NCBI RefSeq assembly: GCF_000379125.1
Contig: NZ_KB900626.1
Span: 2,800,667-2,864,666 of the forward strand
Direction: 5' to 3'
DNA: 64,000 nt
Source: Methylosinus sp. LW4
GTDB lineage: Bacteria; Pseudomonadota; Alphaproteobacteria; Rhizobiales; Beijerinckiaceae
The notes under the pieces are model-generated. The model searched no databases. It saw nothing but the letters and a program-made list of their open reading frames with translations, and was not told the origin of the DNA. Below are positions 1 to 64,000 of the stretch, piece by piece. The position numbers were made by a program, and so were the translations under genes. The number at the start of each line of letters is the position of its first letter. Positions within the stretch are counted from its first letter, which is position 1.

Positions 1-2281
1 GAATATCGATCGGCACGACGGCGCCGTGGCCGCCGTCGAGCGCGGCGCGCGCGGCGCCTTCGCCGACGATGGGCGCCGTCGTCGTCATCGCCACGCTCTT
101 CACCGAAAGGCCGAGATGACCGGCGGATTCGCGCGCGGTGACGGCGGCGCGATAGGCGCCGGCGCGCAAATAGCTCGTCACCAGCGCATTATGGCCGGGA
201 CCATTGTTCTCGCCCTCGCCGAGATGCGGCGCCAGCGCGGCGCCGAGCGTGAGGCGCGTCTGCAGTCGGCCGAGCGTCTCGACGCGATAGAGCCCGCCTT
301 CGGCCACATCGAAACGGAACTCCCGCGTCTCGTCGCGGGAAAGATCCAGCCAGGCGGGCTTGGCGGCGGAAATCGTCGCCGGCGGACGCTCCTTCGCCGC
401 CTCTGCGGCGGCCGGCTCCACATCACGCGCATAGACGAGCGCGAGCGCGCCCGGCTCCGCTCGCGCCGGCAGCCGAATGGTCGCGAAGCGATTGTCGTTC
501 TCGATCTTTTCTTCCGTGATCTGCACGGGCGCGCTCACGCCCTTGTCGTCGACGACGAGAATCCTGCCGCCGCGCGGCGTGCGCGCCGGCAGAAGATATT
601 CCGTCGCGGCCGGCCGCCACAAAGGCGCGGCGCCCTTCTCGAGATCGGCCGGCAAAGCGATGACGCGCGGGCCTGTCAGCAGGCCCGGCGCGCTATTGGC
701 GAGAATGAAATGCGCGGCGCTTCGGTCGAGCCTCTGCTCGCCGAAGGAAATCGCCGCGCGGGCGGGCGGGCGCGGGGGCAGTTCCGGTGAAAGGCCGGGC
801 GGGCCGAGCGTCAGATCGACGATCCCGACGGCGCCCTCCAGCGGCTCGAGCGAGAGGACATAAAAGCCCGCCTGAAGATCATAGCGGCTCGGCAGGCGGC
901 CATCGGCGCGCGGCGCGGCGGCGCCGAAAGCGGGCTCGATGAGCGCGCGCAGGCGCGGCCCCTGCGCCGAGATCGTCACCGGGCCGCTGTCGATCGCCTC
1001 GAACAGCAGAGTGGTCGGCCCGCGCAGATTGAACTTGCCGCGATAGGCGCGGCCGCCGCCGATCTTGGGAAGGTCCGACGCGAGCACGCGCGTCTTGCCA
1101 TTTTCCGTGCGCGCCAGCAGCGCAGTGGCGGGGACCTCGTCGGCGCCCTCGCCGGCGACGTCCATGGCGACGAGATTGGCGCCTTCCGTCTCGATCGGCG
1201 CGCGGCTCGCCCGGCGTATCGCCCGCAGCGAGAACGGCTGCCCCTCGAGGCCGGAGACTTCGACGACGCCCGAAGTCTTGCCATCGCCGCCGAGCGAGAC
1301 GATCGCGACCGGCTCGCGGCTAATCTTGTCGATCGCGGCGGACGCCGGAACGCCGGCGCCGCGCCGCGCCTCGAGGCGGGCGGCGACGGGCTTGGGCAGC
1401 TCCAGGCGGAATGTGTCATAGCTCGCCGGAGCCTCGAAGCGCGCCGAGCCGAAAGCGCCGATGACGCCATTGGCGACGCCCGCCGCCAGCGAAGCGGGCT
1501 CGAGGAGATGCAGGAGGAAGGGCTGCGCCGCGCCGCCCTCCGGCCAGACAATGGGCTCGCCGCCATAGGCGGTCGCGACATAGCGGCCGGGCTCGACCGC
1601 GCCTTCCAGCCGCAGCCGGGTCATCTGACGGCCGGGCCGCGTCTCGATCGTCGCGCGCGCGGGCGAAAGATCGACGAGCTCGCCGCTCGCCTTCCACAAA
1701 CGCAGATCGCGCAAAGCGCGGCCCAGCGCCTCCACGCCGACGCGGCCCGAGGCGCCGACCTCGAGCGAATAGCTCCGCTGGGCGAGATCGCCGAGCTCGG
1801 CGGAAAATGTCTTGCCCGGCGCCAGCGCCTCGCGCGCGCCCTGCTCCTGAAACGCCTCGGCGGTGAGGCGCGCCTTGCCGGCCGCGCCTTTCGCGCCGAA
1901 GAGCCGCAGCTTGTAGACGCCGGCGTCGAGCAGCAGATCGAGCCGCCCGTCGCGCTGGCCCGCGGCGCCCGCCGTCTCGCCGGGGCCGGCGATCATATCG
2001 ACGAGTCCAATGGCCACGCCCGAGGCGCTATGCGCGGCGATTGCGTATCGGCCCGGCGCCGGAATGGTCAAAAGCGCGAAGCCGTCGCGATCGGCCGGCG
2101 CCTCGCTCACGGAAAATCGGCCGGGGGCGGCGTGCTGCTCGATGCGCGCCGGCTCCACTCGCGTCTTGGCGGCGGGAGCGGGCTCCGACGCCGCATAGGA
2201 GACGAAGGCGCCGAGCGACAGGCAGGACAGGCCGAAAGCGATTGCGATCTTCAGAAGCAAAGCCCCGATCATGCGCAACAT
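1..2281 (-). CDS. Large secreted/periplasmic protein of unknown function (3' end outside window)
   Basis: The minus strand stays open from an ATG at 2281 to the left edge, giving at least 760 codons without a stop. A GGAGG lies six bases before the start. The protein opens with a hydrophobic segment (about residues 4-30) ending near SYAA, which fits a signal peptide. The rest is rich in Ala, Gly, Glu and Arg, with many short beta-type stretches such as GRYAIAAHS, GVYKLRLFG and AGFYVLSLEP recurring at intervals. This looks like a series of beta-sandwich repeats, as in surface or periplasmic proteins, but I do not recognise a family. Codon use matches the neighbours. The C-terminus lies outside the window, so anchoring or catalytic domains could be missed. 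Confidence 0.75.
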   Translation of the reverse strand, partial: MLRMIGALLLKIAIAFGLSCLSLGAFVSYAASEPAPAAKTRVEPARIEQHAAPGRFSVSEAPADRDGFALLTIPAPGRYAIAAHSASGVAIGLVDMIAGPGETAGAAGQRDGRLDLLLDAGVYKLRLFGAKGAAGKARLTAEAFQEQGAREALAPGKTFSAELGDLAQRSYSLEVGASGRVGVEALGRALRDLRLWKASGELVDLSPARATIETRPGRQMTRLRLEGAVEPGRYVATAYGGEPIVWPEGGAAQPFLLHLLEPASLAAGVANGVIGAFGSARFEAPASYDTFRLELPKPVAARLEARRGAGVPASAAIDKISREPVAIVSLGGDGKTSGVVEVSGLEGQPFSLRAIRRASRAPIETEGANLVAMDVAGEGADEVPATALLARTENGKTRVLASDLPKIGGGRAYRGKFNLRGPTTLLFEAIDSGPVTISAQGPRLRALIEPAFGAAAPRADGRLPSRYDLQAGFYVLSLEPLEGAVGIVDLTLGPPGLSPELPPRPPARAAISFGEQRLDRSAAHFILANSAPGLLTGPRVIALPADLEKGAAPLWRPAATEYLLPARTPRGGRILVVDDKGVSAPVQITEEKIENDNRFATIRLPARAEPGALALVYARDVEPAAAEAAKERPPATISAAKPAWLDLSRDETREFRFDVAEGGLYRVETLGRLQTRLTLGAALAPHLGEGENNGPGHNALVTSYLRAGAYRAAVTARESAGHLGLSVKSVAMTTTAPIVGEGAARAALDGGHGAVVPIDI

Positions 2282-2584
2282 GACATCCTCCGCCGCGACT
2301 TGCAACGCTCGAGCTTACGCCGCCGCTTGTTTCCGAGTCGAGCCGGACTGTCGCGCGACGCCTCTCCATGGGCGGAAGGAAACGCGCTTTTTCGAGGCGC
2401 CGCCGTGCGCGACCGCACAATACGACGCCGATGTGACGCTTCGCTAAGAGATCGCGCGCGCCGCCGTTAACCTCGAGAGAAAGTGAATTTGCGCCGCGCC
2501 CCTGTCTCCGGCCCGGCGCGCGCTACTTGCGCCGTCGTGAGGCATCATCATTGCCGAACGGCATGCCTATTACGGAGGTCTTGA
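2282..2584. other. Divergent intergenic region without a recognisable gene
   Basis: This 303-bp gap separates the divergent secreted-protein gene and the first SH3 gene, so it should hold promoters for both. I see Shine-Dalgarno sequences at both ends (GGAGG for each gene) but no clear sigma-70 boxes, operators or conserved small ORF. Confidence 0.4.
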
Positions 2585-2980
2585 ATGAAATCGAAAATCG
2601 CATCCGTCCTCGCCGCCGCCGCCCTGCTCGGCACGGTCGCCTCGGCCGAGGCCTTCCCGCGCGTCGTCACCGATCTCGCCGCCTTCCGCACGGGTCCGGG
2701 CGTCGACTTCCTGCCCATCCTCGCGGTTCCCCCGCAGGCGGTGGTCGATGTGCAGGGCCACATCGGCGGCTGGTCGCGCGTCGCCTATGCCGGCAAGATC
2801 GGCTTCATCGCCAGCTCGCTGCTCGCGCGTCCGATCGTCGTGCGGCCGGTCGTCACCTCGGTCGTCGTGGCCCCCGCTCCGGTGGTCGCCGTCGCGCCGG
2901 CTCCGGCCGTCGCCATCGCGCCCGCTCCGGTCGCGGCTCCGGTCGGCCTCATCACGGCCCCGCTGCGCATCTTCGAGTGA
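2585..2980 (+). CDS. Small secreted protein with bacterial SH3 domain
   Basis: The 131-residue product starts with a clear signal peptide (residues 1-23, ending SAEAF). A bacterial SH3 domain follows (about residues 25-80), with the typical pattern FRTGPGVDFLPILAVPP, a central GGWSRVAYAGKIGFI and a closing LLARP. After residue 85 comes a low-complexity tail of repeated Ala-Pro and Val units (APAPVVAVAPAPAV and similar), followed by a short end. Secreted SH3b proteins usually bind peptidoglycan or other envelope polymers; that role is inferred here. ACGGAGGTC before the ATG is a good ribosome site. The next gene encodes a related SH3 protein on the same strand, so the two look like diverged paralogues. 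Confidence 0.8.
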   Translation: MKSKIASVLAAAALLGTVASAEAFPRVVTDLAAFRTGPGVDFLPILAVPPQAVVDVQGHIGGWSRVAYAGKIGFIASSLLARPIVVRPVVTSVVVAPAPVVAVAPAPAVAIAPAPVAAPVGLITAPLRIFE

Positions 2981-3002
2981 TCGCGACGCGGTGAGACGAG
3001 CA

Positions 3003-3035
3003 GGCGCGCGGAACAGGCTTCCGCGCGCCGTTTCG
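3003..3035 (+). terminator. Hairpin terminator after the first SH3 gene
   Basis: GGCGCGCGGAA and TTCCGCGCGCC form an 11-bp perfect stem with a five-base loop, 22 bases after the stop codon, followed by GTTTCGT. The T-run is weak but the stem is very stable. Confidence 0.55.
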
Positions 3036-3147
3036 TACGTGCGCAGCGCGCGAGATGCGCGGACAGAAAGCGAGCGCGCGTCCTTTCTTTCGATGCTAGA
3101 ATTTCGAAGCCGAATCTTTTTTTAAAATTCGTTTCGAGCGAGGCTCC

Positions 3148-3618
3148 ATGCGCTCTTTCTTCCTTTCTTGCCTCTGCGCGCCTGTCCTTCTCTTCTCGTC
3201 GCAGACGCAGGGAAAGCCCGCCAAGGTCGGCGAGCTCGTCAATCTGCGCTCCGGCCCCGGCCTGAGCTTCGCTGCTCTTCTCGCCATTCCCCCGGACGCC
3301 GTGCTCGAGGTCGCCTCCTGCCGCGGCGATTGGTGCCGCGTCACTTACGCGGGGTCCGCCGGCTATGTCGCGCAGCCGGCGCTCGTCGCGATCGACGCGC
3401 GTCCGGTGGAGACGCCCATTCTGCCGCCGCTCGGCGCCTATGTGTGGCGGCGCGACATTCCGCCGCTCTATGATCCTTACGACTCCGCCGGTCCATGGTA
3501 CACCGGCCCTTGGGCCTATGAGGGAGCCAACGCCGTGCAATGGCGCTACGGATTTCCCGGCGGCTATGTGCCCTGGTATCGCAACGCCGTCTGGCGACCG
3601 GGCTTCGGCTGGTTCTGA
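3148..3618 (+). CDS. Secreted SH3-domain protein with aromatic C-terminal region
   Basis: The product has 156 residues. Residues 1-22 form a signal peptide, and residues 25-80 an SH3-type domain with VNLRSGPGLSFAALLAIPP and GDWCRVTYAGSAGYVAQ. This is clearly related to the gene just upstream. Two cysteines (SCRGDWC) within the domain could form a disulfide in the periplasm. The C-terminal third is unusual: rich in Trp, Tyr, Pro and Gly (YDPYDSAGPWYTGPW; WYRNAVWRPGFGWF), with no known motif. Aromatic tails like this can bind carbohydrate or pack on membranes, but nothing in the sequence decides this. A long A/T-rich stretch, unusual for the region, precedes the start. Confidence 0.75.
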   Translation: MRSFFLSCLCAPVLLFSSQTQGKPAKVGELVNLRSGPGLSFAALLAIPPDAVLEVASCRGDWCRVTYAGSAGYVAQPALVAIDARPVETPILPPLGAYVWRRDIPPLYDPYDSAGPWYTGPWAYEGANAVQWRYGFPGGYVPWYRNAVWRPGFGWF

Positions 3619-3836
3619 CAGAGATGAATCGCCGACGTGAGAACGTCGTCGCGCGCGGCGCGCCTTCGCGCGCGCGCAGGCGCCGAGCATTGCGACAAAT
3701 AAGCGCGCGTCTCGTTTTATGACGTTTGCGCGCTGCGAAGCGCATGTGCGAAAGTCCCAGAATTCCAGGGAAAATAGCGCACGATTTTCATTCGCCTGTG
3801 ACATTTGTGCGCAGCGCGGGACGCACGCCGCATTTC

Positions 3837-3850
3837 TTGATCGATGTCAA
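3837..3850 (+). promoter_or_regulatory. FNR/FixK-type box upstream of the cco operon
   Basis: TTGATCGATGTCAA matches the FNR/FixK2/FnrL half-site pattern TTGA-N6-TCAA exactly. Its centre lies about 28 bases before a TAGACT sequence (3872-3877) that could serve as the -10 element, so a transcript start near 3884 would put the box near -41, the usual class II activator position. This fits oxygen-limited induction of the cbb3 oxidase genes that follow. The rest of the 3619-3957 gap holds no recognisable gene. Confidence 0.75.
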
Positions 3851-3957
3851 ATCGCATCGCCGCGCGAGCGATAGACTCTTACGCGTGATCAAAGACGAAA
3901 GGCATGGCGCGCGACACGCGCTCAACGCCTTCCCGCCAGTCTGCGAGGATCCCTCCC

Positions 3958-5613
3958 ATGGCGCCGAATGACGCTCCCGCAAAATCCGTCACCTTTTCAG
4001 AAGCGACGTTGACGCTTCTCTTCATCGCCTTCGCGGCGTTCTCAGGCTTCGTCGCCTCGCGCGCGCATACGCCGGCCTACGCCTTCCACGCCGCTCTCTT
4101 CGGGCTCGGCTCCATCGTCGCCGTTTTCGCTCTGCTGAAGCGCTACGAGCTGCGCGGCGCACAGGCGCCCGCGCCCTTCATCGACGGGCGGCCCAATTAC
4201 AATTACGGCCCGATCCGCTTTTGCGCGCTCGCCGCATTGTTCTGGGGCGTCGCCGGATTCGCCGTCGGCCTCTATATCGCGTTGGAGCTCGCCTTCCCGG
4301 CCTTCAATCTCGATCTGCCCTGGATCAACTTCGGGCGCCTGCGGCCCTTGCACACATCGGCGGTGATCTTCGCCTTCGGCGGCAATGTGCTGCTCGCCAC
4401 CTCCTTCTATGTCGTGCAGCGCACTTGCCGCACGCGGCTCGCCGGAGATATCGCGCCCTGGTTCGTTGTCCTCGGCTATAATTTCTTCATCCTCATCGCC
4501 GGCACCGGCTATCTGCTGGGCGTCACGCGCGGGCATGAATACGCCGAGCCGGAATGGTATGCGATCCTGTGGCTCGTCGTGGTCTGGGTCGTCTATCTCA
4601 TCGTCTTCCTCGCCACATTGGCCAAGCGCGAGGAGCCGCACATCTATGTCGCCAACTGGTTCTATCTCGCCTTCATCGTGACGGTCGCGGTTCTGGTGCT
4701 CGGCAACAACACGGAAATTCCGATCTCCGTCTTCTCGCCGAGATCGGTGATCGTCTGGGCCGGCGTGCAGGATGCGATGATCCAATGGTGGTACGGCCAT
4801 AACGCGGTCGGCTTCTTCCTCACCGCGGGCTTTCTCGGCATAATGTATTATTTCGTGCCCAAGCGCGCCGAGCGGCCGATCTATTCCTACCGCCTCTCCA
4901 TCGTACACTTCTGGGCGCTGATCTTCCTCTACATCTGGGCCGGCCCGCATCATCTGCACTATACGGCGCTGCCCGATTGGGCGCAGACGCTGGGAATGAC
5001 CTTCTCCATCATGCTGTGGATGCCCTCCTGGGGCGGCATGATCAACGGCCTCATGACTCTCTCCGGCGCATGGGACCGTCTGCGCACCGATCCCGTGCTG
5101 CGCATGCTCGTCGTCTCCGTCGCCTTCTACGGAATGTCGACATTCGAAGGGCCGCTGATGTCGGTGAAGGCGGTGAACGCGCTGTCGCATTACACCGATT
5201 GGGGCATAGGCCATGTGCATTCCGGCAGCCTCGGCTGGGTCGGCTTCGTGTCCTTCGGCGCACTCTATTGTCTTATTCCCTGGGTCTTCGGCCGCAAGCT
5301 CTACTCGCTGAAGCTCGTCGACTGGCACTTTTGGACCGCGACCATCGGCATCGTCTTCTACATATCGGCCATGTGGGTCGCCGGCATCATGCAAGGGCTG
5401 ATGTGGCGCGCCTACACGCCGCAGGGATTCTTGGAATATTCCTTCATCGAGACCACCGAGGCGCTGCATCCCGAATATGTGATCCGCGCGGCGGGCGGCG
5501 GCCTCTTCCTCATCGGCGCGCTCATCATGGTCTACAATATCTACAAGACTCTGCGCGCGCCTTCGGCGGCGAGCGCGACAGAATTCTCGCCCCTTCCCGC
5601 CCCCGCGCAATAA
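3958..5613 (+). CDS. ccoN: cbb3-type cytochrome c oxidase subunit I
   Basis: This is the catalytic haem-copper subunit of the high-affinity cbb3 oxidase in the inner membrane, which reduces O2 and pumps protons. About twelve to fourteen hydrophobic segments are visible. Conserved CcoN signatures include [15 protein letters not shown] near the first haem ligand, [11 protein letters not shown], the metal-binding [13 protein letters not shown], and [15 protein letters not shown] near the haem His ligands. The ATG at 3958 gives 551 residues, close to the usual size. An in-frame ATG at 3904 would add 18 Arg/Ser/Pro-rich residues and is less likely. It is the first gene of a cco operon preceded by an FNR box; ccoO follows after 12 bases. 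Confidence 0.95.
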
Positions 5614-5625
5614 GAGGAGAGAGAC

Positions 5626-6384
5626 ATGTCCGACATTGCGCGCAACGCGCCGACCGGCGGCCTGCAGAAGCGGCTCGAGACCAATTCGATCCTGCTGCTG
5701 CTTGCGATCCTTCTGCTGGTCTCGATCGGCGGAATCATCGAGATCGTGCCGCTCTTCTATCTGCACAACACGATCGAGAAGGTGGAAGGCGTGCGGCCTT
5801 ATTCGCCGCTCGAGCTTTCCGGCTACAACATCTATGTGCGCGAAGGCTGCTACACCTGCCATTCGCAGATGATCCGCCCCTTGCGCGACGAGGTGGAGCG
5901 CTACGGCCATTACTCGCTCGCCGCCGAGAGCATGTATGACCATCCGTTCCAATGGGGCTCCAAGCGCAACGGACCGGATCTGGCGCGCGTCGGCGGACGC
6001 TACTCCAATGATTGGCAGCGCGATCATTTGCGCGATCCGCGCTCCGTCGTGCCGGCGTCGATCATGCCGGGCTATCCCTTCCTCGCGCAGGCGCCGCTCG
6101 ACTCCGAGCATATCGTGGAGCAGATGAAAACGCTGCGCCTCGTCGGCGTGCCCTACACGGATGCGCAGATCGACAACGCCAAGGCCGATCTTTCGGCGCA
6201 GAGCGCGCCGGACGATCCGGGCGCCGAGGCGCTGCGCCGCCGCTACCCCAATGTCGTCGTCAACGATCAGACCGGCAAGAACGGCGTCACCGAGGAGGAT
6301 GCGCTCATCGCCTATCTGCAGCATCTCGGCGTCTCGGTGAATTTCAAGCTCTATGACGACAAAGCCGCAGTGAATGTGAGGTGA
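5626..6384 (+). CDS. ccoO: cbb3-type cytochrome c oxidase subunit II (monohaem cytochrome c)
   Basis: This 252-residue membrane-anchored monohaem cytochrome c passes electrons from CcoP to CcoN. One transmembrane anchor is visible at about residues 22-42 ([14 protein letters not shown]). The haem c attachment motif CYTCH is at residues 75-79, followed by the conserved [15 protein letters not shown] and, later, a Met ligand candidate in [25 protein letters not shown] before the ATG is a strong ribosome site. Length and motif order are standard for the family. Confidence 0.96.
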
Positions 6385-6387
6385 GCC

Positions 6388-6540
6388 ATGACCACTTACG
6401 AATCGTGGCGAGAGCTTTCGGCGAGCTCGGGCCTTTTCTTCTTCGTCGCATTGTTCGCCGGAGTCCTGGCCTATGCGCTATGGCCCTCCAATCGCGAAAA
6501 ATTCCGACGCGCCGCCGAGACGCCATTGCGAGAGGACTGA
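6388..6540 (+). CDS. ccoQ: cbb3-type oxidase subunit IV, small membrane protein
   Basis: This 50-residue ORF lies between ccoO and ccoP. It begins MTTYESWRELSASSG, has one hydrophobic segment (about residues 15-32, LFFFVALFAGVLAYALW) and ends with a charged tail. That is the standard plan of CcoQ/FixQ, which helps stabilise the complex and its interaction with CcoP. It starts three bases after the ccoO stop and ends four bases before the ccoP start, so the three genes are translationally coupled. Confidence 0.9.
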   Translation: MTTYESWRELSASSGLFFFVALFAGVLAYALWPSNREKFRRAAETPLRED

Positions 6541-6544
6541 AGAC

Positions 6545-7432
6545 ATGTCGACGCGACAAGCTCACAGCGACGCGGCCCGCATCGATCCGCATTCCAAGAC
6601 CAGAACGACCGGCCATGAATGGGACGGCATAGAAGAGCTCGACACGCCGCTGCCGCGCTGGTGGGTCGTCACCTTCTATGCGACGATCCTGTGGTCGATC
6701 GGCTATTTTATCGCCTATCCGGCGCTGCCGACTCTTTCCGGCGGCACGCAGGGCCTCATCGGTTGGCATTCGCGCGCATCGGTCGCGCGCGACATGGAGC
6801 AGCTGAACGAGATTCGCGGTCCTGTGCTGGAGCGGCTCGCCAATGCGCCATTGGAGGAGATAGAGGCCCGGCCGCAATTGCTCAGCGCGGTGCGCGCGCT
6901 CGGCGCCGCCGCCTTCGCCAATAATTGCGCCGGCTGCCATGGCGCCGGCGCGCAGGGCGCGAAGGGCTATCCCAATCTCAATGACGATGATTGGCTGTGG
7001 GGCGGCAAGCTCGCCGATATTCGCCGCACCATAGAGCATGGCGTGCGCTGGGACGCCGACAAGGAGACGCGCAGCGAGACCATGCCCGCCTTCGGCCGCG
7101 ACGGAATGCTCGACGCGAAGCAGATTTCCATCGTCGCCGATCAAGTGCGCGCGATGGCGAAGCTTCCCGGCGGCAAGGCGACGGCGCAAGGCGCCAAGCT
7201 CTTCGACGATAATTGCTCCGTCTGCCATGGCGTCGACGGCAAGGGCAATCACGACATGGGCGCGCCCAATCTCACCGACGCTCTGTGGCTGTTCGGCTCC
7301 GACAAGGAGACGATCGCGAGCCGCATCGCCAATGGCGGCGGCGGCGTGATGCCGGCGTGGAAGGATCGCCTCGACGAGCCGACGATCAAGGCGCTCACCA
7401 TCTATGTGCATACGCTCGGCGGCGGCGAGTGA
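6545..7432 (+). CDS. ccoP: cbb3-type cytochrome c oxidase subunit III (dihaem cytochrome c)
   Basis: The 295-residue product receives electrons from soluble or membrane cytochromes. The N-terminal part has the family hallmark ELDTPLPRWW followed by a membrane anchor (about residues 40-58). Two haem c sites follow: CAGCH at residues 128-132 and CSVCH at 224-228. The ATG at 6545 was chosen because it follows ccoQ by four bases and gives the normal N-terminus; the in-frame ATG at 6473 would lie inside ccoQ. The protein ends HTLGGGE, typical of CcoP. Confidence 0.95.
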   Translation: MSTRQAHSDAARIDPHSKTRTTGHEWDGIEELDTPLPRWWVVTFYATILWSIGYFIAYPALPTLSGGTQGLIGWHSRASVARDMEQLNEIRGPVLERLANAPLEEIEARPQLLSAVRALGAAAFANNCAGCHGAGAQGAKGYPNLNDDDWLWGGKLADIRRTIEHGVRWDADKETRSETMPAFGRDGMLDAKQISIVADQVRAMAKLPGGKATAQGAKLFDDNCSVCHGVDGKGNHDMGAPNLTDALWLFGSDKETIASRIANGGGGVMPAWKDRLDEPTIKALTIYVHTLGGGE

Positions 7433-7443
7433 GGGAGCAGAAA

Positions 7444-8892
7444 ATGACGAGCGCCGATATGGGCAAGGCGAAGAGCGGCTCGCTCTACGCGCCGCGCAAG
7501 GCGATCTATCCGAAAGAGGTCGAAGGCGCGTTTCGCCGCATCAAATGGGGGCTGCTGGCCTTCACTCTCTCGGTCTATTATCTGCTGCCTTTCGTGCGCT
7601 GGGACAGAGGCCCCGGCGCCCCGTCGCAAGCGGTGCTCGTCGATTTTCCGCATCGCCGCTTCTATTTCTTCTTCATCGAGATCTGGCCGCAGGAGGTCTA
7701 TTATCTCACCGGCCTCCTGATCCTCGCCGCGCTGGTTCTGTTCCTCATGAACGCGCTCGCCGGGCGAGTGTGGTGCGGCTATCTCTGTCCACAGACCGTG
7801 TGGACCGATCTCTATCTCGCCGCGGAACGCTGGATAGAAGGCGACGCGCGCGAGCGCGCCCGCAAGGACGCCGGCCCGCGCAGCGCGAAGATTTGGCGCG
7901 AGAAAATCGCCAAGCATGCGCTGTGGCTTCTCATCGCCTGGTGGACCGGCGGCGCATGGGTGCTCTATTTCGCCGACGCGCCGACGCTGGTCTATGAGCT
8001 CGCGACCTTCCAGCCGGGAATCTCGGAAGCCTATATTTGGATCGGCATTCTCACCTTCACCACCTATATGCTCGCCGGCCATATGCGCGAGCAGGTGTGC
8101 CTCTATATGTGCCCCTGGCCGCGCATACAGGCCGCGCTCACCGACGAATATGCGCTGAACGTCACCTATCGCTATGATCGCGGCGAGCCGCGCATGTCGC
8201 TGAAGCAGGCGAGCGCGCTGCGCCTCGCCAGCGCGCCGGCCGGCGATTGCGTCGATTGCGGCCAATGTGTCGCCGTCTGCCCGACGGGCGTCGACATTCG
8301 CCAGGGCGCCTCGCTCGGCTGCGTGCAATGCGGCCTGTGCATAGACGCCTGCGACGCCGTGATGGCGAAGATCGGCCGCTCGGCGCGGCTCATCGCCTAT
8401 GACACGCAGATGAATTGCGAGCGCCGCCGCAAGGGCGAGGCGCCCGTCTACAAGCCGCTGCGCGCGCGCACCATCGTCTACGTCGCGCTCATTCTCGCGA
8501 TCGGCGCGCTCATGACCGCAAAGCTGGCGACGCGCGAGGACGCAGCCCTCTCCGTGCTGCATGATCGCAACCCTCTCGCCGTGACGCTCAAGGATGGCAG
8601 CATTCGCAACGCCTACACCATTCGCTTCGCCAATATGAGCGCCGAGCCGCGCCGCTTTCTTCTGGATACGAGCGGCGTCGAGGACGCCGAGGTGGAGATC
8701 GTCGGCGTAGAGCCCGACGCCGAAGGCCGCATGATCGTCGGCGTCGGCGCCGATCAGACGCGCGAGACGCGCGTGCTCGTCACATGGCGCGGCGCGCGCA
8801 GAGCCAAGGGACAGACGCCGATCCTCTTCACCTCCAAGGAGCTGGAGAGCGACGCATCCGTCACAATGAAAGACGTGTTCGTGACCCCGTGA
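7444..8892 (+). CDS. ccoG: cbb3 oxidase assembly / copper-reducing iron-sulfur membrane protein
   Basis: This 482-residue FixG/CcoG/RdxA family protein is known to take part in cbb3 maturation, with cupric reductase activity reported for the family. Several transmembrane segments flank the conserved RVWCGYLCPQTVWTD and REQVCLYMCPWPRIQ. Two [4Fe-4S] ferredoxin motifs follow: Cys 269, 272, 275, 279 and Cys 293, 296, 299, 303. The C-terminal part forms the usual immunoglobulin-like periplasmic domain. An ATG at 7444 with GAGGGAG upstream was chosen; a longer in-frame ORF inside ccoP is not coding. It stands directly after ccoP, as in rhizobial fixNOQP-fixGHIS clusters. Confidence 0.94.
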   Translation: MTSADMGKAKSGSLYAPRKAIYPKEVEGAFRRIKWGLLAFTLSVYYLLPFVRWDRGPGAPSQAVLVDFPHRRFYFFFIEIWPQEVYYLTGLLILAALVLFLMNALAGRVWCGYLCPQTVWTDLYLAAERWIEGDARERARKDAGPRSAKIWREKIAKHALWLLIAWWTGGAWVLYFADAPTLVYELATFQPGISEAYIWIGILTFTTYMLAGHMREQVCLYMCPWPRIQAALTDEYALNVTYRYDRGEPRMSLKQASALRLASAPAGDCVDCGQCVAVCPTGVDIRQGASLGCVQCGLCIDACDAVMAKIGRSARLIAYDTQMNCERRRKGEAPVYKPLRARTIVYVALILAIGALMTAKLATREDAALSVLHDRNPLAVTLKDGSIRNAYTIRFANMSAEPRRFLLDTSGVEDAEVEIVGVEPDAEGRMIVGVGADQTRETRVLVTWRGARRAKGQTPILFTSKELESDASVTMKDVFVTP

Positions 8893-8902
8893 GGAAAAAG
8901 CC

Positions 8903-9409
8903 ATGTCGCACATAAATCTGATGCGCGCGGCGCCCCAGCGTCGCCTCGGCGGTTGGCAGGTTCTGCTGCTGCTCGTCTTCTTCTTCGGCGTCGTCGCTTC
9001 GGTCAATGCCGTGATGATCTACGCCGCCCTCTCCACTTTCCGCGGCGAGGAGGTGAGCCGCGCCTATGAGAGAGGCCTCGCCTATAATCTCGACATAGCC
9101 GGCGCCCGCGCGCAGAGCGCGCGCGACTGGAAGGTGGAGGCGACGATTCTACGTCGCGGCGCCTGGGAGAATCTCGTCTCGGTCACGCTGCGCGATGAAA
9201 ATGGCGGCCTGTCGGGGCTGAAGCTGACGGCGGAAATCCGCGCGCCGGTCGACGGCCGCAAGGATGTCGCGGTCGATCTCGCTGAGATTGCGCCGGGCCG
9301 CTATGAGGCGCCGATCGTGATCGAATCCGGCTTCCGCGATCTCGTGCTGGTCGCGACGCGCGACGGCCGCGAAATGTTCCGCTCGAAGAGTCGTATCCGC
9401 ATCGATTGA
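8903..9409 (+). CDS. ccoH: FixH/CcoH family assembly protein
   Basis: This 168-residue single-span membrane protein is required for stable assembly of the cbb3 complex in related bacteria. One hydrophobic helix (about residues 16-38, VLLLLVFFFGVVASVNAVMIYAAL) is preceded by a short cytoplasmic N-terminus with the typical GGWQVLLLLV. The periplasmic part includes the family pattern TFRGEEVSRAYERGLAYN. It sits between ccoG and ccoI with 10-base and 7-base gaps, the standard order. Confidence 0.92.
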   Translation: MSHINLMRAAPQRRLGGWQVLLLLVFFFGVVASVNAVMIYAALSTFRGEEVSRAYERGLAYNLDIAGARAQSARDWKVEATILRRGAWENLVSVTLRDENGGLSGLKLTAEIRAPVDGRKDVAVDLAEIAPGRYEAPIVIESGFRDLVLVATRDGREMFRSKSRIRID

Positions 9410-9416
9410 GCGCGTC

Positions 9417-11711
9417 ATGACCATGGACGTCGATTTCTCCGCTCTCGCGACGCGCGACCGCAATGGCGCGCTGCGCCTGGAGCTGGCGCTGGACGGAATG
9501 ACCTGCGCCGCCTGCATTTTCGAGATCGAGGCGGCGCTTAAGGCCATTCCCGATCTCGTCACGGCGCGCGTGAATTACGCCGATCGACGCCTCTCGCTGG
9601 AATGGACGGCGCCCGATTTCGACTTCGCCGCCGTGTCGGAAAGGCTGCGGCGCATGGGCTATCGCGCGCGGCCGTTCGAGCGCGAGAGCGGCGAGAACGC
9701 GGAGCGCGAGACGGCGCGGCGCCTGCTGCGCTGCCTCGCCGTCGCCGGCTTCGCCACGGTGAATGTTATGATGCTGTCCGAGGCCGTGTGGCTCGGCGGC
9801 GATATGGACGAGGCGACGCGCGATTTTTTCCATGGCGTCTCCGCGCTCATCGCTCTGCCCGCCACGGCTTTCGCCGGCCAGCCCTTCTTTGCCAGCGCCT
9901 TCGCCGCGCTGCGCGCGCGGCGGCTGAACATAGACGTGCCGATCTCGCTCGGCGTGCTGCTGTCGCTCGCAATGTCGGTCTATGAGACGCTCACCCATGC
10001 GCCGCACGCCTATTTCGATTCGGCGACCATGCTGCTCGCCTTTCTGCTGCTTGCGCGCTATCTCGATTGCGCCATGCGCCGCAAGACGCGCGCCGTCGCC
10101 GCCAATCTCGCCGCGCTGCGCGCGCCCGCCGCTTGCCGCATCGCCGCCGACGGCGCGCAAAATTATGTTCCGCTCGCCGCGCTGGCGCCGGGCGATCGCG
10201 TGCTGACGCGACCAGGCGAGCGCATTCCCGCCGATGGCGTCGTTCTTTCCGGCGAGGCGAGCCTCGATGAGAGCCTCGTCACCGGCGAGACGCGCCGCCG
10301 CTGCGTTTCTGCGGGCGATGCGGTCTATGCCGGCGCGCTGAATTTCGACGGCGCGCTGACGATGCGCGTGCAGGCCGCCGCCGGCGACTCGCTCATCGAC
10401 GAGATCGAGCGCTTGGTGGAGAAAGCGACGGCGGCGCGCTCGCGCTATCTGCGCCTCGCAGATCGCGTCTCGCGCCTCTATGCGCCTCTCGTTCATCTCG
10501 CCGCGCTCGGCGCGCTGCTCGCATGGCTCGCGGCCGGCGCCTCGCTGCATGATGCGCTGGTGACGGCCATCGCCGTGCTGATCGTCACCTGCCCTTGCGC
10601 GCTGGCCCTCGCCGTGCCCGCCGTGCAGGTCGCCGCGAGCGGCGCGCTGTTTCGCGCCGGCGTGCTGCTCAATTCCGACGATGCGCTGGAGCGTCTCGCC
10701 GAGATCGACACGGTCGTCTTCGACAAGACCGGCACGCTGACGACGCCGGAGCCCTGCGTCGTCAATGCGCAGGAGATCGAGCCGGAGCTATTGGCGCTCG
10801 CCGCGCGGCTCGCGCATTCGAGCCGCCATCCGCTCGCCTGCGCAGTGGCGCGCGAATATCCGCGCGCCATGGCGATCGAAGGCGCGCGCGAGGAGCGCGG
10901 CGCCGGCGTTATCGGCATTGTGGAGGGCGTCGAGGCGCGGCTCGGCGATTTGCGCTTCTGCGGCGTCGATGAAATCGCGACGGACGAAGATGCATCCGTC
11001 ATCGCCTTTCGTCATGGCGAGCGCGTCGCTCTGCTGGGCGTGAGGCAGACATTGCGCCATGATGCGCGCGAAACGATCGACGCGCTGCGGCGGCGCGGCT
11101 TGCGCGTGCTGATCTTGTCCGGCGATCGCGCCGCGCCGGTGGAGGCGGCGGCGCACGCGCTCGGCGTGACGGAATGGCGCGGCGCATTGAAGCCCGCCGA
11201 TAAGGTGGCGCGGCTCGAGGCGCTGCGCGACGAGGGGCGCAAAACTCTCATGATCGGCGATGGGATCAATGATGCGCCGGCGCTCGCCGCCGCTCATGTG
11301 TCGCTGTCGCCGATCGACGCGACGCAGATCGCGCAAGCGGCGGCCGACGCCGTGTTTCTCGGCGATGGCCTCGCGCCCATCGTCACGACGATCGACGCGG
11401 CGCGGCTCGCCCGCGCCTTGATGCGGCAAAATCTCGCTCTGTCGCTGCTCTACAATATCGTCGCCGCGCCGCTCGCAATGGCGGGATTGCTGACGCCGCT
11501 CATCGCCGCCATCGCGATGTCGAGCTCTTCGCTCATCGTCACGCTCAATGCGCTGCGCGCCGGCGGCGCGAATGGATCGGGTGAACGAGACACACGCCGG
11601 AAGAGGTGTTTTCTACCTCCCCCTCGAGGGGGGAGGTCGAGCGCCGAAGGCGATCGGGAGGGGGTGACGCCCCGAGTCGTCGCCGCGGAACCCCACCCCG
11701 GACCGCCATAG
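9417..11711 (+). CDS. ccoI: Copper-translocating P1B-type ATPase, cbb3 assembly type
   Basis: This 764-residue copper exporter supplies periplasmic copper for the cbb3 centre. In order: an N-terminal heavy-metal-associated domain with MTCAAC (Cys 30 and 33), transmembrane helices, the actuator loop with SLDESLVTGET, the CPC metal site (residues 392-394), the phosphorylation site DKTGTLT (Asp 436) and the hinge GDGINDAP near residue 614. The C-terminus is odd. After the last helices (SSSLIVTLNALRA), roughly the final 32 residues are encoded by a GC-rich palindromic repeat that begins at 11615, and the stop codon lies inside it. The tail is Pro/Arg-rich and unlike any CcoI I know. All catalytic motifs are intact, so the enzyme is probably functional. 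Confidence 0.95.
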   Translation: MTMDVDFSALATRDRNGALRLELALDGMTCAACIFEIEAALKAIPDLVTARVNYADRRLSLEWTAPDFDFAAVSERLRRMGYRARPFERESGENAERETARRLLRCLAVAGFATVNVMMLSEAVWLGGDMDEATRDFFHGVSALIALPATAFAGQPFFASAFAALRARRLNIDVPISLGVLLSLAMSVYETLTHAPHAYFDSATMLLAFLLLARYLDCAMRRKTRAVAANLAALRAPAACRIAADGAQNYVPLAALAPGDRVLTRPGERIPADGVVLSGEASLDESLVTGETRRRCVSAGDAVYAGALNFDGALTMRVQAAAGDSLIDEIERLVEKATAARSRYLRLADRVSRLYAPLVHLAALGALLAWLAAGASLHDALVTAIAVLIVTCPCALALAVPAVQVAASGALFRAGVLLNSDDALERLAEIDTVVFDKTGTLTTPEPCVVNAQEIEPELLALAARLAHSSRHPLACAVAREYPRAMAIEGAREERGAGVIGIVEGVEARLGDLRFCGVDEIATDEDASVIAFRHGERVALLGVRQTLRHDARETIDALRRRGLRVLILSGDRAAPVEAAAHALGVTEWRGALKPADKVARLEALRDEGRKTLMIGDGINDAPALAAAHVSLSPIDATQIAQAAADAVFLGDGLAPIVTTIDAARLARALMRQNLALSLLYNIVAAPLAMAGLLTPLIAAIAMSSSSLIVTLNALRAGGANGSGERDTRRKRCFLPPPRGGRSSAEGDREGVTPRVVAAEPHPGPP

Positions 11712-11783
11712 GGCGTTCTATAAAGAACGCCCGTCGCAAGCGCCGGGCTATCGCGGTCCGACCCTCCCCCTAAAGGGGAGGGT
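11615..11783. repeat. Nested palindromic repeat between ccoI and ccoS
   Basis: The element starts with ACCTCCCCC/GGGGGAGGT and ends with ACCCTCCCC/GGGGAGGGT. Inside are paired arms GGACCGC (11700) and GCGGTCC (11753), and a central perfect hairpin GGGCGTTCT / AGAACGCCC (11711-11732). It interrupts an otherwise tightly packed operon and encodes the end of CcoI. Its general design matches the other GC-rich palindromes in the window, but it lacks the 21-bp core shared by those at 36.7, 51.8 and 59.8 kb. Confidence 0.8.
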
Positions 11784-11861
11784 AAATGCGCCGACTCTCG
11801 CGTCGACCAGATCGCCCTGCGCCACGCGCATCGACGCATAGCAGAAAAGAGAGTCGCCCGC

Positions 11862-12020
11862 ATGAATGTCCTTCTCTTTCTCGTTCCGCTCGCTCTGCTG
11901 CTCGGCGCGCTCGGCCTCGCGGCTTTCGTCTGGTCGCTGAATGCGGGCCAATATGAGGATCTCGAAGGCGCCGCCGCGCGCGCGCTCGCCGACGATGACG
12001 TCGAGGATGGGCGATCATGA
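11862..12020 (+). CDS. ccoS: cbb3 oxidase maturation protein, small membrane protein
   Basis: This 52-residue ORF begins MNVLLFLVPLALLLGALGL and has one transmembrane helix, then FVWSLNAGQYEDLEGAAARAL. The pattern W-x3-GQ(Y/F)-(D/E)DLEG is the CcoS/FixS signature. CcoS is needed for haem and copper insertion into CcoN. The acidic C-terminus (DDDVEDGRS) is usual. Its stop codon overlaps the next start (ATGA), so it is translationally coupled to the MFS gene that follows. Confidence 0.93.
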   Translation: MNVLLFLVPLALLLGALGLAAFVWSLNAGQYEDLEGAAARALADDDVEDGRS

Positions 12021-13102
12021 GCCTGCAATTCGATCCGCTGCTCGCGCGGCCGAGCGAGACGCTCTGTCTCTGCCCGCGCATGGACGAGACCGACGACGCG
12101 CCGTCGACGCTGCGGCTCGCGCTCGGCTTCGGGCTCGGCGTGCTGGCGCAGGCTTTGGCGCTCTCGCAATTGCCGCAGGCGGCGCTGCTCATCGCGCCGC
12201 GCGCGGATGAGATCGGCTGGCCGCTGGCGCTGATGCTCATCGGCGCAGCGCTCGCCTCTTTTCCGGCGGCGCTGCTGGTCGACGGATTCGGACGGCGCGC
12301 CGCCTTCGCGCTGGGGGCGAGCCTCGGCGTCGGCGGCGGGCTGCTCGCCGCCTTCGGCATGACGCGCGGACATTTCCCGGCGCTATGCCTCGGCGCGCTA
12401 TGGCTCGGGCTGGCGCAGGGCTTCGGGCTTTTCTATCGCCACATAGCGGCCTCGGCTCGGGGCGGAGTGAGCGTGCTGGCGGGCGGCGCGCTCGCCGCGC
12501 TGGCGGCGCCGCTCGCGGCGTATTGCGCAGAGTTCGCAGGAGGCGGAGCGGCGACCTTGCTCTGCGCTTCGTTGCTGCAGATTTTCGCGCTCGCTCTGGC
12601 GGTGCGCGCGCCGCATGGCTTCGCGCAGCCTCGGGACGAGGAAGAGGAAGAAGATCGCGATTGGCTGACGCTCCGATTCGCGCTGCTGACGCTCGCCGGC
12701 GCGGCGGCCTGGGCGATCATGGCGGCGGCCATGCTGCGCGGCCCCTTGTCGCTCTCGCTCTGCGGAGCGGGCCAGAGCTTCATCGGCGGAGCGATGGCTT
12801 GGCATCTGCTCGCAATGTATGGCCCCGCCGCGCTGGCGGCGCGCTGGCCGGCGTTTTTTCCTGCGCTGAAGAGCCTTTGCGCGGGCCTCCTGCTGCTGGC
12901 CGGCGCTTTCGCGCTGCTGCGCCTCTCCGCCTCGCCCGCGCTTCTGGCGGCGGGAATGGCGGCGATCGGCGCCGCCTGGTCGCTCGCCAATATCGGCGTG
13001 CTGCGGCTGTTGCACGCGGGACGCCGGCCGCCGCCGGCCGCGCTGGCGCTGCATGATCTCTGCCTGCTCGGCGCGGCGGCCGCGGGCGCGCTGGCGCTTT
13101 GA
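12017..13102 (+). CDS. ccoA: CcoA-type major facilitator copper importer
   Basis: The 361-residue product has about twelve hydrophobic segments and an MFS-like layout with a charged central loop (about residues 203-216, Glu/Asp-rich). Known: CcoA of Rhodobacter capsulatus is an MFS copper importer required for cbb3 assembly, and its MxxxM and HxxxM motifs are essential. Seen here: MAAAM at residues 235-239 and HLLAM at 263-267, with the same 28-residue distance between the Met and His as I recall for CcoA (233/237 and 261/265). The ATG overlaps the ccoS stop by four bases, placing it in the cco operon. The assignment rests on motifs plus context; a general MFS protein is the alternative. Confidence 0.8.
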   Translation: MSLQFDPLLARPSETLCLCPRMDETDDAPSTLRLALGFGLGVLAQALALSQLPQAALLIAPRADEIGWPLALMLIGAALASFPAALLVDGFGRRAAFALGASLGVGGGLLAAFGMTRGHFPALCLGALWLGLAQGFGLFYRHIAASARGGVSVLAGGALAALAAPLAAYCAEFAGGGAATLLCASLLQIFALALAVRAPHGFAQPRDEEEEEDRDWLTLRFALLTLAGAAAWAIMAAAMLRGPLSLSLCGAGQSFIGGAMAWHLLAMYGPAALAARWPAFFPALKSLCAGLLLLAGAFALLRLSASPALLAAGMAAIGAAWSLANIGVLRLLHAGRRPPPAALALHDLCLLGAAAAGALAL

Positions 13103-13217
13103 CCCGATTTCGCCGCATGCTTTTCGCAAATTGCTGAAATCGGCGTAGACTCCCCTTCCGGGACGGGCCTGCGCGGCCGGCGCTCGCGCGCTAAATTGCC
13201 CGGCGAGGACGAGAATT

Positions 13218-15689
13218 ATGAGCTTCTGGCGCAAGAAAGAGAGCGACCGCGGCGAGGCTTCGCCGACGCTGGAGGCGCTGGTGCGGCGCTCGCGGGCGGC
13301 GCTCGCGCTCGAGCGGCTGGCGCGCGTCGCCACTGGGCTCGCCACATTGCTGCTGGTTTTTCTCGCGGTCTCCTTCGCCGGCCTCTGGCTCGGCGTCGGC
13401 GCGAGCGCGCGGGCGCTCGGCGTCGGCGCTTTCGCGCTGGCGGCTCTATGGATCCTCGGGCGCGGCCTCCTCGCCGGCGCGCCGCGGCGCCGCGAGGCTC
13501 TGGCGCGTCTCGACGCCTCGCCCGGCGCGGAGCATCGGCCCGCGGCGTCGCTCGAGGACACGCTCGCCGGCGGCGTCGACGATCCGACGACGCGCTCGCT
13601 CTGGGCGCTGCATCGCAGCCGGCTCGAGCGCAAGCTCGCGGCGATAGAAGTGACGCCGCCGGACCCCGGCCTGCCGCAGCGCGATCCATTCGCTCTGCGC
13701 GCCGCCGCTCTGGTGGCGGCCGTGGCCGCGGCCTTTGTCGCGGGGCCGGATCGCGAGACGCGGCTGCTCGCCGCCTTCGATTGGGAGAGCGGCCCCGCCT
13801 CGGCGACGGGGGCGCGGGTCGACGCGTGGTTCGAGCCGCCGGCCTATACGGGCCGGCCGCCCATTGTGCTGCCGCAACGCGCCGAAGGGCCTTGGGCGCA
13901 GGTCTCGGTCCCGGTGAATTCGACTCTGGTGCTGCGCAGCCTCGGCGCGCGCGGCGCCGCCACCACCAGCGGCGGCCTCACGCCGATCGAGAGCGGCAAG
14001 CAGAAGCAGCCCGGCGGCGAGGCCGAGGAGCGTTTCAAGCTCGCCGGCGACGCCGCGCTGGCGCTGCGCGGCGCGGGCGAGTTCCGCATTCAGGCGATCC
14101 CGGACCGCCCGCCGACCATCGAGATCACGCAGCCGCCGCGCAATAATGCGCGCGGCACCATGACGCTCGGCTTTCGCACAGACGATGATTACGGCGTCAT
14201 CGCCGGCGAGGCGGTCGCCGCTTTGCCCGGCTCGGCGCGGCCGAGCCGCTCGCTCTATCCGCCGCCGCGCCTCGCTCTGCCCGTGCCGCCGACCCGCGGC
14301 GGCCTCGGCGAGGCCAAGGCGACGCTCGACTTCTCCGACCACCCCTGGGCCGGCGCGCGCGTCGCGCTGACGCTGGTCGCCCATGACGAGGGCGGCAATG
14401 ACGGCTTCTCCGCGCCGCTGGACGTCACTCTGCCGGAGCGCCGCTTCGCCAAGCCGCTGGCCCGCGCCCTCGCCGAGCAGCGCCGCAATCTGGCGCTCGA
14501 CCCCGATCATTCCGCCCGCGTGCTGACGGCGGTGGACGCTCTGTCGTTGGGCTCGGCGCTGTTCGAGACACCCTCCTCCATCTTCCTGGGTCTGAGCGCC
14601 GCCAAGGCGCGGCTGCAAGCGGCGCGCGACGACGCCGATCTGCGCGAAGTCGCCGATCTTTTGTGGGCCATGGCGCTCTCTCTCGAGGAAGGCGACGTCT
14701 CGCAGGCGGAGCGCGATCTGCGCGCGGCGCAAAAGGAGCTGCGCGAGGCGTTGGCGCGCGGCGCCAGCGAGGAGGAGATCGCCAGACTGACGCAGGACAT
14801 GCGCGCGGCGCTGGAGAAATTCCTGAGCGGCCTCGGCCAAAAGAGCGGCGAGAAAGCCGAGCGCTCCGCCCCGCAGCAGCAGGGCGATCAGCGCGTGCTG
14901 ACGCCGGACGATCTCGAGGCCATGCTGAGCGAGATCGAGAAGGCCGAGCGCGCCGGCGATCTCGCCGAGGCGCAGCGACTGCTCGACGATCTGCAGGATG
15001 TGCTGGAAAATCTTCGCCCCGCGCAGGCTGGCCGCGCCGACCCGCGCGCGCGGGAAATGTCGCGCGCGCTGGACGAGCTCGATAAGCTCACGCGCGAGGA
15101 GCAGCAATTGCGCGACGAGACCAATCGCGGCCAGCAATCCGGCGGACAGCAATCCGGCGGCGAGCCGCGACGCGGCGGCAAGGGCCAATCCTCCTCCTCC
15201 GACGACGCCCGCGGACGGCAGAAGGCGCTGCGCGACCGCTTGGAGCGCGAGCAGGACCGGCTGCGCCGCGCCGGCGAGGCCTCGCCCGATCTCTCCGACG
15301 CCGACAAGGCGATGAAGGAGGCCGAGAAGGCGCTCGGCCCCGGCGGCGAGGGACCCGGCCGCGCCGTGGACGCCCAGGGCCGCGCGCTGCAGGCGCTGCG
15401 CCGCGGGGCCGACCAGCTCGCCTCCCGCATGCAGGGCGAGGGGGAAGAAGGCGAGGGCCAGAACGGCCGCCAGGGCCGCCGCGCCGGAATGCGCCCCGGC
15501 GAAGGCGCCGATCCGCTCGGCCGCCCGACCGGCCGCCAGCGCGGCCAAGAGGCCGGCCATTACGATCCGCTCGGCCTGCCGCCCGCCGTGCGCGCCCGCC
15601 GCGTGCAGGAGGAGCTGCGCCGTCGTCTCGGCCAGCCCGAGCGCCCGGCGGAGGAGCTGGATTATTTCGAGCGGCTGCTGCGGCGGTGA
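13218..15689 (+). CDS. TIGR02302/DUF4175 family membrane protein
   Basis: This 823-residue protein begins with a basic segment and two transmembrane helices (about residues 38-57 and 62-82), then a third near residues 160-175. A periplasmic beta-rich part follows, with AWFEPPAYTGRPP and the TIEITQPPR...LGFRTDDDYGV region typical of this family. The C-terminal half is rich in Gln, Glu, Gly and Arg and predicted helical or coiled (DLEAMLSEIEKAERAGDLAEAQ), ending with the family motif EELDYFERLLRR. The family is widespread in alphaproteobacteria and has no proven function. GAGGACGAGAATT precedes the ATG. It stands alone, 115 bases after ccoA. Confidence 0.85.
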   Translation: MSFWRKKESDRGEASPTLEALVRRSRAALALERLARVATGLATLLLVFLAVSFAGLWLGVGASARALGVGAFALAALWILGRGLLAGAPRRREALARLDASPGAEHRPAASLEDTLAGGVDDPTTRSLWALHRSRLERKLAAIEVTPPDPGLPQRDPFALRAAALVAAVAAAFVAGPDRETRLLAAFDWESGPASATGARVDAWFEPPAYTGRPPIVLPQRAEGPWAQVSVPVNSTLVLRSLGARGAATTSGGLTPIESGKQKQPGGEAEERFKLAGDAALALRGAGEFRIQAIPDRPPTIEITQPPRNNARGTMTLGFRTDDDYGVIAGEAVAALPGSARPSRSLYPPPRLALPVPPTRGGLGEAKATLDFSDHPWAGARVALTLVAHDEGGNDGFSAPLDVTLPERRFAKPLARALAEQRRNLALDPDHSARVLTAVDALSLGSALFETPSSIFLGLSAAKARLQAARDDADLREVADLLWAMALSLEEGDVSQAERDLRAAQKELREALARGASEEEIARLTQDMRAALEKFLSGLGQKSGEKAERSAPQQQGDQRVLTPDDLEAMLSEIEKAERAGDLAEAQRLLDDLQDVLENLRPAQAGRADPRAREMSRALDELDKLTREEQQLRDETNRGQQSGGQQSGGEPRRGGKGQSSSSDDARGRQKALRDRLEREQDRLRRAGEASPDLSDADKAMKEAEKALGPGGEGPGRAVDAQGRALQALRRGADQLASRMQGEGEEGEGQNGRQGRRAGMRPGEGADPLGRPTGRQRGQEAGHYDPLGLPPAVRARRVQEELRRRLGQPERPAEELDYFERLLRR

Positions 15690-15775
15690 GGCGCGCTGTG
15701 ACGGACCGCGACGCCGCTGAGGCGCACGGAGAGGCGACGTAATCGATCCAGTCGAAGCCGAGCGCGAAGGCCCTT

Positions 15776-16366
15776 TCAGTCGTCCTCCCCCGCTCGGAGC
15801 GAGGCGGCGGCGTCGACAGCGGCTCGGCGAATCGACTTGGCGATTTGCTCCGCCAGCCGATTGCTCTTCATAGAACGCGCCAGCGTCAATCCGCCGATCA
15901 AAACGCCGAGCATCGACCAGGCGCGAGAGAGTCGCTGCTCCTCGTCTCCGCCCGGCAAGCCGTCGGCGACGAGGCCTGCGATCTTTTTCATTTTCGTTTC
16001 GAAGAGGGCTTTTACCTCGGGTTCCGATCGCGCGACCTCGGGCGAAAGGGTCGTCATCGCGCAGCCGCATGCGAGATCGTCGCGATGAGCCTTGCCGAGA
16101 TAATAATCGGCGAAGGCTCGCACCCAGTCGGCGCCGTGCTCGCTCTGATACTGCGGAATGGCTCCGATCACCTCGTCGAGCCCGAGTTCCAGCGCATCGC
16201 GAAACGCGCCGTCCTTCGAGCCGAAATGGGCGTAAAAGGCTCCCGAGGTGACGCCCGCGGCCTTGGCGATGGCGTCGACGCCGACCCCCGCATACCCGTG
16301 GCTGCGGAAGCTCCGACTTGCCGCGTCGCGCATGCGCTCGCGGGTCTGCTCCTTCTTCGTAGACAT
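15776..16366 (-). CDS. TetR/AcrR family transcriptional repressor
   Basis: The 196-residue protein has an N-terminal helix-turn-helix (about residues 10-55): RMRDAASRSFRSHGYAGVGV, then AGVTSGAFYAHFGSKDGAF, the standard TetR recognition helix. The C-terminal ligand domain has a Cys pair (CGCAM, about residue 100) as in several TetR groups sensing electrophiles or small lipophilic molecules; the ligand cannot be read from sequence. It is divergent from the secreted-protein gene at 16549, and the shared intergenic region contains repeated A/T-rich operator-like sequences. Likely autoregulated and controlling that neighbour. Confidence 0.9.
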   Translation of the reverse strand: MSTKKEQTRERMRDAASRSFRSHGYAGVGVDAIAKAAGVTSGAFYAHFGSKDGAFRDALELGLDEVIGAIPQYQSEHGADWVRAFADYYLGKAHRDDLACGCAMTTLSPEVARSEPEVKALFETKMKKIAGLVADGLPGGDEEQRLSRAWSMLGVLIGGLTLARSMKSNRLAEQIAKSIRRAAVDAAASLRAGEDD

Positions 16367-16388
16367 CCGCCCTCGATGGCTTTTATCA

Positions 16389-16460
16389 CGATCGCTATAT
16401 TTCTCGTTGACAAGATAGCGGTCGTTATCCTAGGTCTGATATATCGATCGTTATATTTCT
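16389..16460. promoter_or_regulatory. Operator-like repeats between tetR and the secreted-protein gene
   Basis: Two 16-bp direct copies differing at one base (CGATCGCTATATTTCT at 16389, CGATCGTTATATTTCT at 16445) flank a near-palindrome ATAGCG-GT-CGTTAT at 16415-16428. A TTGACA at 16407-16412 could be a -35 element, which would put the palindrome between -35 and -10. The short A/T-rich block stands out from the GC-rich surroundings. TetR proteins bind sites of this size and form. Confidence 0.65.
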
Positions 16461-16548
16461 AGAGCAGCCGGGGCGCAATGCCCCGACCGACGATCGCCAT
16501 TGCGGAATGGCGCGGCGTTCTGGCCGCATAAATCAGGAGAAAAATCTC

Positions 16549-17046
16549 ATGCTCGAGAAAATCCTATTCCGATCCGCCATCGCGTCTGCGATCGCGCTGA
16601 CGGCCGCGTCGGGAGCCCAAGCAGGAAAAGCCCAGGCGGCAAACCAGACCTGCATGACGATCGGCGGCGTAGCGATACCGAATTTTTTTGCAGAAGGAGA
16701 CAATCCGATGATCATTTCCGCCGCGCTGACCGGAAGCGTGAACACGGCGGCTGGAAAGATCATCGCGCAACGACAAACCCCGACCGGTCTCGAAATGGAT
16801 ATGGAGCATTATTTCGGTCGAGACGACGGCGGCGCCTTTCAGACCAAGGATCTGGCCGTTCTTACCGCCGTGCCGGGAAAACCCGGTCGATACATGATCG
16901 AGATTTCCTACCACATCCAGGAAAATGTGACCCGCGGGACGTTGAAGGGTTACAAAGGGCAGTTCAACAGTTACGGGCTCGTCGACCTGCGCGATCCAGA
17001 AAATTTGGTCGGCCTCGTCCGCTATGTCGGCGACATCTGCAAATAG
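16549..17046 (+). CDS. Secreted protein of unknown function, probable TetR target
   Basis: The 165-residue product starts with a signal peptide (MLEKILFRS, hydrophobic to about residue 24, cleavage near GAQAGKAQA). The mature part has two cysteines far apart (NQTCMTI near residue 35 and the penultimate residue) that might pair. It contains FFAEGDNPMIISAALTGSV and MEHYFGRDDGGAFQTKDL, with no family I recognise. The ATG at 16549 has AGGAGA eight bases upstream; the in-frame ATG at 16507 lacks a good site and would bury the signal peptide. The gene looks somewhat less GC-rich than its neighbours, a hint of transfer. Confidence 0.7.
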   Translation: MLEKILFRSAIASAIALTAASGAQAGKAQAANQTCMTIGGVAIPNFFAEGDNPMIISAALTGSVNTAAGKIIAQRQTPTGLEMDMEHYFGRDDGGAFQTKDLAVLTAVPGKPGRYMIEISYHIQENVTRGTLKGYKGQFNSYGLVDLRDPENLVGLVRYVGDICK

Positions 17047-17064
17047 GGCGTTTCAAAAAAAGCG

Positions 17065-17098
17065 CCGCCGGGCGACGCTTTGCGGCCCGGCGGGTTCT
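17065..17098 (+). terminator. Possible terminator hairpin after the secreted-protein gene
   Basis: CCGCCGGG and CCCGGCGG pair around a 13-base loop, 18 bases beyond the stop, followed by GTTCTCTC. The T-run is poor, so rho-independent function is uncertain. Confidence 0.35.
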
Positions 17099-17267
17099 CT
17101 CGCAGCGAACGGATCGACTCCACGCGCTCGACGCGCGCAATAGGAGGATCGCCCGCTCGACGCCGAGCCGAAATCCCCCGCCTCGCGCTCCCCGCTTGCC
17201 CATCGCCCCCCGCTCCATTAGTCATTGAAGCGCAACAGAGCGAGCGCCTGCGGGAGGGTGCGGCCCT

Positions 17268-17459
17268 ATGATGTCCAGCTGGTCCAATATCGCCGTCATG
17301 GGCGCGGTCGCCGTCGTCGCCATCGTCGTGCTGCTCGGCCTCGGCAATGTGCTGCGTGGGGGCGACGGCAATCTCTCGCAAAAGCTCATGCGCTGGCGCG
17401 TGGGCTTGCAATTTTGCGCTCTGCTGCTGATCCTGGCGATCCTCGCCTTTCGTCACTAG
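17268..17459 (+). CDS. HIG1-like twin-transmembrane protein
   Basis: This 63-residue protein has two hydrophobic helices (about residues 8-27 and 44-60) joined by the loop NVLRGGDGNLSQKLMRWRVGLQ. The loop with N-(L/W)SQ-x-LMR-x-RV is the hallmark of the bacterial HIG1/twin-transmembrane family. In mitochondria HIG1 proteins support respiratory complexes; the bacterial role is not established. CGGGAGGG lies nine bases before the first ATG. It ends 17 bases before the adenosyltransferase gene, an arrangement common in alphaproteobacteria. Confidence 0.85.
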   Translation: MMSSWSNIAVMGAVAVVAIVVLLGLGNVLRGGDGNLSQKLMRWRVGLQFCALLLILAILAFRH

Positions 17460-17476
17460 AGCAAGAGCCGCCGAAA

Positions 17477-18055
17477 ATGGTCCGCCTCGACAAGATCTAC
17501 ACGCGCGGCGGCGACGCCGGCGCCACTTCCCTCGTCGGCGGCGAGCGTCGCCGCAAGGACGATCTGCGCGTCGAGGCCTATGGCGCAGTGGACGAGACGA
17601 ACGCCGCCATCGGCCTCGCGCGGCTCGCCACGGGCGAGGACGCGGCGCTCGACGCCATGCTGGCGCGCATACAGAATGATCTTTTCGATCTCGGCGCGGA
17701 GCTGGCGACGCCGGTCAAGCCCGGCGAGACTCTGCCGGAGAACAGCCTCGCGATCGTGCAATCGCAAGTCGATCGGCTGGAGCGCGAGATCGACGAGCTG
17801 AATGCGACGCTCGCGCCGCTCAAATCCTTCGTGCTGCCGGGCGGAACGCCGACGGCCGCCAATCTCCATCTCGCCCGCACGGTGAGCCGCCGCGCCGAGC
17901 GCATAATGGTGGCGCTGGCCAACGCCCCGGAGGAATCGGTCGGCGCCGTGGCGCTGCGCTATGTCAATCGCCTCTCGGATTTCCTCTTCGTCGCCGCGCG
18001 CTATGCGAACAAGGGCAGGGGCGACGTGCTGTGGACGCCGGGCGCGACGCGCTGA
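17477..18055 (+). CDS. ATP:cob(I)alamin adenosyltransferase, PduO type
   Basis: The 192-residue enzyme transfers adenosyl from ATP to cob(I)alamin to make coenzyme B12. The N-terminal ATP-binding pattern IYTRGGDAGATSLVGG is intact, followed by RVEAYGAVDETNAAIG and, near the end, R-x-CRRAER-like TVSRRAERIM and YVNRLSDFLFVAARYAN. The length is typical of PduO enzymes. The ATG at 17477 lies 17 bases after the HIG1-like gene. In a methylotroph it could serve methylmalonyl-CoA or ethylmalonyl-CoA mutase, an inference. The cobaltochelatase subunit cobT lies elsewhere in the window. Confidence 0.93.
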   Translation: MVRLDKIYTRGGDAGATSLVGGERRRKDDLRVEAYGAVDETNAAIGLARLATGEDAALDAMLARIQNDLFDLGAELATPVKPGETLPENSLAIVQSQVDRLEREIDELNATLAPLKSFVLPGGTPTAANLHLARTVSRRAERIMVALANAPEESVGAVALRYVNRLSDFLFVAARYANKGRGDVLWTPGATR

Positions 18056-18065
18056 GACGCCCGCC

Positions 18066-18608
18066 ATGCCCGCGCCGCTCCCAGTCATTCTCAGCGCTCA
18101 CGATCCGCGCTGGGCGCAGCTCGCCGCCGAGCGCGCCGAGCGGCTGAAGGCTCTCGGCCCGCTGGTCGAAGCCGTTCATCACATCGGCTCGACCTCTGTG
18201 CCGGGCCTCACAGCCAAGCCCATCATCGATCTTCTGCCCGTGGTGAGCGATCTCGCCACGCTCGACGAGCGGCGGAGCGAGGTGGAGGCGCTCGGCTATG
18301 AGTGGCATGGCGACTATGGAATAGAAGGAAGGCGCTTCTGCACCTGCTCGGACGCCGCCGGAGCGCGCCTCGCCAATGTGCATTTCTTCGCGGCCAATTC
18401 GCCGCATGTGGCGCGCCATCTCGCCTTTCGCGATTATTTGCGCGCGCATCCCGCGGCGGCGCGCGCCTATGAGCGGGAGAAGCGCCGCGCCAGCGCGCTG
18501 CACCCGGACAATTCGCACGATTATACCGATGAGAAGGCCGCCTTTGTGAAGGCGATGGAAGGCGAGGCGCTCGCTTGGCGCGAGAGGAATCGACCGCTCG
18601 CGAAGTGA
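18066..18608 (+). CDS. GrpB/UPF0157 family protein
   Basis: The 180-residue product belongs to the GrpB family, related to nucleotidyltransferase folds. The characteristic early motif EAVHHIGSTSVPGLTAKPIIDLLPVV carries the G-S and D-x-x-P elements of a nucleotidyltransferase-like active site. Later FRDYLRAHPAAARAYEREK is the typical C-terminal helix. The substrate is unknown. It begins ten bases after the adenosyltransferase stop and is probably cotranscribed. Confidence 0.85.
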   Translation: MPAPLPVILSAHDPRWAQLAAERAERLKALGPLVEAVHHIGSTSVPGLTAKPIIDLLPVVSDLATLDERRSEVEALGYEWHGDYGIEGRRFCTCSDAAGARLANVHFFAANSPHVARHLAFRDYLRAHPAAARAYEREKRRASALHPDNSHDYTDEKAAFVKAMEGEALAWRERNRPLAK

Positions 18609-18614
18609 GCCGCC

Positions 18615-19166
18615 TCAGCGCTTGCCGTCGATCCAGCTCGCGAGCTTCAGATCGGTCAGCGCGCCGATCTCCGTCCGCAGGGAGCCATTGGCGGCGACGA
18701 AAGCAGTGAAGGGCAGCTCGCCCTCCCAATGGCGATCGACCTCGAAATAGAGCCGCTCGACGAAACGATCGGCGAAAGCGAAATTGACGGACTGCTTCAG
18801 CCCCGCCTTCTCCATGCGCGCCAAGGCGCGGTGACGATCGCTCTCCGGGTCGGCGTTGACGAAGACGAAATCGACGCCCGGCGTCTCGCGCGCGAGCTTG
18901 CCCCATTCGGCGAGCTCCGAGACGCAGATGACGCAGGTCACAGACCAGAAATGCACAATGAGCGGACGGCCGGCGTGCGCCTTGCGGATGGCCTCGAAAG
19001 AGCCGCGCGCGAAAGGCGCCACCTCCTGCGTGCGCGCCTCTTGCGCCTGCGCGGCCGGTAGCCATCCGAATTGCGGCCGTCCGAATTGGGGCCATGCGAA
19101 TTGCGCCATTGCGCAGGCCGCGAGGCCGGCGGCGGCCAATAGCGCATGTCTGATCCTCGGCCGCAT
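18615..19166 (-). CDS. TlpA-like periplasmic thioredoxin-fold protein
   Basis: The 183-residue product has an N-terminal signal sequence (about residues 1-40, hydrophobic then AAQAQE) and a thioredoxin-like domain. The redox motif sits in HFWSVTCVICVSEL, a CxxC with Val-Ile between the cysteines, after a TlpA-type PLIVHFW strand. PFTAFVAANGS supplies the cis-Pro region. Proteins of this group reduce periplasmic disulfides for cytochrome c or copper-site assembly; which one here cannot be told. The gene converges on grpB with only six bases between the stops. Confidence 0.82.
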   Translation of the reverse strand: MRPRIRHALLAAAGLAACAMAQFAWPQFGRPQFGWLPAAQAQEARTQEVAPFARGSFEAIRKAHAGRPLIVHFWSVTCVICVSELAEWGKLARETPGVDFVFVNADPESDRHRALARMEKAGLKQSVNFAFADRFVERLYFEVDRHWEGELPFTAFVAANGSLRTEIGALTDLKLASWIDGKR

Positions 19167-19334
19167 CGTCTCTCGCTCCTTGTCGCGCCCCCTCCTACCC
19201 TTAGCGGAAATCGGCCGCAGAGGCGAGCGGCGCCCTTAGCGACGGAAAATGCGGCGGATGATTTGCGCCTGTCGCATTGTGTTGTTAAGTCTGGGACCCG
19301 CGGCGCGGCGGCGCGCCGACCAACCGATCCGCCC

Positions 19335-20738
19335 ATGTCCGACACAGCCGACACCTCGACCGACGCGGCCGCGCGCAAGACCGCGGCCGCCAAAGCCTCG
19401 ATCGCCGCGAGCGCCGTGCTGACGCTGGCCAAGCTCGCGGCGGGGCCCGCCTCCGGCTCTCTGGCCCTGATCTCGGAGGCCGGCCATTCGGCCGCCGACG
19501 TCGCCGCCACAGTGCTGACCTATGTCGCCGTGCGCCAGGCCGAGAAGCCGGCGGACGAGAAGCATCATTATGGCCATGGCAAGGTCGAATCGCTCGCCGC
19601 GCTGATCGAGACCGGCCTGCTCTTCGGCCTCGCGCTGGTGGTCGCCGGCCAGGCGGCGCAGCGGCTCGGCGACACGGATGTCGAGATCGACGCCGGCTGG
19701 CCCGTCTTCGCCGTGCTGATTCTCTCCATCGTCGTCGATTTCGCGCGCGCGCGGCGGCTCGGCGCCGTCGCCGAGGAGACGCAGAGCGACGCGCTGGCCG
19801 CCGACGCGCTGCATTTCACCAGCGATCTCGTCTCCTCGGCGCTGGTCATCGTCGGCCTCGCGGCCACGCGCGCCGGCTTTGCGCAGGGCGACGCGCTCGC
19901 GGCTTTCGGCGTCGCGGTCTTCATCGCCATCGCCGGCTACAGGCTGGGGCGCCGCACTGTGGCGACGCTGCTCGACGCCGCGCCGCAGGAGCTGGTGCCG
20001 CAAATACAAGACATTCTGCGCGCCGCTCCCGGCGTGATCGCGGTGGAGAGCCTGCGCCTGCGCACCGCCGGCCCCATGGTGATGGGCGAGGCCGTCATCG
20101 GCGTCGCGCGGACGCTGCCGCTGGAGCGCGCCGCGCGCATAAAGGAAGAGGCCAACGCCGCCATCATCCGCGCGATTCCCGGCGCGCAGATCACCCTCGC
20201 CACGCGCCCGATCGCGCTCGACGACGAGACCGTGCTGGAGCGCATTCTGCTCGTCGCCGCGCGGCGCCGCATACAAGTGCATCACATCATCGCGCAGACG
20301 GTGGGCGAGCGCCTCTCCATCACGCTGGATCTCGAGCTCGACGGCGGCATGTCGCATGGGCGCGCGCATCAGATCGCCTCGGACCTCGAGCAGGCGATCC
20401 GCGAGGAGTTCGGCGAGGCGATCGAGATCGATACGCATATAGAGCCTTCCGAGCCGCATCTGCTCACCGGCCAGGACGCCGAGCCGCAGACGCGCCGCGC
20501 CATCGCCGACGCGCTCGCGCGTCACGCCGCGCGGGGCGGAAAGGTGGTGAATGTCCACGACGTTCGCGCGCGCGAGACGGGGGAAGGGCTCGTCGTCAAT
20601 TACCACTGCTGCGTCGATCCGCAGCTCTCCGTCGACGCCACGCACGCCGCCGTCGACGAGGTGGAGCGGGCGGTGCGCGGCGAATTTCCGAACATCCTTC
20701 GAATTGCGGGACATGCGGAAATAAACGACCATTCCTGA
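19335..20738 (+). CDS. Cation diffusion facilitator with extended C-terminal region
   Basis: The 467-residue protein is a cation efflux transporter (zinc, iron, manganese or cobalt type). Two histidine-aspartate metal motifs are present: EAGHSAADVAATVL (HxxxD) and DALHFTSDLVSSALV (HxxxD), within six transmembrane segments. After the normal cytoplasmic dimerisation domain, the C-terminus continues for about 160 residues with a second domain of similar type (residues about 300-467, including VHHIIAQTVGERLSITLDLE), so the protein is half again as long as most family members. The ATG at 19335 has no strong ribosome site; longer in-frame starts lie inside a signal-less Arg-rich stretch. Confidence 0.87.
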   Translation: MSDTADTSTDAAARKTAAAKASIAASAVLTLAKLAAGPASGSLALISEAGHSAADVAATVLTYVAVRQAEKPADEKHHYGHGKVESLAALIETGLLFGLALVVAGQAAQRLGDTDVEIDAGWPVFAVLILSIVVDFARARRLGAVAEETQSDALAADALHFTSDLVSSALVIVGLAATRAGFAQGDALAAFGVAVFIAIAGYRLGRRTVATLLDAAPQELVPQIQDILRAAPGVIAVESLRLRTAGPMVMGEAVIGVARTLPLERAARIKEEANAAIIRAIPGAQITLATRPIALDDETVLERILLVAARRRIQVHHIIAQTVGERLSITLDLELDGGMSHGRAHQIASDLEQAIREEFGEAIEIDTHIEPSEPHLLTGQDAEPQTRRAIADALARHAARGGKVVNVHDVRARETGEGLVVNYHCCVDPQLSVDATHAAVDEVERAVRGEFPNILRIAGHAEINDHS

Positions 20739-20840
20739 GCGCGCCGGAGCGCGCGGCGCGCAGTGTCCATATTGTCTTTTGAGCAGAATGCAGCTATCCG
20801 TAGCGCGGAATAATGGAATAGATTTTTCGAGGCCGAGATC

Positions 20841-21506
20841 ATGTCGAACGTCACGGGCAAAGCCTATGGAATGAACGTCATTACGCCGATGAAGCCCTGG
20901 CGGACATGGTTCAATCGCTTCAGCTTCATGATCTCGCGGTCGATCCCCTCCTCGCTCGGCGGCCTGCTCGGACTGCGTTTCATCCATTTCGCGCGCTGGG
21001 CCATCATCAAGCGCGACCAATGGCCCGATCTCGGCCAGGGCAAGCAGCAGCTCGCCAATGACTATCTGCTGTTCTGCAGCAATTTCAACGGCACCTGGGA
21101 CCAATATATCGACGCCTTCGCCGACGGCCTGCCCAATGGCCTCGATCTGCTCTGGTACACGAGCACGAAATATCCGCATTCCGTGCCGATCACGCCGTTC
21201 AAGAATTACATTCGCGCCAATCAGATCGACACCAATTACTATTACAATTCCGTTCCCGGCGCCGCGCAGCGCGACGTGACGGCCGCCCTGCGCGTGCGCG
21301 AGGCGCTGCTGAAGCTCGAGGCGAATCTGCAAGCCTCGACGCCAGAACAGTTCCGCGCGCTCTACGTCCGCTATCTCTGCACGGTGCAGAACGACCTCGG
21401 CTACGAAGGTCGCGCGCCGGTCGCCAGCAATGATACGGAAAACGCCGAGATCAATCGCGAGGACTATCTGCACTTCGCCGGCGAGCTGGCGACGAGCGCC
21501 CGCTGA
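20841..21506 (+). CDS. Unrecognised protein, first gene of the peroxidase-P450 operon
   Basis: The 221-residue protein has no signal peptide that I can identify, but a hydrophobic and basic N-terminal part (residues 18-50, FNRFSFMISRSIPSSLGGLLG) that may contact the membrane. The middle contains RFIHFARWAIIKRDQWPDLG and YLLFCSNFNGTWDQYIDAF, strand-helix patterns like those in the ferredoxin-like fold of DyP peroxidases and in the next gene. I do not recognise the family. It begins an operon with the gene at 21552 (45-base gap), the peroxidase and the P450. Tyr/Asn-rich DTNYYYNSVPG is notable. Confidence 0.8.
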   Translation: MSNVTGKAYGMNVITPMKPWRTWFNRFSFMISRSIPSSLGGLLGLRFIHFARWAIIKRDQWPDLGQGKQQLANDYLLFCSNFNGTWDQYIDAFADGLPNGLDLLWYTSTKYPHSVPITPFKNYIRANQIDTNYYYNSVPGAAQRDVTAALRVREALLKLEANLQASTPEQFRALYVRYLCTVQNDLGYEGRAPVASNDTENAEINREDYLHFAGELATSAR

Positions 21507-21551
21507 CGCATCCGTCCGCCAGACAGAATTCACGTTTTCAAAGAGGCCGTC

Positions 21552-22535
21552 ATGCCGACCTTCGATAGCGGAGCCTATTTCCTCACGACGCTCATTCCCG
21601 TCAGCACGGCGACGATCGTCGAGGATGGCGTCCCCACCTCGCCCGTGCACGCTCTGCGCAAGCATTTGTCGTTGATGCCGCGCGGCGAGAGGAGCCCTTT
21701 CGCCACCAACACGACCAATCATTTCGCGCGTCTCGTCGTGATCGACGACGTGGACTACAATGGTCGCGAGCAGCCCAACACGCTGCTGGTCGCGGCCAGC
21801 CCCGAGCTGCCGATCGACCAGAAATACAAGGACATGCTCAATCCGGTGATCGCGCAGCCGCAAGATCACCTCTCTTGTCCCTTCCTGTTCTTCTCCGCCG
21901 ATTTCGACTCCAAGACCGGCTCGGACGCCGAGCGCGACGCCTATCTTCGCGATCTGTGGACGCAATCGGAAGGCGAGCTGCGAAAAGTCTTCAAATATTG
22001 TCTCGGCTTCGAGGCGCGCGTGCGCGATGCGGCGAGCTTCGCCAAATATGTCGCCGACTGCCAGATCGAGACGACCATGCCCTTCCATGATTATTGGGCG
22101 CATGGCGTGCCGGCGGACAAGCTGCCGAATGTGTCGCTGAAGACGGTGGGCCTCGCGGGTCTCGGGATTTTCGTGGCCGCCGCGGCGCTGGTCTATTTCT
22201 GGCTGCTGCCGCATTTCCTGCACGGCTTCATCGGCGCGCTGCTGGCGATCGCCGCCGGCGTCGGCGTCGCGGGCCTCGCCATCTATCTCTACATTCTCGA
22301 CTTCGGCAAAAAGCCCTTCCCCGCGGCGCCCGACTCCACTTTGCCGGATGTGCTGAAGGCGCTCTATCTGCGTCGCGAGCTCACGCGCTTCGCCATCGAC
22401 AATCAAGTCGACGCCGCCGGGACGGATTCGGCTTCGGCGCAGCGCCTCTATGACGCTTTCAAAGCTTTCATCGACGCCAACAAGCCGGGCGATGTCGAAG
22501 GACCGACGCAAAAGCCGGGCGCAATCGGAATCTAG
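21552..22535 (+). CDS. Unrecognised membrane protein with peroxidase-like halves
   Basis: The 327-residue protein has no signal peptide. Its N-terminal 200 residues contain NHFARLVVIDDVDYNG and PFLFFSADFDSKTG, similar in pattern to HFARW...LLFCSNF in the gene upstream, so the two may share a ferredoxin-like fold (inference). Two adjacent transmembrane helices follow (about residues 198-218 and 222-245), and a soluble C-terminus of about 80 residues ends PTQKPGAIGI. No catalytic motif is obvious. The peroxidase starts nine bases after its stop, which implies a linked function, possibly anchoring the peroxidase/P450 pair to the inner membrane. Confidence 0.8.
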   Translation: MPTFDSGAYFLTTLIPVSTATIVEDGVPTSPVHALRKHLSLMPRGERSPFATNTTNHFARLVVIDDVDYNGREQPNTLLVAASPELPIDQKYKDMLNPVIAQPQDHLSCPFLFFSADFDSKTGSDAERDAYLRDLWTQSEGELRKVFKYCLGFEARVRDAASFAKYVADCQIETTMPFHDYWAHGVPADKLPNVSLKTVGLAGLGIFVAAAALVYFWLLPHFLHGFIGALLAIAAGVGVAGLAIYLYILDFGKKPFPAAPDSTLPDVLKALYLRRELTRFAIDNQVDAAGTDSASAQRLYDAFKAFIDANKPGDVEGPTQKPGAIGI

Positions 22536-22544
22536 GGGCGGAAA

Positions 22545-24149
22545 ATGTCAGTCGTTCTCGACCTCGCGGATATTCAGGGCAATATTCTCGAAGCCTATCC
22601 CAAGCAGGGCTATTTCAAGGGCCGCACAATTCTGCTGAACATCGGCGGCGACTCGAAGACGAGCCGCGCCGCCAATGGCCGCCATTTCGTGACCAGGCTG
22701 CTGCCGCGCGTCACCACGGCGCTGGCGGGCGCGAGCGTCGGCGATGCGGTTCGTCCGCCGGCGGTCGCCGTCAATGTCGCTTTCACCTTCTACGGCCTGC
22801 TCATGCTCGGCGTGCCGACGCGCACGCTGCGCGGCCTGCCGGACGAGTTCATCGACGGCATGGCCGCCCGCGCGCGCATGCTGGGCGATGATTTCAGCGG
22901 CGACCATTGGCAGGAGAAATGGGACACCGTCTGGCAGAACAAAGGCAAGCCGCCGGAGGCCGCGGTCCATATTCTCATCGTGCTCAACCAGCATTACACG
23001 GCGAGCGCGGCCGATCTCGACGCGACGACGGAGGCGATCGTCGCCCTCGCCGCGGAGAATGGCGTGAGTGTGCTCGCCGGCCATAATCCGCCCGGCAAGG
23101 AGCAGACGGCCTATCAGGATATTTCGGCGATCTTCGACGCCAATGGCAAGCCGACGCCCAAGGAGCACTTCGGCTTCTCTGACGGCATCAGCGATCCGGT
23201 GTTCGAGGGGCAATATCCGGCCGACAGACTGCAGAGCGCCGCGATCGGCCAAGGCGCCGTCGATGGCAATGGCGCTTGGCGCGCGCTGGCGGCGGGCGAA
23301 TTCCTGCTCGGCTATCCCGACGAGGCGCAGGAGATTCCCGGCGCCGCCATGCCGCTCGCCTTCAGCCGCAACGGCACCTTCATGGCCTATCGCAAGCTGC
23401 ATGAGCATGTCGGCGCGTGGAACAGGTTCATCGGCGAGCAGGCCGAGAAATTCGCCGCCTTCCGCGGCATTCCCGTGGTCGAGGCGCGCGAGACTCTGCT
23501 CGCCAAAATGGCCGGCCGCTGGTCGGACGGCGTGCCGCTGATGAAGGCGAAGGACTTCGCCGAATGGCAGGCCTTCAACGAGAAATTCCCGGAAGGCTCG
23601 TCGGAGCGCGAGCGCGAGCTCGTCGACTTCACCTATCGCAAGGACCTCGACGGCGAGCAATGCCCGATGACGTCGCATACGCGCCGCGTGAACACGCGCG
23701 ACGCGCTCGACCCTTGGGTGCAGACGAATCCGAAGCTGGCGTCGGGCTCCGTGCTCAATAATCGCCGTCGCATCCTGCGCCGCGGCCTGCCCTACGGCTC
23801 CTCCGGCCCGGAGGCGACGGATGACGGCGATCACGGCATTGTGATGCTGGTCGTCTGCTCGAGCCTCGCGCGCCAATTCGAATTCGTGCAGCAGCAATGG
23901 ATTCATTATGGCCTCGACGCCAATGCGGGCAATGACACCTGCCCCATCGTCGGCAATCACTCGCAGGGCGACGCCCGCAACGGCCCCAAGGCCAAATTCG
24001 TGGTGACGTCCGAGCAGGACTCGGGCAAGCCGCCTTATGTCGCCGAGGGTCTGCCGCAATTCGTGGAGACGCGCGGCGGCGAATATTTCTTCGTGCCGAG
24101 CCTCACCGCTCTGCGCATGATCGGCATGGGCACGGTCGATCCGACCTGA
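22545..24149 (+). CDS. DyP-type haem peroxidase
   Basis: The 534-residue protein carries the DyP signature FGFSDGISDP (GxxDG with Asp 213), the distal catalytic Asp of dye-decolourising peroxidases. Further family elements are DIQGNIL at the N-terminus and the late NNRRRILRRGLPYGS with the conserved arginines, followed by FEFVQQQWI. It is longer than most bacterial DyPs and resembles the longer class without a Tat signal; no signal peptide is visible, so it should be cytoplasmic. DyPs use H2O2 to oxidise bulky aromatic substrates. Its position between membrane-protein and P450 genes suggests a shared substrate, which cannot be named from sequence. Confidence 0.9.
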   Translation: MSVVLDLADIQGNILEAYPKQGYFKGRTILLNIGGDSKTSRAANGRHFVTRLLPRVTTALAGASVGDAVRPPAVAVNVAFTFYGLLMLGVPTRTLRGLPDEFIDGMAARARMLGDDFSGDHWQEKWDTVWQNKGKPPEAAVHILIVLNQHYTASAADLDATTEAIVALAAENGVSVLAGHNPPGKEQTAYQDISAIFDANGKPTPKEHFGFSDGISDPVFEGQYPADRLQSAAIGQGAVDGNGAWRALAAGEFLLGYPDEAQEIPGAAMPLAFSRNGTFMAYRKLHEHVGAWNRFIGEQAEKFAAFRGIPVVEARETLLAKMAGRWSDGVPLMKAKDFAEWQAFNEKFPEGSSERERELVDFTYRKDLDGEQCPMTSHTRRVNTRDALDPWVQTNPKLASGSVLNNRRRILRRGLPYGSSGPEATDDGDHGIVMLVVCSSLARQFEFVQQQWIHYGLDANAGNDTCPIVGNHSQGDARNGPKAKFVVTSEQDSGKPPYVAEGLPQFVETRGGEYFFVPSLTALRMIGMGTVDPT

Positions 24150-24171
24150 AGACCCCAGCGGGAAAAAGACG

Positions 24172-25524
24172 ATGACCTTGTTGAAGAACATCTTCGCCGC
24201 GCTGCGCGCCTATGCGCTGACGCTCCTCGACGCGGTCGTCGCCCTTTTCTCGCTGATCGCGACGACGGCGCGCGCGCTCGTCACCGGCAAGGGAACGCTG
24301 AAGGAGCGCCTGATCGGAGCGCTCACGCGGCCGAGCTCGCTGATCGCGATCTGCGCCATCGTCCGCGCGGTGCGGCCCAATTTCGTGATCGGCAAGCAGC
24401 TGATCACCAGCTATGAGAACAATGGCACGGCCTTCGTCCTGCGCGCCACGGATGTGATCGAGGTGCTCGACCGCGAGGAGGATTTCGCCGTCGTCTATGA
24501 GCCGAAGATGCGCGCCATCACCGGCGGCGCCAATTTCTTCCTCGGCATGCAGAACACGGCGCAATATCAGCACGACACATCGCTGATGAAGCTCGCCATG
24601 CGCCGCGACGACGTCGAGGCTCTGGTGACGCCGCTCGCCCGCGCCCGCGCCGAGGCCTATGCGAGCGCCTTCCCCAAGCGCATCGACGTGCCGCAAGAGC
24701 TGACGCTGCGCGTTCCGGCCGCCATCGTCTCCGATTATTTCGGCGTTTCCGCCCAGGCCGAGACCGACGCCATCCAATGGGCGACCAGCTTGTTCTGGTG
24801 GCTGTTCGTCGATCTCAAAGGCGAGCCGGCGATCGAGACCAAGGCGCTGATGGCCGCGGCCGATCTTCGCGCGGCGATCGACGCCGCTATAGCCGCTCGC
24901 AAGGCGAGCGGCGAGAAGAAGGACGATGTGCTCGGCCGCGCGCTGGAGCTGCAGAAGGGCGCGCCGGAATTCGACGACATCGCCATTCGCGACAATCTCA
25001 TCGGCCTCGTCATCGGCGCGATCCCGACCATTTCCAAAGCCTCGGTGCAGGCGCTCGACCAATTGCTCGACCGGCCGGAGGCGCTCGCCGGCGCCCATGC
25101 CGCGGCCGTGGCCGGCGACGAAGCGCTGCTCGGCGCCTATCTCTTCGAGGCGCTGCGCTTCAACCCGGTCAATCCGGTCATCTACCGCCGCGCCAACCGC
25201 TCGACGGTGATCGCCGCCAACACTTTCCGCGCCCGCAAGATCCCGGAGGGAGCCATGGTGCTCGCCTCCAATCTCTCGGCCATGTTCGATCCGCTGCAGA
25301 TCGACAAGCCGAACGAGTTCCGCGTCGATCGTCCCTGGGGCAATTACATTCTCTGGGGCTATGGCATGCACACATGCTTCGGCGCCTATATCAACCGCGC
25401 CGTGATCCCGGCCATTCTGCGCCCTGTGCTGGCGCGGCCCAATCTGCGCCGCGCAGCCGGCGCGGCGGGCCAAATCGACGTCTCGACGCCCTTCCCGCAG
25501 CATTTCGTGGTAGAGAGCGACTGA
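24172..25524 (+). CDS. Cytochrome P450
   Basis: The 450-residue protein has the P450 K-helix motif EALR (residues 326-329) and the haem-thiolate loop WGYGMHTCFGAYINR with the Cys ligand at residue 402. The I-helix reads GLVIGAIPTISKA, so the usual acid-Thr pair is altered to Pro-Thr, a sign of atypical O2 activation or peroxide use. The N-terminus has a hydrophobic stretch (about residues 8-35) that may anchor it. With a peroxidase just upstream, a peroxide-handling pathway is possible. No ferredoxin or reductase gene lies next to it. Confidence 0.92.
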   Translation: MTLLKNIFAALRAYALTLLDAVVALFSLIATTARALVTGKGTLKERLIGALTRPSSLIAICAIVRAVRPNFVIGKQLITSYENNGTAFVLRATDVIEVLDREEDFAVVYEPKMRAITGGANFFLGMQNTAQYQHDTSLMKLAMRRDDVEALVTPLARARAEAYASAFPKRIDVPQELTLRVPAAIVSDYFGVSAQAETDAIQWATSLFWWLFVDLKGEPAIETKALMAAADLRAAIDAAIAARKASGEKKDDVLGRALELQKGAPEFDDIAIRDNLIGLVIGAIPTISKASVQALDQLLDRPEALAGAHAAAVAGDEALLGAYLFEALRFNPVNPVIYRRANRSTVIAANTFRARKIPEGAMVLASNLSAMFDPLQIDKPNEFRVDRPWGNYILWGYGMHTCFGAYINRAVIPAILRPVLARPNLRRAAGAAGQIDVSTPFPQHFVVESD

Positions 25525-25607
25525 CGGGCGGCTCGAGCGCGGCGCCCGTCGCCCTTCTCCGATGACGAGAGGGAAATGCGCTCCGCCGCGCCGAAGGAAA
25601 AGCCCAA

Positions 25608-25856
25608 GTGTCCGACGCCAACGCCGATATAGACGCCCTGCCCTTCGAGAAGGCGATTCAGGAGCTCGAGGAGATCGTCGGCAAGCTCGAGAAGGCGAGC
25701 GTCTCGCTCGACGATTCGGTGAAGCTCTATGAGCGCGGCGAGGCGCTGAAGAAGCGCTGCGACACGCTGCTGCGCGAGGCCGAGGCCCGCATAGAGAAGA
25801 TCACGCTCGGCGCCGACGGCGCGCCCAAGGGGACGGCGCCGCTCGACGTCGAGTGA
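25608..25856 (+). CDS. xseB: Exodeoxyribonuclease VII small subunit
   Basis: This 82-residue subunit partners XseA in single-strand DNA degradation. It shows the family pattern FEKAIQELEEIVGKLE, SVSLDDSVKLYERGEALKK and C-x3-L-x2-AE-x-(R/K)IEKI. The start is GTG at 25608, preceded by AAGGAAAAG. It sits 83 bases after the P450 and is convergent with the efflux adaptor gene, whose stop lies nine bases away. xseA is not in the window. Confidence 0.95.
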   Translation: MSDANADIDALPFEKAIQELEEIVGKLEKASVSLDDSVKLYERGEALKKRCDTLLREAEARIEKITLGADGAPKGTAPLDVE

Positions 25857-25865
25857 TTCCAGCGC

Positions 25866-27146
25866 TCACTTGCGGATCGTCACCTTGCGGCCGTCGCGAA
25901 TATCGGCGGGCGGGTCGAGGGCGACGGTCTCGTCGCCCGTCAATCCCTGATCGACATCGACATTGGTGCCGAAATCGCGCGCGATGTTGATCTTCGCGAG
26001 GCGCACGACATCGTCCTTGCCGATCACCGCGACGCGCGGCCCCTCCGCGCCGAAGAGGATGGACTGCGCGGAAACATTCACCAGCGGCCGCGGGCGCGGA
26101 ATGTCGAGCACGACGCGCACGAACATTCCCGGACGCAGCTCGCCGGTCGGATTGGGCACATCCACCTCGGTGAGCAGTGTGCGCGAGGCGGAGGCGAGCG
26201 AATTGGCGTTGCGCGCGATGCGCCCCTTGAAACTCTTGCCGGGCATCTCCGGCGCCTCGACCTTGGACTCGAGACCATCGACGAGGCCCGCCGCCTCCGA
26301 TTGCGGCACTGAAACCTGCACACGCAGAATATCGTCGCGCGCCAGGGAGAAAAGCGGCGTGCCGCTATTGGCGTCGGCGCTGACGAGATCACCCACCTCT
26401 ATGTTGCGCGCCGTCACCACGCCGCGGAAGGGCGCGGTGACGTCCTTGAAGCCGACGAGCTGCTTCAGCCGATCCACATTGGCCTGCGCCGCGGCGATAT
26501 TGGCCTGCGCGACCTCGACGCCCGCCTCGGCCGATTGCAGATTGGCGGCCTGCGTCTCGACATTGGCGGCGTTGACGTCGTTGTTCTGCTTGCTCTCGTA
26601 ATTGTTTTTCACGAGCTGCGAGCTGCGGCCGTAGGTCAGCTTGGCGAGGTTGAGACTGGCCTTGCCTTGCTCGACCTGCGCCTTGGATTGCAGGAGTTGC
26701 GCCTTGTTGAGCGCAAGCTGCGCCACCGCCTGCGCATATTGCTGATCGAGATCGGGCGCGGAGATGCGCAAGAGGAGATCGCCCTGCTTCACCTTGCTGC
26801 CGATATCGACGCGCCGCTCGGCGATATAGCCCGTCGCGCGCGCGAAGACTCTCGCCTGCTCCCAGGCGAGAGTCTGGCCGGGCAGCTCGATATGCACGGG
26901 GCCGGCGACTTTCGTCACCTTCGCGGCGCGCAGGCTGAGCGTCGCATTGGCCTGCTCCTGCTGAAACGCCTGCGCGTCATGCTCCTGCGCCGCATGGCGA
27001 CGCAGGCCGATGAGCAGCACGAGCGCGAGAAGCGCGAGAAGAAGAAGGAAGGGGAGCTTGCGCAGGCGCGGCGGCGGCGGCGCCTCATGCACGCCGACGC
27101 CGGTCGAAGCGAATCCGCGTCCCTGCGGCTGCGACATCTCGGTCAT
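25866..27146 (-). CDS. RND efflux periplasmic adaptor
   Basis: The 426-residue membrane fusion protein has an N-terminal membrane anchor (about residues 31-50, LPFLLLLALLALVLLIGL), a lipoyl/barrel-sandwich half, a long coiled-coil hairpin (about residues 115-215, rich in Gln, Ala and Lys) and beta-barrel domains. The coiled coil contacts an outer-membrane channel. The ATG at 27146 overlaps the permease stop (ATGA); an in-frame ATG 26 codons earlier lies inside the permease. It is the last gene of the marR-permease-adaptor set. No TolC-type channel gene is nearby. Confidence 0.9.
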   Translation of the reverse strand: MTEMSQPQGRGFASTGVGVHEAPPPPRLRKLPFLLLLALLALVLLIGLRRHAAQEHDAQAFQQEQANATLSLRAAKVTKVAGPVHIELPGQTLAWEQARVFARATGYIAERRVDIGSKVKQGDLLLRISAPDLDQQYAQAVAQLALNKAQLLQSKAQVEQGKASLNLAKLTYGRSSQLVKNNYESKQNNDVNAANVETQAANLQSAEAGVEVAQANIAAAQANVDRLKQLVGFKDVTAPFRGVVTARNIEVGDLVSADANSGTPLFSLARDDILRVQVSVPQSEAAGLVDGLESKVEAPEMPGKSFKGRIARNANSLASASRTLLTEVDVPNPTGELRPGMFVRVVLDIPRPRPLVNVSAQSILFGAEGPRVAVIGKDDVVRLAKINIARDFGTNVDVDQGLTGDETVALDPPADIRDGRKVTIRK

Positions 27147-30100
27147 AGATAGTCCCTCGGAGGCTGCACCTCTCCACGTCGCAGCAGCGAATAGAGGAAA
27201 GGCACGAAAAGCAGTGTCGAGCATGTGCCGAAAGCGATGCCGCCCATCACCGCGCGGGCGAGCGCGGCGTTCTGCTCGGCGCCTTCGCCGAGCGCGAGCG
27301 ACATGGGCAGAAGGCCGACGAACATCGCCGTCGCCGTCATGATGACGGGACGAATTCGCGTCAGCCCGGCCTCGATCGCCGCCTCCTCCGCGGAGACGCC
27401 GGTCGCCTCTCTATGCTCGCGCGCGAAAGTGACGAGCAGGATGGAATTGGCCGAAGCGACGCCGACCGACATGATGGCGCCCATCAGCGACGGGATGGAG
27501 AAGGTCGTGCCGGTGACGTAGAGCGCGAAGACGATGCCGCAGAAGGCGATGGGCAGAGCGAGAATGACGACGAAAGGATCGCCCCAGCTCTGAAAGTTCA
27601 CCACCATCAGCAGATAGACGAAGATCATCGAGGCGACGAGGCCGAGGCCGATGCGCGCGAATGCCTGATTCTTGCTATCGATCTGTCCGCGAATGACAAT
27701 GTAGTTGCCGGGCTTCAGCTCCGGCTCGATCTCCGCGATCGCCTTGCGCAAATCCCGTTCGACGCCGCCGAGATCGCGGTCCTGAATATTGGCGTAGACG
27801 TCATAGGTCGGCTGGGTGTTGGAATGGGTGGCGACGCTCTGCTCCACGCCGCGCTTCCATTGCGCGACATTGGTCAAAAGATCGACCTGCGCCGAGGAGG
27901 CGCCGGTGAGATCGGAGATCGGCGTGTTGGCGAAGGCGTTGAGCGAGGCGATACGATATTCCGGCGTCTGCACCGCCACCTGATAGGGAATGCCCGTCAC
28001 CGGATCGGCCCAGAAATTGGGCGTCACCTGGAAGGAGGAGGACAGCGAGATATTCACATTATTGGCGATCTGCTGGACGCTGACGCCGAGCTGCTGGCCC
28101 TTCCAGCGATCTATGTCGACGAAGAATTCCGGCGCGTCGAGAATCTGGTGAATATGCGCGTCGACGACGCCGCGCACTTGCCTCACGCGATCCAGCAGCT
28201 TGCGCACGATGATCTTATTGCCCGGCGCGTCGCGGCCGACGATGCGCAGCGCGATCGGCGCGGGAAGGCCGAAGTTCAAGATCTGCGTGATGATGTCGGC
28301 CGGCTGGAAATAGAAGATGGAATCGGGAAAGCGCTGCGGCAGAATCTCGCGCAGCTTGCGCATGTAGTCCGCCGTCGGCGCATGGCCATGCGCGAGCGAG
28401 ATCATGATCTGCCCGTCATTATAGCCGACCGTGGTGCCGTCGGAGAAAGCGTAATTATAGGTGATCTGCGGCAGGCCGATATTGTCGATGACCAGAGCGA
28501 GATCATGCGGCGGGATCGTCTCGCGAATGACGTCCTCCACCTTTTGGAACAGGCGCTCGGTCTCCTCTATGCGCAGGCCAGAGCGGCCGCGCACATGCAG
28601 CGTCATCTGGCCGGCGTCGATCTGCGGATAATAATCCTCGCCGACCGAGACGAACAGAAAAGCGCCGAAGGCGAAGACGCCGGCGACGAAGGCGAGCGTG
28701 CGGCCCTTGTGGCGCAGCACAGCGACCAGCAGCAGCGCATATTGGCCGCGCAGCTTCTCGAATCCATGCTCGAAGCCGAGCTGAATGCGCGTCAGAATGG
28801 CGGCGAAGCCGGTGCGGCGCGCATCGCTCTCGCGCTCGCTCTCCGCGTGATGCTCATGGATGAGCAGCTGGTCCATCAATATGGGCACCAGCGTTCGCGA
28901 CAGGAAATAGGAGGCCAGCATGGCGAAGACGACGGCCAGCGCCTGCGGCACGAAGAGAAAGCGTGCGGCGTCGGTGAGGAAGAGCACGGAGACGAAGGCG
29001 GCGCAAATGGCCAGCGTCGAGATCAGCGCCGGCTTGGCGATGCCGGCGGCGCCCTCCGCCACCGCATAGCGGAAATCCTTGCCCTCCTCGAACAGGCGAT
29101 AGGTGTTCTCGATGGCGACAGTGGCGTCGTCCACCAATATGCCGACCGCGAGCGCCATGCCGCCGAGCGTCATGATGTTGATCGTATGGCCGAGCGCGCT
29201 GAGCGCGGCGAGCGAGGCGAGGATCGACAGCGGAATGGAGATGACGACGATCAGCGTCGAGCGCCAGGAGCCGAGGAACAGCAGGATCATCAGCGCGGTG
29301 AGGCCCGCGGCGATGACGCCCTCGTGCAGCACGTCCGATATCGCATTGGAGACGAAGACCGATTGGTCGAACAATTCGGCGATATTCGTGTCCTTGGGGA
29401 TCGCCTCGCGCAGCTTGGCGATGCCGGCCTTCACATTCTCGACGACATTGAGCGTCGAGGCGTTGCCATTCTTCAATATGGTCAGCAGCACGGCGCGCGA
29501 GCCGTCGACGCGCACGATATTCTGCTGCGGCGGGCTGCCGTCGCGCACCTGCGCCACGTCGCGGATCAGCAGCGGCGCGCCATCGGCGACGCGGATCGGA
29601 ATATTGTTGAGCGTCGTCAGCGCGTCGGGCGTCGAATTGAGACGCATGACATATTGAAGATCGCCGAATTTCGCGAGGCCGGAAGGGACGACCAGATTGC
29701 CGGCGGTGATGGCGTTGACGACATCGAGCGGCGTGAGGCCGCGCGCCTGCAGCGTCGCCGTGTCGAGATCGACCATGATCTGGCGCTGCTTGCCGCCCCA
29801 GGGCGTCGGCAGCGTCGCGCCGGGCGTCGTGGTCAGCGCTTGACGCACGCGATAGAGGCCCAGATCGTAGAGCTGCTGCTCGTTCATGGTCTGGCTCGAC
29901 AGAGCGAGCTGAATGACCGGAACCTGCGAGGCCGAGTAGCGCACGACGGTCGGCGGATTGATGCCGGGCGGCATTAGCGCGCGGATGGAGTTCATCGCCG
30001 ACACGACCTGGGCGAGGGCGAGCTCTATGTTCACATCCGGCTGGAAATAGATCTTCATCACCGCGACGCCCTGCAGCGTCTGGCTCTCCATATTGCGGAT

Positions 30101-30331
30101 GCCATTGACGTTGTTCGTCGTGGTGAGCTCGGCGTAGGTGGTGACGCGGCTCTCCATCTCGGCTGTGGAGAGGCCCGTATAGGTCCAGATGACGGTGACG
30201 ACCGGAATATCGACGTTCGGAAACACGTCCTTGGGCGTCGACACGATCGCCGCGCCGCCGACGAACATCGTCAAAATGGCCAGGACGTAGAACGTCAGCC
30301 GAAACTTCAGCGCATATTTGACGAGTTCCAT
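27143..30331 (-). CDS. RND efflux permease
   Basis: The 1062-residue inner-membrane transporter exports drugs, dyes or metabolites with proton energy. It has the typical N-terminus (MELVKYALKFRLTFYV), two large periplasmic loops and twelve transmembrane helices. Proton-relay aspartates are present in GILVDDATVAIEN (Asp 401-402), placing it with hydrophobe/amphiphile rather than metal exporters. The C-terminal end LFVPFLYSLLRRGE is standard. It overlaps the adaptor gene by four bases. The marR regulator lies 77 bases upstream on the same strand, which suggests substrate-induced derepression. Confidence 0.94.
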   Translation of the reverse strand: MELVKYALKFRLTFYVLAILTMFVGGAAIVSTPKDVFPNVDIPVVTVIWTYTGLSTAEMESRVTTYAELTTTNNVNGIRNMESQTLQGVAVMKIYFQPDVNIELALAQVVSAMNSIRALMPPGINPPTVVRYSASQVPVIQLALSSQTMNEQQLYDLGLYRVRQALTTTPGATLPTPWGGKQRQIMVDLDTATLQARGLTPLDVVNAITAGNLVVPSGLAKFGDLQYVMRLNSTPDALTTLNNIPIRVADGAPLLIRDVAQVRDGSPPQQNIVRVDGSRAVLLTILKNGNASTLNVVENVKAGIAKLREAIPKDTNIAELFDQSVFVSNAISDVLHEGVIAAGLTALMILLFLGSWRSTLIVVISIPLSILASLAALSALGHTINIMTLGGMALAVGILVDDATVAIENTYRLFEEGKDFRYAVAEGAAGIAKPALISTLAICAAFVSVLFLTDAARFLFVPQALAVVFAMLASYFLSRTLVPILMDQLLIHEHHAESERESDARRTGFAAILTRIQLGFEHGFEKLRGQYALLLVAVLRHKGRTLAFVAGVFAFGAFLFVSVGEDYYPQIDAGQMTLHVRGRSGLRIEETERLFQKVEDVIRETIPPHDLALVIDNIGLPQITYNYAFSDGTTVGYNDGQIMISLAHGHAPTADYMRKLREILPQRFPDSIFYFQPADIITQILNFGLPAPIALRIVGRDAPGNKIIVRKLLDRVRQVRGVVDAHIHQILDAPEFFVDIDRWKGQQLGVSVQQIANNVNISLSSSFQVTPNFWADPVTGIPYQVAVQTPEYRIASLNAFANTPISDLTGASSAQVDLLTNVAQWKRGVEQSVATHSNTQPTYDVYANIQDRDLGGVERDLRKAIAEIEPELKPGNYIVIRGQIDSKNQAFARIGLGLVASMIFVYLLMVVNFQSWGDPFVVILALPIAFCGIVFALYVTGTTFSIPSLMGAIMSVGVASANSILLVTFAREHREATGVSAEEAAIEAGLTRIRPVIMTATAMFVGLLPMSLALGEGAEQNAALARAVMGGIAFGTCSTLLFVPFLYSLLRRGEVQPPRDYL

Positions 30332-30408
30332 GGACGCCTTCCACTCTCACCACGCTGCGGGCGCCGCCGTCCGCTTCGCTCTCGCCTCGTCCGATCCCTC
30401 GACCGTCG

Positions 30409-30885
30409 TCAGCCGACCGCGCTTCGCGCCTTCGGCTTTTTCGTCGCGCAGCTCATTTTCTCGATCAGATTGCCGCGCACCGTCTCCAGCACGCGCATCA
30501 ATGTCGCGCGGTCCTCGTCGCTGACGCCGACCAGCGCCTCCTGGCGGGTCGCCTCGGAGATGGGCGCTATGGCCTCGACCAGCGGCCAAGCCGCATCGGT
30601 GAGGAACAGCAGCCAGACGCGCCGGTCGGTCTCGTGCGGACGACGCTCCACCAGACCCATCGCCTGCAGCCGATCGACCGTGCGGCCGAGGGTGATGGGC
30701 TCGAGATCGAGCATTTCGGCGAGCACGCACTGGCTGACGCCCTCATTGCGCGACAGATAGGCCAGGGCCTGGGTCTGCGCGCGGGTCAGGCCCAATTCGC
30801 GGGCATTCTGCTCGAACCGCTTGCGCATCAGCCGCGCCGCGTCATGCAGCAGAAAGCAGAAGGTCGTTGGCGGCGGCGAGGGCAT
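30409..30885 (-). CDS. MarR family transcriptional regulator
   Basis: The 158-residue winged-helix protein shows the MarR pattern: N-terminal dimer helix, LTRAQTQALAYLSRNEGVSQ, recognition part LAEMLDLEPITLGRTVDRLQ and wing LVERRPHETDRRVWLLFLT. It lies directly upstream of the RND permease and should regulate it. The 107-base gap to its upstream side (30886-30993) contains A/T-rich sequence around 30920-30932 (TGCTTATTAAATAGG) that is a likely promoter or operator. Confidence 0.92.
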   Translation of the reverse strand: MPSPPPTTFCFLLHDAARLMRKRFEQNARELGLTRAQTQALAYLSRNEGVSQCVLAEMLDLEPITLGRTVDRLQAMGLVERRPHETDRRVWLLFLTDAAWPLVEAIAPISEATRQEALVGVSDEDRATLMRVLETVRGNLIEKMSCATKKPKARSAVG

Positions 30886-31122
30886 TAGGCGCGCTTTCTA
30901 TAGCAATGCTTTTGATGAGCGTGCTTATTAAATAGGTGCGGCGCGCCGAATTCAAGCCCCGCCCGAGCCACCCCCGCCCTACGGAAGAAAATTTTGGCCC
31001 TATTTAGGATGAAGGCAGGAGCCGATTGCCGCGCGCGCCGTCGCGCCTATCGTAATTATGGCAATTCGGCGCCGAGGCGGTCCGAGCCATCGGGCGCGGA
31101 GCCAAATGGGAGGATGACAGGA

Positions 31123-31368
31123 ATGAGGCTGCTATTGGCTTGCACATTCTTGCTGATCTGCGCGGCCTCGGCCGACGCCGCGCAACGCGGGTCGGCCCGC
31201 CAGCGCTCGGCCTGCACGGACGACGCCTATAAATTCTGCGAGCGCTATGTGCCGGACGCCGCGGCGGTGGAAAGCTGCCTGAAGGCCAATATCGGCGGGC
31301 TCAGCCGCGCCTGCAAGGCGCAGATTCAGGGGGCCGCGGCCGCCAAGAAGCGCGGCCGCCGTCACTGA
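31123..31368 (+). CDS. Small secreted cysteine-rich-repeat protein
   Basis: The 81-residue product starts with a signal peptide (MRLLLACTFLLICAASADA). The mature part holds four cysteines arranged C-x7-C-x14-C-x12-C, matching the Cys-rich repeat found in many small alphaproteobacterial secreted proteins (CTDDAYKFC... SCLKAN...LSRACKAQ). It ends with a basic tail. Function is unknown. The ATG at 31123 has GGGAGG upstream; the ATG at 31114 sits directly on that sequence and is unlikely. The preceding 240 bases hold no recognisable gene. Confidence 0.78.
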   Translation: MRLLLACTFLLICAASADAAQRGSARQRSACTDDAYKFCERYVPDAAAVESCLKANIGGLSRACKAQIQGAAAAKKRGRRH

Positions 31369-31380
31369 GGCGCCCGCGGC

Positions 31381-31686
31381 TCACATGCGCCGCGCGAAAC
31401 GGCGGATGTCGACGCCGTTCTGGGCGAGAAGATCGCGCAAGGCGGGCGGGAGATTTACCACGCGGGTGGCGTTTCCGTCATATTGGCAGGCGCTGCGCAG
31501 GCTGACGTAATGGCCGTAGATGCGATTGGTTTCCTGATCGCCGATGACCGAGCGCGCCTCGCCCAGAAGATAACCGACTTGATCTTCACTGTATTGCGAC
31601 ACCAGCTGGCAGCCAACGGCGACCTTTTCGGCGAATGCCGGAAAAGAGACCAAGGTGACAACGGCCGCCGTTGCGAGAATCTTCAT
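31381..31686 (-). CDS. Small secreted protein of unknown function
   Basis: The 101-residue product has a clear signal peptide (residues 1-19, MKILATAAVVTLVSFPAFA). The mature protein has two cysteines (VGCQLV and RSACQYD) that could pair, and ends NGVDIRRFARRM. I do not recognise the family. It is convergent with the Cys-rich gene, with a 12-base gap between the stops. TGCAATATCGAGGAAACAGC before the start gives a GAGGAAA ribosome site. Confidence 0.72.
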   Translation of the reverse strand: MKILATAAVVTLVSFPAFAEKVAVGCQLVSQYSEDQVGYLLGEARSVIGDQETNRIYGHYVSLRSACQYDGNATRVVNLPPALRDLLAQNGVDIRRFARRM

Positions 31687-31970
31687 GCTGTTTCCTCGAT
31701 ATTGCAGGGTGAGGGCGACCTGGTGTCGCGCCGATCTTCGTATCTGACCTCCTCTCTCTTTCGGAGCTTCTTGGCCGAAGTTTGGCTCGAGGCCTTGGGC
31801 GCGCCGCGCGCGGCCGCGCGCGAGGCGCGTCGAAAAGCGAAAACACGGCTATGTTCAACGGAATGTTTACGCTTAACGCCAATGTTCGGGACCAGATAAG
31901 TCTTTTTCGGGACTTTCGGCCCGATCGTAATGTGTAAAGCCCGCTCGAGACGGGCGGTTGGAGTAGAGTC

Positions 31971-32822
31971 ATGAGCTTGTCCGCTTCCAGCGGTGACGAC
32001 CTCCCCTATGCCTCCGGCCCACTGAGGGCGCGTCCGCTCGGCAATCTCGCCGCAGTGTCGATGGGCGTCGCGGCGCTTCTGGTGCTGCTGGCCGCGCTCG
32101 CCTTCGTCCGCGCGCCGTCGCAGGAGGCCGCGACAGCGCCCGCCGCCGCGCCGACGGCGAGCCCCGCGCCTCGCTATGCGAATGCGCCGGCCTCTGCGCC
32201 CGCGGCCCCCGCGGAACGCGTCGCCGCCTTCCGACTCGAGGCGCCCGAGATCGACAAGGATCCGAAAATCACCTTCGATCAGCCGCTCCCTTCGGGCGGC
32301 CGCCAGGAGACGCACGCCTTCGGCGCCTTCGACACGGGCCGGCCCTATCTGCGGCTCGATATTCTGCAGCCCGCCGGCGAGAAGCTCGGCAATTCCGACT
32401 TCTTCCTAGATGTCGCGCGCCACGCCGCCCAGGCCGGCCTCGGCGTGGTCCGCATCGGCCAGCCGACGCCGCTGGTGACGCGCGCGGGCGCCTTCGAGGC
32501 GGCGGAGATCAAATTGTCGCTGCGCGAGGGCGGCGTCGCCGCCGCGGCGGCCGGCGAGCGCAGCTGCCTCGCCATGCGCCTCGTCAACGCCAGCCTGTCG
32601 ATGGAGATCGCCGGCATCGCCTGCGGCGCCGGCGCCAAGCCGATCGACCGCCGCGCGATGGGCTGCCTGCTCGATCGCATCTATTATCTGCCCGCCGGCG
32701 ACAACAAGGCGCTGGCCCGCTCCTTCCCCAAGACGGAAGGGCCGGGCTGCCTCGCCGCCGCCCCCGCGAGCGACGGCGAGCCCGCCAAGCCCGCCGCGAA
32801 AAAACGCGCGGCGCGCCACTGA
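31971..32822 (+). CDS. Membrane-anchored protein of unknown function
   Basis: The 283-residue protein has a short cytoplasmic N-terminus, one transmembrane helix (about residues 24-46, LGNLAAVSMGVAALLVLLAALAFV), an Ala/Pro-rich linker and a soluble, probably periplasmic domain. The domain contains RPYLRLDILQP, AAQAGLGVVRIGQ and four cysteines (SCLAMRL, GIACGAG, GCLLDR, GCLAAA), which could form two disulfides. The Lys/Arg-rich C-terminus is short. GGAGTAGAGTC precedes the ATG. The 284-base gap upstream (31687-31970) shows no other gene. Confidence 0.75.
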   Translation: MSLSASSGDDLPYASGPLRARPLGNLAAVSMGVAALLVLLAALAFVRAPSQEAATAPAAAPTASPAPRYANAPASAPAAPAERVAAFRLEAPEIDKDPKITFDQPLPSGGRQETHAFGAFDTGRPYLRLDILQPAGEKLGNSDFFLDVARHAAQAGLGVVRIGQPTPLVTRAGAFEAAEIKLSLREGGVAAAAAGERSCLAMRLVNASLSMEIAGIACGAGAKPIDRRAMGCLLDRIYYLPAGDNKALARSFPKTEGPGCLAAAPASDGEPAKPAAKKRAARH

Positions 32823-32840
32823 GCGCATGCCTACCTAGGG

Positions 32841-32870
32841 GCGGTTCGGCGTTTTCGTCGGACCGCTTTC
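32841..32870 (+). terminator. Terminator hairpin after the membrane-anchored protein gene
   Basis: GCGGTTCGGCG and CGTCGGACCGC form an 11-bp stem with G-T pairing around TTTT, followed by TTTCAGCTTT, 18 bases beyond the stop codon. Confidence 0.55.
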
Positions 32871-32960
32871 AGCTTTCATGAGGCGCCATTCGCGACCGCC
32901 GGTATCGCTCGGCGACGCGATTGGTTATGATCCTGTCGATATCGGAATCAGGAGATGAGG

Positions 32961-33332
32961 ATGCGTCATTTCGTTAGTTTGTCGGCCGGACTCGCCTGCC
33001 TTCTCGCCCTCGCGACGGCGGGCGAGGCGCTCGCCAAAACGCATCGCTCCGCGCATCGTCATTTCATTCCCGCGGAGGGAATCGTCGTGGCGACCGGCCC
33101 CATCCCCTATGTTCGCCAGCCGCTCGTCGTTCCGCGCCGCAGCTGGCTCGATCCCGGCCCGGTCGTCCCGGTCGGCTCGACCAATCGCTATTTGGTCGAT
33201 GCGACCTATTTCGCCTATCAGCCGATGGAGGACAATCAGCGCAGCTGGTTCATGCAGGAGACGCTGCCGAACCGCCGGCGCTTCGAGGTTCTGCCCTATC
33301 GCGACGGCATTGCGCCGATCTGGTGGCCCTGA
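32961..33332 (+). CDS. Small secreted protein of unknown function
   Basis: The 123-residue product has a signal peptide (residues 1-25, hydrophobic then GEALA). The mature protein is His-rich at its start (HRSAHRHF) and Tyr/Trp/Pro-rich at its end (YRDGIAPIWWP), with no cysteine. I do not recognise a family. The ATG at 32961 lies six bases after AGGAGATG; the ATG at 32955 abuts the ribosome site. A strong terminator follows. Confidence 0.72.
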   Translation: MRHFVSLSAGLACLLALATAGEALAKTHRSAHRHFIPAEGIVVATGPIPYVRQPLVVPRRSWLDPGPVVPVGSTNRYLVDATYFAYQPMEDNQRSWFMQETLPNRRRFEVLPYRDGIAPIWWP

Positions 33333-33359
33333 GCGCCGCCTCGAGGCTCCGTTGTTTTC

Positions 33360-33391
33360 GGCCGGCCCGCGCTGCGCGAGCCGGCCTTTTT
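33360..33391 (+). terminator. Rho-independent terminator before rpsD
   Basis: GGCCGGC and GCCGGCC form the base of a hairpin with further CGCG pairing inside, followed by TTTTT. It closes the secreted-protein gene and insulates rpsD. Confidence 0.75.
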
Positions 33392-33392
33392 C

Positions 33393-33421
33393 TTGACTTC
33401 CGCCGCCTGCACGGATAATGA
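33393..33421 (+). promoter_or_regulatory. Probable rpsD promoter
   Basis: TTGACT at 33393-33398 and TAATGA at 33416-33421 are separated by 17 bases, a normal sigma-70 spacing. The leader to rpsD would be about 220 bases and could hold the S4 autoregulatory site; no structure could be assigned with confidence. Confidence 0.45.
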
Positions 33422-33646
33422 CCCCCAGTCCGGCGCGGGGAAACCTTCGCCGGCCCGCACCCGTGGCCGCTCCTGAGCGGCCTGTCGGCCGGTTTCCGGC
33501 AGAGGAGGGCGCGTTCTTTTGACGCGAGAGGCATGCCTCGTCGCGCGGGAACGTGGTTCGGCGACGCTCGCCTCTGATCGAGGCAGGGCGCGGCGTCTCG
33601 CTTTCGCGCTTTTGCGAGGCTGCGAAAAGGAAGAGGACGCCGGCAA

Positions 33647-34264
33647 GTGACGAAACGCGCCGAAGCCAAATATAAGATCGATCGCCGTCTCGGACAGAAC
33701 ATCTGGGGCCGCCCGAAGAGCCCGGTGAACCGTCGCGAATACGGCCCCGGCCAGCACGGCCAGCGCCGCAAGGGCAAGCCCTCCGACTTCGGCACGCAGC
33801 TCAAGGCCAAGCAGAAGCTCAAGGGCTATTACGGCAATATCTCCGAGAAGCAGTTCCGCAAATATTATGCGGAGGCCATCCGGCTGAAGGGCGACTCGGG
33901 AGACAATCTGATCGGCCTGCTCGAGCGCCGTCTCGACGCTGTGGTCTATCGCGCCAAATTCGTGCCGACCGTCTTCGCCTCGCGGCAGTTCATCAACCAC
34001 GGCCACATCAAGGTGAATGGCCGCCGGGTGAACATTCCGTCCTATCTGGTGAAGCCGGGCGACGTCGTCGAGGTGAAGGAGAGCTCGCGCCAGCTCGTCA
34101 TCGTCCTCGAGGCCGTCGGCCTCGCCGAGCGCGACGTGCCGGAATATTACGAGGTCGACCATCAGAAGCTGACGGCCAAGCTCACGCGCGTGCCGCTCCC
34201 CTCCGAAGTGCCCTATCCGGTGCAGATGGAGCCGAATCTGGTCATCGAGTTCTACTCGCGCTGA
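33647..34264 (+). CDS. rpsD: 30S ribosomal protein S4
   Basis: The 205-residue protein initiates assembly of the small ribosomal subunit by binding 16S rRNA. The N-terminus [20 protein letters not shown] and [18 protein letters not shown] are standard for alphaproteobacterial S4. The S4 RNA-binding domain is near residues 95-155 ([31 protein letters not shown]). The start is GTG at 33647, supported by the conserved N-terminus. It stands alone, as usual in this class. Confidence 0.97.
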
Positions 34265-34273
34265 TCGAATTTC

Positions 34274-34305
34274 GCCGGCCCGGAGCTTTCGGGCCGGCGT
34301 ATCTC
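34274..34305. terminator. Hairpin between convergent rpsD and EF-G-like gene
   Basis: GCCGGCCCG and CGGGCCGGC form a nine-base perfect stem with a seven-base loop between the two stop codons. The T-run after it is weak (GTATCTCT). It may serve both strands. Confidence 0.6.
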
Positions 34306-34310
34306 TATCG

Positions 34311-35195
34311 TCAGGCCGTCGCGCTGGGCCGCGCGGAGGCCGCGGGACGGAAGGGCGTGTCGTCCTCCGGCGCGATCGGTGCATAATGGCCGAAGCGCAG
34401 ATTATGGCTCGCGCGCCCTTTGGTCAGCGCGCTCAGCGCATCCCCATAGCCGAGCAGCTCCGCGAGCGGCGCGGTCGCCGTGATCCGCGTGGTCTCGTCG
34501 CCCTGCTCCGCCTTCAGCGCCTGCGCGCGCCGGCCGCGCAAATCTGCGATCACAGCGTCGGCGACGTCATTGGGCGCCACGATCTCGACGCTCATGATCG
34601 GCTCGAGCAATTCGCTGCTCTTTGCCAGCGCCTCCCGCGTCGCCGCGCGCGCGGCGATCTCGAAGGCCAGCACCGACGAATCCGAGCCATGGCCGGCGCC
34701 GTCCACCAGCGCCGCCTTCAGCTCCACCACCGGCCGGCCGAGAATGACGCCGCTCTCCACCACAGAGACGACGCCGCGCTCCACACCATCGACGAATTCG
34801 GCCGGAACGGCGCTCTCCGACGCGCGATTCTCGAAAATCTCGCCGCCCGCGCCATCCGTGTCGAAGACGAGCTTCACGCGGGCGTATTGGCCGGGCCGCT
34901 TATGGGTGAAATCGATTTCCTGGCGCCGCGACAGACGCTCGCGATAGGCGACGCGCGGCGGGCCGATGATCGCCTCGACGGGCGACAGCTCCTGGAAGCG
35001 CGCGACGATCTCTCGCAGCCGCTCCTCGCTCGCCGCCTCGAGCAGCGCCTGCGTTCCGCCGATCGCATCGAGATCGGAGACGCGCAGTCCGGGCGCGCCG
35101 GCGGACAGCCGCGCGAGCGCCTCGACGAGCTCTTCCCAATCGCGGGCGTGCTCGGGCTCTATCGTCACCGAGACGAGCAGCGGCGAATTATTCAT
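34311..35195 (-). CDS. EF-G-like protein with domains III-V only
   Basis: The 294-residue protein aligns by eye with the C-terminal half of elongation factor G. LLVSVTIEPEHARDWEELVE...LRVSDLD matches domain III, VAYRERLSRRQEIDFTHKR and QYARVKLVFD match domain IV, and LEPIMSVEIVAPNDVADAVI and DLRGRRA match domain V. There is no G domain, and the ATG at 35195 with GGGAGG five bases upstream gives a clean start, so this is not a simple fragment. Upstream sequence contains no GTPase motifs. The reading frame is intact over 885 bases, so it is likely expressed. It ends a minus-strand set that also encodes an unknown protein and a Rieske protein. Function unknown. Confidence 0.8.
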   Translation of the reverse strand: MNNSPLLVSVTIEPEHARDWEELVEALARLSAGAPGLRVSDLDAIGGTQALLEAASEERLREIVARFQELSPVEAIIGPPRVAYRERLSRRQEIDFTHKRPGQYARVKLVFDTDGAGGEIFENRASESAVPAEFVDGVERGVVSVVESGVILGRPVVELKAALVDGAGHGSDSSVLAFEIAARAATREALAKSSELLEPIMSVEIVAPNDVADAVIADLRGRRAQALKAEQGDETTRITATAPLAELLGYGDALSALTKGRASHNLRFGHYAPIAPEDDTPFRPAASARPSATA

Positions 35196-35294
35196 GACGG
35201 CCTCCCCACTTCTCCCATCGCCGGCGGCGAATCGGAAGCAGGCGAGGCTAGCGGCGGCGTATGACAGGACGTCATACGCCGCGCCCACGCTCGC

Positions 35295-36047
35295 TCAGTT
35301 TCGGCGGGCGAGGGAGCGCAGAAAGCCTTCCATATCCTCGGTCAGCTCCTGATCGATCGCCGGCGCCAATTTCAGCAGCAGATTGGCGACGAATGCCTGA
35401 TCATTGCGCTTTTCCTCGAGCACCTCGCGCAGCACGGGGACATTGTCCTCGATATGGGTGAGGAAGGAGATGCCCTTCTCCAGCGTCTCGGTCCAGCGCT
35501 CGCGGCTCCACAGGGCCAGCGGATACATGATCTCATGGACGAAGTTGGATTTGCGCGCCTGCTCGAAGAAGCGAATGCCCGCGTTCCAATTCTCCTTGGC
35601 GCGCATGGGCGGCGGCGGAATGTCGCCGAGCAGCATCTTCTTGCCGGCGGCGCCGACGTGATCCTCGAGGCTGATGGGCGGGTCCATCGGCGTGCGGAAG
35701 GCCCACAGCGAGGTCGAGCCGGGGAAATCCTTGCCCAGGGCCTCGGTGAGCGCCGCCTCGACCTTGTCGGCAGCCGCCTTGTCGCCCTTGAGCGCCGCCG
35801 TCATGAAGAAGGCGAAAACCGCGTCGCCGCCGTAAGTCACCGCCGCGGCGGCCTTCAATTGCTGGTCCGTGAGCTTGGGCGTGAAGCCGTCGGCGGGAAC
35901 CGTCACATCGCCGGCGCGCAGCGCGGTGATGAAGGTCGTGATCTCCAGCCAGCCCACATAATTGGCGATGAAGGCGTCGGGATCGACATAGACGATCGCC
36001 AGATTGAGAGGCTGCTTGCGCTTTTGCAGTTCCGCCATGTCCGTCAT
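35295..36047 (-). CDS. Soluble protein of unknown function
   Basis: The 250-residue protein has no signal peptide or transmembrane helix. It looks mostly helical, with AFIANYVGWLEITTFITALR near the start, SLWAFRTPMDPPISLEDHVG in the middle and NFVHEIMYPLALWSRERWTE later. I do not recognise the family. It lies 91 bases after the Rieske gene and 99 before the EF-G-like gene, all on the minus strand. ACAGGAAGG before the ATG is a good ribosome site. Confidence 0.78.
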   Translation of the reverse strand: MTDMAELQKRKQPLNLAIVYVDPDAFIANYVGWLEITTFITALRAGDVTVPADGFTPKLTDQQLKAAAAVTYGGDAVFAFFMTAALKGDKAAADKVEAALTEALGKDFPGSTSLWAFRTPMDPPISLEDHVGAAGKKMLLGDIPPPPMRAKENWNAGIRFFEQARKSNFVHEIMYPLALWSRERWTETLEKGISFLTHIEDNVPVLREVLEEKRNDQAFVANLLLKLAPAIDQELTEDMEGFLRSLARRN

Positions 36048-36138
36048 GGAATATCCTTCCTGTCCCCAGTCTTTGCTGTCCCAGGTCTATGCTTGGGCGC
36101 TCGCGCCCGAGCCCCTCTCTCGGGCGCGGCGCCCGCCT

Positions 36139-36510
36139 TCATTCGTCGGCCAGCAGCACGCCGGTGATGCAGACGTCGCCGTCGTCGATCACGAGCGAAA
36201 GCGGCGTCAGCTTCCCGCCCTGACACGGGCCGATGAAGCAATGGCCGGTGTCGAGGTCGAATTGGGAGCGATGCTGCCCGCATTCGAGGAAATTGCCCGA
36301 CTCGTCGAGGAAATTGCCGGGTGAAGTGTCGAGACGCATCTGCTCGTGCGGGCAGGAATTCTCGAAACCGTAGAAGTTGTTGCCTTTGCGCGTGATGATG
36401 ATCGGCCACGGATTGGTGTCGCCGTTGTCATAGGCGCGCATCAGGACGAAGCCATGGGCTTGGCCGTCCTCTATGTGGCCTGTGCGACAAATCACAAACA
36501 GATCGTCCAT
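36139..36510 (-). CDS. Rieske [2Fe-2S] ferredoxin-like protein
   Basis: The 123-residue protein has the two halves of a Rieske cluster site: SCPHEQMRLD (Cys and His ligands) and LECGQHRSQFDLDTG (Cys and His ligands). No transmembrane helix or catalytic domain is present, so it is a soluble electron-transfer protein, of the ferredoxin or NirD-like sort. The ATG at 36510 has AAAGGGATC upstream; an in-frame TTG seven codons earlier is less likely. It is the first gene of the minus-strand set with the unknown and EF-G-like proteins. Confidence 0.88.
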   Translation of the reverse strand: MDDLFVICRTGHIEDGQAHGFVLMRAYDNGDTNPWPIIITRKGNNFYGFENSCPHEQMRLDTSPGNFLDESGNFLECGQHRSQFDLDTGHCFIGPCQGGKLTPLSLVIDDGDVCITGVLLADE

Positions 36511-36584
36511 GGGCTGATCCCTTTCGAACAAACATCCACGCTCCGTGCGACCCGGAGCGGACCCGTGAAATCGGGTAGCAAGCG

Positions 36585-36836
36585 ATGAGCCAGCCTGATC
36601 CGACGCTTGACGATATGGTTAGATCACTATACGAAGCGGTTTCGAGAGAGGATCGCGCGCGCTGCGCCCCCCTCCCCGACCCTCCCCCGCACGCGGGAGA
36701 GGGAGGAGAGTCGGGGTTTCATCGATGCTTCGCGAAACGTCGACAGCCCCCCTCTCCCGCGAAGCGGGGGAGGGTGAGGGAGGGGGCTCCCCCCGAATTT
36801 TCGAGGACCCGGATCAATGAACGCGCCCGAGCCTAA
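36585..36836 (+). CDS. Short ORF read through a palindromic repeat, probably a gene remnant
   Basis: The frame starts MSQPDPTLDDMVRSLYEAVS, which looks like a genuine helical N-terminus, but from codon 28 it is encoded by the 122-base palindromic repeat and has a Pro/Arg/Gly-rich nonsense-like tail. It overlaps the start of the next gene in another frame. It may be the 5' stub of a gene cut by the repeat. The ribosome site is weak. Confidence 0.25.
   Translation: MSQPDPTLDDMVRSLYEAVSREDRARCAPLPDPPPHAGEGGESGFHRCFAKRRQPPSPAKRGRVREGAPPEFSRTRINERARA
36666..36787. repeat. Palindromic repeat with 21-bp core (copy 1)
   Basis: Outer arms GCCCCCC-TCCCC... and ...GAGGGAGGGGGC pair over the whole 122 bases, with inner hairpins CCCGC/GCGGG. 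The centre holds TTCATCGA, two bases, then a variant TTCGCG block and AAC (36718-36738). Copies with the same core are at 51805-51911 (core inverted) and 59770-59889. Confidence 0.8.
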
Positions 36837-37116
36837 CGAAGCAGCCGCCGGCGCGCGCGCGGAAAACGCGCTCAAAGCGCAGCTCATCGGCAAGATCGGC
36901 CGGCTGATGAAGGAGCGCGGCTTGAAGCAGGTGGAGGCCGCCGGCCTGCTCGGCGTCAAGCAGCCGGACGTCTCCAAAATGCTGCGCGGCGATTTCCGCC
37001 AGTTCTCGGTCGAGCGGCTGCTGCGTTTTCTGGTGGCGCTGGGACAGGACGTGGAGATCGTCGTCAAGCCGCCGAGCGGCGCGGAGGCCCCGGCGCTGCG
37101 CGTCGCGCGTCTGTGA
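36817..37116 (+). CDS. XRE-family helix-turn-helix regulator
   Basis: The 99-residue protein has a helix-turn-helix of the XRE/HigA-like type (about residues 25-75): LIGKIGRLMKERGLKQVEAA, then LLGVKQPDVSKMLRGDFRQF and SVERLLRFLVALGQDVEIVV. That last pattern is typical of antitoxin-like regulators paired with a small toxin. No toxin gene is adjacent; the ORF upstream is a remnant. It lies 76 bases before shc on the same strand, but a regulatory link is only a guess. Confidence 0.85.
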   Translation: MNAPEPNEAAAGARAENALKAQLIGKIGRLMKERGLKQVEAAGLLGVKQPDVSKMLRGDFRQFSVERLLRFLVALGQDVEIVVKPPSGAEAPALRVARL

Positions 37117-37192
37117 CGCGAATAGACCATTCTTTTAGAAAAACGAGAGACGAAGGGATCGTGATGACCGAGCTGCGAAGGAGCGCGAAAAT

Positions 37193-39157
37193 ATGACCGC
37201 GACCGCCCTTGCGATCGAGCCGAAGCGCGACGACGCGCTCGACCAGAGCATCGCGCGCGCTTCCGGCGCGTTGCGCGCGCTCGCCAAAGGCGACGGCCAT
37301 TGGTGCTTCGAGCTCGAGGCCGACGCCACGATTCCGGCCGAATATGTGCTGATGCGCCATTTCCGCGACGAGCCGATCGATCACGCGCTCGAGGGCAAGA
37401 TCGCCGTCTATCTGCGCCGTATCCAGGGCGCGCATGGCGGCTGGCCTTTGTTCCGCGACGGCGCCCTCGATATGAGCGCCAGCGTGAAGGCCTATTTCGC
37501 GCTGAAGATGATCGGCGACGACATTGACGCGCCGCATATGAAGCGGGCGCGCGAGGCGATCCTCAGCCATGGCGGCGCCGCGCGCACGAATGTCTTCACA
37601 CGCGCGCTGCTGGCGCTCTATGGCGAGATTCCCTGGCGCGGCGTGCCGGCCATGCCGGTGGAGATCATGCTGCTGCCGAAATGGTTTCCCTTCCATATCG
37701 ACAAGATCTCCTATTGGGGCCGCACCGTCCTCGTGCCGCTGCTCGTGCTGCAGACGTTGAAGCCGCAGGCCGTCAATCGGCTCGGCGTGCATATAGGCGA
37801 GCTGTTCACCACCCCGCCGAACGAGGTGAAGAAATGGCCGACCGGCGCGCATCAGCATCCGGCGCTGGTCGCATTCTTCGGCGCGATCGACAGGCTGCTG
37901 CGCGCCGCCGATCCTTATTTTCCCAAAGGCCCGCGCCAGCGCGCGATAAAGGCGGCGGAGGCTTTCGTCACGCAGCGGCTGAACGGCGTCGACGGTCTCG
38001 GCGCCATCTTCCCCGCCATGGTCAACAGCCTGCTGATGTATGAGGTTCTCGGCGTCCCCGCCGACGACGAGCGCATCAGGCTCGCGCGCGAATCGATCGA
38101 GCGTCTGCTCGTCGTCAAGGAGGACGAGGCCTATTGCCAGCCCTGCGTCTCGCCCGTGTGGGACACGGCGCTCGCCTGCCACACGCTGCTCGAGGTCGGC
38201 GGTGAGGCGGAGGAGGCGCGCGCCCGCGCCGGCCTCGACTGGCTCGCGCCCTTGCAGGTGCTGGATGTGAAGGGCGATTGGGCCGTGCAGCGGCCGAATG
38301 TGCGCCCCGGCGGCTGGGCCTTCCAATACGCCAACGCCTATTACCCGGATGTCGACGACACCGCCGTGGTGGTGACGGCGATGGATCGCTCCTACGCCGG
38401 CCGCTCCGACCGGCCCTATGACGAGCGCATCGCCCGCGCGCGCGAATGGGTCGAAGGGCTGCAGAGCAAGAATGGCGGCTGGGGCGCCTTCGACGCCGAC
38501 AATGAATATTATTATCTCAACCACATTCCCTTCGCCGATCATGGCGCGCTGCTCGATCCGCCGACCTCGGACGTCTCGGCGCGCTGCGTCTCCATGCTGG
38601 CGCAGCTCGGCGACACGATCGAGACCAGCCCCAGCATGAAAGCCGGCGTCGATTACCTGCTCGCCGAGCAGGAGCCGGACGGCAGCTGGTTCGGCCGCTG
38701 GGGAATGAACTATATATACGGGACCTGGTCGACGCTCTGCGCGCTCAACGCCGCCGGGCTGAAGCCGGAACATCGCGCCATGCGCCGCGCCGTGGATTGG
38801 CTCGTCGCGATCCAGAACGAGGACGGCGGCTGGGGCGAGGACGGAGACAGCTATAAGCTCGACTATCGCGGCTATGAGAAAGCGCCGAGCACTCCCTCGC
38901 AGACGGCCTGGGGCGTGCTGGCGCTGATGGCGGCGGGCGAGGTCGGCCATCCGGCGGTCGCCCGCGGCATATCCTATCTGCAGGCCAATCAGGATGCGGA
39001 TGGCCTGTGGAAGGAGGAGCGCTACACCGCCACGGGCTTCCCGCGCGTCTTCTATCTGCGCTATCACGGCTACGCAAAATTCTTCCCGCTGTGGGCGCTC
39101 GCGCGCTATCGTAACCTCGAAAGGGGCAACAGCAAAATTGTCCAGACCGGACTCTAA
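37193..39157 (+). CDS. shc: Squalene-hopene cyclase
   Basis: The 654-residue membrane-associated enzyme cyclises squalene to hopene, the first step of hopanoid synthesis. The catalytic acid motif DVDDTA is at residues 386-391. Several QW-type repeats are visible, e.g. GAHGGWPLF, KNGGWGAFDAD, PDGSWFGRWG and DGGWGEDGDSY. The ending FYLRYHGYAKFFPLWAL is the family norm. The gene heads the hopanoid set and hpnG follows closely. A weak GAAGGAGCG lies ten bases before the ATG. Confidence 0.97.
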   Translation: MTATALAIEPKRDDALDQSIARASGALRALAKGDGHWCFELEADATIPAEYVLMRHFRDEPIDHALEGKIAVYLRRIQGAHGGWPLFRDGALDMSASVKAYFALKMIGDDIDAPHMKRAREAILSHGGAARTNVFTRALLALYGEIPWRGVPAMPVEIMLLPKWFPFHIDKISYWGRTVLVPLLVLQTLKPQAVNRLGVHIGELFTTPPNEVKKWPTGAHQHPALVAFFGAIDRLLRAADPYFPKGPRQRAIKAAEAFVTQRLNGVDGLGAIFPAMVNSLLMYEVLGVPADDERIRLARESIERLLVVKEDEAYCQPCVSPVWDTALACHTLLEVGGEAEEARARAGLDWLAPLQVLDVKGDWAVQRPNVRPGGWAFQYANAYYPDVDDTAVVVTAMDRSYAGRSDRPYDERIARAREWVEGLQSKNGGWGAFDADNEYYYLNHIPFADHGALLDPPTSDVSARCVSMLAQLGDTIETSPSMKAGVDYLLAEQEPDGSWFGRWGMNYIYGTWSTLCALNAAGLKPEHRAMRRAVDWLVAIQNEDGGWGEDGDSYKLDYRGYEKAPSTPSQTAWGVLALMAAGEVGHPAVARGISYLQANQDADGLWKEERYTATGFPRVFYLRYHGYAKFFPLWALARYRNLERGNSKIVQTGL

Positions 39158-39182
39158 TCGTCGCTTGGACGGCCCGGATGAG

Positions 39183-39875
39183 GTGGAGCCCCCGCGCTTC
39201 CTCATCATCACGGGGCTGCTCAGCGAGCGCGCCTGCGCGGAGGGCGAAGGTCTGGTGCCGATTTGCAGCGGCGCCGACACTGAGGGCCTGCGCGCCGCGC
39301 TCGAGCGTACGCAGGGCTTCGCGCTAGCCGGCGTCGTCAGCTTCGGCATAGCGGGCGGGCTCGATCCGGCGCTGCGGCCGGGCGACGTCGTCATCGGAGC
39401 CTCGGTCGTCGCCGAGAACAAGCGCTATGAGACGAGCGCCGAGCTGTCGTCCATTTTGAGCGAAGGTCTCGGCGCCTCGGGCGGCAAGATCGTCTCCGGC
39501 GTCATCGCCGGCGTCGAGGCGCCCGTGCTCGACCCCAGGGCCAAAGCCGCGCTGCGCAAGCGGACCGGGGCCGCCGCCGTCGATATGGAAACCCACATCG
39601 CCGCCGATTTCGCCGAGCGCCGGCGCCTGCCGCTGGCCGTGGTGCGCGTGGTCAATGATCCGGCGGCGCGGGCGCTGCCGCCGCTGGCCACCTCCGCCGT
39701 CACGCCGGACGGCGGCGTCGATTTCCGCGCGGTGTTTCGCGATCTCGCCCGCGAGCCGCGCCAGATCGGCGATCTCATTCTCGCCGGTCTGGACTTTCGC
39801 AAATCATCGGCGACCTTAGGCCGCTGTGGGCGTCTTCTCGGCCCGCTCCTTAGCCTCGGCCTCTCGGAGCTCTGA
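39183..39875 (+). CDS. hpnG: Hopanoid-associated phosphorylase (adenosylhopane to ribosylhopane step)
   Basis: The 230-residue protein belongs to the purine/nucleoside phosphorylase-like group; HpnG removes adenine from adenosylhopane. Seen: FLIITGLLSERACAEGEG at the N-terminus, the GVVSFGIAGGLDPALRPGDVV glycine loop and AAAVDMETH, the ribose-binding Met-Glu pattern. The GTG start at 39183 gives the usual N-terminus; TTG at 39138 inside shc is an alternative. The C-terminus (RCGRLLGPLLSLGLSEL) overlaps the 3' end of hpnH on the other strand by 60 bases. Confidence 0.9.
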   Translation: MEPPRFLIITGLLSERACAEGEGLVPICSGADTEGLRAALERTQGFALAGVVSFGIAGGLDPALRPGDVVIGASVVAENKRYETSAELSSILSEGLGASGGKIVSGVIAGVEAPVLDPRAKAALRKRTGAAAVDMETHIAADFAERRRLPLAVVRVVNDPAARALPPLATSAVTPDGGVDFRAVFRDLAREPRQIGDLILAGLDFRKSSATLGRCGRLLGPLLSLGLSEL

Positions 39876-40967
39876 CAGCGTCGCGACATTCTTGTCGAAG
39901 ACATATTGCGCCGGCCGCTGCTTCTCGAGCGAGATGTCGGGCGCGAAATCGCCTTCCGTCTTCACGCCGCGCAGAGCGACCAGCGCCGCCTTCCACGGAC
40001 GCGCGACGGCGTCCTTCACCGCCGTGGCCTCGAAGCCGCAATGGACCATGCAATCGGCGCATTTCTCGTAATTGCCGACGCCGTAAGAGTCCCAATCAGT
40101 CTCGTCCATCAGCTGCTTGAAGGTCGGGACATAGCCCTCGCCCAGAAGATAGCAGGGACGCTGCCAGCCGAAGACGGTGCGCGCCGGATTACCCCAGGGC
40201 GTGCAATGATAGGTCTGATTGCCGGCCAGAAAGTCGAGGAACAGGCCCGATTGCACGAAGGCCCAGTCGCGTCCGCCGCGTCCGCGCTTCAGAATGCCGC
40301 GGAACAGCTCCTTGGTGCGCGCGCGATTGAGAAAATGCGCCTGATTGGGCGCGCGCTCATAGGCGTAGCCCGGCGACACCGTCATGCCGTCTATGCCGAT
40401 GCGCTTCACCTCGTCGAAGAAATCGGCGACGCGGGCCGGATCGGCGTCCTGGAAGAAGGTGCTGTTGATGGTGACGCGGAAGCCCTTGGACTTCGCCAGC
40501 TTGATCGCCTCCACCGCGCGCTTGTAGACGCCGGTCTGGCTCACCGCGCGATCATGCATCTCCTCGTCGCCGTCGAGATGGATCGACCAGGTGAAATAAG
40601 GGCTCGGCTTATACTGGTCGATCTTTTTGGCCAGCAGCAGGGCGTTGGTGCAAACGATGGCGAATTTCTTGCGCGCCATTATGCCTTCGACGATCTGCGG
40701 CAGCTCCTTGTGCAGCAGCGGCTCGCCGCCCGCGATCACGACGACCGGCGCGCCACATTCGTCCACCGAGGCGAGGCAGTCCTCCGCCGAGAGGCGCTTA
40801 TCGAGAATATGGTCCGGGTAGTCGATCTTGCCGCAGCCGGCGCAGGCGAGATTGCAGCGAAACAGCGGCTCGAGCATCAGCACCAGCGGATAGCGCTTCC
40901 GGCCGGCGAGATGCTGGCGGAGGATATAGCCCCCGATCGACATGATGTAGCGAAGCGGAATGGACAA
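39816..40967 (-). CDS. hpnH: Hopanoid radical SAM protein (adenosylhopane synthase)
   Basis: The 383-residue enzyme adds the adenosyl group to diploptene. The radical SAM cluster motif is CNLACAGC (Cys 38, 42, 45), followed by VVIAGGEPLLH and further cysteines near residues 300-310 (EKCADCMVHCGFE). The start was set at TTG 40967, preceded by GGAAGGA, because MSIPLRYIMSIGGY matches the family N-terminus; ATG 40943 would trim eight residues. The usual shc-hpnG-hpnH order is kept but hpnH is inverted, meeting hpnG tail to tail. Confidence 0.93.
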   Translation of the reverse strand: MSIPLRYIMSIGGYILRQHLAGRKRYPLVLMLEPLFRCNLACAGCGKIDYPDHILDKRLSAEDCLASVDECGAPVVVIAGGEPLLHKELPQIVEGIMARKKFAIVCTNALLLAKKIDQYKPSPYFTWSIHLDGDEEMHDRAVSQTGVYKRAVEAIKLAKSKGFRVTINSTFFQDADPARVADFFDEVKRIGIDGMTVSPGYAYERAPNQAHFLNRARTKELFRGILKRGRGGRDWAFVQSGLFLDFLAGNQTYHCTPWGNPARTVFGWQRPCYLLGEGYVPTFKQLMDETDWDSYGVGNYEKCADCMVHCGFEATAVKDAVARPWKAALVALRGVKTEGDFAPDISLEKQRPAQYVFDKNVATLSELREAEAKERAEKTPTAA

Positions 40968-41203
40968 GAAAGCTGTTCCTTCCAGGGACCGGCTCTTCGA
41001 CAGAGCGGCGCGGAGGCCGCCCGGCTTCGACGCGCGACAAAGACAGCGTCGGAACGTGTCGTCTAACACGAAAGCTCGACTGCGCAAACCGGCGGCCGAG
41101 ATCGCCGGCTGCGGCGACTTCAACCCGAGGATATGGCGTTTTTCAGGCCCGAGCGGATCATGATAGGGTCGCGGCCCGAAAACGGAAACGGCGAGAGGGA
41201 AGT

Positions 41204-41851
41204 TTGGCGGGCGTGATCGTCAAAATCTGCGGCTTGTCCACCGCGCCGACGCTCGAGGCGACGATCGCCGCCGGCGCCGATATGGCCGGCTTCGTCTTCT
41301 TCGAGAAAAGCCCGCGCCACATCACGCTCGAGACGGCGCGGGAGCTCGGCCGGGTCGCGCAGGGACGCATCCGCAAAGTGGCGCTGACCGTCGACGCCGA
41401 CGATTCCACGCTCGACGCGATCGTCGCCGCTCTCGCGCCGGACCTTCTGCAATTGCACGGAGCGGAGACGCCCGAGCGCGTCGCCGCGACGAAGGCGCGA
41501 TTCGGGCTGCCGATCATCAAGGCGATCGGCGTCGCCGGCGCCGCGGATGTCGCGCGCGCGACGGCCTTTCGGGAGACCGCCGACATTCTCCTCTTCGACG
41601 CCAAGCCCGCGCCGAACGCCGCCGTTCCCGGCGGGGCCGGGATGGTCTTCGATTGGGAGCTGATGCGCGGCTACGGCGACGGCGACTGGATGCTCTCCGG
41701 CGGCCTCGACCCCGCCAATGTGGCGGAGGCGCTGCGGCTGACCGGCGCGCCGGCGGTGGACGTGTCCTCTGGCGTCGAGCGCGAGCGGGGCGTGAAGGAC
41801 GAGGCGAAGATCGCAGCCTTTGTCACGGCGGCGCGCGGCGCATCTGTCTGA
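41204..41851 (+). CDS. trpF: Phosphoribosylanthranilate isomerase
   Basis: The 215-residue TIM-barrel enzyme isomerises phosphoribosylanthranilate in tryptophan synthesis. VKICGLSTAPTLEATIAAGA carries the catalytic Cys, and LLFDAKP the catalytic Asp. GGLDPANVAEAL and AVDVSSGVERERGVKD bind phosphate. The start is TTG at 41204 just after GAGAGGGA; a GTG three codons later is possible. It lies divergent from hpnH with about 236 bases between, which should hold both promoters. trpB follows after 72 bases. Confidence 0.95.
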   Translation: MAGVIVKICGLSTAPTLEATIAAGADMAGFVFFEKSPRHITLETARELGRVAQGRIRKVALTVDADDSTLDAIVAALAPDLLQLHGAETPERVAATKARFGLPIIKAIGVAGAADVARATAFRETADILLFDAKPAPNAAVPGGAGMVFDWELMRGYGDGDWMLSGGLDPANVAEALRLTGAPAVDVSSGVERERGVKDEAKIAAFVTAARGASV

Positions 41852-41923
41852 CGATCTACGGCGCTTTCATCGGAGCGGCGGAGGGTCTAAGACAGCGCCG
41901 CAGCCGAGGCGAGGAGGACCGAC

Positions 41924-43171
<1,248 letters not shown>

Positions 43172-43193
43172 GCTTGTCGGCGGGGCCGGCCGG

Positions 43194-43213
43194 GGTTATA
43201 TTTTTATATAACC
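43194..43213. promoter_or_regulatory. Perfect palindrome before mazE, probable antitoxin operator
   Basis: GGTTATAT and ATATAACC form a perfect inverted repeat around TTTT, 16 bases before the mazE ATG. The A/T-rich block is unlike the surroundings. Antitoxins of this type bind such palindromes to repress their own operon. Confidence 0.7.
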
Positions 43214-43229
43214 CTAGAAAGGCAGAGCG

Positions 43230-43481
43230 ATGCAGACGGCCAAGTTACGAAAAGTCGGCGGCTCGATCATGGTGGCGGTTCCGCCCGCCATGCTCAGCGC
43301 GCTCGAGCTCGCGGCCGAATCGACCGTCGGCCTTTCGATCGAGGGCGGTCGCCTGATCGTCGAGCCGCAACCCCAGCGCCGCTATTCGCTCGACGAGCTT
43401 TTGTCCGAAGAGGCCCCTTCTGTCTCCGACCAGGACGAAGCTTGGATGAATTCGCCGCCCGTTGGCCGCGAACTTCTCTGA
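43230..43481 (+). CDS. MazE-type antitoxin (AbrB-fold)
   Basis: The 83-residue protein has the swapped-hairpin AbrB/MazE DNA-binding part at its N-terminus (TAKLRKVGGSIMVAVPPAML, then STVGLSIEGGRLIVEP) and a flexible acidic C-terminus that should block the toxin. GAAAGGCAGAGCG precedes the ATG. Its stop overlaps the mazF start by one base (TGATG). It lies inside the trp gene run. Confidence 0.88.
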   Translation: MQTAKLRKVGGSIMVAVPPAMLSALELAAESTVGLSIEGGRLIVEPQPQRRYSLDELLSEEAPSVSDQDEAWMNSPPVGRELL

Positions 43482-43813
43482 TGGATCGAGGCGACATCTA
43501 CCTCGTCGATCTCGATCCGACCGAAGGGCGTGAGCAAAAAGGCCGCCGTTGCGTGATGATCGTTTCGGCGAGCCGCTTCAACCGCCACACCGGGGCGCCG
43601 CTCTGCGTGCCGATCACCGGCGGGGGCGGCTTCGCTCGCGCAACCGGCTTCACGGTTCCGCTCACGGGCAGCGGACTTTCGACCGATGGCGTCGTCCGCT
43701 GCGATCAGGCGCGGACGCTAGATCTTCGCGCCCGCGGCGCCCGCAAGCTCGAGAGCGCTCCCGACTATATCGTCAATGAGGTGATCGCCCGGCTCACGAC
43801 ATTGCTGGAATGA
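43481..43813 (+). CDS. MazF/PemK-type endoribonuclease toxin
   Basis: The 110-residue toxin cleaves mRNA at short sequences. Conserved parts: [23 protein letters not shown] (RGDIY..DL.P..G.EQ), [19 protein letters not shown] and [21 protein letters not shown] (the DQ-R pattern). The start at 43481 follows the antitoxin stop with a one-base overlap; an earlier in-frame ATG lies inside mazE. Target sequence unknown. trpA follows after 53 bases. Confidence 0.9.
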
Positions 43814-43866
43814 CGCCCCACCCCCGCCATTCCCCTTCGCCCTCCCCTATGCTATCGCCTGCGGCC

Positions 43867-44763
43867 ATGAGCACACGCATCGACGCCCGCTTCGAAGCCC
43901 TGCGCGCCGAGGGCCGCGCCGCCCTCGTGACCTTCGTCATGGCGGGCGACCCGGACCTCGAGACCTCGCTCGCTCTATTGAAGCGCCTGCCCGAGGCCGG
44001 CGCGGATCTGATCGAGCTCGGCATTCCCTTCACCGATCCCATGGCCGACGGCCCCGCCATTCAGGCGGCGGGCCTTCGGGCGCTGCATGCGGGCATGACG
44101 CTCAATAAGACGCTCGAGCTGGTCCGCGCCTTCCGCGCGCAGGATCAGGCGACGCCGATCGTGCTGATGGGCTATTACAACCCCGTCTATGTGCATGGCG
44201 TGCCCGCCTTCCTCGAGGAGGCGAAGGCGGCCGGCGTCGATGGGCTCATCATCGTCGATCTTCCGGCGGAGGAAGACGCCGAGCTGTGCCTGCCGGCGCG
44301 CGCGGCGGGGCTGAATTTCATCCGCCTGGCGACGCCCACCACGGATGACAAGCGCCTGCCCAAAGTGCTCGAAAACACGAGCGGGTTTGTCTATTATGTG
44401 TCGCTCACCGGCATCACCGGCGCGGCGCTCTCGGATTATTCTGGCGTGTCGGAGGCGGTCGCGCGCATCAAGCGCAGCACTCCTCTGCCCATCGCCGTCG
44501 GCTTCGGCGTCAAGACGGCGGAGAACGCCGCCGAGATCGCGCGCTATGCCGATGGCGTGGTGGTCGGCTCGGCGCTGGTCGATGCGCTGGCGAAATCGCT
44601 CGACGCCGAGAATCGCGCCGGTCCGCGGACGGTGGAGGCGGTGACGAGCCTCGTCGCCGATCTCTCCCGCGGCGTGCGCGGCGCGCGGTCTCAAGAGGCG
44701 AAGAAGGACGAGCCCTTCTCGTTGAAAGGCGCCCTGGGAGCGATCGCGAGGCTCTGGTCATGA
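43867..44763 (+). CDS. trpA: Tryptophan synthase alpha subunit
   Basis: The 298-residue TIM-barrel enzyme cleaves indole-glycerol phosphate. The catalytic Glu and Asp are in [20 protein letters not shown], and [14 protein letters not shown] and SLTGITGA are standard. The start at 43867 ([12 protein letters not shown]) is the family norm; an earlier in-frame ATG at 43810 adds a Pro/Ser-rich tail and overlaps mazF. The last codons overlap accD (ATGA). The C-terminus ([17 protein letters not shown]) is a little longer than in enterics, as in other alphaproteobacteria. Confidence 0.96.
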
Positions 44764-45620
44764 ACTGGTATTCCAACGTCGTTCCGCCCAAGATCAAAGC
44801 CCTCATCAAGCGCGAGGCGCCGGAGAACGCCTGGGTCAAATGCCCGGAGAGCGGCCAGCTCGTGTTCCACAAGGACATAGAGGACAATCTCTATGTCGTG
44901 CCGGGCTCCGGCTATCACATGCGCATTCCGGTGGAGGCGCGGCTCGCCGGCCTCTTCGACAATGGCGAGCACGAAGTGGTGCCGACGCCAGAGGTTCCGA
45001 GCGATCCGCTGAAGTTCCGCGACATCAAGCGCTATGTCGACAAGATCAAGGAATATCGCCTCAAGACCGGCCATCAGGATGCGGTCACGATCGCCTATGG
45101 CAAGCTCGAGGGCGCGGCCGTGACCGTCGCGGTGCAGGACTTCGAGTTCATGGGCGGCTCGCTCGGCATGGCGGCGGGCGAGGCGATCATCGCCGGCATG
45201 ACGCACGCCATAGAGAAGCGCACGCCCTTCATCATCTTCACCGCCTCCGGCGGCGCGCGCATGCAGGAGGGCATGTTCTCGCTGATGCAGATGCCGCGCA
45301 CCACAATCGCCGTGCGCCGGCTGCGCGAGGCGCGCCTGCCCTATATCGTCGTGCTCACCAATCCGACGACCGGCGGCGTCACCGCCTCCTACGCCATGCT
45401 GGGCGACGTCCACATCGCCGAGCCCGGCGCGATCATCGGCTTCGCCGGCGCGCGCGTCATCGAGCAGACGATTCGCGAGAAGCTGCCCGAGGGTTTTCAG
45501 CGCGCCGAATATCTGCGCGACCATGGCATGGTGGATATGGTGGTGCCGCGCACGCAAATGCGCGAGACGCTGGCCCGGCTCTGCGCGCTGCTGACCAAAG
45601 CGCCGCGCCGCGCGGCTTGA
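44760..45620 (+). CDS. accD: Acetyl-CoA carboxylase carboxyltransferase beta subunit
   Basis: The 286-residue subunit transfers CO2 from biotin to acetyl-CoA with AccA. The crotonase-like core is clear: [28 protein letters not shown] and [17 protein letters not shown]. The N-terminal zinc ribbon has lost its cysteines: only the first of the expected four remains (VKCPESGQL; then VVPGSGYHM). The same loss occurs in other alphaproteobacterial AccD proteins as far as I know. It overlaps trpA by four bases and precedes folC by 19, the common trpA-accD-folC run. Confidence 0.96.
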
Positions 45621-45639
45621 CGGAACGAAAGCAGATATC

Positions 45640-46947
45640 ATGGATCAGCGCGACGCGATTCTGACGCGCTTGCTGGACCTTCATCCCAAGAAGATCGATC
45701 TGTCGCTCGGACGGACCGAATGGCTGCTGGCCGAAATGGGCCATCCCGAGCGCCGGCTGCCGCCGATCATCCATGTCGCCGGCACCAATGGCAAAGGCTC
45801 GACGCTGGCCTTTCTGCGCGCCATTCTGGAGGCCGCCGGACAGCGCGCGCATGTCTACACCTCGCCGCATCTCTTGCGTTTCAACGAGCGCATCCGCCTC
45901 GCCGGAACGCTGGTGGACGACGCCCGCCTGCAAAAGGCGCTGGAAGATTGCGAGCGCGCCAATGGCCAGCGACCCGTGACCTTCTTCGAGATCACGACCG
46001 TCGCCGCCTTCACCCTTTTCGCCGAGGAGCCCGCCGATTGGCTGCTGCTGGAAACGGGCCTCGGCGGGCGCTATGATTCGACCAATGTGATCGAGAGCCC
46101 CAAGGCGACGATCATCACCTCCATCTCGCGCGACCATCCCGAGTTTCTCGGCGATACGATCGAGAAGATCGCCTATGAGAAAGCCGGCATTTTGAAGCGC
46201 GGCGCGCCCGCGATCATCGGCTTTCAGCAGCATGACGGCGCCCGCGACGTGCTGGAGCGCGAGGCGCGGCGCGTCGGCGCGCCGCTCTCCATCGCCGGCG
46301 AGGATTTCCATATTCGCGAGGAGAACGGCCGCTTCGTCTATGAGGACGAGCGCGGCCTGCTCGATCTGCCGCTGCCGCGCCTGCCCGGCCGCCATCAGCA
46401 GGCCAACGCCGCCGGCGCCATAGCCGCGCTGCGCGCCGTCGCGCCGCACATCGGCGCCGAGCATATAGAGGCGGGCCTCACCCGCGCCGAATGGCCGGCG
46501 CGACTGCAATTGCTCTCGCGCGGACGCGTGGCGGATCTGGTTCCGCCGGGCTCGGAAGTCTGGCTCGACGGCGGCCATAATGACGACGGCGGCCGCGTGC
46601 TCGCCGAGGCCATGGCGCAATTCGAGGAGAAGAACGCCCGCCCGCTGGTCTTCGTCTGCGGCGCGCAGGTGACGAAGGACATTCGCGCGCTGATAAGGCA
46701 TTTCGTCGGCCTCGCCGGCGAGGTCGTCGCCGTGCCGGTGGAAGGCGAGCATAAGAGCTGGCCGCCGGAAGAGATCGCCGCCCTGGCCTGCGCCGAGGGC
46801 ATGAGATCGGCGGCCGCGCAGAGCGTGGAGGAGGCGCTGGCGATCATCGCGCAGCGCAGCTATGCGGTTCCGCCGCGCATATTGATCGCCGGCTCGCTCT
46901 ATCTCGCCGCCGGCGTGCTGGCGCTGAACGGCTCCGTCATAGAGTGA
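45640..46947 (+). CDS. folC: Folylpolyglutamate synthase/dihydrofolate synthase
   Basis: The 435-residue ligase adds Glu to folates. Key motifs: the ATP loop HVAGTNGKGST, VYTSPHLLRFNERIR, LLETGLGGRYDSTNV and the C-terminal VWLDGGHNDDGG. Length and order are standard. It closes the trp-acc-fol operon. A palindromic repeat six bases after the stop probably terminates or stabilises the message. Confidence 0.96.
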   Translation: MDQRDAILTRLLDLHPKKIDLSLGRTEWLLAEMGHPERRLPPIIHVAGTNGKGSTLAFLRAILEAAGQRAHVYTSPHLLRFNERIRLAGTLVDDARLQKALEDCERANGQRPVTFFEITTVAAFTLFAEEPADWLLLETGLGGRYDSTNVIESPKATIITSISRDHPEFLGDTIEKIAYEKAGILKRGAPAIIGFQQHDGARDVLEREARRVGAPLSIAGEDFHIREENGRFVYEDERGLLDLPLPRLPGRHQQANAAGAIAALRAVAPHIGAEHIEAGLTRAEWPARLQLLSRGRVADLVPPGSEVWLDGGHNDDGGRVLAEAMAQFEEKNARPLVFVCGAQVTKDIRALIRHFVGLAGEVVAVPVEGEHKSWPPEEIAALACAEGMRSAAAQSVEEALAIIAQRSYAVPPRILIAGSLYLAAGVLALNGSVIE

Positions 46948-46952
46948 CAGGA

Positions 46953-47013
46953 CTCTCCCTTCTCCCGCTTGCGGGAGAAGGTGACCCTCGCGTCAGCGAG
47001 GGTCGGATGAGGG
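46953..47013. repeat. Two-hairpin palindromic repeat between folC and the DJ-1-like gene
   Basis: CCTTCTCCCGC-TT-GCGGGAGAAGG is followed by GACCCTCGC-GTCA-GCGAGGGTC. This is the REP-like type found between genes in many alphaproteobacteria. It lies between two convergent genes and may act as a terminator for both. Confidence 0.75.
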
Positions 47014-47031
47014 TCCGCGCCTGAAAGAGCC

Positions 47032-47715
47032 TCACCCTTTCGCGAGCGCTTCCAGCAGCTTGCGGGCGGCCGGACCGGAGGACGCCGGATTCTGTCCGGT
47101 AATAAGCAATCCATCTTCCACCACATGCGGCGCCCAGTCCGCGCCTTTCGAGAACAGCCCGCCCTTCGCGCGCAGCTCGTCCTCCACCAGAAACGGCACG
47201 ATCTCTGTGAGGCCCACGGCCTCCTCCTCGCTATTGGCGAAGCCCGTCACCTTTTTGCCCGCGACCAGCGGCTTTCCGTCCGGCGCGCTCACATGGCGCA
47301 GCACGCCCGGCGCATGGCAGACGAGGGCGACGGGCTTTCCCGCGCGGATGAAGGATTCGAGCAGCGCGATCGAATGCGCATTCTCGGCGAGGTCCCAGAG
47401 CGGACCATGGCCGCCGGGATAGAACACCGTGTCGAAATCCTCCTGCCGGACCTCGGCGAGCGGTACCGTCCGCGCGAGCTGCGCCTTCGCCGCCGCATCG
47501 GCCTCGAAGCGTCGCGTGAGGTCGGTCTGGAAATCCGGCTCATTGCTTTTTGGGTCGAGCGGCGGCTGGCCGCCCGCGGGAGAGGCCAGCGTGATCGTCG
47601 CACCGGCGTCCTCAAAGGCGTAATAAGGGGCGGCGAGCTCTTCCAGCCAGAAGCCGGTCTTGCGGCCGGTGTCGCCGAGCCGATCATGCGATGTGAGAAC
47701 GATGAGAATTTTCAT
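47032..47715 (-). CDS. DJ-1/PfpI family protein (Hsp31-like)
   Basis: The 227-residue protein has the nucleophile elbow VALVCHAPGVL with the reactive Cys and an adjacent His, and the FYPGGHGPLWDL oxyanion part. It starts MKILIVLTSHDRLGDTGRKTGFWLEE, the pattern of Hsp31/glyoxalase III-type enzymes with the conserved Glu. Likely a methylglyoxal- or damage-handling enzyme. The in-frame extension upstream of 47715 is only the complement of the neighbouring gene. Lone gene, convergent with folC. Confidence 0.9.
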   Translation of the reverse strand: MKILIVLTSHDRLGDTGRKTGFWLEELAAPYYAFEDAGATITLASPAGGQPPLDPKSNEPDFQTDLTRRFEADAAAKAQLARTVPLAEVRQEDFDTVFYPGGHGPLWDLAENAHSIALLESFIRAGKPVALVCHAPGVLRHVSAPDGKPLVAGKKVTGFANSEEEAVGLTEIVPFLVEDELRAKGGLFSKGADWAPHVVEDGLLITGQNPASSGPAARKLLEALAKG

Positions 47716-47893
47716 GGGGCCGCTCCGTCGTCTCGCTTTTTCGCGCAAGCGCTCGCCGGAAGATAAGGAGCCCAGCCGCGGGCTACCACTCGAATTCGCC
47801 TGCGGCGCCACTTGGATTTCGGAAGAATTTGCTCCACAAGCGTCCTGCCTCTCCCGTCGCGGGCCGAGGCGAGATCGAAAGAGCGCCTGATCG

Positions 47894-49075
47894 ATGACCC
47901 TGATGTTGACGAGCGTCGCCAGCGTGGCGGAAGCCGAGATCGCCGCCGCCGGCGGAGCGGACGTCATCGACTGCAAGGACGCCGCCCGCGGCGCTCTCGG
48001 CGCTCTGCCTTCGGCCGAGATCGCGGCGATCCTGCGCGCCGTCGCCGGCCGCCGCCCCGTCAGCGCCGTCGTCGAGCTGCCGCATGATCCAGCCGTGGCG
48101 CGCGCGGCGATCGAGGAGACCGCGGCGCTCGGCGTCGCTTTCGTCAAATTTGCGCTGCCGGCGACGCCGGACGCCGATGCGCTGATCGCGGCTCTGGCGC
48201 CGATCGCGCAGCGGGTGCGGCTCGTCGCCGTGCTCTTCGCCGATCTCGGGCCGGACCTCGACGTGCTGCCGCGCCTCGCCGCGGCGGGCTTCGCCGGCGC
48301 GCTGCTGGACACGGCGCACAAGGGCAAGGGAAGGCTCATCGAGCATTTCGACATTGGCGCGCTCTCCTCCTTCGTCGAGCGCTGCCATGCGCTCGGCCTC
48401 GAGGCGGGGCTCGCCGGCTCGCTGGAGGCGCCGGACGTGCCGCGCCTTCTGGTGACGGGCGTCGATGTGATGGGCTTTCGCGGCGCCCTCTGCCGCGACC
48501 ACGACCGCAAGAGCGCGCTCGACGCCACGGCCGTCGCGCTGATCCGCGACCTCATCCCCGGCGGCCCGGCGCGGGCGAGCGGCAAGGGCTCGGCGCTCGC
48601 CGCCAATGTCGATTGGTCGCTGGTGGTCGGCCACGGCTATCTCGAGAGCCGCGAGCGCACGCGCGAGATCGACCATGTCTTCGTGCGCGATCTCGTCATT
48701 CCGGTCGAGATCGGCGCCTATGATTTCGAGCGCGGCCGCACGCAGCGCGTGCGCTTCAACGTCGATGTCGATGTGACGCGCGTCTCCGCCGGCGGCGACG
48801 ACATGCGCAATGTCTTCTCCTATGACGTCATCATGGACGCGATCAAGATGATCCTCGCCTCGGGCCACATAGAGCTCGTGGAGACGATCGCCGAGCGCCT
48901 CGCCGAGCTGGTGCTGCGGCACGAGCGCGTGCAGGCGCTGACCGTGCAGGTGGAGAAGCTCGATGTCGCGCCGGGCGCGGTCGGCATTCGCATCCGCCGC
49001 GAGCGCCAGGCCGAGACCGCCAAGGTTCACAACCTCTTTCCAGGCCTTCCCGATGCCGCCGAGCCCGAGCGCTGA
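47894..49075 (+). CDS. Fusion of MfnB-like synthase (DUF556) and dihydroneopterin aldolase-like domain
   Basis: The 393-residue protein has two domains. Residues 1-235 match (5-formylfuran-3-yl)methyl phosphate synthase (MfnB/Orf5), which builds the furan ring of methanofuran-type cofactors; Lys 28, Lys 85, Asp 139 and Lys 143 sit where the archaeal enzyme has its active-site Lys and Asp residues, as I recall them. Residues 265-390 match dihydroneopterin aldolase: VIPVEIGAYDFERGRTQRV, HIELVETIAERLAEL and VQVEKLDVAPG carry the catalytic Glu and Lys. One polypeptide thus joins a methylofuran and a pterin step of formaldehyde oxidation. It heads an operon with the kinase, flavoprotein and DHPS-like genes. 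Confidence 0.85.
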   Translation: MTLMLTSVASVAEAEIAAAGGADVIDCKDAARGALGALPSAEIAAILRAVAGRRPVSAVVELPHDPAVARAAIEETAALGVAFVKFALPATPDADALIAALAPIAQRVRLVAVLFADLGPDLDVLPRLAAAGFAGALLDTAHKGKGRLIEHFDIGALSSFVERCHALGLEAGLAGSLEAPDVPRLLVTGVDVMGFRGALCRDHDRKSALDATAVALIRDLIPGGPARASGKGSALAANVDWSLVVGHGYLESRERTREIDHVFVRDLVIPVEIGAYDFERGRTQRVRFNVDVDVTRVSAGGDDMRNVFSYDVIMDAIKMILASGHIELVETIAERLAELVLRHERVQALTVQVEKLDVAPGAVGIRIRRERQAETAKVHNLFPGLPDAAEPER

Positions 49076-49832
49076 GACGCCGCCTCTCGTCGTCAAGCTC
49101 GGCGGAAGCCTCGCCGCCTCCCCCGCCTTGCGCCAATGGCTGGCGGCGCTGCGGCGCTATCCCGGCCCTCTCGCCATCGTTCCCGGCGGCGGCCCTTTCG
49201 CCGACGCCGTGCGCAGCGCGCAAGAGGCGCTGCGCTTCTCCGACGCGGCCGCGCATGACATGGCCATAATGGCCATGGAGCAATATGGCCGCGCGCTCTG
49301 CGATCTCGAGCCGGGCCTCCGTCTCGCCGCGACGCTGCGGGAGGCGACGGCCGCGCATGCGCAGGGCGCGATCGCAGTGTGGAGCCCGGTTGCGATGACG
49401 CGCGCCAATCCCCAGATTCCAGCGAGCTGGGACATGACGTCCGACAGTCTCGCGGCCTGGTATGCGCATGAGGCGGGAGCGCGCGCGCTTTTGGTCATCA
49501 AGAGCGTCGACCCGATCGGGTTCAGCCCCCTCCCTCATGCCGAGGAGCGGCCGCAGGCCGCGTCTCGAAGCACGCGGGAGCCGGCGGCGCTGAGGCTTCC
49601 CTCGTCCTTCGAGACGCCTGCTTCGCAGGCTCCTCAGGATGAGGGAAGCTTCAGCGGCGATGCCATCATGGCGCAGTCCATCGTCGATCCCTGCTTCGCG
49701 CAATATGCGCGCGGGCTCGACGTCTTCATCGCCGGCCCCGCGGCGCTGCGGGAGGCGGAAGAAACATTGGCGCACGGCGGCCTTCCCGGCGCGCGCTTCG
49801 ATTTCACCAGAGAGCAAAGCATCGCATCATGA
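49053..49832 (+). CDS. Amino-acid-kinase-family protein (MfnE-like) with in-frame palindromic insertion
   Basis: The 259-residue protein has the kinase start VVKLGGSLAASPALRQW and VPGGGPFADAVR, the phosphate-binding loop and the AVWSPVAM region. Homologues in methylotroph H4MPT clusters are thought to phosphorylate an alcohol in methylofuran synthesis (MfnE type); this is inferred. Between VIKSVDPIGF and DAIMAQSIVDPCFAQY there is an unusual 38-44-residue Pro/Ser/Arg-rich segment encoded by a 114-base palindromic repeat (49532-49645). The frame is kept and the flanks are normal kinase sequence. The start overlaps the fusion gene by 23 bases. Confidence 0.82.
   Translation: MPPSPSAETPPLVVKLGGSLAASPALRQWLAALRRYPGPLAIVPGGGPFADAVRSAQEALRFSDAAAHDMAIMAMEQYGRALCDLEPGLRLAATLREATAAHAQGAIAVWSPVAMTRANPQIPASWDMTSDSLAAWYAHEAGARALLVIKSVDPIGFSPLPHAEERPQAASRSTREPAALRLPSSFETPASQAPQDEGSFSGDAIMAQSIVDPCFAQYARGLDVFIAGPAALREAEETLAHGGLPGARFDFTREQSIAS
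49532..49645. repeat. Palindromic element inside a coding sequence
   Basis: Two 47-base arms (49532-49578 and 49599-49645) are near-perfect inverted copies: each reads CCCTCAT..., GAGGAGC..., GCGTCTCGAAG... in one sense. They are separated by a 20-base spacer. The total length, 114 bases, is divisible by three, so it adds 38 codons without breaking the kinase frame. The same repeat type occurs between genes in many alphaproteobacteria. Confidence 0.85.
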
Positions 49833-50398
49833 AAAAGGTCGTCACGCCGCGCTGGGGCTGGGCGCTCACCGGCTCGGGACATTTCTTCACCGAATGTCTC
49901 GACATCATCCGCTCGCTCGACCATGTCGATCTCTTCGTCAGCAGAGCGGCGGCGGAAGTCATCCGCATGTACAAGCACAGGCTCGAGGACATGCCGGACC
50001 ATGTGCGCGTGTTCAAGGACACGACGGCGAGCTCGGTTCCGGTCGGCGGCTTCTATCACAGCTATTACCACACGCTGATCGTGGCGCCGGCGACCTCCAA
50101 CACGGTCGCCAAATTCGTCTATGGCATCTCCGACAATCTCGCGACCAATGTCTTCGCCCAGGCCGGCAAATGTCGCGTGCCGACGGTGGTCTTCGCCTGC
50201 GACACGGCGCCGGAGCTGGAGACGCAGGCGCCCGACCGCAAGGTGATGGTCTATCCGCGCCGCGTCGACCTCGAGAACACCGACAAATTGAAAACCTTCG
50301 AGGGGACGCAGGTCGCCGAGAGCCTCGCCGCCCTGCACGAGGCCGTCGAGCGCCGGCGCCGCGAGCTTTCCGCTCGGGAGCCGATCGGGAATGTCTGA
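49829..50398 (+). CDS. Flavoprotein, probable dihydromethanopterin reductase (DmrB-like)
   Basis: The 189-residue protein fits the FMN-binding flavoprotein family (PF02441 type): TGSGHFFTECLDII, then LIVAPATSNTVAKFVYGISDN and VVFACDTAPELE. In archaea and methylotrophs members of this group reduce dihydromethanopterin to H4MPT; that role is inferred from family and context. It overlaps the kinase gene by four bases and the DHPS-like gene by eight. Confidence 0.82.
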   Translation: MKKVVTPRWGWALTGSGHFFTECLDIIRSLDHVDLFVSRAAAEVIRMYKHRLEDMPDHVRVFKDTTASSVPVGGFYHSYYHTLIVAPATSNTVAKFVYGISDNLATNVFAQAGKCRVPTVVFACDTAPELETQAPDRKVMVYPRRVDLENTDKLKTFEGTQVAESLAALHEAVERRRRELSAREPIGNV

Positions 50399-51785
50399 GC
50401 GCCTGCTGTTCCTCACCGGCCATCTCGCCCTGCCGCGCCTCGAGCGCATGCTGGCGGGCTTCGGCGAGGAGGCGAGGGACTGGCGCATCCACGACATAGG
50501 CGTGAAGGTCGCGGCGCTGATGACGCAGGAGATCATCCTGCGCCGCCTGCCGCGCCCGCTCGCGGCCGATCGCGTCATATTGCCGGGCCGCTGCCGCGCC
50601 GATCTCTCCGCTCTCGCAGAGGCCTTCGGCGCCCCTTTCGAGCGCGGGCCGGAGGAAATCGCCGATCTTCCGGCGTTCTTGGGCAAGCGCGGCGGCAAGG
50701 CCGATCTCACGCGCCATGACATGCGCATTTTCGCCGAGATCGTCGACGCCTCCATCATGAGCGTCGCGGAGGTCGTCGCGCGCGCGACCATGCTGAAAGA
50801 GGCGGGCGCCGACGTCATCGATCTCGGCTGCCTGCCGGACACGCCCTTTCCGCATATGGAAGAGACGATCGTCGCGCTGAAAGCGCGCGGCTTTTCCGTC
50901 AGCCTCGATTCGGCGAAGCGCGAGGAGCTGGAGCGCGGCGCGCGCGCCGGCGCCGATCATCTGCTCAGCCTCGACGAGCATACGCTCTCCCTATTGCCGG
51001 ATAATTCGCCGCTGGTTCCGATCCTCGTGCCCAATCCGCACGGCGATCTCGATTCTCTGCAACGCGCCGCGCGCATCGCGGAGCGACGCGGCGTTTCCTA
51101 TATTCTCGATCCGATCCTCGATCCCATTCACTTCGGTCTCGCCGCCTCGATAGAGCGCTATGTCGAGACGCGCCGCCGCGAGCCCCAGGCCGAAATGATG
51201 ATGGGCACGGGCAATCTCACCGAATTGACCGACGCCGATTCGTCGGGCGTGACGGCGGTTCTGCTGGGTCTGTGCTCGGAGCTGGACATTCGCCATCTGC
51301 TCACCGTGCAGGTGAGCCCGCACACGCGCCGCACGGTGCAGGAGCATGACGCCGCGCGGCGCATGCTGTTCGCCGCGCGCGCCGACGCCGCCCTGCCCAA
51401 GGGCTATAGCGACGCGCTGCTGCAAATCCACGATAAGCGGCCCTACGCCGCGACGCCGGAGGAGATCGCCGAGCTCGCGCGCGAGCTGCGCGACGACAAT
51501 TTCCGCATAGAGGTCGCGGCCGACGGCATTCACATTTACGCGCGCGGCTTTCATCGCGTGGCGCAGGACGCCATGTCGCTCTTTCCCGAGCTCGGGGTCG
51601 AGAAGGACGGCGCGCACGCCTTCTATCTCGGCGCGGAACTGATGAAGGCGGAAATCGCTTTTCGTCTCGGCAAGCGCTATCGGCAGGACGAGCCGCTCGA
51701 CTTCGGCTGCGCCTCGGATCGATCGCAGGAGGACGAGACGCGCCAGCGCGAAGCCGGGCATACGCTGCGCAAGGCGAGGGAATGA
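50391..51785 (+). CDS. Dihydropteroate-synthase-like H4MPT biosynthesis protein (DUF6513 type)
   Basis: The 464-residue protein has an N-terminal extension (residues 1-100, FLTGHLALPRLERMLAG) and a pterin-binding TIM-barrel region (residues about 110-340, with ADVIDLGCLPD, SLDSAKREELERG, VSYILDPILDPIHFG and MMGTGNLTELTDADSSG). The MGTGN(L/I)TE pattern is shared with archaeal DHPS-like proteins such as MJ0107. It belongs to the methylotroph H4MPT cluster. It overlaps the flavoprotein by eight bases. Confidence 0.87.
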   Translation: MSERLLFLTGHLALPRLERMLAGFGEEARDWRIHDIGVKVAALMTQEIILRRLPRPLAADRVILPGRCRADLSALAEAFGAPFERGPEEIADLPAFLGKRGGKADLTRHDMRIFAEIVDASIMSVAEVVARATMLKEAGADVIDLGCLPDTPFPHMEETIVALKARGFSVSLDSAKREELERGARAGADHLLSLDEHTLSLLPDNSPLVPILVPNPHGDLDSLQRAARIAERRGVSYILDPILDPIHFGLAASIERYVETRRREPQAEMMMGTGNLTELTDADSSGVTAVLLGLCSELDIRHLLTVQVSPHTRRTVQEHDAARRMLFAARADAALPKGYSDALLQIHDKRPYAATPEEIAELARELRDDNFRIEVAADGIHIYARGFHRVAQDAMSLFPELGVEKDGAHAFYLGAELMKAEIAFRLGKRYRQDEPLDFGCASDRSQEDETRQREAGHTLRKARE

Positions 51786-51804
51786 TGGATATCTCACGGG
51801 ACGC

Positions 51805-51911
51805 GCCCCCTCCCTCACCCTCCCCCGCTTTGCGGGGCGTTGCGCGAAATCTCGATGAACCGCGGAATCTGCCCCCTCTCCCGCGCAGCGGGGGAGGGTT
51901 GGGGAGGGGGC
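51805..51911. repeat. Palindromic repeat with 21-bp core (copy 2, core inverted)
   Basis: Outer arms GCCCCCTCCC... and ...GGGGAGGGGGC pair across the element. The central core is in opposite orientation: read on the minus strand it is TTCATCGA, GA, TTTCGCG, C, AAC (51839-51859). It lies between the DHPS-like gene and the DUF447 gene, directly after an ATGATG that overlaps the DHPS-like stop codon. Confidence 0.8.
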
Positions 51912-51936
51912 GAGAGCCGAGCGGGAGCAGCGCCCG

Positions 51937-52506
51937 ATGCCGATGATCCGCGAATGCGTCGTCACCACGGTCGGCCCCACGGGCCAGCATCACATCGCGC
52001 CGCTCGGGCTCATAGAGGACGGCGAGTTCTGGGTCATCGCGCCCTTCCGCCCCTCGACGACGCTCGCCAATCTCGAGGCCGCGCCTTTCGCCACGGCGAG
52101 CTTCATCGATGATGTGCGCATCTTCGCCGGCTGCGTCTGCGGCAGGAGCGGCTGGCCGATGGAGCCGGTCCCCGATTGGCCGGCGCCGCGCCTTGCCGCC
52201 GCCCTCACCCACGCCGAATTGGAAGTCGTCCGTAACGAGGCCGACCCGCAGCGGCCGCGCTTTTTCTGCCGGATAAGAAAAATCGTCCCCCACAAGCCCT
52301 TTTTGGGGTTCAACCGCGCGCAATCGGCGGTCGTCGAGGCCGCTATTCTGGCGACGCGGCTCGGAATGCTTCCCCGCGAAAAAATCGACACAGAATTGGC
52401 CTATCTCCGCATAGCGATCGACAAGACGGCCGGAGCCGGAGAACGCGAGGCGTGGGAGCTGGTGACGGCCAAGATCGAGGCTTATCTTCAAACGCAGTCG
52501 GAATGA
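51937..52506 (+). CDS. DUF447 family protein, H4MPT-linked
   Basis: The 189-residue protein matches DUF447: RECVVTTVGPTGQHHIAPLG, FRPSTTLANLEAAPFATASF, DVRIFAGC and later PFLGFNRAQSAVVEAAI. The family has a flavin-reductase-like barrel and occurs almost only with H4MPT genes; its job is unproven. The ATG at 51937 has GGGAGCAG upstream; the ATG at 51943 is possible. The repeat just upstream may have displaced an earlier start that was coupled to the DHPS-like gene. Confidence 0.85.
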   Translation: MPMIRECVVTTVGPTGQHHIAPLGLIEDGEFWVIAPFRPSTTLANLEAAPFATASFIDDVRIFAGCVCGRSGWPMEPVPDWPAPRLAAALTHAELEVVRNEADPQRPRFFCRIRKIVPHKPFLGFNRAQSAVVEAAILATRLGMLPREKIDTELAYLRIAIDKTAGAGEREAWELVTAKIEAYLQTQSE

Positions 52507-52594
52507 CCGATTCGCCCCTCGGGGGCGGAACGGCGCGGCGCGCCGGCGGCTCGCTCGATTAAATTTCGACACAAATTTTCACGAAGGATGGACC

Positions 52595-53161
52595 ATGTCC
52601 GAAGCTATGACGACAGAGCATCTCGAGCATGCCGAGCACGCCGAGCACGTCGCCCATGAAGGCACGCCCTTCATGACGCAAGTGTCGCTGACGATCGCGA
52701 TATTCGCAGTGGTCGCAGCGACCATCGGCAGCCTGGAGACGATCGAGACCGCCGCCACGCTCGGCGCGCAGAACGCCGCCGCGCTGAGCCAGAGCAAGGC
52801 CAGCGATCAATGGGCCTTCTTCCAGGCCAAGAGCATCAAGAAGAGCGTCAATGAGGCGGTCTCGAAGCAGGGCGGCCCGCAGGCCGATCAGCTCTCCCGC
52901 GAGGCCAAGCGCTATGACGACGAGAGCAAGGCGATCAAGACCGACGCCGAGGCGCTCGAGCATCGCGTCGAGGAGCATTTGCACGAGGCCGAGCATCACG
53001 AGCATCGCCACCATATTCTGACCATGGCGGTGACGCTGCTGCACGCAGCCATCGCCATAGCGACGATCGCGATCATCACCCGCGGCCGCAAATGGCCGTG
53101 GTATTCCGGCCTCGCTCTCGCCGCCTCTGGCGTTCTTCTCGCCGGCTACGCCTATATTTGA
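52595..53161 (+). CDS. DUF4337 family membrane protein
   Basis: The 188-residue protein starts with an acidic and His-rich segment (EHLEHAEHAEHVAHEG) that might bind metals. It has one membrane helix (about residues 29-47), a charged helical middle (KKSVNEAVSKQGG to VEEHLHEAEHHEHRHH), and two more helices at the C-terminus (about residues 142-160 and 167-185). This layout is that of DUF4337, common in proteobacteria, with no known function. CACGAAGGATGG before the ATG gives a good ribosome site. Confidence 0.85.
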   Translation: MSEAMTTEHLEHAEHAEHVAHEGTPFMTQVSLTIAIFAVVAATIGSLETIETAATLGAQNAAALSQSKASDQWAFFQAKSIKKSVNEAVSKQGGPQADQLSREAKRYDDESKAIKTDAEALEHRVEEHLHEAEHHEHRHHILTMAVTLLHAAIAIATIAIITRGRKWPWYSGLALAASGVLLAGYAYI

Positions 53162-53376
53162 GCGTGGCGCTTCGGCCGGGCCCGCGGCGCAGCGTCGCGG
53201 ACGCCCCGGCCGAAGCCGGCCCGAAATCCGCGCATTGCCGGTTTTCGTTCTTTATTTCGTAGATTTGTCTCGTTTTTCGCGACGAACGGCCGGCGCCGAG
53301 CCCGTCTCGTCGCCAGCGGAGCGCGGGTTGCTTTTTCAGCCGCCATTGCAATCTCTCCGCTTGTGGAGTGCTTCCG

Positions 53377-54957
53377 ATGTTTGCATTGAGCGAATGGCTC
53401 TTCGGCGTCGACAATTTGACGCCGCATGGTTTCTGCCTCCTCTGGGAGCCGGGCCTGATCTGGCTCTTCGCGATCTCCGACGGCTTGATCGCGCTGGCTT
53501 ATTTCTCCATCCCGCTGGCGCTGGTCATCATTGGGCAGAGACGCGCGGATCTCGTGTTTCGGCCATTGCTCTGGCTGTTCGCCGCCTTCATCCTGCTCTG
53601 CGGCGCCACGCATTGGCTCGATGTCGTGACCTTGTGGAAGCCGATCTATGGCGTGCAGGGAGTCGTCAAGGCGGCCACGGGGCTCGCCTCGCTCGGCACC
53701 TCGATCGCGCTGTGGTGGTGGCTGCCGAGCTTTCTCGCTCTGCCCTCGCCCGATCAGCTGCGCAGGGCCAACGCCGCGCTGCGGGAGAGCGAGGAGCGCT
53801 TGGCCCATGCGCAGAAGATGGAGGCGATCGGCCAGCTGACGGGCGGCATAGCGCATGATTTCAACAATGTGCTGCAGGTAGTCATCGGCTCGCTCGGCGT
53901 CATAGAGCGGCAATTGGCGCGCGGGCGCGCCGAGGAGATCGGCCCCTCGGTGGCCGCCATTCGCAAGGCGGCGAGCTCGGCCTCCAATCTCATCGATCGC
54001 CTGCTCGCCTTCTCGCGCCGGCAGACGCTGCTGCCGCGCGTCATAGAGCCGGACAGGCTGGTCGTCGGCCTCGAAGATATGCTGCGGCGCACGCTCGGCT
54101 CCGGCGTCGAGCTCGATCTGCGGCTCGGCCGCTGCCGGCGCAGCGTCGTCTGCGATCCGTCGCAGCTCGAGAGCGCGCTGCTCAATCTCGCCATCAATGC
54201 GCGCGACGCCATGCCGGCCGGCGGCGTGCTCGAGATCGCGACGGCGGATCGCCGTTTGGCCGCCGACCCCGCCGACCCGGATCTCACGCCCGGCGATTAT
54301 GTGGAGATCAGCGTGAAGGACAATGGCGCCGGCATGAGCCGCGAGGTGCTGGCGCATGTCTTCGAGCCTTTCTTCACCACCAAGCCGACGGGGCGCGGCA
54401 CTGGCCTCGGCCTCTCGCAGATTTATGGTTTCGTGAAGCAGTCCGGCGGCTTCGTGCGCATCGACAGCGCGCCGGGAAAAGGGACCAATGTGCGCCTCTA
54501 TCTGCCCGGGCGCGATCAGAGGGAGGTCCAGCCGGCGGAGGCGGCTGTCGTGGAGCAAAAGCAAGGCTGCCCTGCCGCGCCTTGCGGAAAGATGCTGCTC
54601 GTCGAGGATCAGCTGGAAGTGCGAATGCAGATCGCCGACACGCTCGAGGAGATGGGCTGCGAGGTCATAGAGGCCGATGACGGAAACGCCGGGCTGAAGG
54701 TGCTGGAGTCGGAGCAGAGCCTATGTCTGCTGGTCACAGACGTCGGCCTGCCGGGCGTCAGCGGACGCCATCTGGCCGAAGCCGCCCGCGCCGCCCACCC
54801 TGATCTGCCCATATTGCTCATCACCGGCTATGCCGGCAAATCGCTCGACAGCCTCGATCTCGCATCGAACATCGAAGTTCTGCGCAAGCCCTTCACCCTC
54901 GAGGAGCTGACCGAGCGCGTGCGCATTCTGCTGTCGCGCGCCGCGGCCGCGGAATAA
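53377..54957 (+). CDS. Hybrid histidine kinase with ethylene-receptor-type sensor domain
   Basis: The 526-residue protein has three N-terminal membrane helices (about residues 27-50, 63-79 and 95-117) that match the plant ETR1 ethylene-binding domain: SDGLIALAYFSIPL and FILLCGATHWLD. Asp 35, Tyr 42, Cys 75 and His 79 are each exactly ten higher than ETR1 Asp 25, Tyr 32, Cys 65 and His 69, the copper- and ethylene-binding residues. Then come a kinase H-box (GGIAHDFNNVLQ, His 160), the ATPase domain (LLNLAINARDAM, VKDNGAGM, GTGLGLSQIYGF) and a receiver domain with Asp 455 (LLVTDVGLPG). The ATG at 53377 was preferred to GTG at 53368. The output partner is unknown. Confidence 0.9.
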   Translation: MFALSEWLFGVDNLTPHGFCLLWEPGLIWLFAISDGLIALAYFSIPLALVIIGQRRADLVFRPLLWLFAAFILLCGATHWLDVVTLWKPIYGVQGVVKAATGLASLGTSIALWWWLPSFLALPSPDQLRRANAALRESEERLAHAQKMEAIGQLTGGIAHDFNNVLQVVIGSLGVIERQLARGRAEEIGPSVAAIRKAASSASNLIDRLLAFSRRQTLLPRVIEPDRLVVGLEDMLRRTLGSGVELDLRLGRCRRSVVCDPSQLESALLNLAINARDAMPAGGVLEIATADRRLAADPADPDLTPGDYVEISVKDNGAGMSREVLAHVFEPFFTTKPTGRGTGLGLSQIYGFVKQSGGFVRIDSAPGKGTNVRLYLPGRDQREVQPAEAAVVEQKQGCPAAPCGKMLLVEDQLEVRMQIADTLEEMGCEVIEADDGNAGLKVLESEQSLCLLVTDVGLPGVSGRHLAEAARAAHPDLPILLITGYAGKSLDSLDLASNIEVLRKPFTLEELTERVRILLSRAAAAE

Positions 54958-54962
54958 TCCGC

Positions 54963-55982
54963 TCAGCCGGAGGCGAGCAGCGCGACCGCGCAGGCCGGCG
55001 CGCAATCGGCGGCGGCGCTCGCGGCCTCCGGGACCGCATCGATGAATTCGGCGATGTCGCGATAGGCGCGGCCTTCGGAGAGAGCCAGGCGCGCGACGAG
55101 CGCGCGGCCGACGCCGGCGCCGATGATGGGCGCGTCTTCCGCCACCGCCGCGCGCGAGCGCAGCAGCGCGATCTGATCCTCGATCGAGCGCATTTGCGCG
55201 CGGGCGAGAAAATCGGCGAAGGCGCGCCATTGGGCGGGCGAGGCCTCGGCGGCGTCGCGGCCCGCGAGCCGGGCGAGGCGGGCGATCGACTCGGCGACGC
55301 TCTTGCCGCGCCCGTCCGCGGTCGGCTCGGCGTCCTCTGCGGCGAGATCGCCGGTCACGCGGCGCACATCGGCCATGGTCGCGAAATTCTCGCGCGCCGG
55401 CGGCGTCCAGCGGCCCGCAAAGGGCGCGAGCGTCACGCCGGCGAGCGGATCGCCGCGCGAGAAGCCCGTATAGACCAGCTCGCCATTGGCGAGGCGCTCG
55501 GCGTCGCCGCCGCCGATGGCGCCGACGCGGCCGCCGGAAATAGGAACGAGATCGGTCGTCGTCGAGCCCATGTCGACGAACAGCGCTTGCGGGAGGCGCC
55601 GCGCGACCAGCTCCGCGCTCGCCCGCCAATTGGCGGAGGCGATGGCCTGCGCCGCGCCGCGAACCTCGGCGAAGGGCAGGAAGCCGCCATCGCCGGCGTA
55701 GAACAGCGCCTCGCCCTTCACGCGCCGGGCGACCGCGGAGGCGATCGCGGCGACACCGGCGGCGCGCGTCTCGAACGCGTCGGAGAGCTCGGCCGTCATG
55801 GTGATGGCGAAACGATCGGCCGAGCCGAGCCGGGCGGCCGCCTCCTCTATCGCGCCCTCGAGCCGCGCGAGGCCGTAATGCGGATTGCAGGGCAGCAGCA
55901 GCACCTCGACGATCCGCCCATCGATGGCGCGCGCGGCTTTGAGATGCGCGCCGCCTATGTCGAAGCCGATGACGCTGGCCAT
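54963..55982 (-). CDS. H4MPT-linked C1 transfer pathway protein, hydantoinase/ATPase-like
   Basis: The 339-residue protein begins VIGFDIGGAHLKAARAIDG, an actin/hydantoinase-like phosphate loop, and contains FVDMGSTTTDLVPI and VAEDAPIIGAGVGRALVA. This matches the TIGR03123 type found only with H4MPT-dependent methylotrophy; the reaction is not established. The ATG at 55982 gives the family N-terminus; an in-frame ATG 30 codons earlier lies in a palindromic repeat. It is convergent with the ethylene-type kinase gene, five bases between stops. Confidence 0.88.
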   Translation of the reverse strand: MASVIGFDIGGAHLKAARAIDGRIVEVLLLPCNPHYGLARLEGAIEEAAARLGSADRFAITMTAELSDAFETRAAGVAAIASAVARRVKGEALFYAGDGGFLPFAEVRGAAQAIASANWRASAELVARRLPQALFVDMGSTTTDLVPISGGRVGAIGGGDAERLANGELVYTGFSRGDPLAGVTLAPFAGRWTPPARENFATMADVRRVTGDLAAEDAEPTADGRGKSVAESIARLARLAGRDAAEASPAQWRAFADFLARAQMRSIEDQIALLRSRAAVAEDAPIIGAGVGRALVARLALSEGRAYRDIAEFIDAVPEAASAAADCAPACAVALLASG

Positions 55983-56005
55983 GAGCCTTTCCGTTTCGAT
56001 CGCGC

Positions 56006-56043
56006 CCCTCACCCCTACCCTCTCCCCGCAGGCGGGGAGAGGG
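56006..56043. repeat. Short GC-rich palindrome upstream of the H4MPT-linked gene
   Basis: CCCTCTCCCCGC-AG-GCGGGGAGAGGG is a perfect 12-bp hairpin (56018-56043), preceded by CCCTCACCCCTA. It is a short relative of the other palindromes in the window. Confidence 0.7.
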
Positions 56044-56062
56044 GGAATTCTGCGCGCGCCCT

Positions 56063-56096
56063 CAAAAAGCAAAAGGGGAGCCGCGAGCGGCTCCCC
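56063..56096 (-). terminator. Rho-independent terminator of fae
   Basis: On the minus strand GGGGAGCCGC and GCGGCTCCCC form a ten-base stem with a two-base loop shortly after the fae stop, followed by TTTTGCTTTTTG. This is the clearest terminator in the window and fits a strongly expressed, self-standing gene. Confidence 0.9.
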
Positions 56097-56123
56097 CGAA
56101 GATATGCGATCCGGTCGGAGCCG

Positions 56124-56633
56124 TCAGTTGGCGCCGAAAGGATGCTTGACGTCGTTGCGCTTGGCGACGACCTCGGCGGCCTTCGGCTCGCCCTTGATGG
56201 CGCGGGCGATGGCTTCCTTGGTGGCCTGATAGTTGTACTCTTGGATCTTCTTGTCGTCGTTGGCGTCCCAATGGATGAACACGCCGACCGAGATGAAGAG
56301 GTCGTCGGCCTCGGCGAGCGGGATCACGCCCTCGGCGACCGAATCGGCGACGGCCTTGGCGACGCCGGCCTGCGCCGGTCCGAACATCTGAACGGCCTGC
56401 TTGGCGTTCTTGATGGTGACCTTGTTGAAGAGGATCGTGTTCGGCTTGGCCAGCAGGTTCGGCGCGACGACGGCGAGCAGAGTGGTGAAGCCGTCCTTGT
56501 TGTTGACCAGCGCATTGGCGAAGGCGGTCTCGGCGGCGCTGCCGCGCGGTCCGATCAGCAGGTCGATGTGAGCGACCTCATTGCCTTCGCCGACGAGCGA
56601 CTCGCCGACCAGAAGCTTGTTGATCACGGCCAT
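56124..56633 (-). CDS. fae: Formaldehyde-activating enzyme
   Basis: The 169-residue enzyme joins formaldehyde to tetrahydromethanopterin, giving methylene-H4MPT. The start [20 protein letters not shown] is the canonical N-terminus, and the catalytic His is residue 22 ([15 protein letters not shown]). Other fixed parts are [16 protein letters not shown] and [27 protein letters not shown] precedes the ATG. It lies 135 bases after mtdB on the same strand and has its own terminator. It is one of the strongest signs of a methylotroph. Confidence 0.98.
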
Positions 56634-56768
56634 TTTCTTTTCCTTATGGCTTATCGCTGGGGGAATCCGAGCGAGGGAAGACGAGCCGCCGTCATCAATC
56701 ATTTTCGCATGACAGCGGCAAGTCGGGACGAAACCGTCGGGACGAGGCCCGATCCAGATTCGAGCGGC

Positions 56769-57659
56769 TCAGAGCAGGCTGCGCGCCAGCGCGAAAGCGT
56801 GGCGGAAGTCGAGACGCAGCGGCTTGTCAGAAGTGGTCATCTGCTTGAAGAGACCGGCCTCCGTTCCGTATTTGATGTCGCCGATGGCGAGCGCGCCGAT
56901 GCCGAGCGCGCCCGACGGCAGCTCGACGCCCTTGTCGTGCAGCTTGACGCCCTCGACGCCGAGCGGCGGCACGGCGTTGACGTCCGCGGCGATGAGCAGC
57001 GATTTGGCGGCGGCGAGATCTTCCGCGGACAGAACCTGCACGCCGGCGCGGGCCGCGCAGAGCGCGATCTCATGCTCGACGAGAAGCGCGCGCACCTGCT
57101 CGGCCTTGCTGCCGTCGGCGGGCGTCACCTTCACGCCGAAGCGCTTCTCGATCTCGTCGGCCTGGGCGGTCACGCGCTCGAGGCCGCTATAGCCGACGAT
57201 CGTCACCTCGGCGCCCTCGAGCGCGGCGATGACGGCGGAGGAATAGCCGACGACGCCGGTCGCGCCATAGACGACGATCTTGGCGCCCTTGAGCTCGCGG
57301 CCCTTCTTGTCGCGCAGCACCTTCTCGACGAAGGCGACCATGGCGCCGGCGGTGGTGAAGGAGCCATAGGGGTCGGCGAACAGCGAAATCTCGAAGGGCT
57401 TCAGCAGCGCCTTCTCGGCGGCGTCCAGCATGTCGAGCGCGAGCACGGCGTCACGGCCGGCGAAGAAAATTCCGGTGCGCAGGGCGGCCGAGGGCGCGCG
57501 GGAGAACATCGCGTCCTGCACCAGCGCCGTCACCTCGTCGAGAGTGACATTCGTATAGGGGACCGCCACGTCGAAGCCCGCGTCGAGCGCCATGTTGACG
57601 TCGAACGGGCTCATATGCTTCAGCGTGCTCAACATATGAAGGATCGATTTGGCGGCCAT
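56769..57659 (-). CDS. mtdB: NAD(P)-dependent methylene-tetrahydromethanopterin dehydrogenase
   Basis: The 296-residue enzyme oxidises methylene-H4MPT to methenyl-H4MPT. The substrate part is at the N-terminus (HMLSTLKHMSPFDVNMALDAG), and a Rossmann fold with VVYGATGVVGYSSAVIAA binds the nucleotide. The adjacent fae supplies its substrate. The length fits the MtdB rather than the shorter-range MtdA type, and the company of H4MPT genes supports this. mch, the next enzyme, is not in the window. TTAGGAATTTCCC precedes the ATG. Confidence 0.94.
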   Translation of the reverse strand: MAAKSILHMLSTLKHMSPFDVNMALDAGFDVAVPYTNVTLDEVTALVQDAMFSRAPSAALRTGIFFAGRDAVLALDMLDAAEKALLKPFEISLFADPYGSFTTAGAMVAFVEKVLRDKKGRELKGAKIVVYGATGVVGYSSAVIAALEGAEVTIVGYSGLERVTAQADEIEKRFGVKVTPADGSKAEQVRALLVEHEIALCAARAGVQVLSAEDLAAAKSLLIAADVNAVPPLGVEGVKLHDKGVELPSGALGIGALAIGDIKYGTEAGLFKQMTTSDKPLRLDFRHAFALARSLL

Positions 57660-57872
57660 GGGAAATTCCTAACCTTTCTGTCCTTGCCGGCGTGCGAGCG
57701 CGCTGCGCGCCCTGCGTGACGCTCGAGCTTAGCCAAGCTTTCGGATGAGCGATACCGGGACGGCGGGCGCGGGCGGAGCCCGGTCTCGAATGGCGAGACG
57801 CATAGACCGCAGAACGGGACGAATGTCCAGCCTATTGTCCCGACGCTGGACAGCGCAGGCGCGGCGGCCGCC

Positions 57873-58136
57873 TCAATAGCCGAAAGGCGAGGACCCGAAG
57901 GAGGAGCCGGCGCCCGGCGGATCGAAACGATAGCCGTCGGCGCCCCAGACCGGCGCCGGGCGAACGGGCGCGGCATAGGCGGGCGCAGGAGCTGCGTAGG
58001 CAGGAGCGGCGTGGACAGGAGCGGCGGCCGGCGGCGGCGCATAGGCCGGACGGCGGGCGGAGCGCCTGGCCTCGGCGGGAGCGGCGGCGACGAGCGCGCC
58101 GGCGAGCAGGACGATCGCAAAGCCGCCGATTTTCAT
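57873..58136 (-). CDS. Small secreted Ala/Pro-rich protein
   Basis: The 87-residue product has a signal peptide (residues 1-23, ending APAEA) and a low-complexity mature part of repeated Ala-Pro-Ala-Tyr units (YAAPAPAYAAPV), ending DPPGAGSSFGSSPFGY. Such proteins are common in alphaproteobacteria and of unknown role. The 213-base gap to mtdB holds no other gene. Confidence 0.65.
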   Translation of the reverse strand: MKIGGFAIVLLAGALVAAAPAEARRSARRPAYAPPPAAAPVHAAPAYAAPAPAYAAPVRPAPVWGADGYRFDPPGAGSSFGSSPFGY

Positions 58137-58290
58137 GATTCATGCCCCCATTGGCCGCAGATGCGGCTCCGCTGGGGAAAATCGGGCGGCGCAAGACGGC
58201 GTCAAGGCCTCGCGCGAGGCCTTATCCGCCAGCGCTTTTCTCGAGATATTTTATTGCCATCGGCTCGAGCTGAGCGCATTCTTCGCGCCC

Positions 58291-58701
58291 ATGTCGGACG
58301 AGGCGTCTCTGCTCGCGGCCAACGCCGCTTATTATCGAGCCTTCGTCGCCGCGGACCTGGACGGGATGGCGGCGATCTGGGGCGATGAGGAAATCTGCTG
58401 CATCCATCCCGGCTGGCCGCCGATCTTCGGACGCGAGCAGGTGCTGGCCTCCTTTCGCGAGATTTTGCGCAATCCCATGCAGGACCCGGTTCTGCGCCGC
58501 AGCGAGCGCGCGCTGCTCAGCGGCTCCGAGGGACGCATCGTCTGCATAGAGATGGTCGGCCAGGCGGCGCTCGTCGCCACCAACAGCTTCCGGCTCGTCG
58601 ATGGCGCGTGGCGGCTGGTGCATCATCAGGCGAGCCCGCTGATGGTCCAGAGCGAGCCGCCGCCCACCCCGCAGGCGCCGCCGACGCGCTCGCTGCATTG
58701 A
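58291..58701 (+). CDS. SnoaL-like/NTF2-fold protein
   Basis: The 136-residue protein begins MSDEASLLAANAAYYRAFVA, with DLDGMAAIWGDEEICCIHPGWPPIFGREQ, typical of the small NTF2-like family of stress or ketosteroid-isomerase-like proteins. The two adjacent Cys and the following His-Pro are conserved in the DUF4440-like group. The C-terminus is Pro-rich. The ATG at 58291 was chosen; the in-frame ATG at 58135 overlaps the divergent secreted-protein gene. Confidence 0.82.
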   Translation: MSDEASLLAANAAYYRAFVAADLDGMAAIWGDEEICCIHPGWPPIFGREQVLASFREILRNPMQDPVLRRSERALLSGSEGRIVCIEMVGQAALVATNSFRLVDGAWRLVHHQASPLMVQSEPPPTPQAPPTRSLH

Positions 58702-58752
58702 CGGCGGGTTCGCCGAAGCTTCACAGGATCGCCATGAAGGCGACATCGCCTG

Positions 58753-58782
58753 TTGACCTTTCGCCGCCCCTGCCTCTATAAG
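58753..58782 (+). promoter_or_regulatory. Probable rpmB promoter
   Basis: TTGACC and TATAAG are separated by 18 bases, about 117 bases before the rpmB start. Both boxes are close to the sigma-70 consensus. Confidence 0.65.
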
Positions 58783-58898
58783 ACCACCCAACCAAGGGCT
58801 CGCCCCCCGGGGCGCGGGGCCTTTGCGCGATTTTCATGTCATACGGCCATCGAATGGCGCGGCCTCCCGCGCTCTGCGCCGATCGAAAGGAAAAGACA

Positions 58899-59198
58899 AT
58901 GTCCCGCCGTTGCGAACTGACCGGCAAAGGCGTGCAGACGGGCAATCTCGTCAGCCACTCCAACCGCAAGACGCGCACCCGCTTTCTGCCCAATCTGGTC
59001 AATGTGACGCTGGCCTCGGACGCGCTGGCGCGCTCCGTCCGCCTTCGCGTCTCGGCGGCGGCTCTGCGCTCGGTCGAGCATCGCGGCGGCCTGGACGGCT
59101 TCCTCGTCAAGGCGCGCGACACGGAACTCTCCGACGACGCCCGCGCGCTGAAGCGCGAGATCGTCAAGAAGTTGGCCGCCGCCCCCGCGACCGCCTGA
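58899..59198 (+). CDS. rpmB: 50S ribosomal protein L28
   Basis: The 99-residue protein has the standard alphaproteobacterial form: [37 protein letters not shown] and [20 protein letters not shown]. The single Cys of the zinc-free type is present. GAAAGGAAAAGAC gives a good ribosome site. A promoter lies upstream and two hairpins downstream. Confidence 0.97.
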
Positions 59199-59215
59199 TC
59201 TCGACGGCCTCGGAT

Positions 59216-59274
59216 GCGAGCCCTTGAGGCTCGCGGTCCAGGGGCCGTTTCGGACCGCGAGCCTTCAGGCTCGC
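59216..59274. repeat. Long inverted repeat after rpmB
   Basis: GCGAGCC...TTGAGGCTCGCGGTCC (59216-59239) pairs with GGACCGCGAGCCTTCAGGCTCGC (59252-59274), 23 bases with one bulge around a 12-base loop. Each arm is itself partly palindromic (GAGCC/GGCTC). Confidence 0.75.
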
Positions 59275-59297
59275 TCTCATCCGGCTCAAAGACAATT

Positions 59298-59335
59298 AGA
59301 CCCCGCGCCCTGGACAAGGGCGCGGGGTCTTTCCT
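59298..59335 (+). terminator. Rho-independent terminator of rpmB
   Basis: AGACCCCGCGCCC and GGGCGCGGGGTCT form a 13-base perfect stem with a seven-base loop, followed by TTTCC, about 100 bases after the stop. Confidence 0.8.
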
Positions 59336-59399
59336 GTTGCAGCCGCCCTTGCCGACACGAGCCCCCAGCCGCGCGCCGGCAATCGCTCCGGGCGGCGGG

Positions 59400-59549
59400 T
59401 CAGCCCCAGATCGACAAAGCTACGCTGAGCAGCAGGGGAAGGGTGGCCAGCGAGAAGATCGCGGCGACGCAGAGAACCCTCTGGACGTCGAGCGGTTCGT
59501 GAGACGCCGCGGGCAATCCCGCATTTCGAACTTTGCCAAAGGAAATCAT
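59400..59549 (-). CDS. Small single-span membrane protein (candidate)
   Basis: A 49-codon ORF on the minus strand begins ATG at 59549 after GAGGGAGTTGCGT. It encodes MISFGKVRNAGLPAASHEPL, then a hydrophobic helix (residues 26-48, VLCVAAIFSLATLPLLLSVA) and ends SIWG. Ribosome site, hydrophobicity and a clean stop support it. No known family. It converges on the rpmB terminator. Confidence 0.5.
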   Translation of the reverse strand: MISFGKVRNAGLPAASHEPLDVQRVLCVAAIFSLATLPLLLSVALSIWG

Positions 59550-59769
59550 ACGCAACTCCCTCGTCACTCTCGGACGGCCGATCGCTCGGACATCCGATCG
59601 TCACTGCACGCGCACCAGACGGTCGCGCCGAAATATTAATGCAACAGCCGCCCTGAAGGTTCCCCCGCCGACTCGTTTTCGGCGCGGTTGAGCGCTGGTT
59701 GCGAAATTAACTCGATTTAAACTCATTCACCATTCGGTGAAATACGAGAGGCGATTCGCAGCGCGAACG

Positions 59770-59889
59770 GCCCCCTCCCCAGCCCTCCCCCGCTACCGGG
59801 AGAGGGAGCACATTTCGCGCTTCATCGACATTTCGCGTAACCTCGCCGCCTTCCCTCTCCCGCGCAGCGGGGAAGGTGAGGGAGGGGGC
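59770..59889. repeat. Palindromic repeat with 21-bp core (copy 3)
   Basis: The 120-base element has outer arms GCCCCCTCCCC and GAGGGAGGGGGC and the core TTCATCGA, CA, TTTCGCG, T, AAC at 59821-59841, in the same orientation as copy 1. It fills much of the 353-base gap between the small membrane ORF and cobT; the rest of that gap holds nothing I recognise. Confidence 0.8.
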
Positions 59890-59902
59890 ACTACGCGAGC
59901 CG

Positions 59903-61831
59903 TCACGGCGCCGTGGCGAGGACGCGCGGCCGCTGCGGCGCCGTGCGTTGCGGAGCGCGCGCCGGGGCAGGCGCGGCGTTCTCGCTGAACAGCTCGGCGA
60001 GCTTTTCCGTCATCGCGCCGCCCAATTCCTCCGCATCCACAATGGTCACGGCGCGGCGGTAATAGCGCGTGACGTCATGGCCGATGCCGATGGCGATCAG
60101 CTCGACGGGCGATTTGGTCTCGATCTCCTGAATGATGTGCCGCAAATGGCGCTCAAGATAATTGCCCGGATTGACCGACAGAGTGGAATCGTCGACCGGA
60201 GCGCCGTCGGAGATCATCATCAGAATGCGGCGCTGCTCCTGCCGCGCCAGCAGGCGGCGATGCGCCCAGTCGAGCGCCTCCCCGTCGATATTCTCCTTCA
60301 GCAGGCCCTCGCGCATCATCAGACCCAGATTGCGGCGCGCGCGCCGCCAGGGCGCATCGGCCGCCTTGTAGATGATGTGGCGAATGTCGTTGAGCCGGCC
60401 TGGGTTCGGCGGCTTGCCGTCGGCGATCCAGCTCTCGCGCGATTGGCCGCCCTTCCAGGCCTTGGTGGTGAAGCCCAAAATCTCCACCTTCACGCCGCAG
60501 CGCTCCAGCGTGCGGGCGAGAATATCGGCGCAGGTCGACGCCACGGTGATCGGCCGGCCGCGCATGGAGCCCGAATTGTCGAGCAGCAGCGTGACCACCG
60601 TGTCGCGGAAATTCGTGTCCTTCTCGCGCTTGAAGGAGAGCGGCTGCTGCGGATCGATGACGACACGCGGCAGGCGCGCGGGATCGAGCATCCCCTCCTC
60701 GAGATCGAACTCCCAGGCGCGGTTCTGCTGCGCCATCAGCCGCCGCTGCAGGCGATTGGCGAGCCGCCCGACGACAGAGGAGAGATGCAGGAGCTGCTTG
60801 TCGAGATAGGAGCGCAGGCGATCGAGCTCCTCGGCGTCGCAGAGATCCTCCGCCTTCACCGTCTCGTCGAAGCGCGTGGTGTAGGCCCTGTATTCGCCGC
60901 CGGAGCGATCGGACGAGGAGGTCGGCGGCCGCCGCGTCTCCATCGCCTCGTCCACATCGCCGGAGTCGATCTCCTCCAGCATCTCGCTGTCGAGAATTTC
61001 GGCGGCTTCGCTCTCGCCCTTCTCCAGCGCCTCCTCGGAGGCGGTGGCGGTGTCCATCTCGGAGGAGCCGGACTGCTTGTCCTCCTCGGTCTCCTCGCCC
61101 TCGGCCTCGTCGGGATTTTGCGGCTGGTCCTCGCTCGGCTCCTCGGCGTCCTCCTCGCCGCCCGCGCTCTCTCCCTCGAGCTCGAGGGACGCGAGCAGGC
61201 GATGCGCGAGCTGCGCGAAGCCGCGCTGATTCTCGAGCGCCGAGACGAGCTTGTCGAGATCGGCGCCGGCGCGCTCCTCGATCCAGGGGCGCCAGAGATC
61301 GACCGCCTTGCGGCCATGCGGCGGCGGCGCGATGCCGGTCAGACGCTCGCGCGCGATGAGCGCCAGGGCGTCCTCGAGCGGCGCGTCCTCGCGCGTCTCG
61401 ATCTCCGAGAAGCGGGCGCGCTGATAGCGGTCGTCGAGCATGGCGCCGATATTGGCGGCGACGCCGTCCATGCGGCGCGAGCCGATCGATTCGACGCGCG
61501 CCTGCTCCAGCGCGTCGAAGGCGGCGCGGGCGTCGGGCGACTGCGGCTGCACGCGGCGATGCACAGTCTCATCATGGCAGGCGAGACGCAGAGCGATGGA
61601 ATCGGCGTGGCCGCGCACGATGGCGGCGTCATGCGCGGTGAGCTTACGCGGCGGCTCCGGCAGGCGCGCCTTGGCCTTGTCGTCGGCGCCGAGCAGCATG
61701 GCGCGCTCCGGCGAGAAGGAGACTTCCAGCTCCGCGCGCTTGGCCATAGCGCGCATCGCGCCGGCGACGGCGCGCTTGAACGGCTCCTGCGGAGCCTCCT
61801 TCGGCGAAGCTGGTTTGCGATTGGATGCCAT
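59903..61831 (-). CDS. cobT: Cobaltochelatase subunit CobT
   Basis: The 642-residue subunit works with CobN and CobS to insert cobalt into hydrogenobyrinate diamide (aerobic B12 synthesis). The N-terminal part is helical; the middle (about residues 220-300) is very acidic ([22 protein letters not shown]), as in all CobT; the C-terminal von Willebrand A domain has the metal site DNSGSM starting at Asp 418. The end is Ala/Pro/Arg-rich. cobS normally lies next to it but is not seen here; it may lie outside the region or elsewhere. Confidence 0.95.
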
Positions 61832-62100
61832 GGAAGTCCGTTCGATCGTTAGCTCTGCGTCCGCCGCGGGCGAATGCGCCTATATAGCCTATGCCGGATC
61901 GGCAGTTATGAAAATCGGCGAAGACGAAATCCCGCGCGAATTCCCGCGGCGCCCGAGTTTCTCCTTCGCTATCAGCGATTTGGGACTCCATGTGACGGGC
62001 GGATGACATGATCTCAACATAAGCTATTGAAATTTTTACTGTTTTTTCAAAGCTTCCGGTCAGTTTCTCGCGCCGGAAGCCCCCGAATCCGAGCCGAGCC

Positions 62101-64000
62101 ATGCATGAGACCGCCTCCCGATATGGAGTCGTCACCGAATTTCGCGACGTCGACGCGCTATGCTTCAAATGGCAGGTCGAGGCGCCGGACGGCGGCCTGC
62201 CGCCTTATGAGCAGATCGCCCTGGGCAGCCTCGGCCGGCTCGCCGACGATCTGGCGCTGGCGGCGCGCGGCGCGGATGGCGGCTTCGCCTTCTCCTACGG
62301 CGGCGGCGCCTTCGAGGCCTGGCTGGGCGCGTCGCTGCGCGGCCTGCGGCTCGATGCGCTGGAGCGCAATTACCGCGACGCCATCGGCGAGGCGCTCGAA
62401 GCGGCGGAGGCGAGCGGAACGCCGGCCGCGGCCATCGCGCGCAGCATTCGCGGCGGGCTGGTGCAGACTTGCGAGATCGTCGCCTTCCCAATGTCGAGCC
62501 ATTGGGGCGCGACGCTGTTTCTCGTCTTCGCGCGTGAGCGGACCTCCAAGCATGATCTCGTCGACGCCATCTATCGCGCCACCGACGGCGGGCTGACGAC
62601 GCTCGCCGCCGTCCACTCCGGCCGCGACATCGTCGATTTCGTCATTGTGAGCCTCAACGCCAGCGCCAGCCGGCTCTTCGGCGGCGCGGAGCGCGATCTG
62701 CAATGGCGACGCATCAGCGAGATCGTCCCGGCCTGGATGAGCGACGGGACCTTCGAGCGCTTCGCCGCCATTTTCCGATCGGCGCGGCCCGACACATTCG
62801 AGGTCTCGCATCGGTCGGCCGAGGGCGGCGCGCGGCATTTGCGGCTCTCCGCCGCGCCCATGGGCGATCTCGTCGGCGTGACGCTCACCGACGTCACGCC
62901 GCTGAAGGCGCGCGAGGCCTCCTTCCGCCTGCTGTTCGAGAGCAATCCCATGCCCATGTGGGTGCATGATCCGCAGAGCCTGCGCATCATGGCCGTCAAT
63001 GACGCGGCGGTCGCCCATTACGGCTACGCCCGCGAGCGCTTCCTTCGCGCCACCTTGCTCGACCTCTATGCGGAGGAGGAATGGCCGGCGGTGCAGATCG
63101 CCCATGAGAGCCCGGCCAATCGCCGTCCCTCGGACCGCATATGGATCAATCGCACAGCGGAGGGACGCGAGATAAAGGTGCAGAATTACGCGCGCGAGAT
63201 CGCCTTCGACGATCGTCCGGCGATATTGCTCGCCATCGTCGACGTCACCGAGCAGCGCGAGCAGGCCGCGCGCATCGCCCATCTCGCGCATCATGATCCG
63301 CTCACCGGCCTCGCCAATCGCGCGCTCTTCCGCGCGCGGCTGACCGAGGAGCTGCAGCGGCTCGACAATGGCGCGGCGAGCCTCTGCGTGCTCTATCTCG
63401 ATCTCGACGGCTTCAAGGATGTGAACGACGCCTTCGGCCATCCGGTCGGCGATCGGCTGCTGATCGCCGTCGCCGAGCGTCTGCGCGAGACTCTGGCGCC
63501 GGGCGATATGGTGGCGCGCGTCGGCGGCGACGAATTCGCCATTGTCCAAGCGGGCGCCGGAGCGAGCGAGGCGGACCGTCTCGCCGAGCGCATCGTGAGC
63601 GCGGCGAGCGTGCCTTATGAGGTGGACGGCCATGTGGTGACGGTGGGCGCCAGCGTCGGCGTCTCGGTCGCGCCCATCGACAGCGGCGACGCCGACACGC
63701 TGCTCAAGAACGCCGACATAGCGCTCTACCGCGCCAAGGCGGACGGGCGCGGGCTGCATCGCTTCTTCGAGCCGGAGATGGCGGCCTCCATTCTCGTGCG
63801 GCGCACGATGGAGGCCGATCTGCGCCATGCTCTCGCCGCCGGCGAGTTCGAAATCTATTATCAGCCGCTCATCGACATTGTGACCAATCGCATCGTCGCC
63901 TCGGAGGCGCTGCTGCGCTGGTTCCACCCGATGCGCGGCTCGATTTCGCCCAATGAGTTCATCCCGCTCGCCGAGGAGACCGGGCTCATCACGCCGATCG
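62101..64000 (+). CDS. PAS-GGDEF-EAL cyclic-di-GMP signalling protein (3' end outside window)
   Basis: The frame stays open from ATG 62101 to the right edge (633 codons). It has an N-terminal sensor-like domain (residues 1-150, SSHWGATLFLVFARE), two PAS domains (about residues 160-280 and 280-385, the second with ESNPMPMWVHDPQSLRIM), a GGDEF domain with intact VGGDEF (residues 475-479; diguanylate cyclase) and the start of an EAL domain (EAL at 602-604; phosphodiesterase). Both catalytic motifs look intact as far as the window shows. Divergent from cobT; the 269-base gap between them holds no clear operator. Confidence 0.93.
   Translation, partial: MHETASRYGVVTEFRDVDALCFKWQVEAPDGGLPPYEQIALGSLGRLADDLALAARGADGGFAFSYGGGAFEAWLGASLRGLRLDALERNYRDAIGEALEAAEASGTPAAAIARSIRGGLVQTCEIVAFPMSSHWGATLFLVFARERTSKHDLVDAIYRATDGGLTTLAAVHSGRDIVDFVIVSLNASASRLFGGAERDLQWRRISEIVPAWMSDGTFERFAAIFRSARPDTFEVSHRSAEGGARHLRLSAAPMGDLVGVTLTDVTPLKAREASFRLLFESNPMPMWVHDPQSLRIMAVNDAAVAHYGYARERFLRATLLDLYAEEEWPAVQIAHESPANRRPSDRIWINRTAEGREIKVQNYAREIAFDDRPAILLAIVDVTEQREQAARIAHLAHHDPLTGLANRALFRARLTEELQRLDNGAASLCVLYLDLDGFKDVNDAFGHPVGDRLLIAVAERLRETLAPGDMVARVGGDEFAIVQAGAGASEADRLAERIVSAASVPYEVDGHVVTVGASVGVSVAPIDSGDADTLLKNADIALYRAKADGRGLHRFFEPEMAASILVRRTMEADLRHALAAGEFEIYYQPLIDIVTNRIVASEALLRWFHPMRGSISPNEFIPLAEETGLITPI

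What the first reader, a model, noticed from the sequence alone, without database searches (positions are those of the whole stretch)
53377..54957. Bacterial ethylene-receptor-like histidine kinase among C1 genes
Seen: the N-terminal three-helix region matches the ETR1 ethylene-binding domain. The ligand residues Asp, Tyr, Cys and His have exactly the ETR1 spacing (each ten residues later), within FSIP and LLCGATH contexts. Known: ethylene binding through Cu(I) at that Cys/His in plants and in cyanobacterial homologues. Inference: in a methylotroph or methanotroph the ligand could be ethylene, a known methane monooxygenase co-substrate, or the site could sense copper. The gene stands beside H4MPT genes and is fused to a receiver domain rather than to a separate regulator.
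Basis: partly seen in the sequence, partly recalled or inferred. Interest (0 to 1): 0.8.

Follow-up and report, generated by a model that had tools for sequence, protein, structure and literature searches.

The report
Ethylene receptor kinase in methane-eating bacteria
A methane-eating soil bacterium carries a gene that looks like a complete version of the receptor plants use to smell the gas ethylene, and close relatives keep it, so whether these bacteria sense a gas known to block methane removal in soil can now be tested.

Summary
Window 53377-54957 (+) encodes 526 aa: Pfam ETR1_N at residues 27-122 (E 2.1e-33), then HisKA, HATPase and a fused receiver. The seven residues that ethylene binding needs in ETR1 (list partly recalled) are present: D35, Y42, I45, P46, I72, C75, H79; so is K98. 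The domain is 49% identical to AzoEtr1, which binds ethylene experimentally. The host is a Methylosinus methanotroph.

ETR1_N proteins are in 9 of 10 Methylosinus genomes. Orthologues in a second pmoA-bearing genus form one supported clade with them, but 24 of 51 pmoA-bearing genomes have none. All three domains are under purifying selection.

The C1 setting is real but not evidence of function: six of nine Methylosinus carriers share it, two hold the gene beside coaBC, one is at a contig end, and the non-carrier's C1 cluster lacks it.

Best reading: a Cu(I)-dependent ethylene receptor, a new member of a known kind. Binding, copper and output are untested. A dedicated copper-switch sensor is less likely, because carriers without sMMO-type genes exist.

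The parts
53377..54957 (+). Complete gene: ethylene-binding-domain hybrid histidine kinase, 526 aa
   Evidence: ETR1_N in 9 of 10 Methylosinus genomes
53377..53745 (+). Ethylene-binding domain (residues 1-123; ETR1_N profile match 27-122) with D35, Y42, I45, P46, I72, C75, H79 and K98
   Evidence: ETR1_N 2.1e-33; residue check; 49% identity to AzoEtr1 over 142 aa
53830..54024 (+). HisKA domain (residues 152-216), phosphoacceptor His160
   Evidence: HisKA 3.8e-07; His in 31 of 31 aligned proteins
54154..54507 (+). HATPase_c catalytic domain (residues 260-377) with N274, D315 and G341
   Evidence: 4.6e-20; residues in 31 of 31
54595..54924 (+). Fused receiver domain (residues 407-516) with E410, D411, phosphoacceptor D455, T483 and K504
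   Evidence: 3.7e-14; phosphoacceptor D in 30 of the 30 aligned proteins that have the domain
52595..53161 (+). Upstream neighbour, DUF4337 protein; 215-bp gap before the receptor gene
54963..55985 (-). Convergent downstream neighbour, hydantoinase/oxoprolinase-like protein
56124..57659 (-). fae (56124-56678) and mtdB-type gene (56769-57659); context only

Best explanation
This is a working bacterial ethylene receptor. Three N-terminal membrane helices form a dimeric site in which Cys75 and His79 of helix 2 hold Cu(I), helped by Asp35 of helix 1 and Lys98 of helix 3, and ethylene binds that copper. Binding changes (most likely lowers) autophosphorylation of His160; phosphate then passes to the fused receiver Asp455 and onward to an unidentified phosphotransfer protein or regulator. 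The methanotroph thereby reads ambient soil, root or rice-paddy ethylene, a gas that its own methane monooxygenase turns into toxic epoxyethane, and adjusts attachment, carbon/nitrogen balance or stress response. Shown here: domain order, ligand and catalytic residues, purifying selection, conservation across Methylosinus and part of a sister pmoA-bearing genus. Inferred from ETR1, SynEtr1 and AzoEtr1: three helices, dimer, copper, ethylene binding, direction of signalling. Pure inference: the regulated functions.
For: ETR1_N 114.9 bits against cut-off 27. All seven binding residues plus K98 present. 50 of 56 relatives aligned carry all seven; the six misses are three kinase-less EBD proteins with Pro to Ser, G079 with Ile to Met, the Rhodovastum plasmid copy with Asp to Ser, and one copy cut by a contig end. 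69 of 142 residues identical to AzoEtr1, whose first 130 residues bind 14C-ethylene (PMC11819568). Kinase residues in 31 of 31 and receiver Asp in 30 of 30 proteins. dN/dS 0.04-0.45 in all three domains over nine pairs. ETR1_N in 9 of 10 Methylosinus genomes; one supported clade with g18 (99/96). Methanotroph host. Ethylene is described as toxic to methanotrophs and 1-15 ppmv in soil pore gas (PMC11507031, introduction).
Against: No binding, copper or expression data were found for this protein. It is not needed by all methanotrophs: 24 of 51 pmoA-bearing family members have no ETR1_N match, among them 18 of 31 in g18 and one Methylosinus. Hydropathy gives two clear hydrophobic stretches; the third helix did not reach the threshold used, and structure prediction never ran. 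No separate regulator gene is next door. The ComA gene of G000, used as a proxy for epoxide detoxification, is not in such a cluster; EtnE itself was not searched.
Confidence: 0.75

Rival explanations
1. The domain senses copper rather than ethylene: Cu(I) occupancy of Cys75/His79 sets kinase activity and informs the copper switch between sMMO and pMMO.
For: The family's copper ligands are intact. Among the 51 pmoA-bearing genomes, EBD carriers are commoner with PF02332 (sMMO-type) genes, 13 of 15, than without, 14 of 36; Fisher p 0.002.
Against: 14 carriers have no PF02332 match, nine of them with the orthologous type, and two genomes with PF02332 lack an EBD. Within g18 alone the link is 5 of 7 against 8 of 24, p 0.10. 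The non-copper binding residues (D35, Y42, I45, P46, I72) are also kept. EBDs occur in bacteria without PF02461: 47 of 346 family members.
Confidence: 0.12
2. The site binds another small pi-ligand of importance to methanotrophs (acetylene, CO or propylene), and ethylene is incidental.
For: The chemistry of Cu(I) allows it (general knowledge). The host's MMO can meet several such gases (inference).
Against: All seven residues needed for ethylene binding in ETR1 are kept. A. brasilense and Synechocystis, both with verified receptors, are reported to respond to ethylene down to about 1 ppb (PMC11819568).
Confidence: 0.1
3. The kinase is part of C1 (H4MPT) regulation because it lies in that gene cluster.
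For: Six of nine carriers in the genus share the site.
Against: In G004 and G009 the gene is beside coaBC. G007 has the C1 cluster with about 30 bp between the aligned ends of the two genes that flank it in the window. Convergent orientation with the downstream gene and a 215-bp gap upstream. The six C1-site copies form one subclade, 100/99, as expected of a single relocation.
Confidence: 0.04

Closest known systems
AzoEtr1 of Azospirillum brasilense (PMC11819568)
   Same: Alphaproteobacterial EBD at the N-terminus with identical numbering of D35, C75, H79 and K98; 49% identity in the domain; histidine kinase output.
   Different: AzoEtr1 has a PAS domain and a separate small response regulator gene; here Pfam finds no PAS, and the receiver is fused. 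The kinase parts are only 29% identical.
ETR1 of Arabidopsis
   Same: Same ligand residues at +10 numbering. A fused receiver too (recalled).
   Different: ETR1 has a GAF domain (recalled); Pfam finds none here.
SynEtr1 of Synechocystis
   Same: Ethylene receptor that signals by histidine kinase activity, as described in PMC11819568.
   Different: SynEtr1 also senses light and signals to a separate regulator; its sequence was not compared here.
PRK13557-type hybrid kinases (NCBIfam NF010076)
   Same: Residues 136-522 match profile positions 148-536 of 540, 364 bits.
   Different: Below the family cut-off of 631; the N-terminal part of that profile is not matched, and the EBD stands in its place.
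Novosphingobium sp. ES2-1 plasmid EBD kinase
   Same: 45% identity over EBD plus kinase, 373 aa.
   Different: The receiver is a separate gene directly downstream.

Membership tests
Ethylene receptors (ETR1_N / EBD family) | Match to the ETR1_N profile over its whole length | tested here: met
   114.9 bits against cut-off 27, profile positions 2-97 of 97
Ethylene receptors (ETR1_N / EBD family) | Seven residues required for ethylene binding in ETR1 | tested here: met
   D35, Y42, I45, P46, I72, C75, H79; that there are seven is in PMC11819568, which ones is partly recalled
Ethylene receptors (ETR1_N / EBD family) | Three transmembrane helices | tested here: inconclusive
   Hydropathy shows two clear stretches only; structure prediction never ran
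Ethylene receptors (ETR1_N / EBD family) | Histidine kinase output with catalytic residues | tested here: met
Ethylene receptors (ETR1_N / EBD family) | Saturable ethylene binding | not testable with these tools
   needs a 14C-ethylene assay
Ethylene receptors (ETR1_N / EBD family) | Cu(I) cofactor at Cys/His | not testable with these tools
   ligands present; copper not measured
PRK13557-type hybrid kinases | Whole-protein score over the curated cut-off | tested here: not met
   364 against 631 bits
Two-component metal-sensing kinases with a periplasmic sensor (CusS type) | Recognisable periplasmic sensor domain | tested here: not met
   no such Pfam match at E up to 1

The most novel reading that the evidence does not exclude
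Methylosinus and Methylocystis-type methanotrophs use a dedicated ethylene receptor to tune methane oxidation (or attachment and nitrogen fixation) to ethylene before epoxyethane damage sets in, so part of the known inhibition of soil methane uptake by ethylene is a regulated response rather than only poisoning of the enzyme.
Probability: 0.2. Interest if true: 0.8.

Novelty: new member of a known kind. Interest (0 to 1): 0.5.

Why it matters
[quoted passage not shown] That paper puts the toxicity down to epoxyethane made by the monooxygenase. A conserved, intact ethylene-receptor gene in a methanotroph genus makes a second possibility, sensing, directly testable with one gene deletion, and could link plant ethylene to methane flux in rice paddies and forest soils.

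Tried and rejected
A functional link to the C1 cluster was rejected because the site is not shared by all orthologues.

Kinase neighbour as partner: the clustering seemed to put one GAF-PAS hybrid kinase near the orthologue in five g18 loci. On checking, its sensor part is found in only 2 of 15 g18 loci, beside the split second copy of G180 and in G341; the other three had been lumped in, probably by their kinase domains. Not a general partner.

Link to epoxide detoxification: ComA (PF02679) was used as a stand-in for the coenzyme-M route. It is in 22 of 51 pmoA-bearing genomes, including 10 of 10 Methylosinus. In G000 it follows an MmgE/PrpD-like reading frame and no etnE-like cluster was seen among the frames listed, whereas G239 has a cluster resembling the published one (my reading of reading frames). 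It is a poor marker, so this test is inconclusive; EtnE itself was not searched.

Enrichment of EBDs in pmoA-bearing genomes: 27 of 51 against 47 of 346, p 2e-9. These genomes are related, so the p-value overstates it. By genus it is 3 of 3 against 17 of 40 (tallies), chance about 0.09 worked by hand.

Gammaproteobacterial methanotrophs were not sampled. The AMO-bearing family tried instead (f93) has 8 of 125 genomes with a hit, 7 over cut-off; gene copy number and genome sizes suggest ammonia oxidisers (inference).

The PDB sequence search with the EBD found nothing up to E 10. Viral contigs gave no relative.

Rows left out: the alignment used 56 relatives; the weaker matches L022 and L024-L026, and those of L132-L157 not refetched, were not aligned. 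From the tree I also dropped L111 (truncated), L158, L176 and L181 (kinase-less), L160 (long multi-domain), L161 (370 aa), L180 (contig end) and L189 (duplicate). Of 45 inner branches 15 are starred and 19 are open. One search used only proteins of 515-560 aa. One search kept the best 80 of 502 relatives, most matching the kinase part only; 3 of the 80 loci hold an EBD match.

Names not given by any tool: g18 as Methylocystis and G004 as M. trichosporium OB3b are inferences from pmoA, relatedness, genome size and contig count. dapB and MmgE/PrpD are my readings of reading frames.

Full report
WHAT IS THERE. The reading frame 53377-54957 (+) starts with ATG and encodes 526 residues. Pfam gives ETR1_N (residues 27-122, E 2.1e-33), HisKA (152-216), HATPase_c (260-377) and Response_reg (407-516), all above their curated cut-offs. 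It is the only ETR1_N match found in this genome.

LIGAND SITE. D35, Y42, I45, P46, I72, C75 and H79 are all present, and K98 too. PMC11819568 (abstract, introduction, first results section, first part of the discussion and passages read) states that AtETR1 D25, C65, H69 and K91 correspond to AzoEtr1 D35, C75, H79 and K98. The window protein has the same residues at the same numbers. Its first 141 residues are 49% identical to AzoEtr1 of A. brasilense Sp7 (69 of 142 columns), taken from plasmid ABSP7_p1. The first 130 residues of AzoEtr1 bind 14C-ethylene. Of 56 relatives aligned, 50 carry all seven residues. The exceptions are three kinase-less EBD proteins (Pro to Ser), G079 (Ile to Met), the Rhodovastum plasmid protein (Asp to Ser) and one copy cut by a contig end.

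KINASE AND RECEIVER. His160, N274, D315 and G341 are present in 31 of 31 aligned proteins of 515-560 aa; the receiver phosphoacceptor D455 is in 30 of the 30 that have a receiver. AzoEtr1 has none, its regulator being a separate gene. The kinase-receiver part resembles NCBIfam PRK13557 (364 bits, under its cut-off of 631) and then CckA models. So an ethylene-binding domain stands where that family has another N-terminal part.

HOST. Named relatives with 70-87% identity are Methylosinus sporium DSM 17706, Methylosinus sp. Ce-a6 and Methylosinus sp. Sm6, the only 3 of the 80 loci kept there with an EBD match. The genome has three PF02461 (pmoA/amoA-type) matches and two adjacent PF02332 matches of the sMMO type.

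DISTRIBUTION. ETR1_N is in 9 of 10 genomes of the genus, 24 of 150 relatives, 74 of 397 of the family (73 over the cut-off) and 22 of 327 of the class survey; each count includes the window's own genome. In the family set 51 genomes have PF02461. Of these 27 have ETR1_N: genus g1 9 of 10, g18 13 of 31, g41 5 of 10, against 47 of 346 without PF02461. So 24 of 51 lack it, which shows repeated loss or patchy gain. The full-length g1 copies and one copy in each g18 carrier are one orthologous type of about 520-550 aa, 65-97% identical over the full length, while g41 copies are other EBD proteins. G156 and G180 have further EBD genes of other or broken form. A tree of 50 EBDs puts the 22 g1 and g18 rows in one clade (99/96), with family members without a PF02461 match and a Rhodovastum plasmid protein outside. 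One of the 22, G293, gave no PF02461 hit.

SELECTION. Nine pairwise comparisons give dN/dS of 0.04-0.45 in the EBD, kinase and receiver. The gene is kept in working order.

PLACE IN THE GENOME. The neighbours are C1/H4MPT-type genes. The same site is used in G000 (the window), G001, G002, G003, G005 and G006, which form one subclade (100/99). In G004 and G009 the gene lies between a molybdopterin-binding-domain gene and coaBC. Four g18 genomes (G251, G263, G336, G293) hold it in the same general neighbourhood, between a 2OG-oxygenase gene and a histidine-phosphatase gene among the conserved frames, which suggests that this is the older site. G008 is cut by a contig end. G007 lacks the gene and has about 30 bp between the aligned ends of the flanking genes. 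The C1 setting is therefore best read as a later relocation in one subclade, and not as evidence of function. No neighbour recurs widely enough to name as partner.

COPPER RIVAL. Of 27 pmoA-bearing carriers, 14 have no PF02332 match, nine of them with the orthologous type, so the protein is unlikely to be solely a copper-switch sensor. The overall association (13 of 15 against 14 of 36, p 0.002) weakens within g18 (5 of 7 against 8 of 24, p 0.10).

WHAT IT MAY DO. [quoted passage not shown] The word receptor does not occur in its main text. Ethylene or loss of AzoEtr1 reduces biofilm and root colonisation, and ethylene causes PHB accumulation and C/N changes in Azospirillum (abstract). Similar outputs are plausible for Methylosinus; this is inference.

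NOVELTY. Bacterial ethylene receptors are known, and putative ones in many proteobacteria have been noted. Searches for ethylene receptor with methanotroph, Methylosinus with ethylene and histidine kinase, ethylene receptor with Methylocystis, ETR1 with Methylosinus (no paper) and a set including Methylobacterium (10 of 40 papers listed) showed no paper on a methanotroph's own ethylene receptor. I saw listings only, except PMC10504283, one passage (on a plant receptor), and PMC11819568 above. Subscription papers and supplementary lists were not seen, so the gene may already stand in such a list. Verdict: new member of a known kind, in an organism where the ligand matters.

Noticed in passing
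L158:8236-8850 (-), L176:7676-8233 (+), L181:273-917 (+): A kinase-less protein with an ETR1_N domain (1.3e-33 for L158; about 185-205 aa in L158 and L176) occurs in three pmoA-bearing genomes of two genera (G156, G247, G317), 73-78% identical. It keeps the Asp, Tyr, Cys, His and Lys but has Ser for the Pro. It may be a copper- or ethylene-binding membrane protein without its own output.
   Followed up: partly
L161:9066-11579 (+) and L171:10270-11451: A GAF-PAS-HisKA-HATPase-receiver hybrid kinase lies near the EBD kinase in 2 of 15 g18 loci examined (G180 beside a split second copy, G341).
   Followed up: yes
L203:9048-9869 (+): ComA-like phosphosulfolactate synthase gene in 10 of 10 Methylosinus genomes, beside an MmgE/PrpD-like reading frame in G000; no coenzyme-M cluster seen there. 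Its role is unclear.
   Followed up: partly
L195-L201 (family f93): EBD proteins also occur over the cut-off in 7 of 125 genomes of a family with an AMO-bearing member, probably ammonia oxidisers (inference).
   Followed up: no
L124:3983-6820 (+): A Rhodovastum plasmid EBD protein groups with the methanotroph type but lacks the helix-1 Asp and the Lys, so it may not bind ethylene.
   Followed up: no
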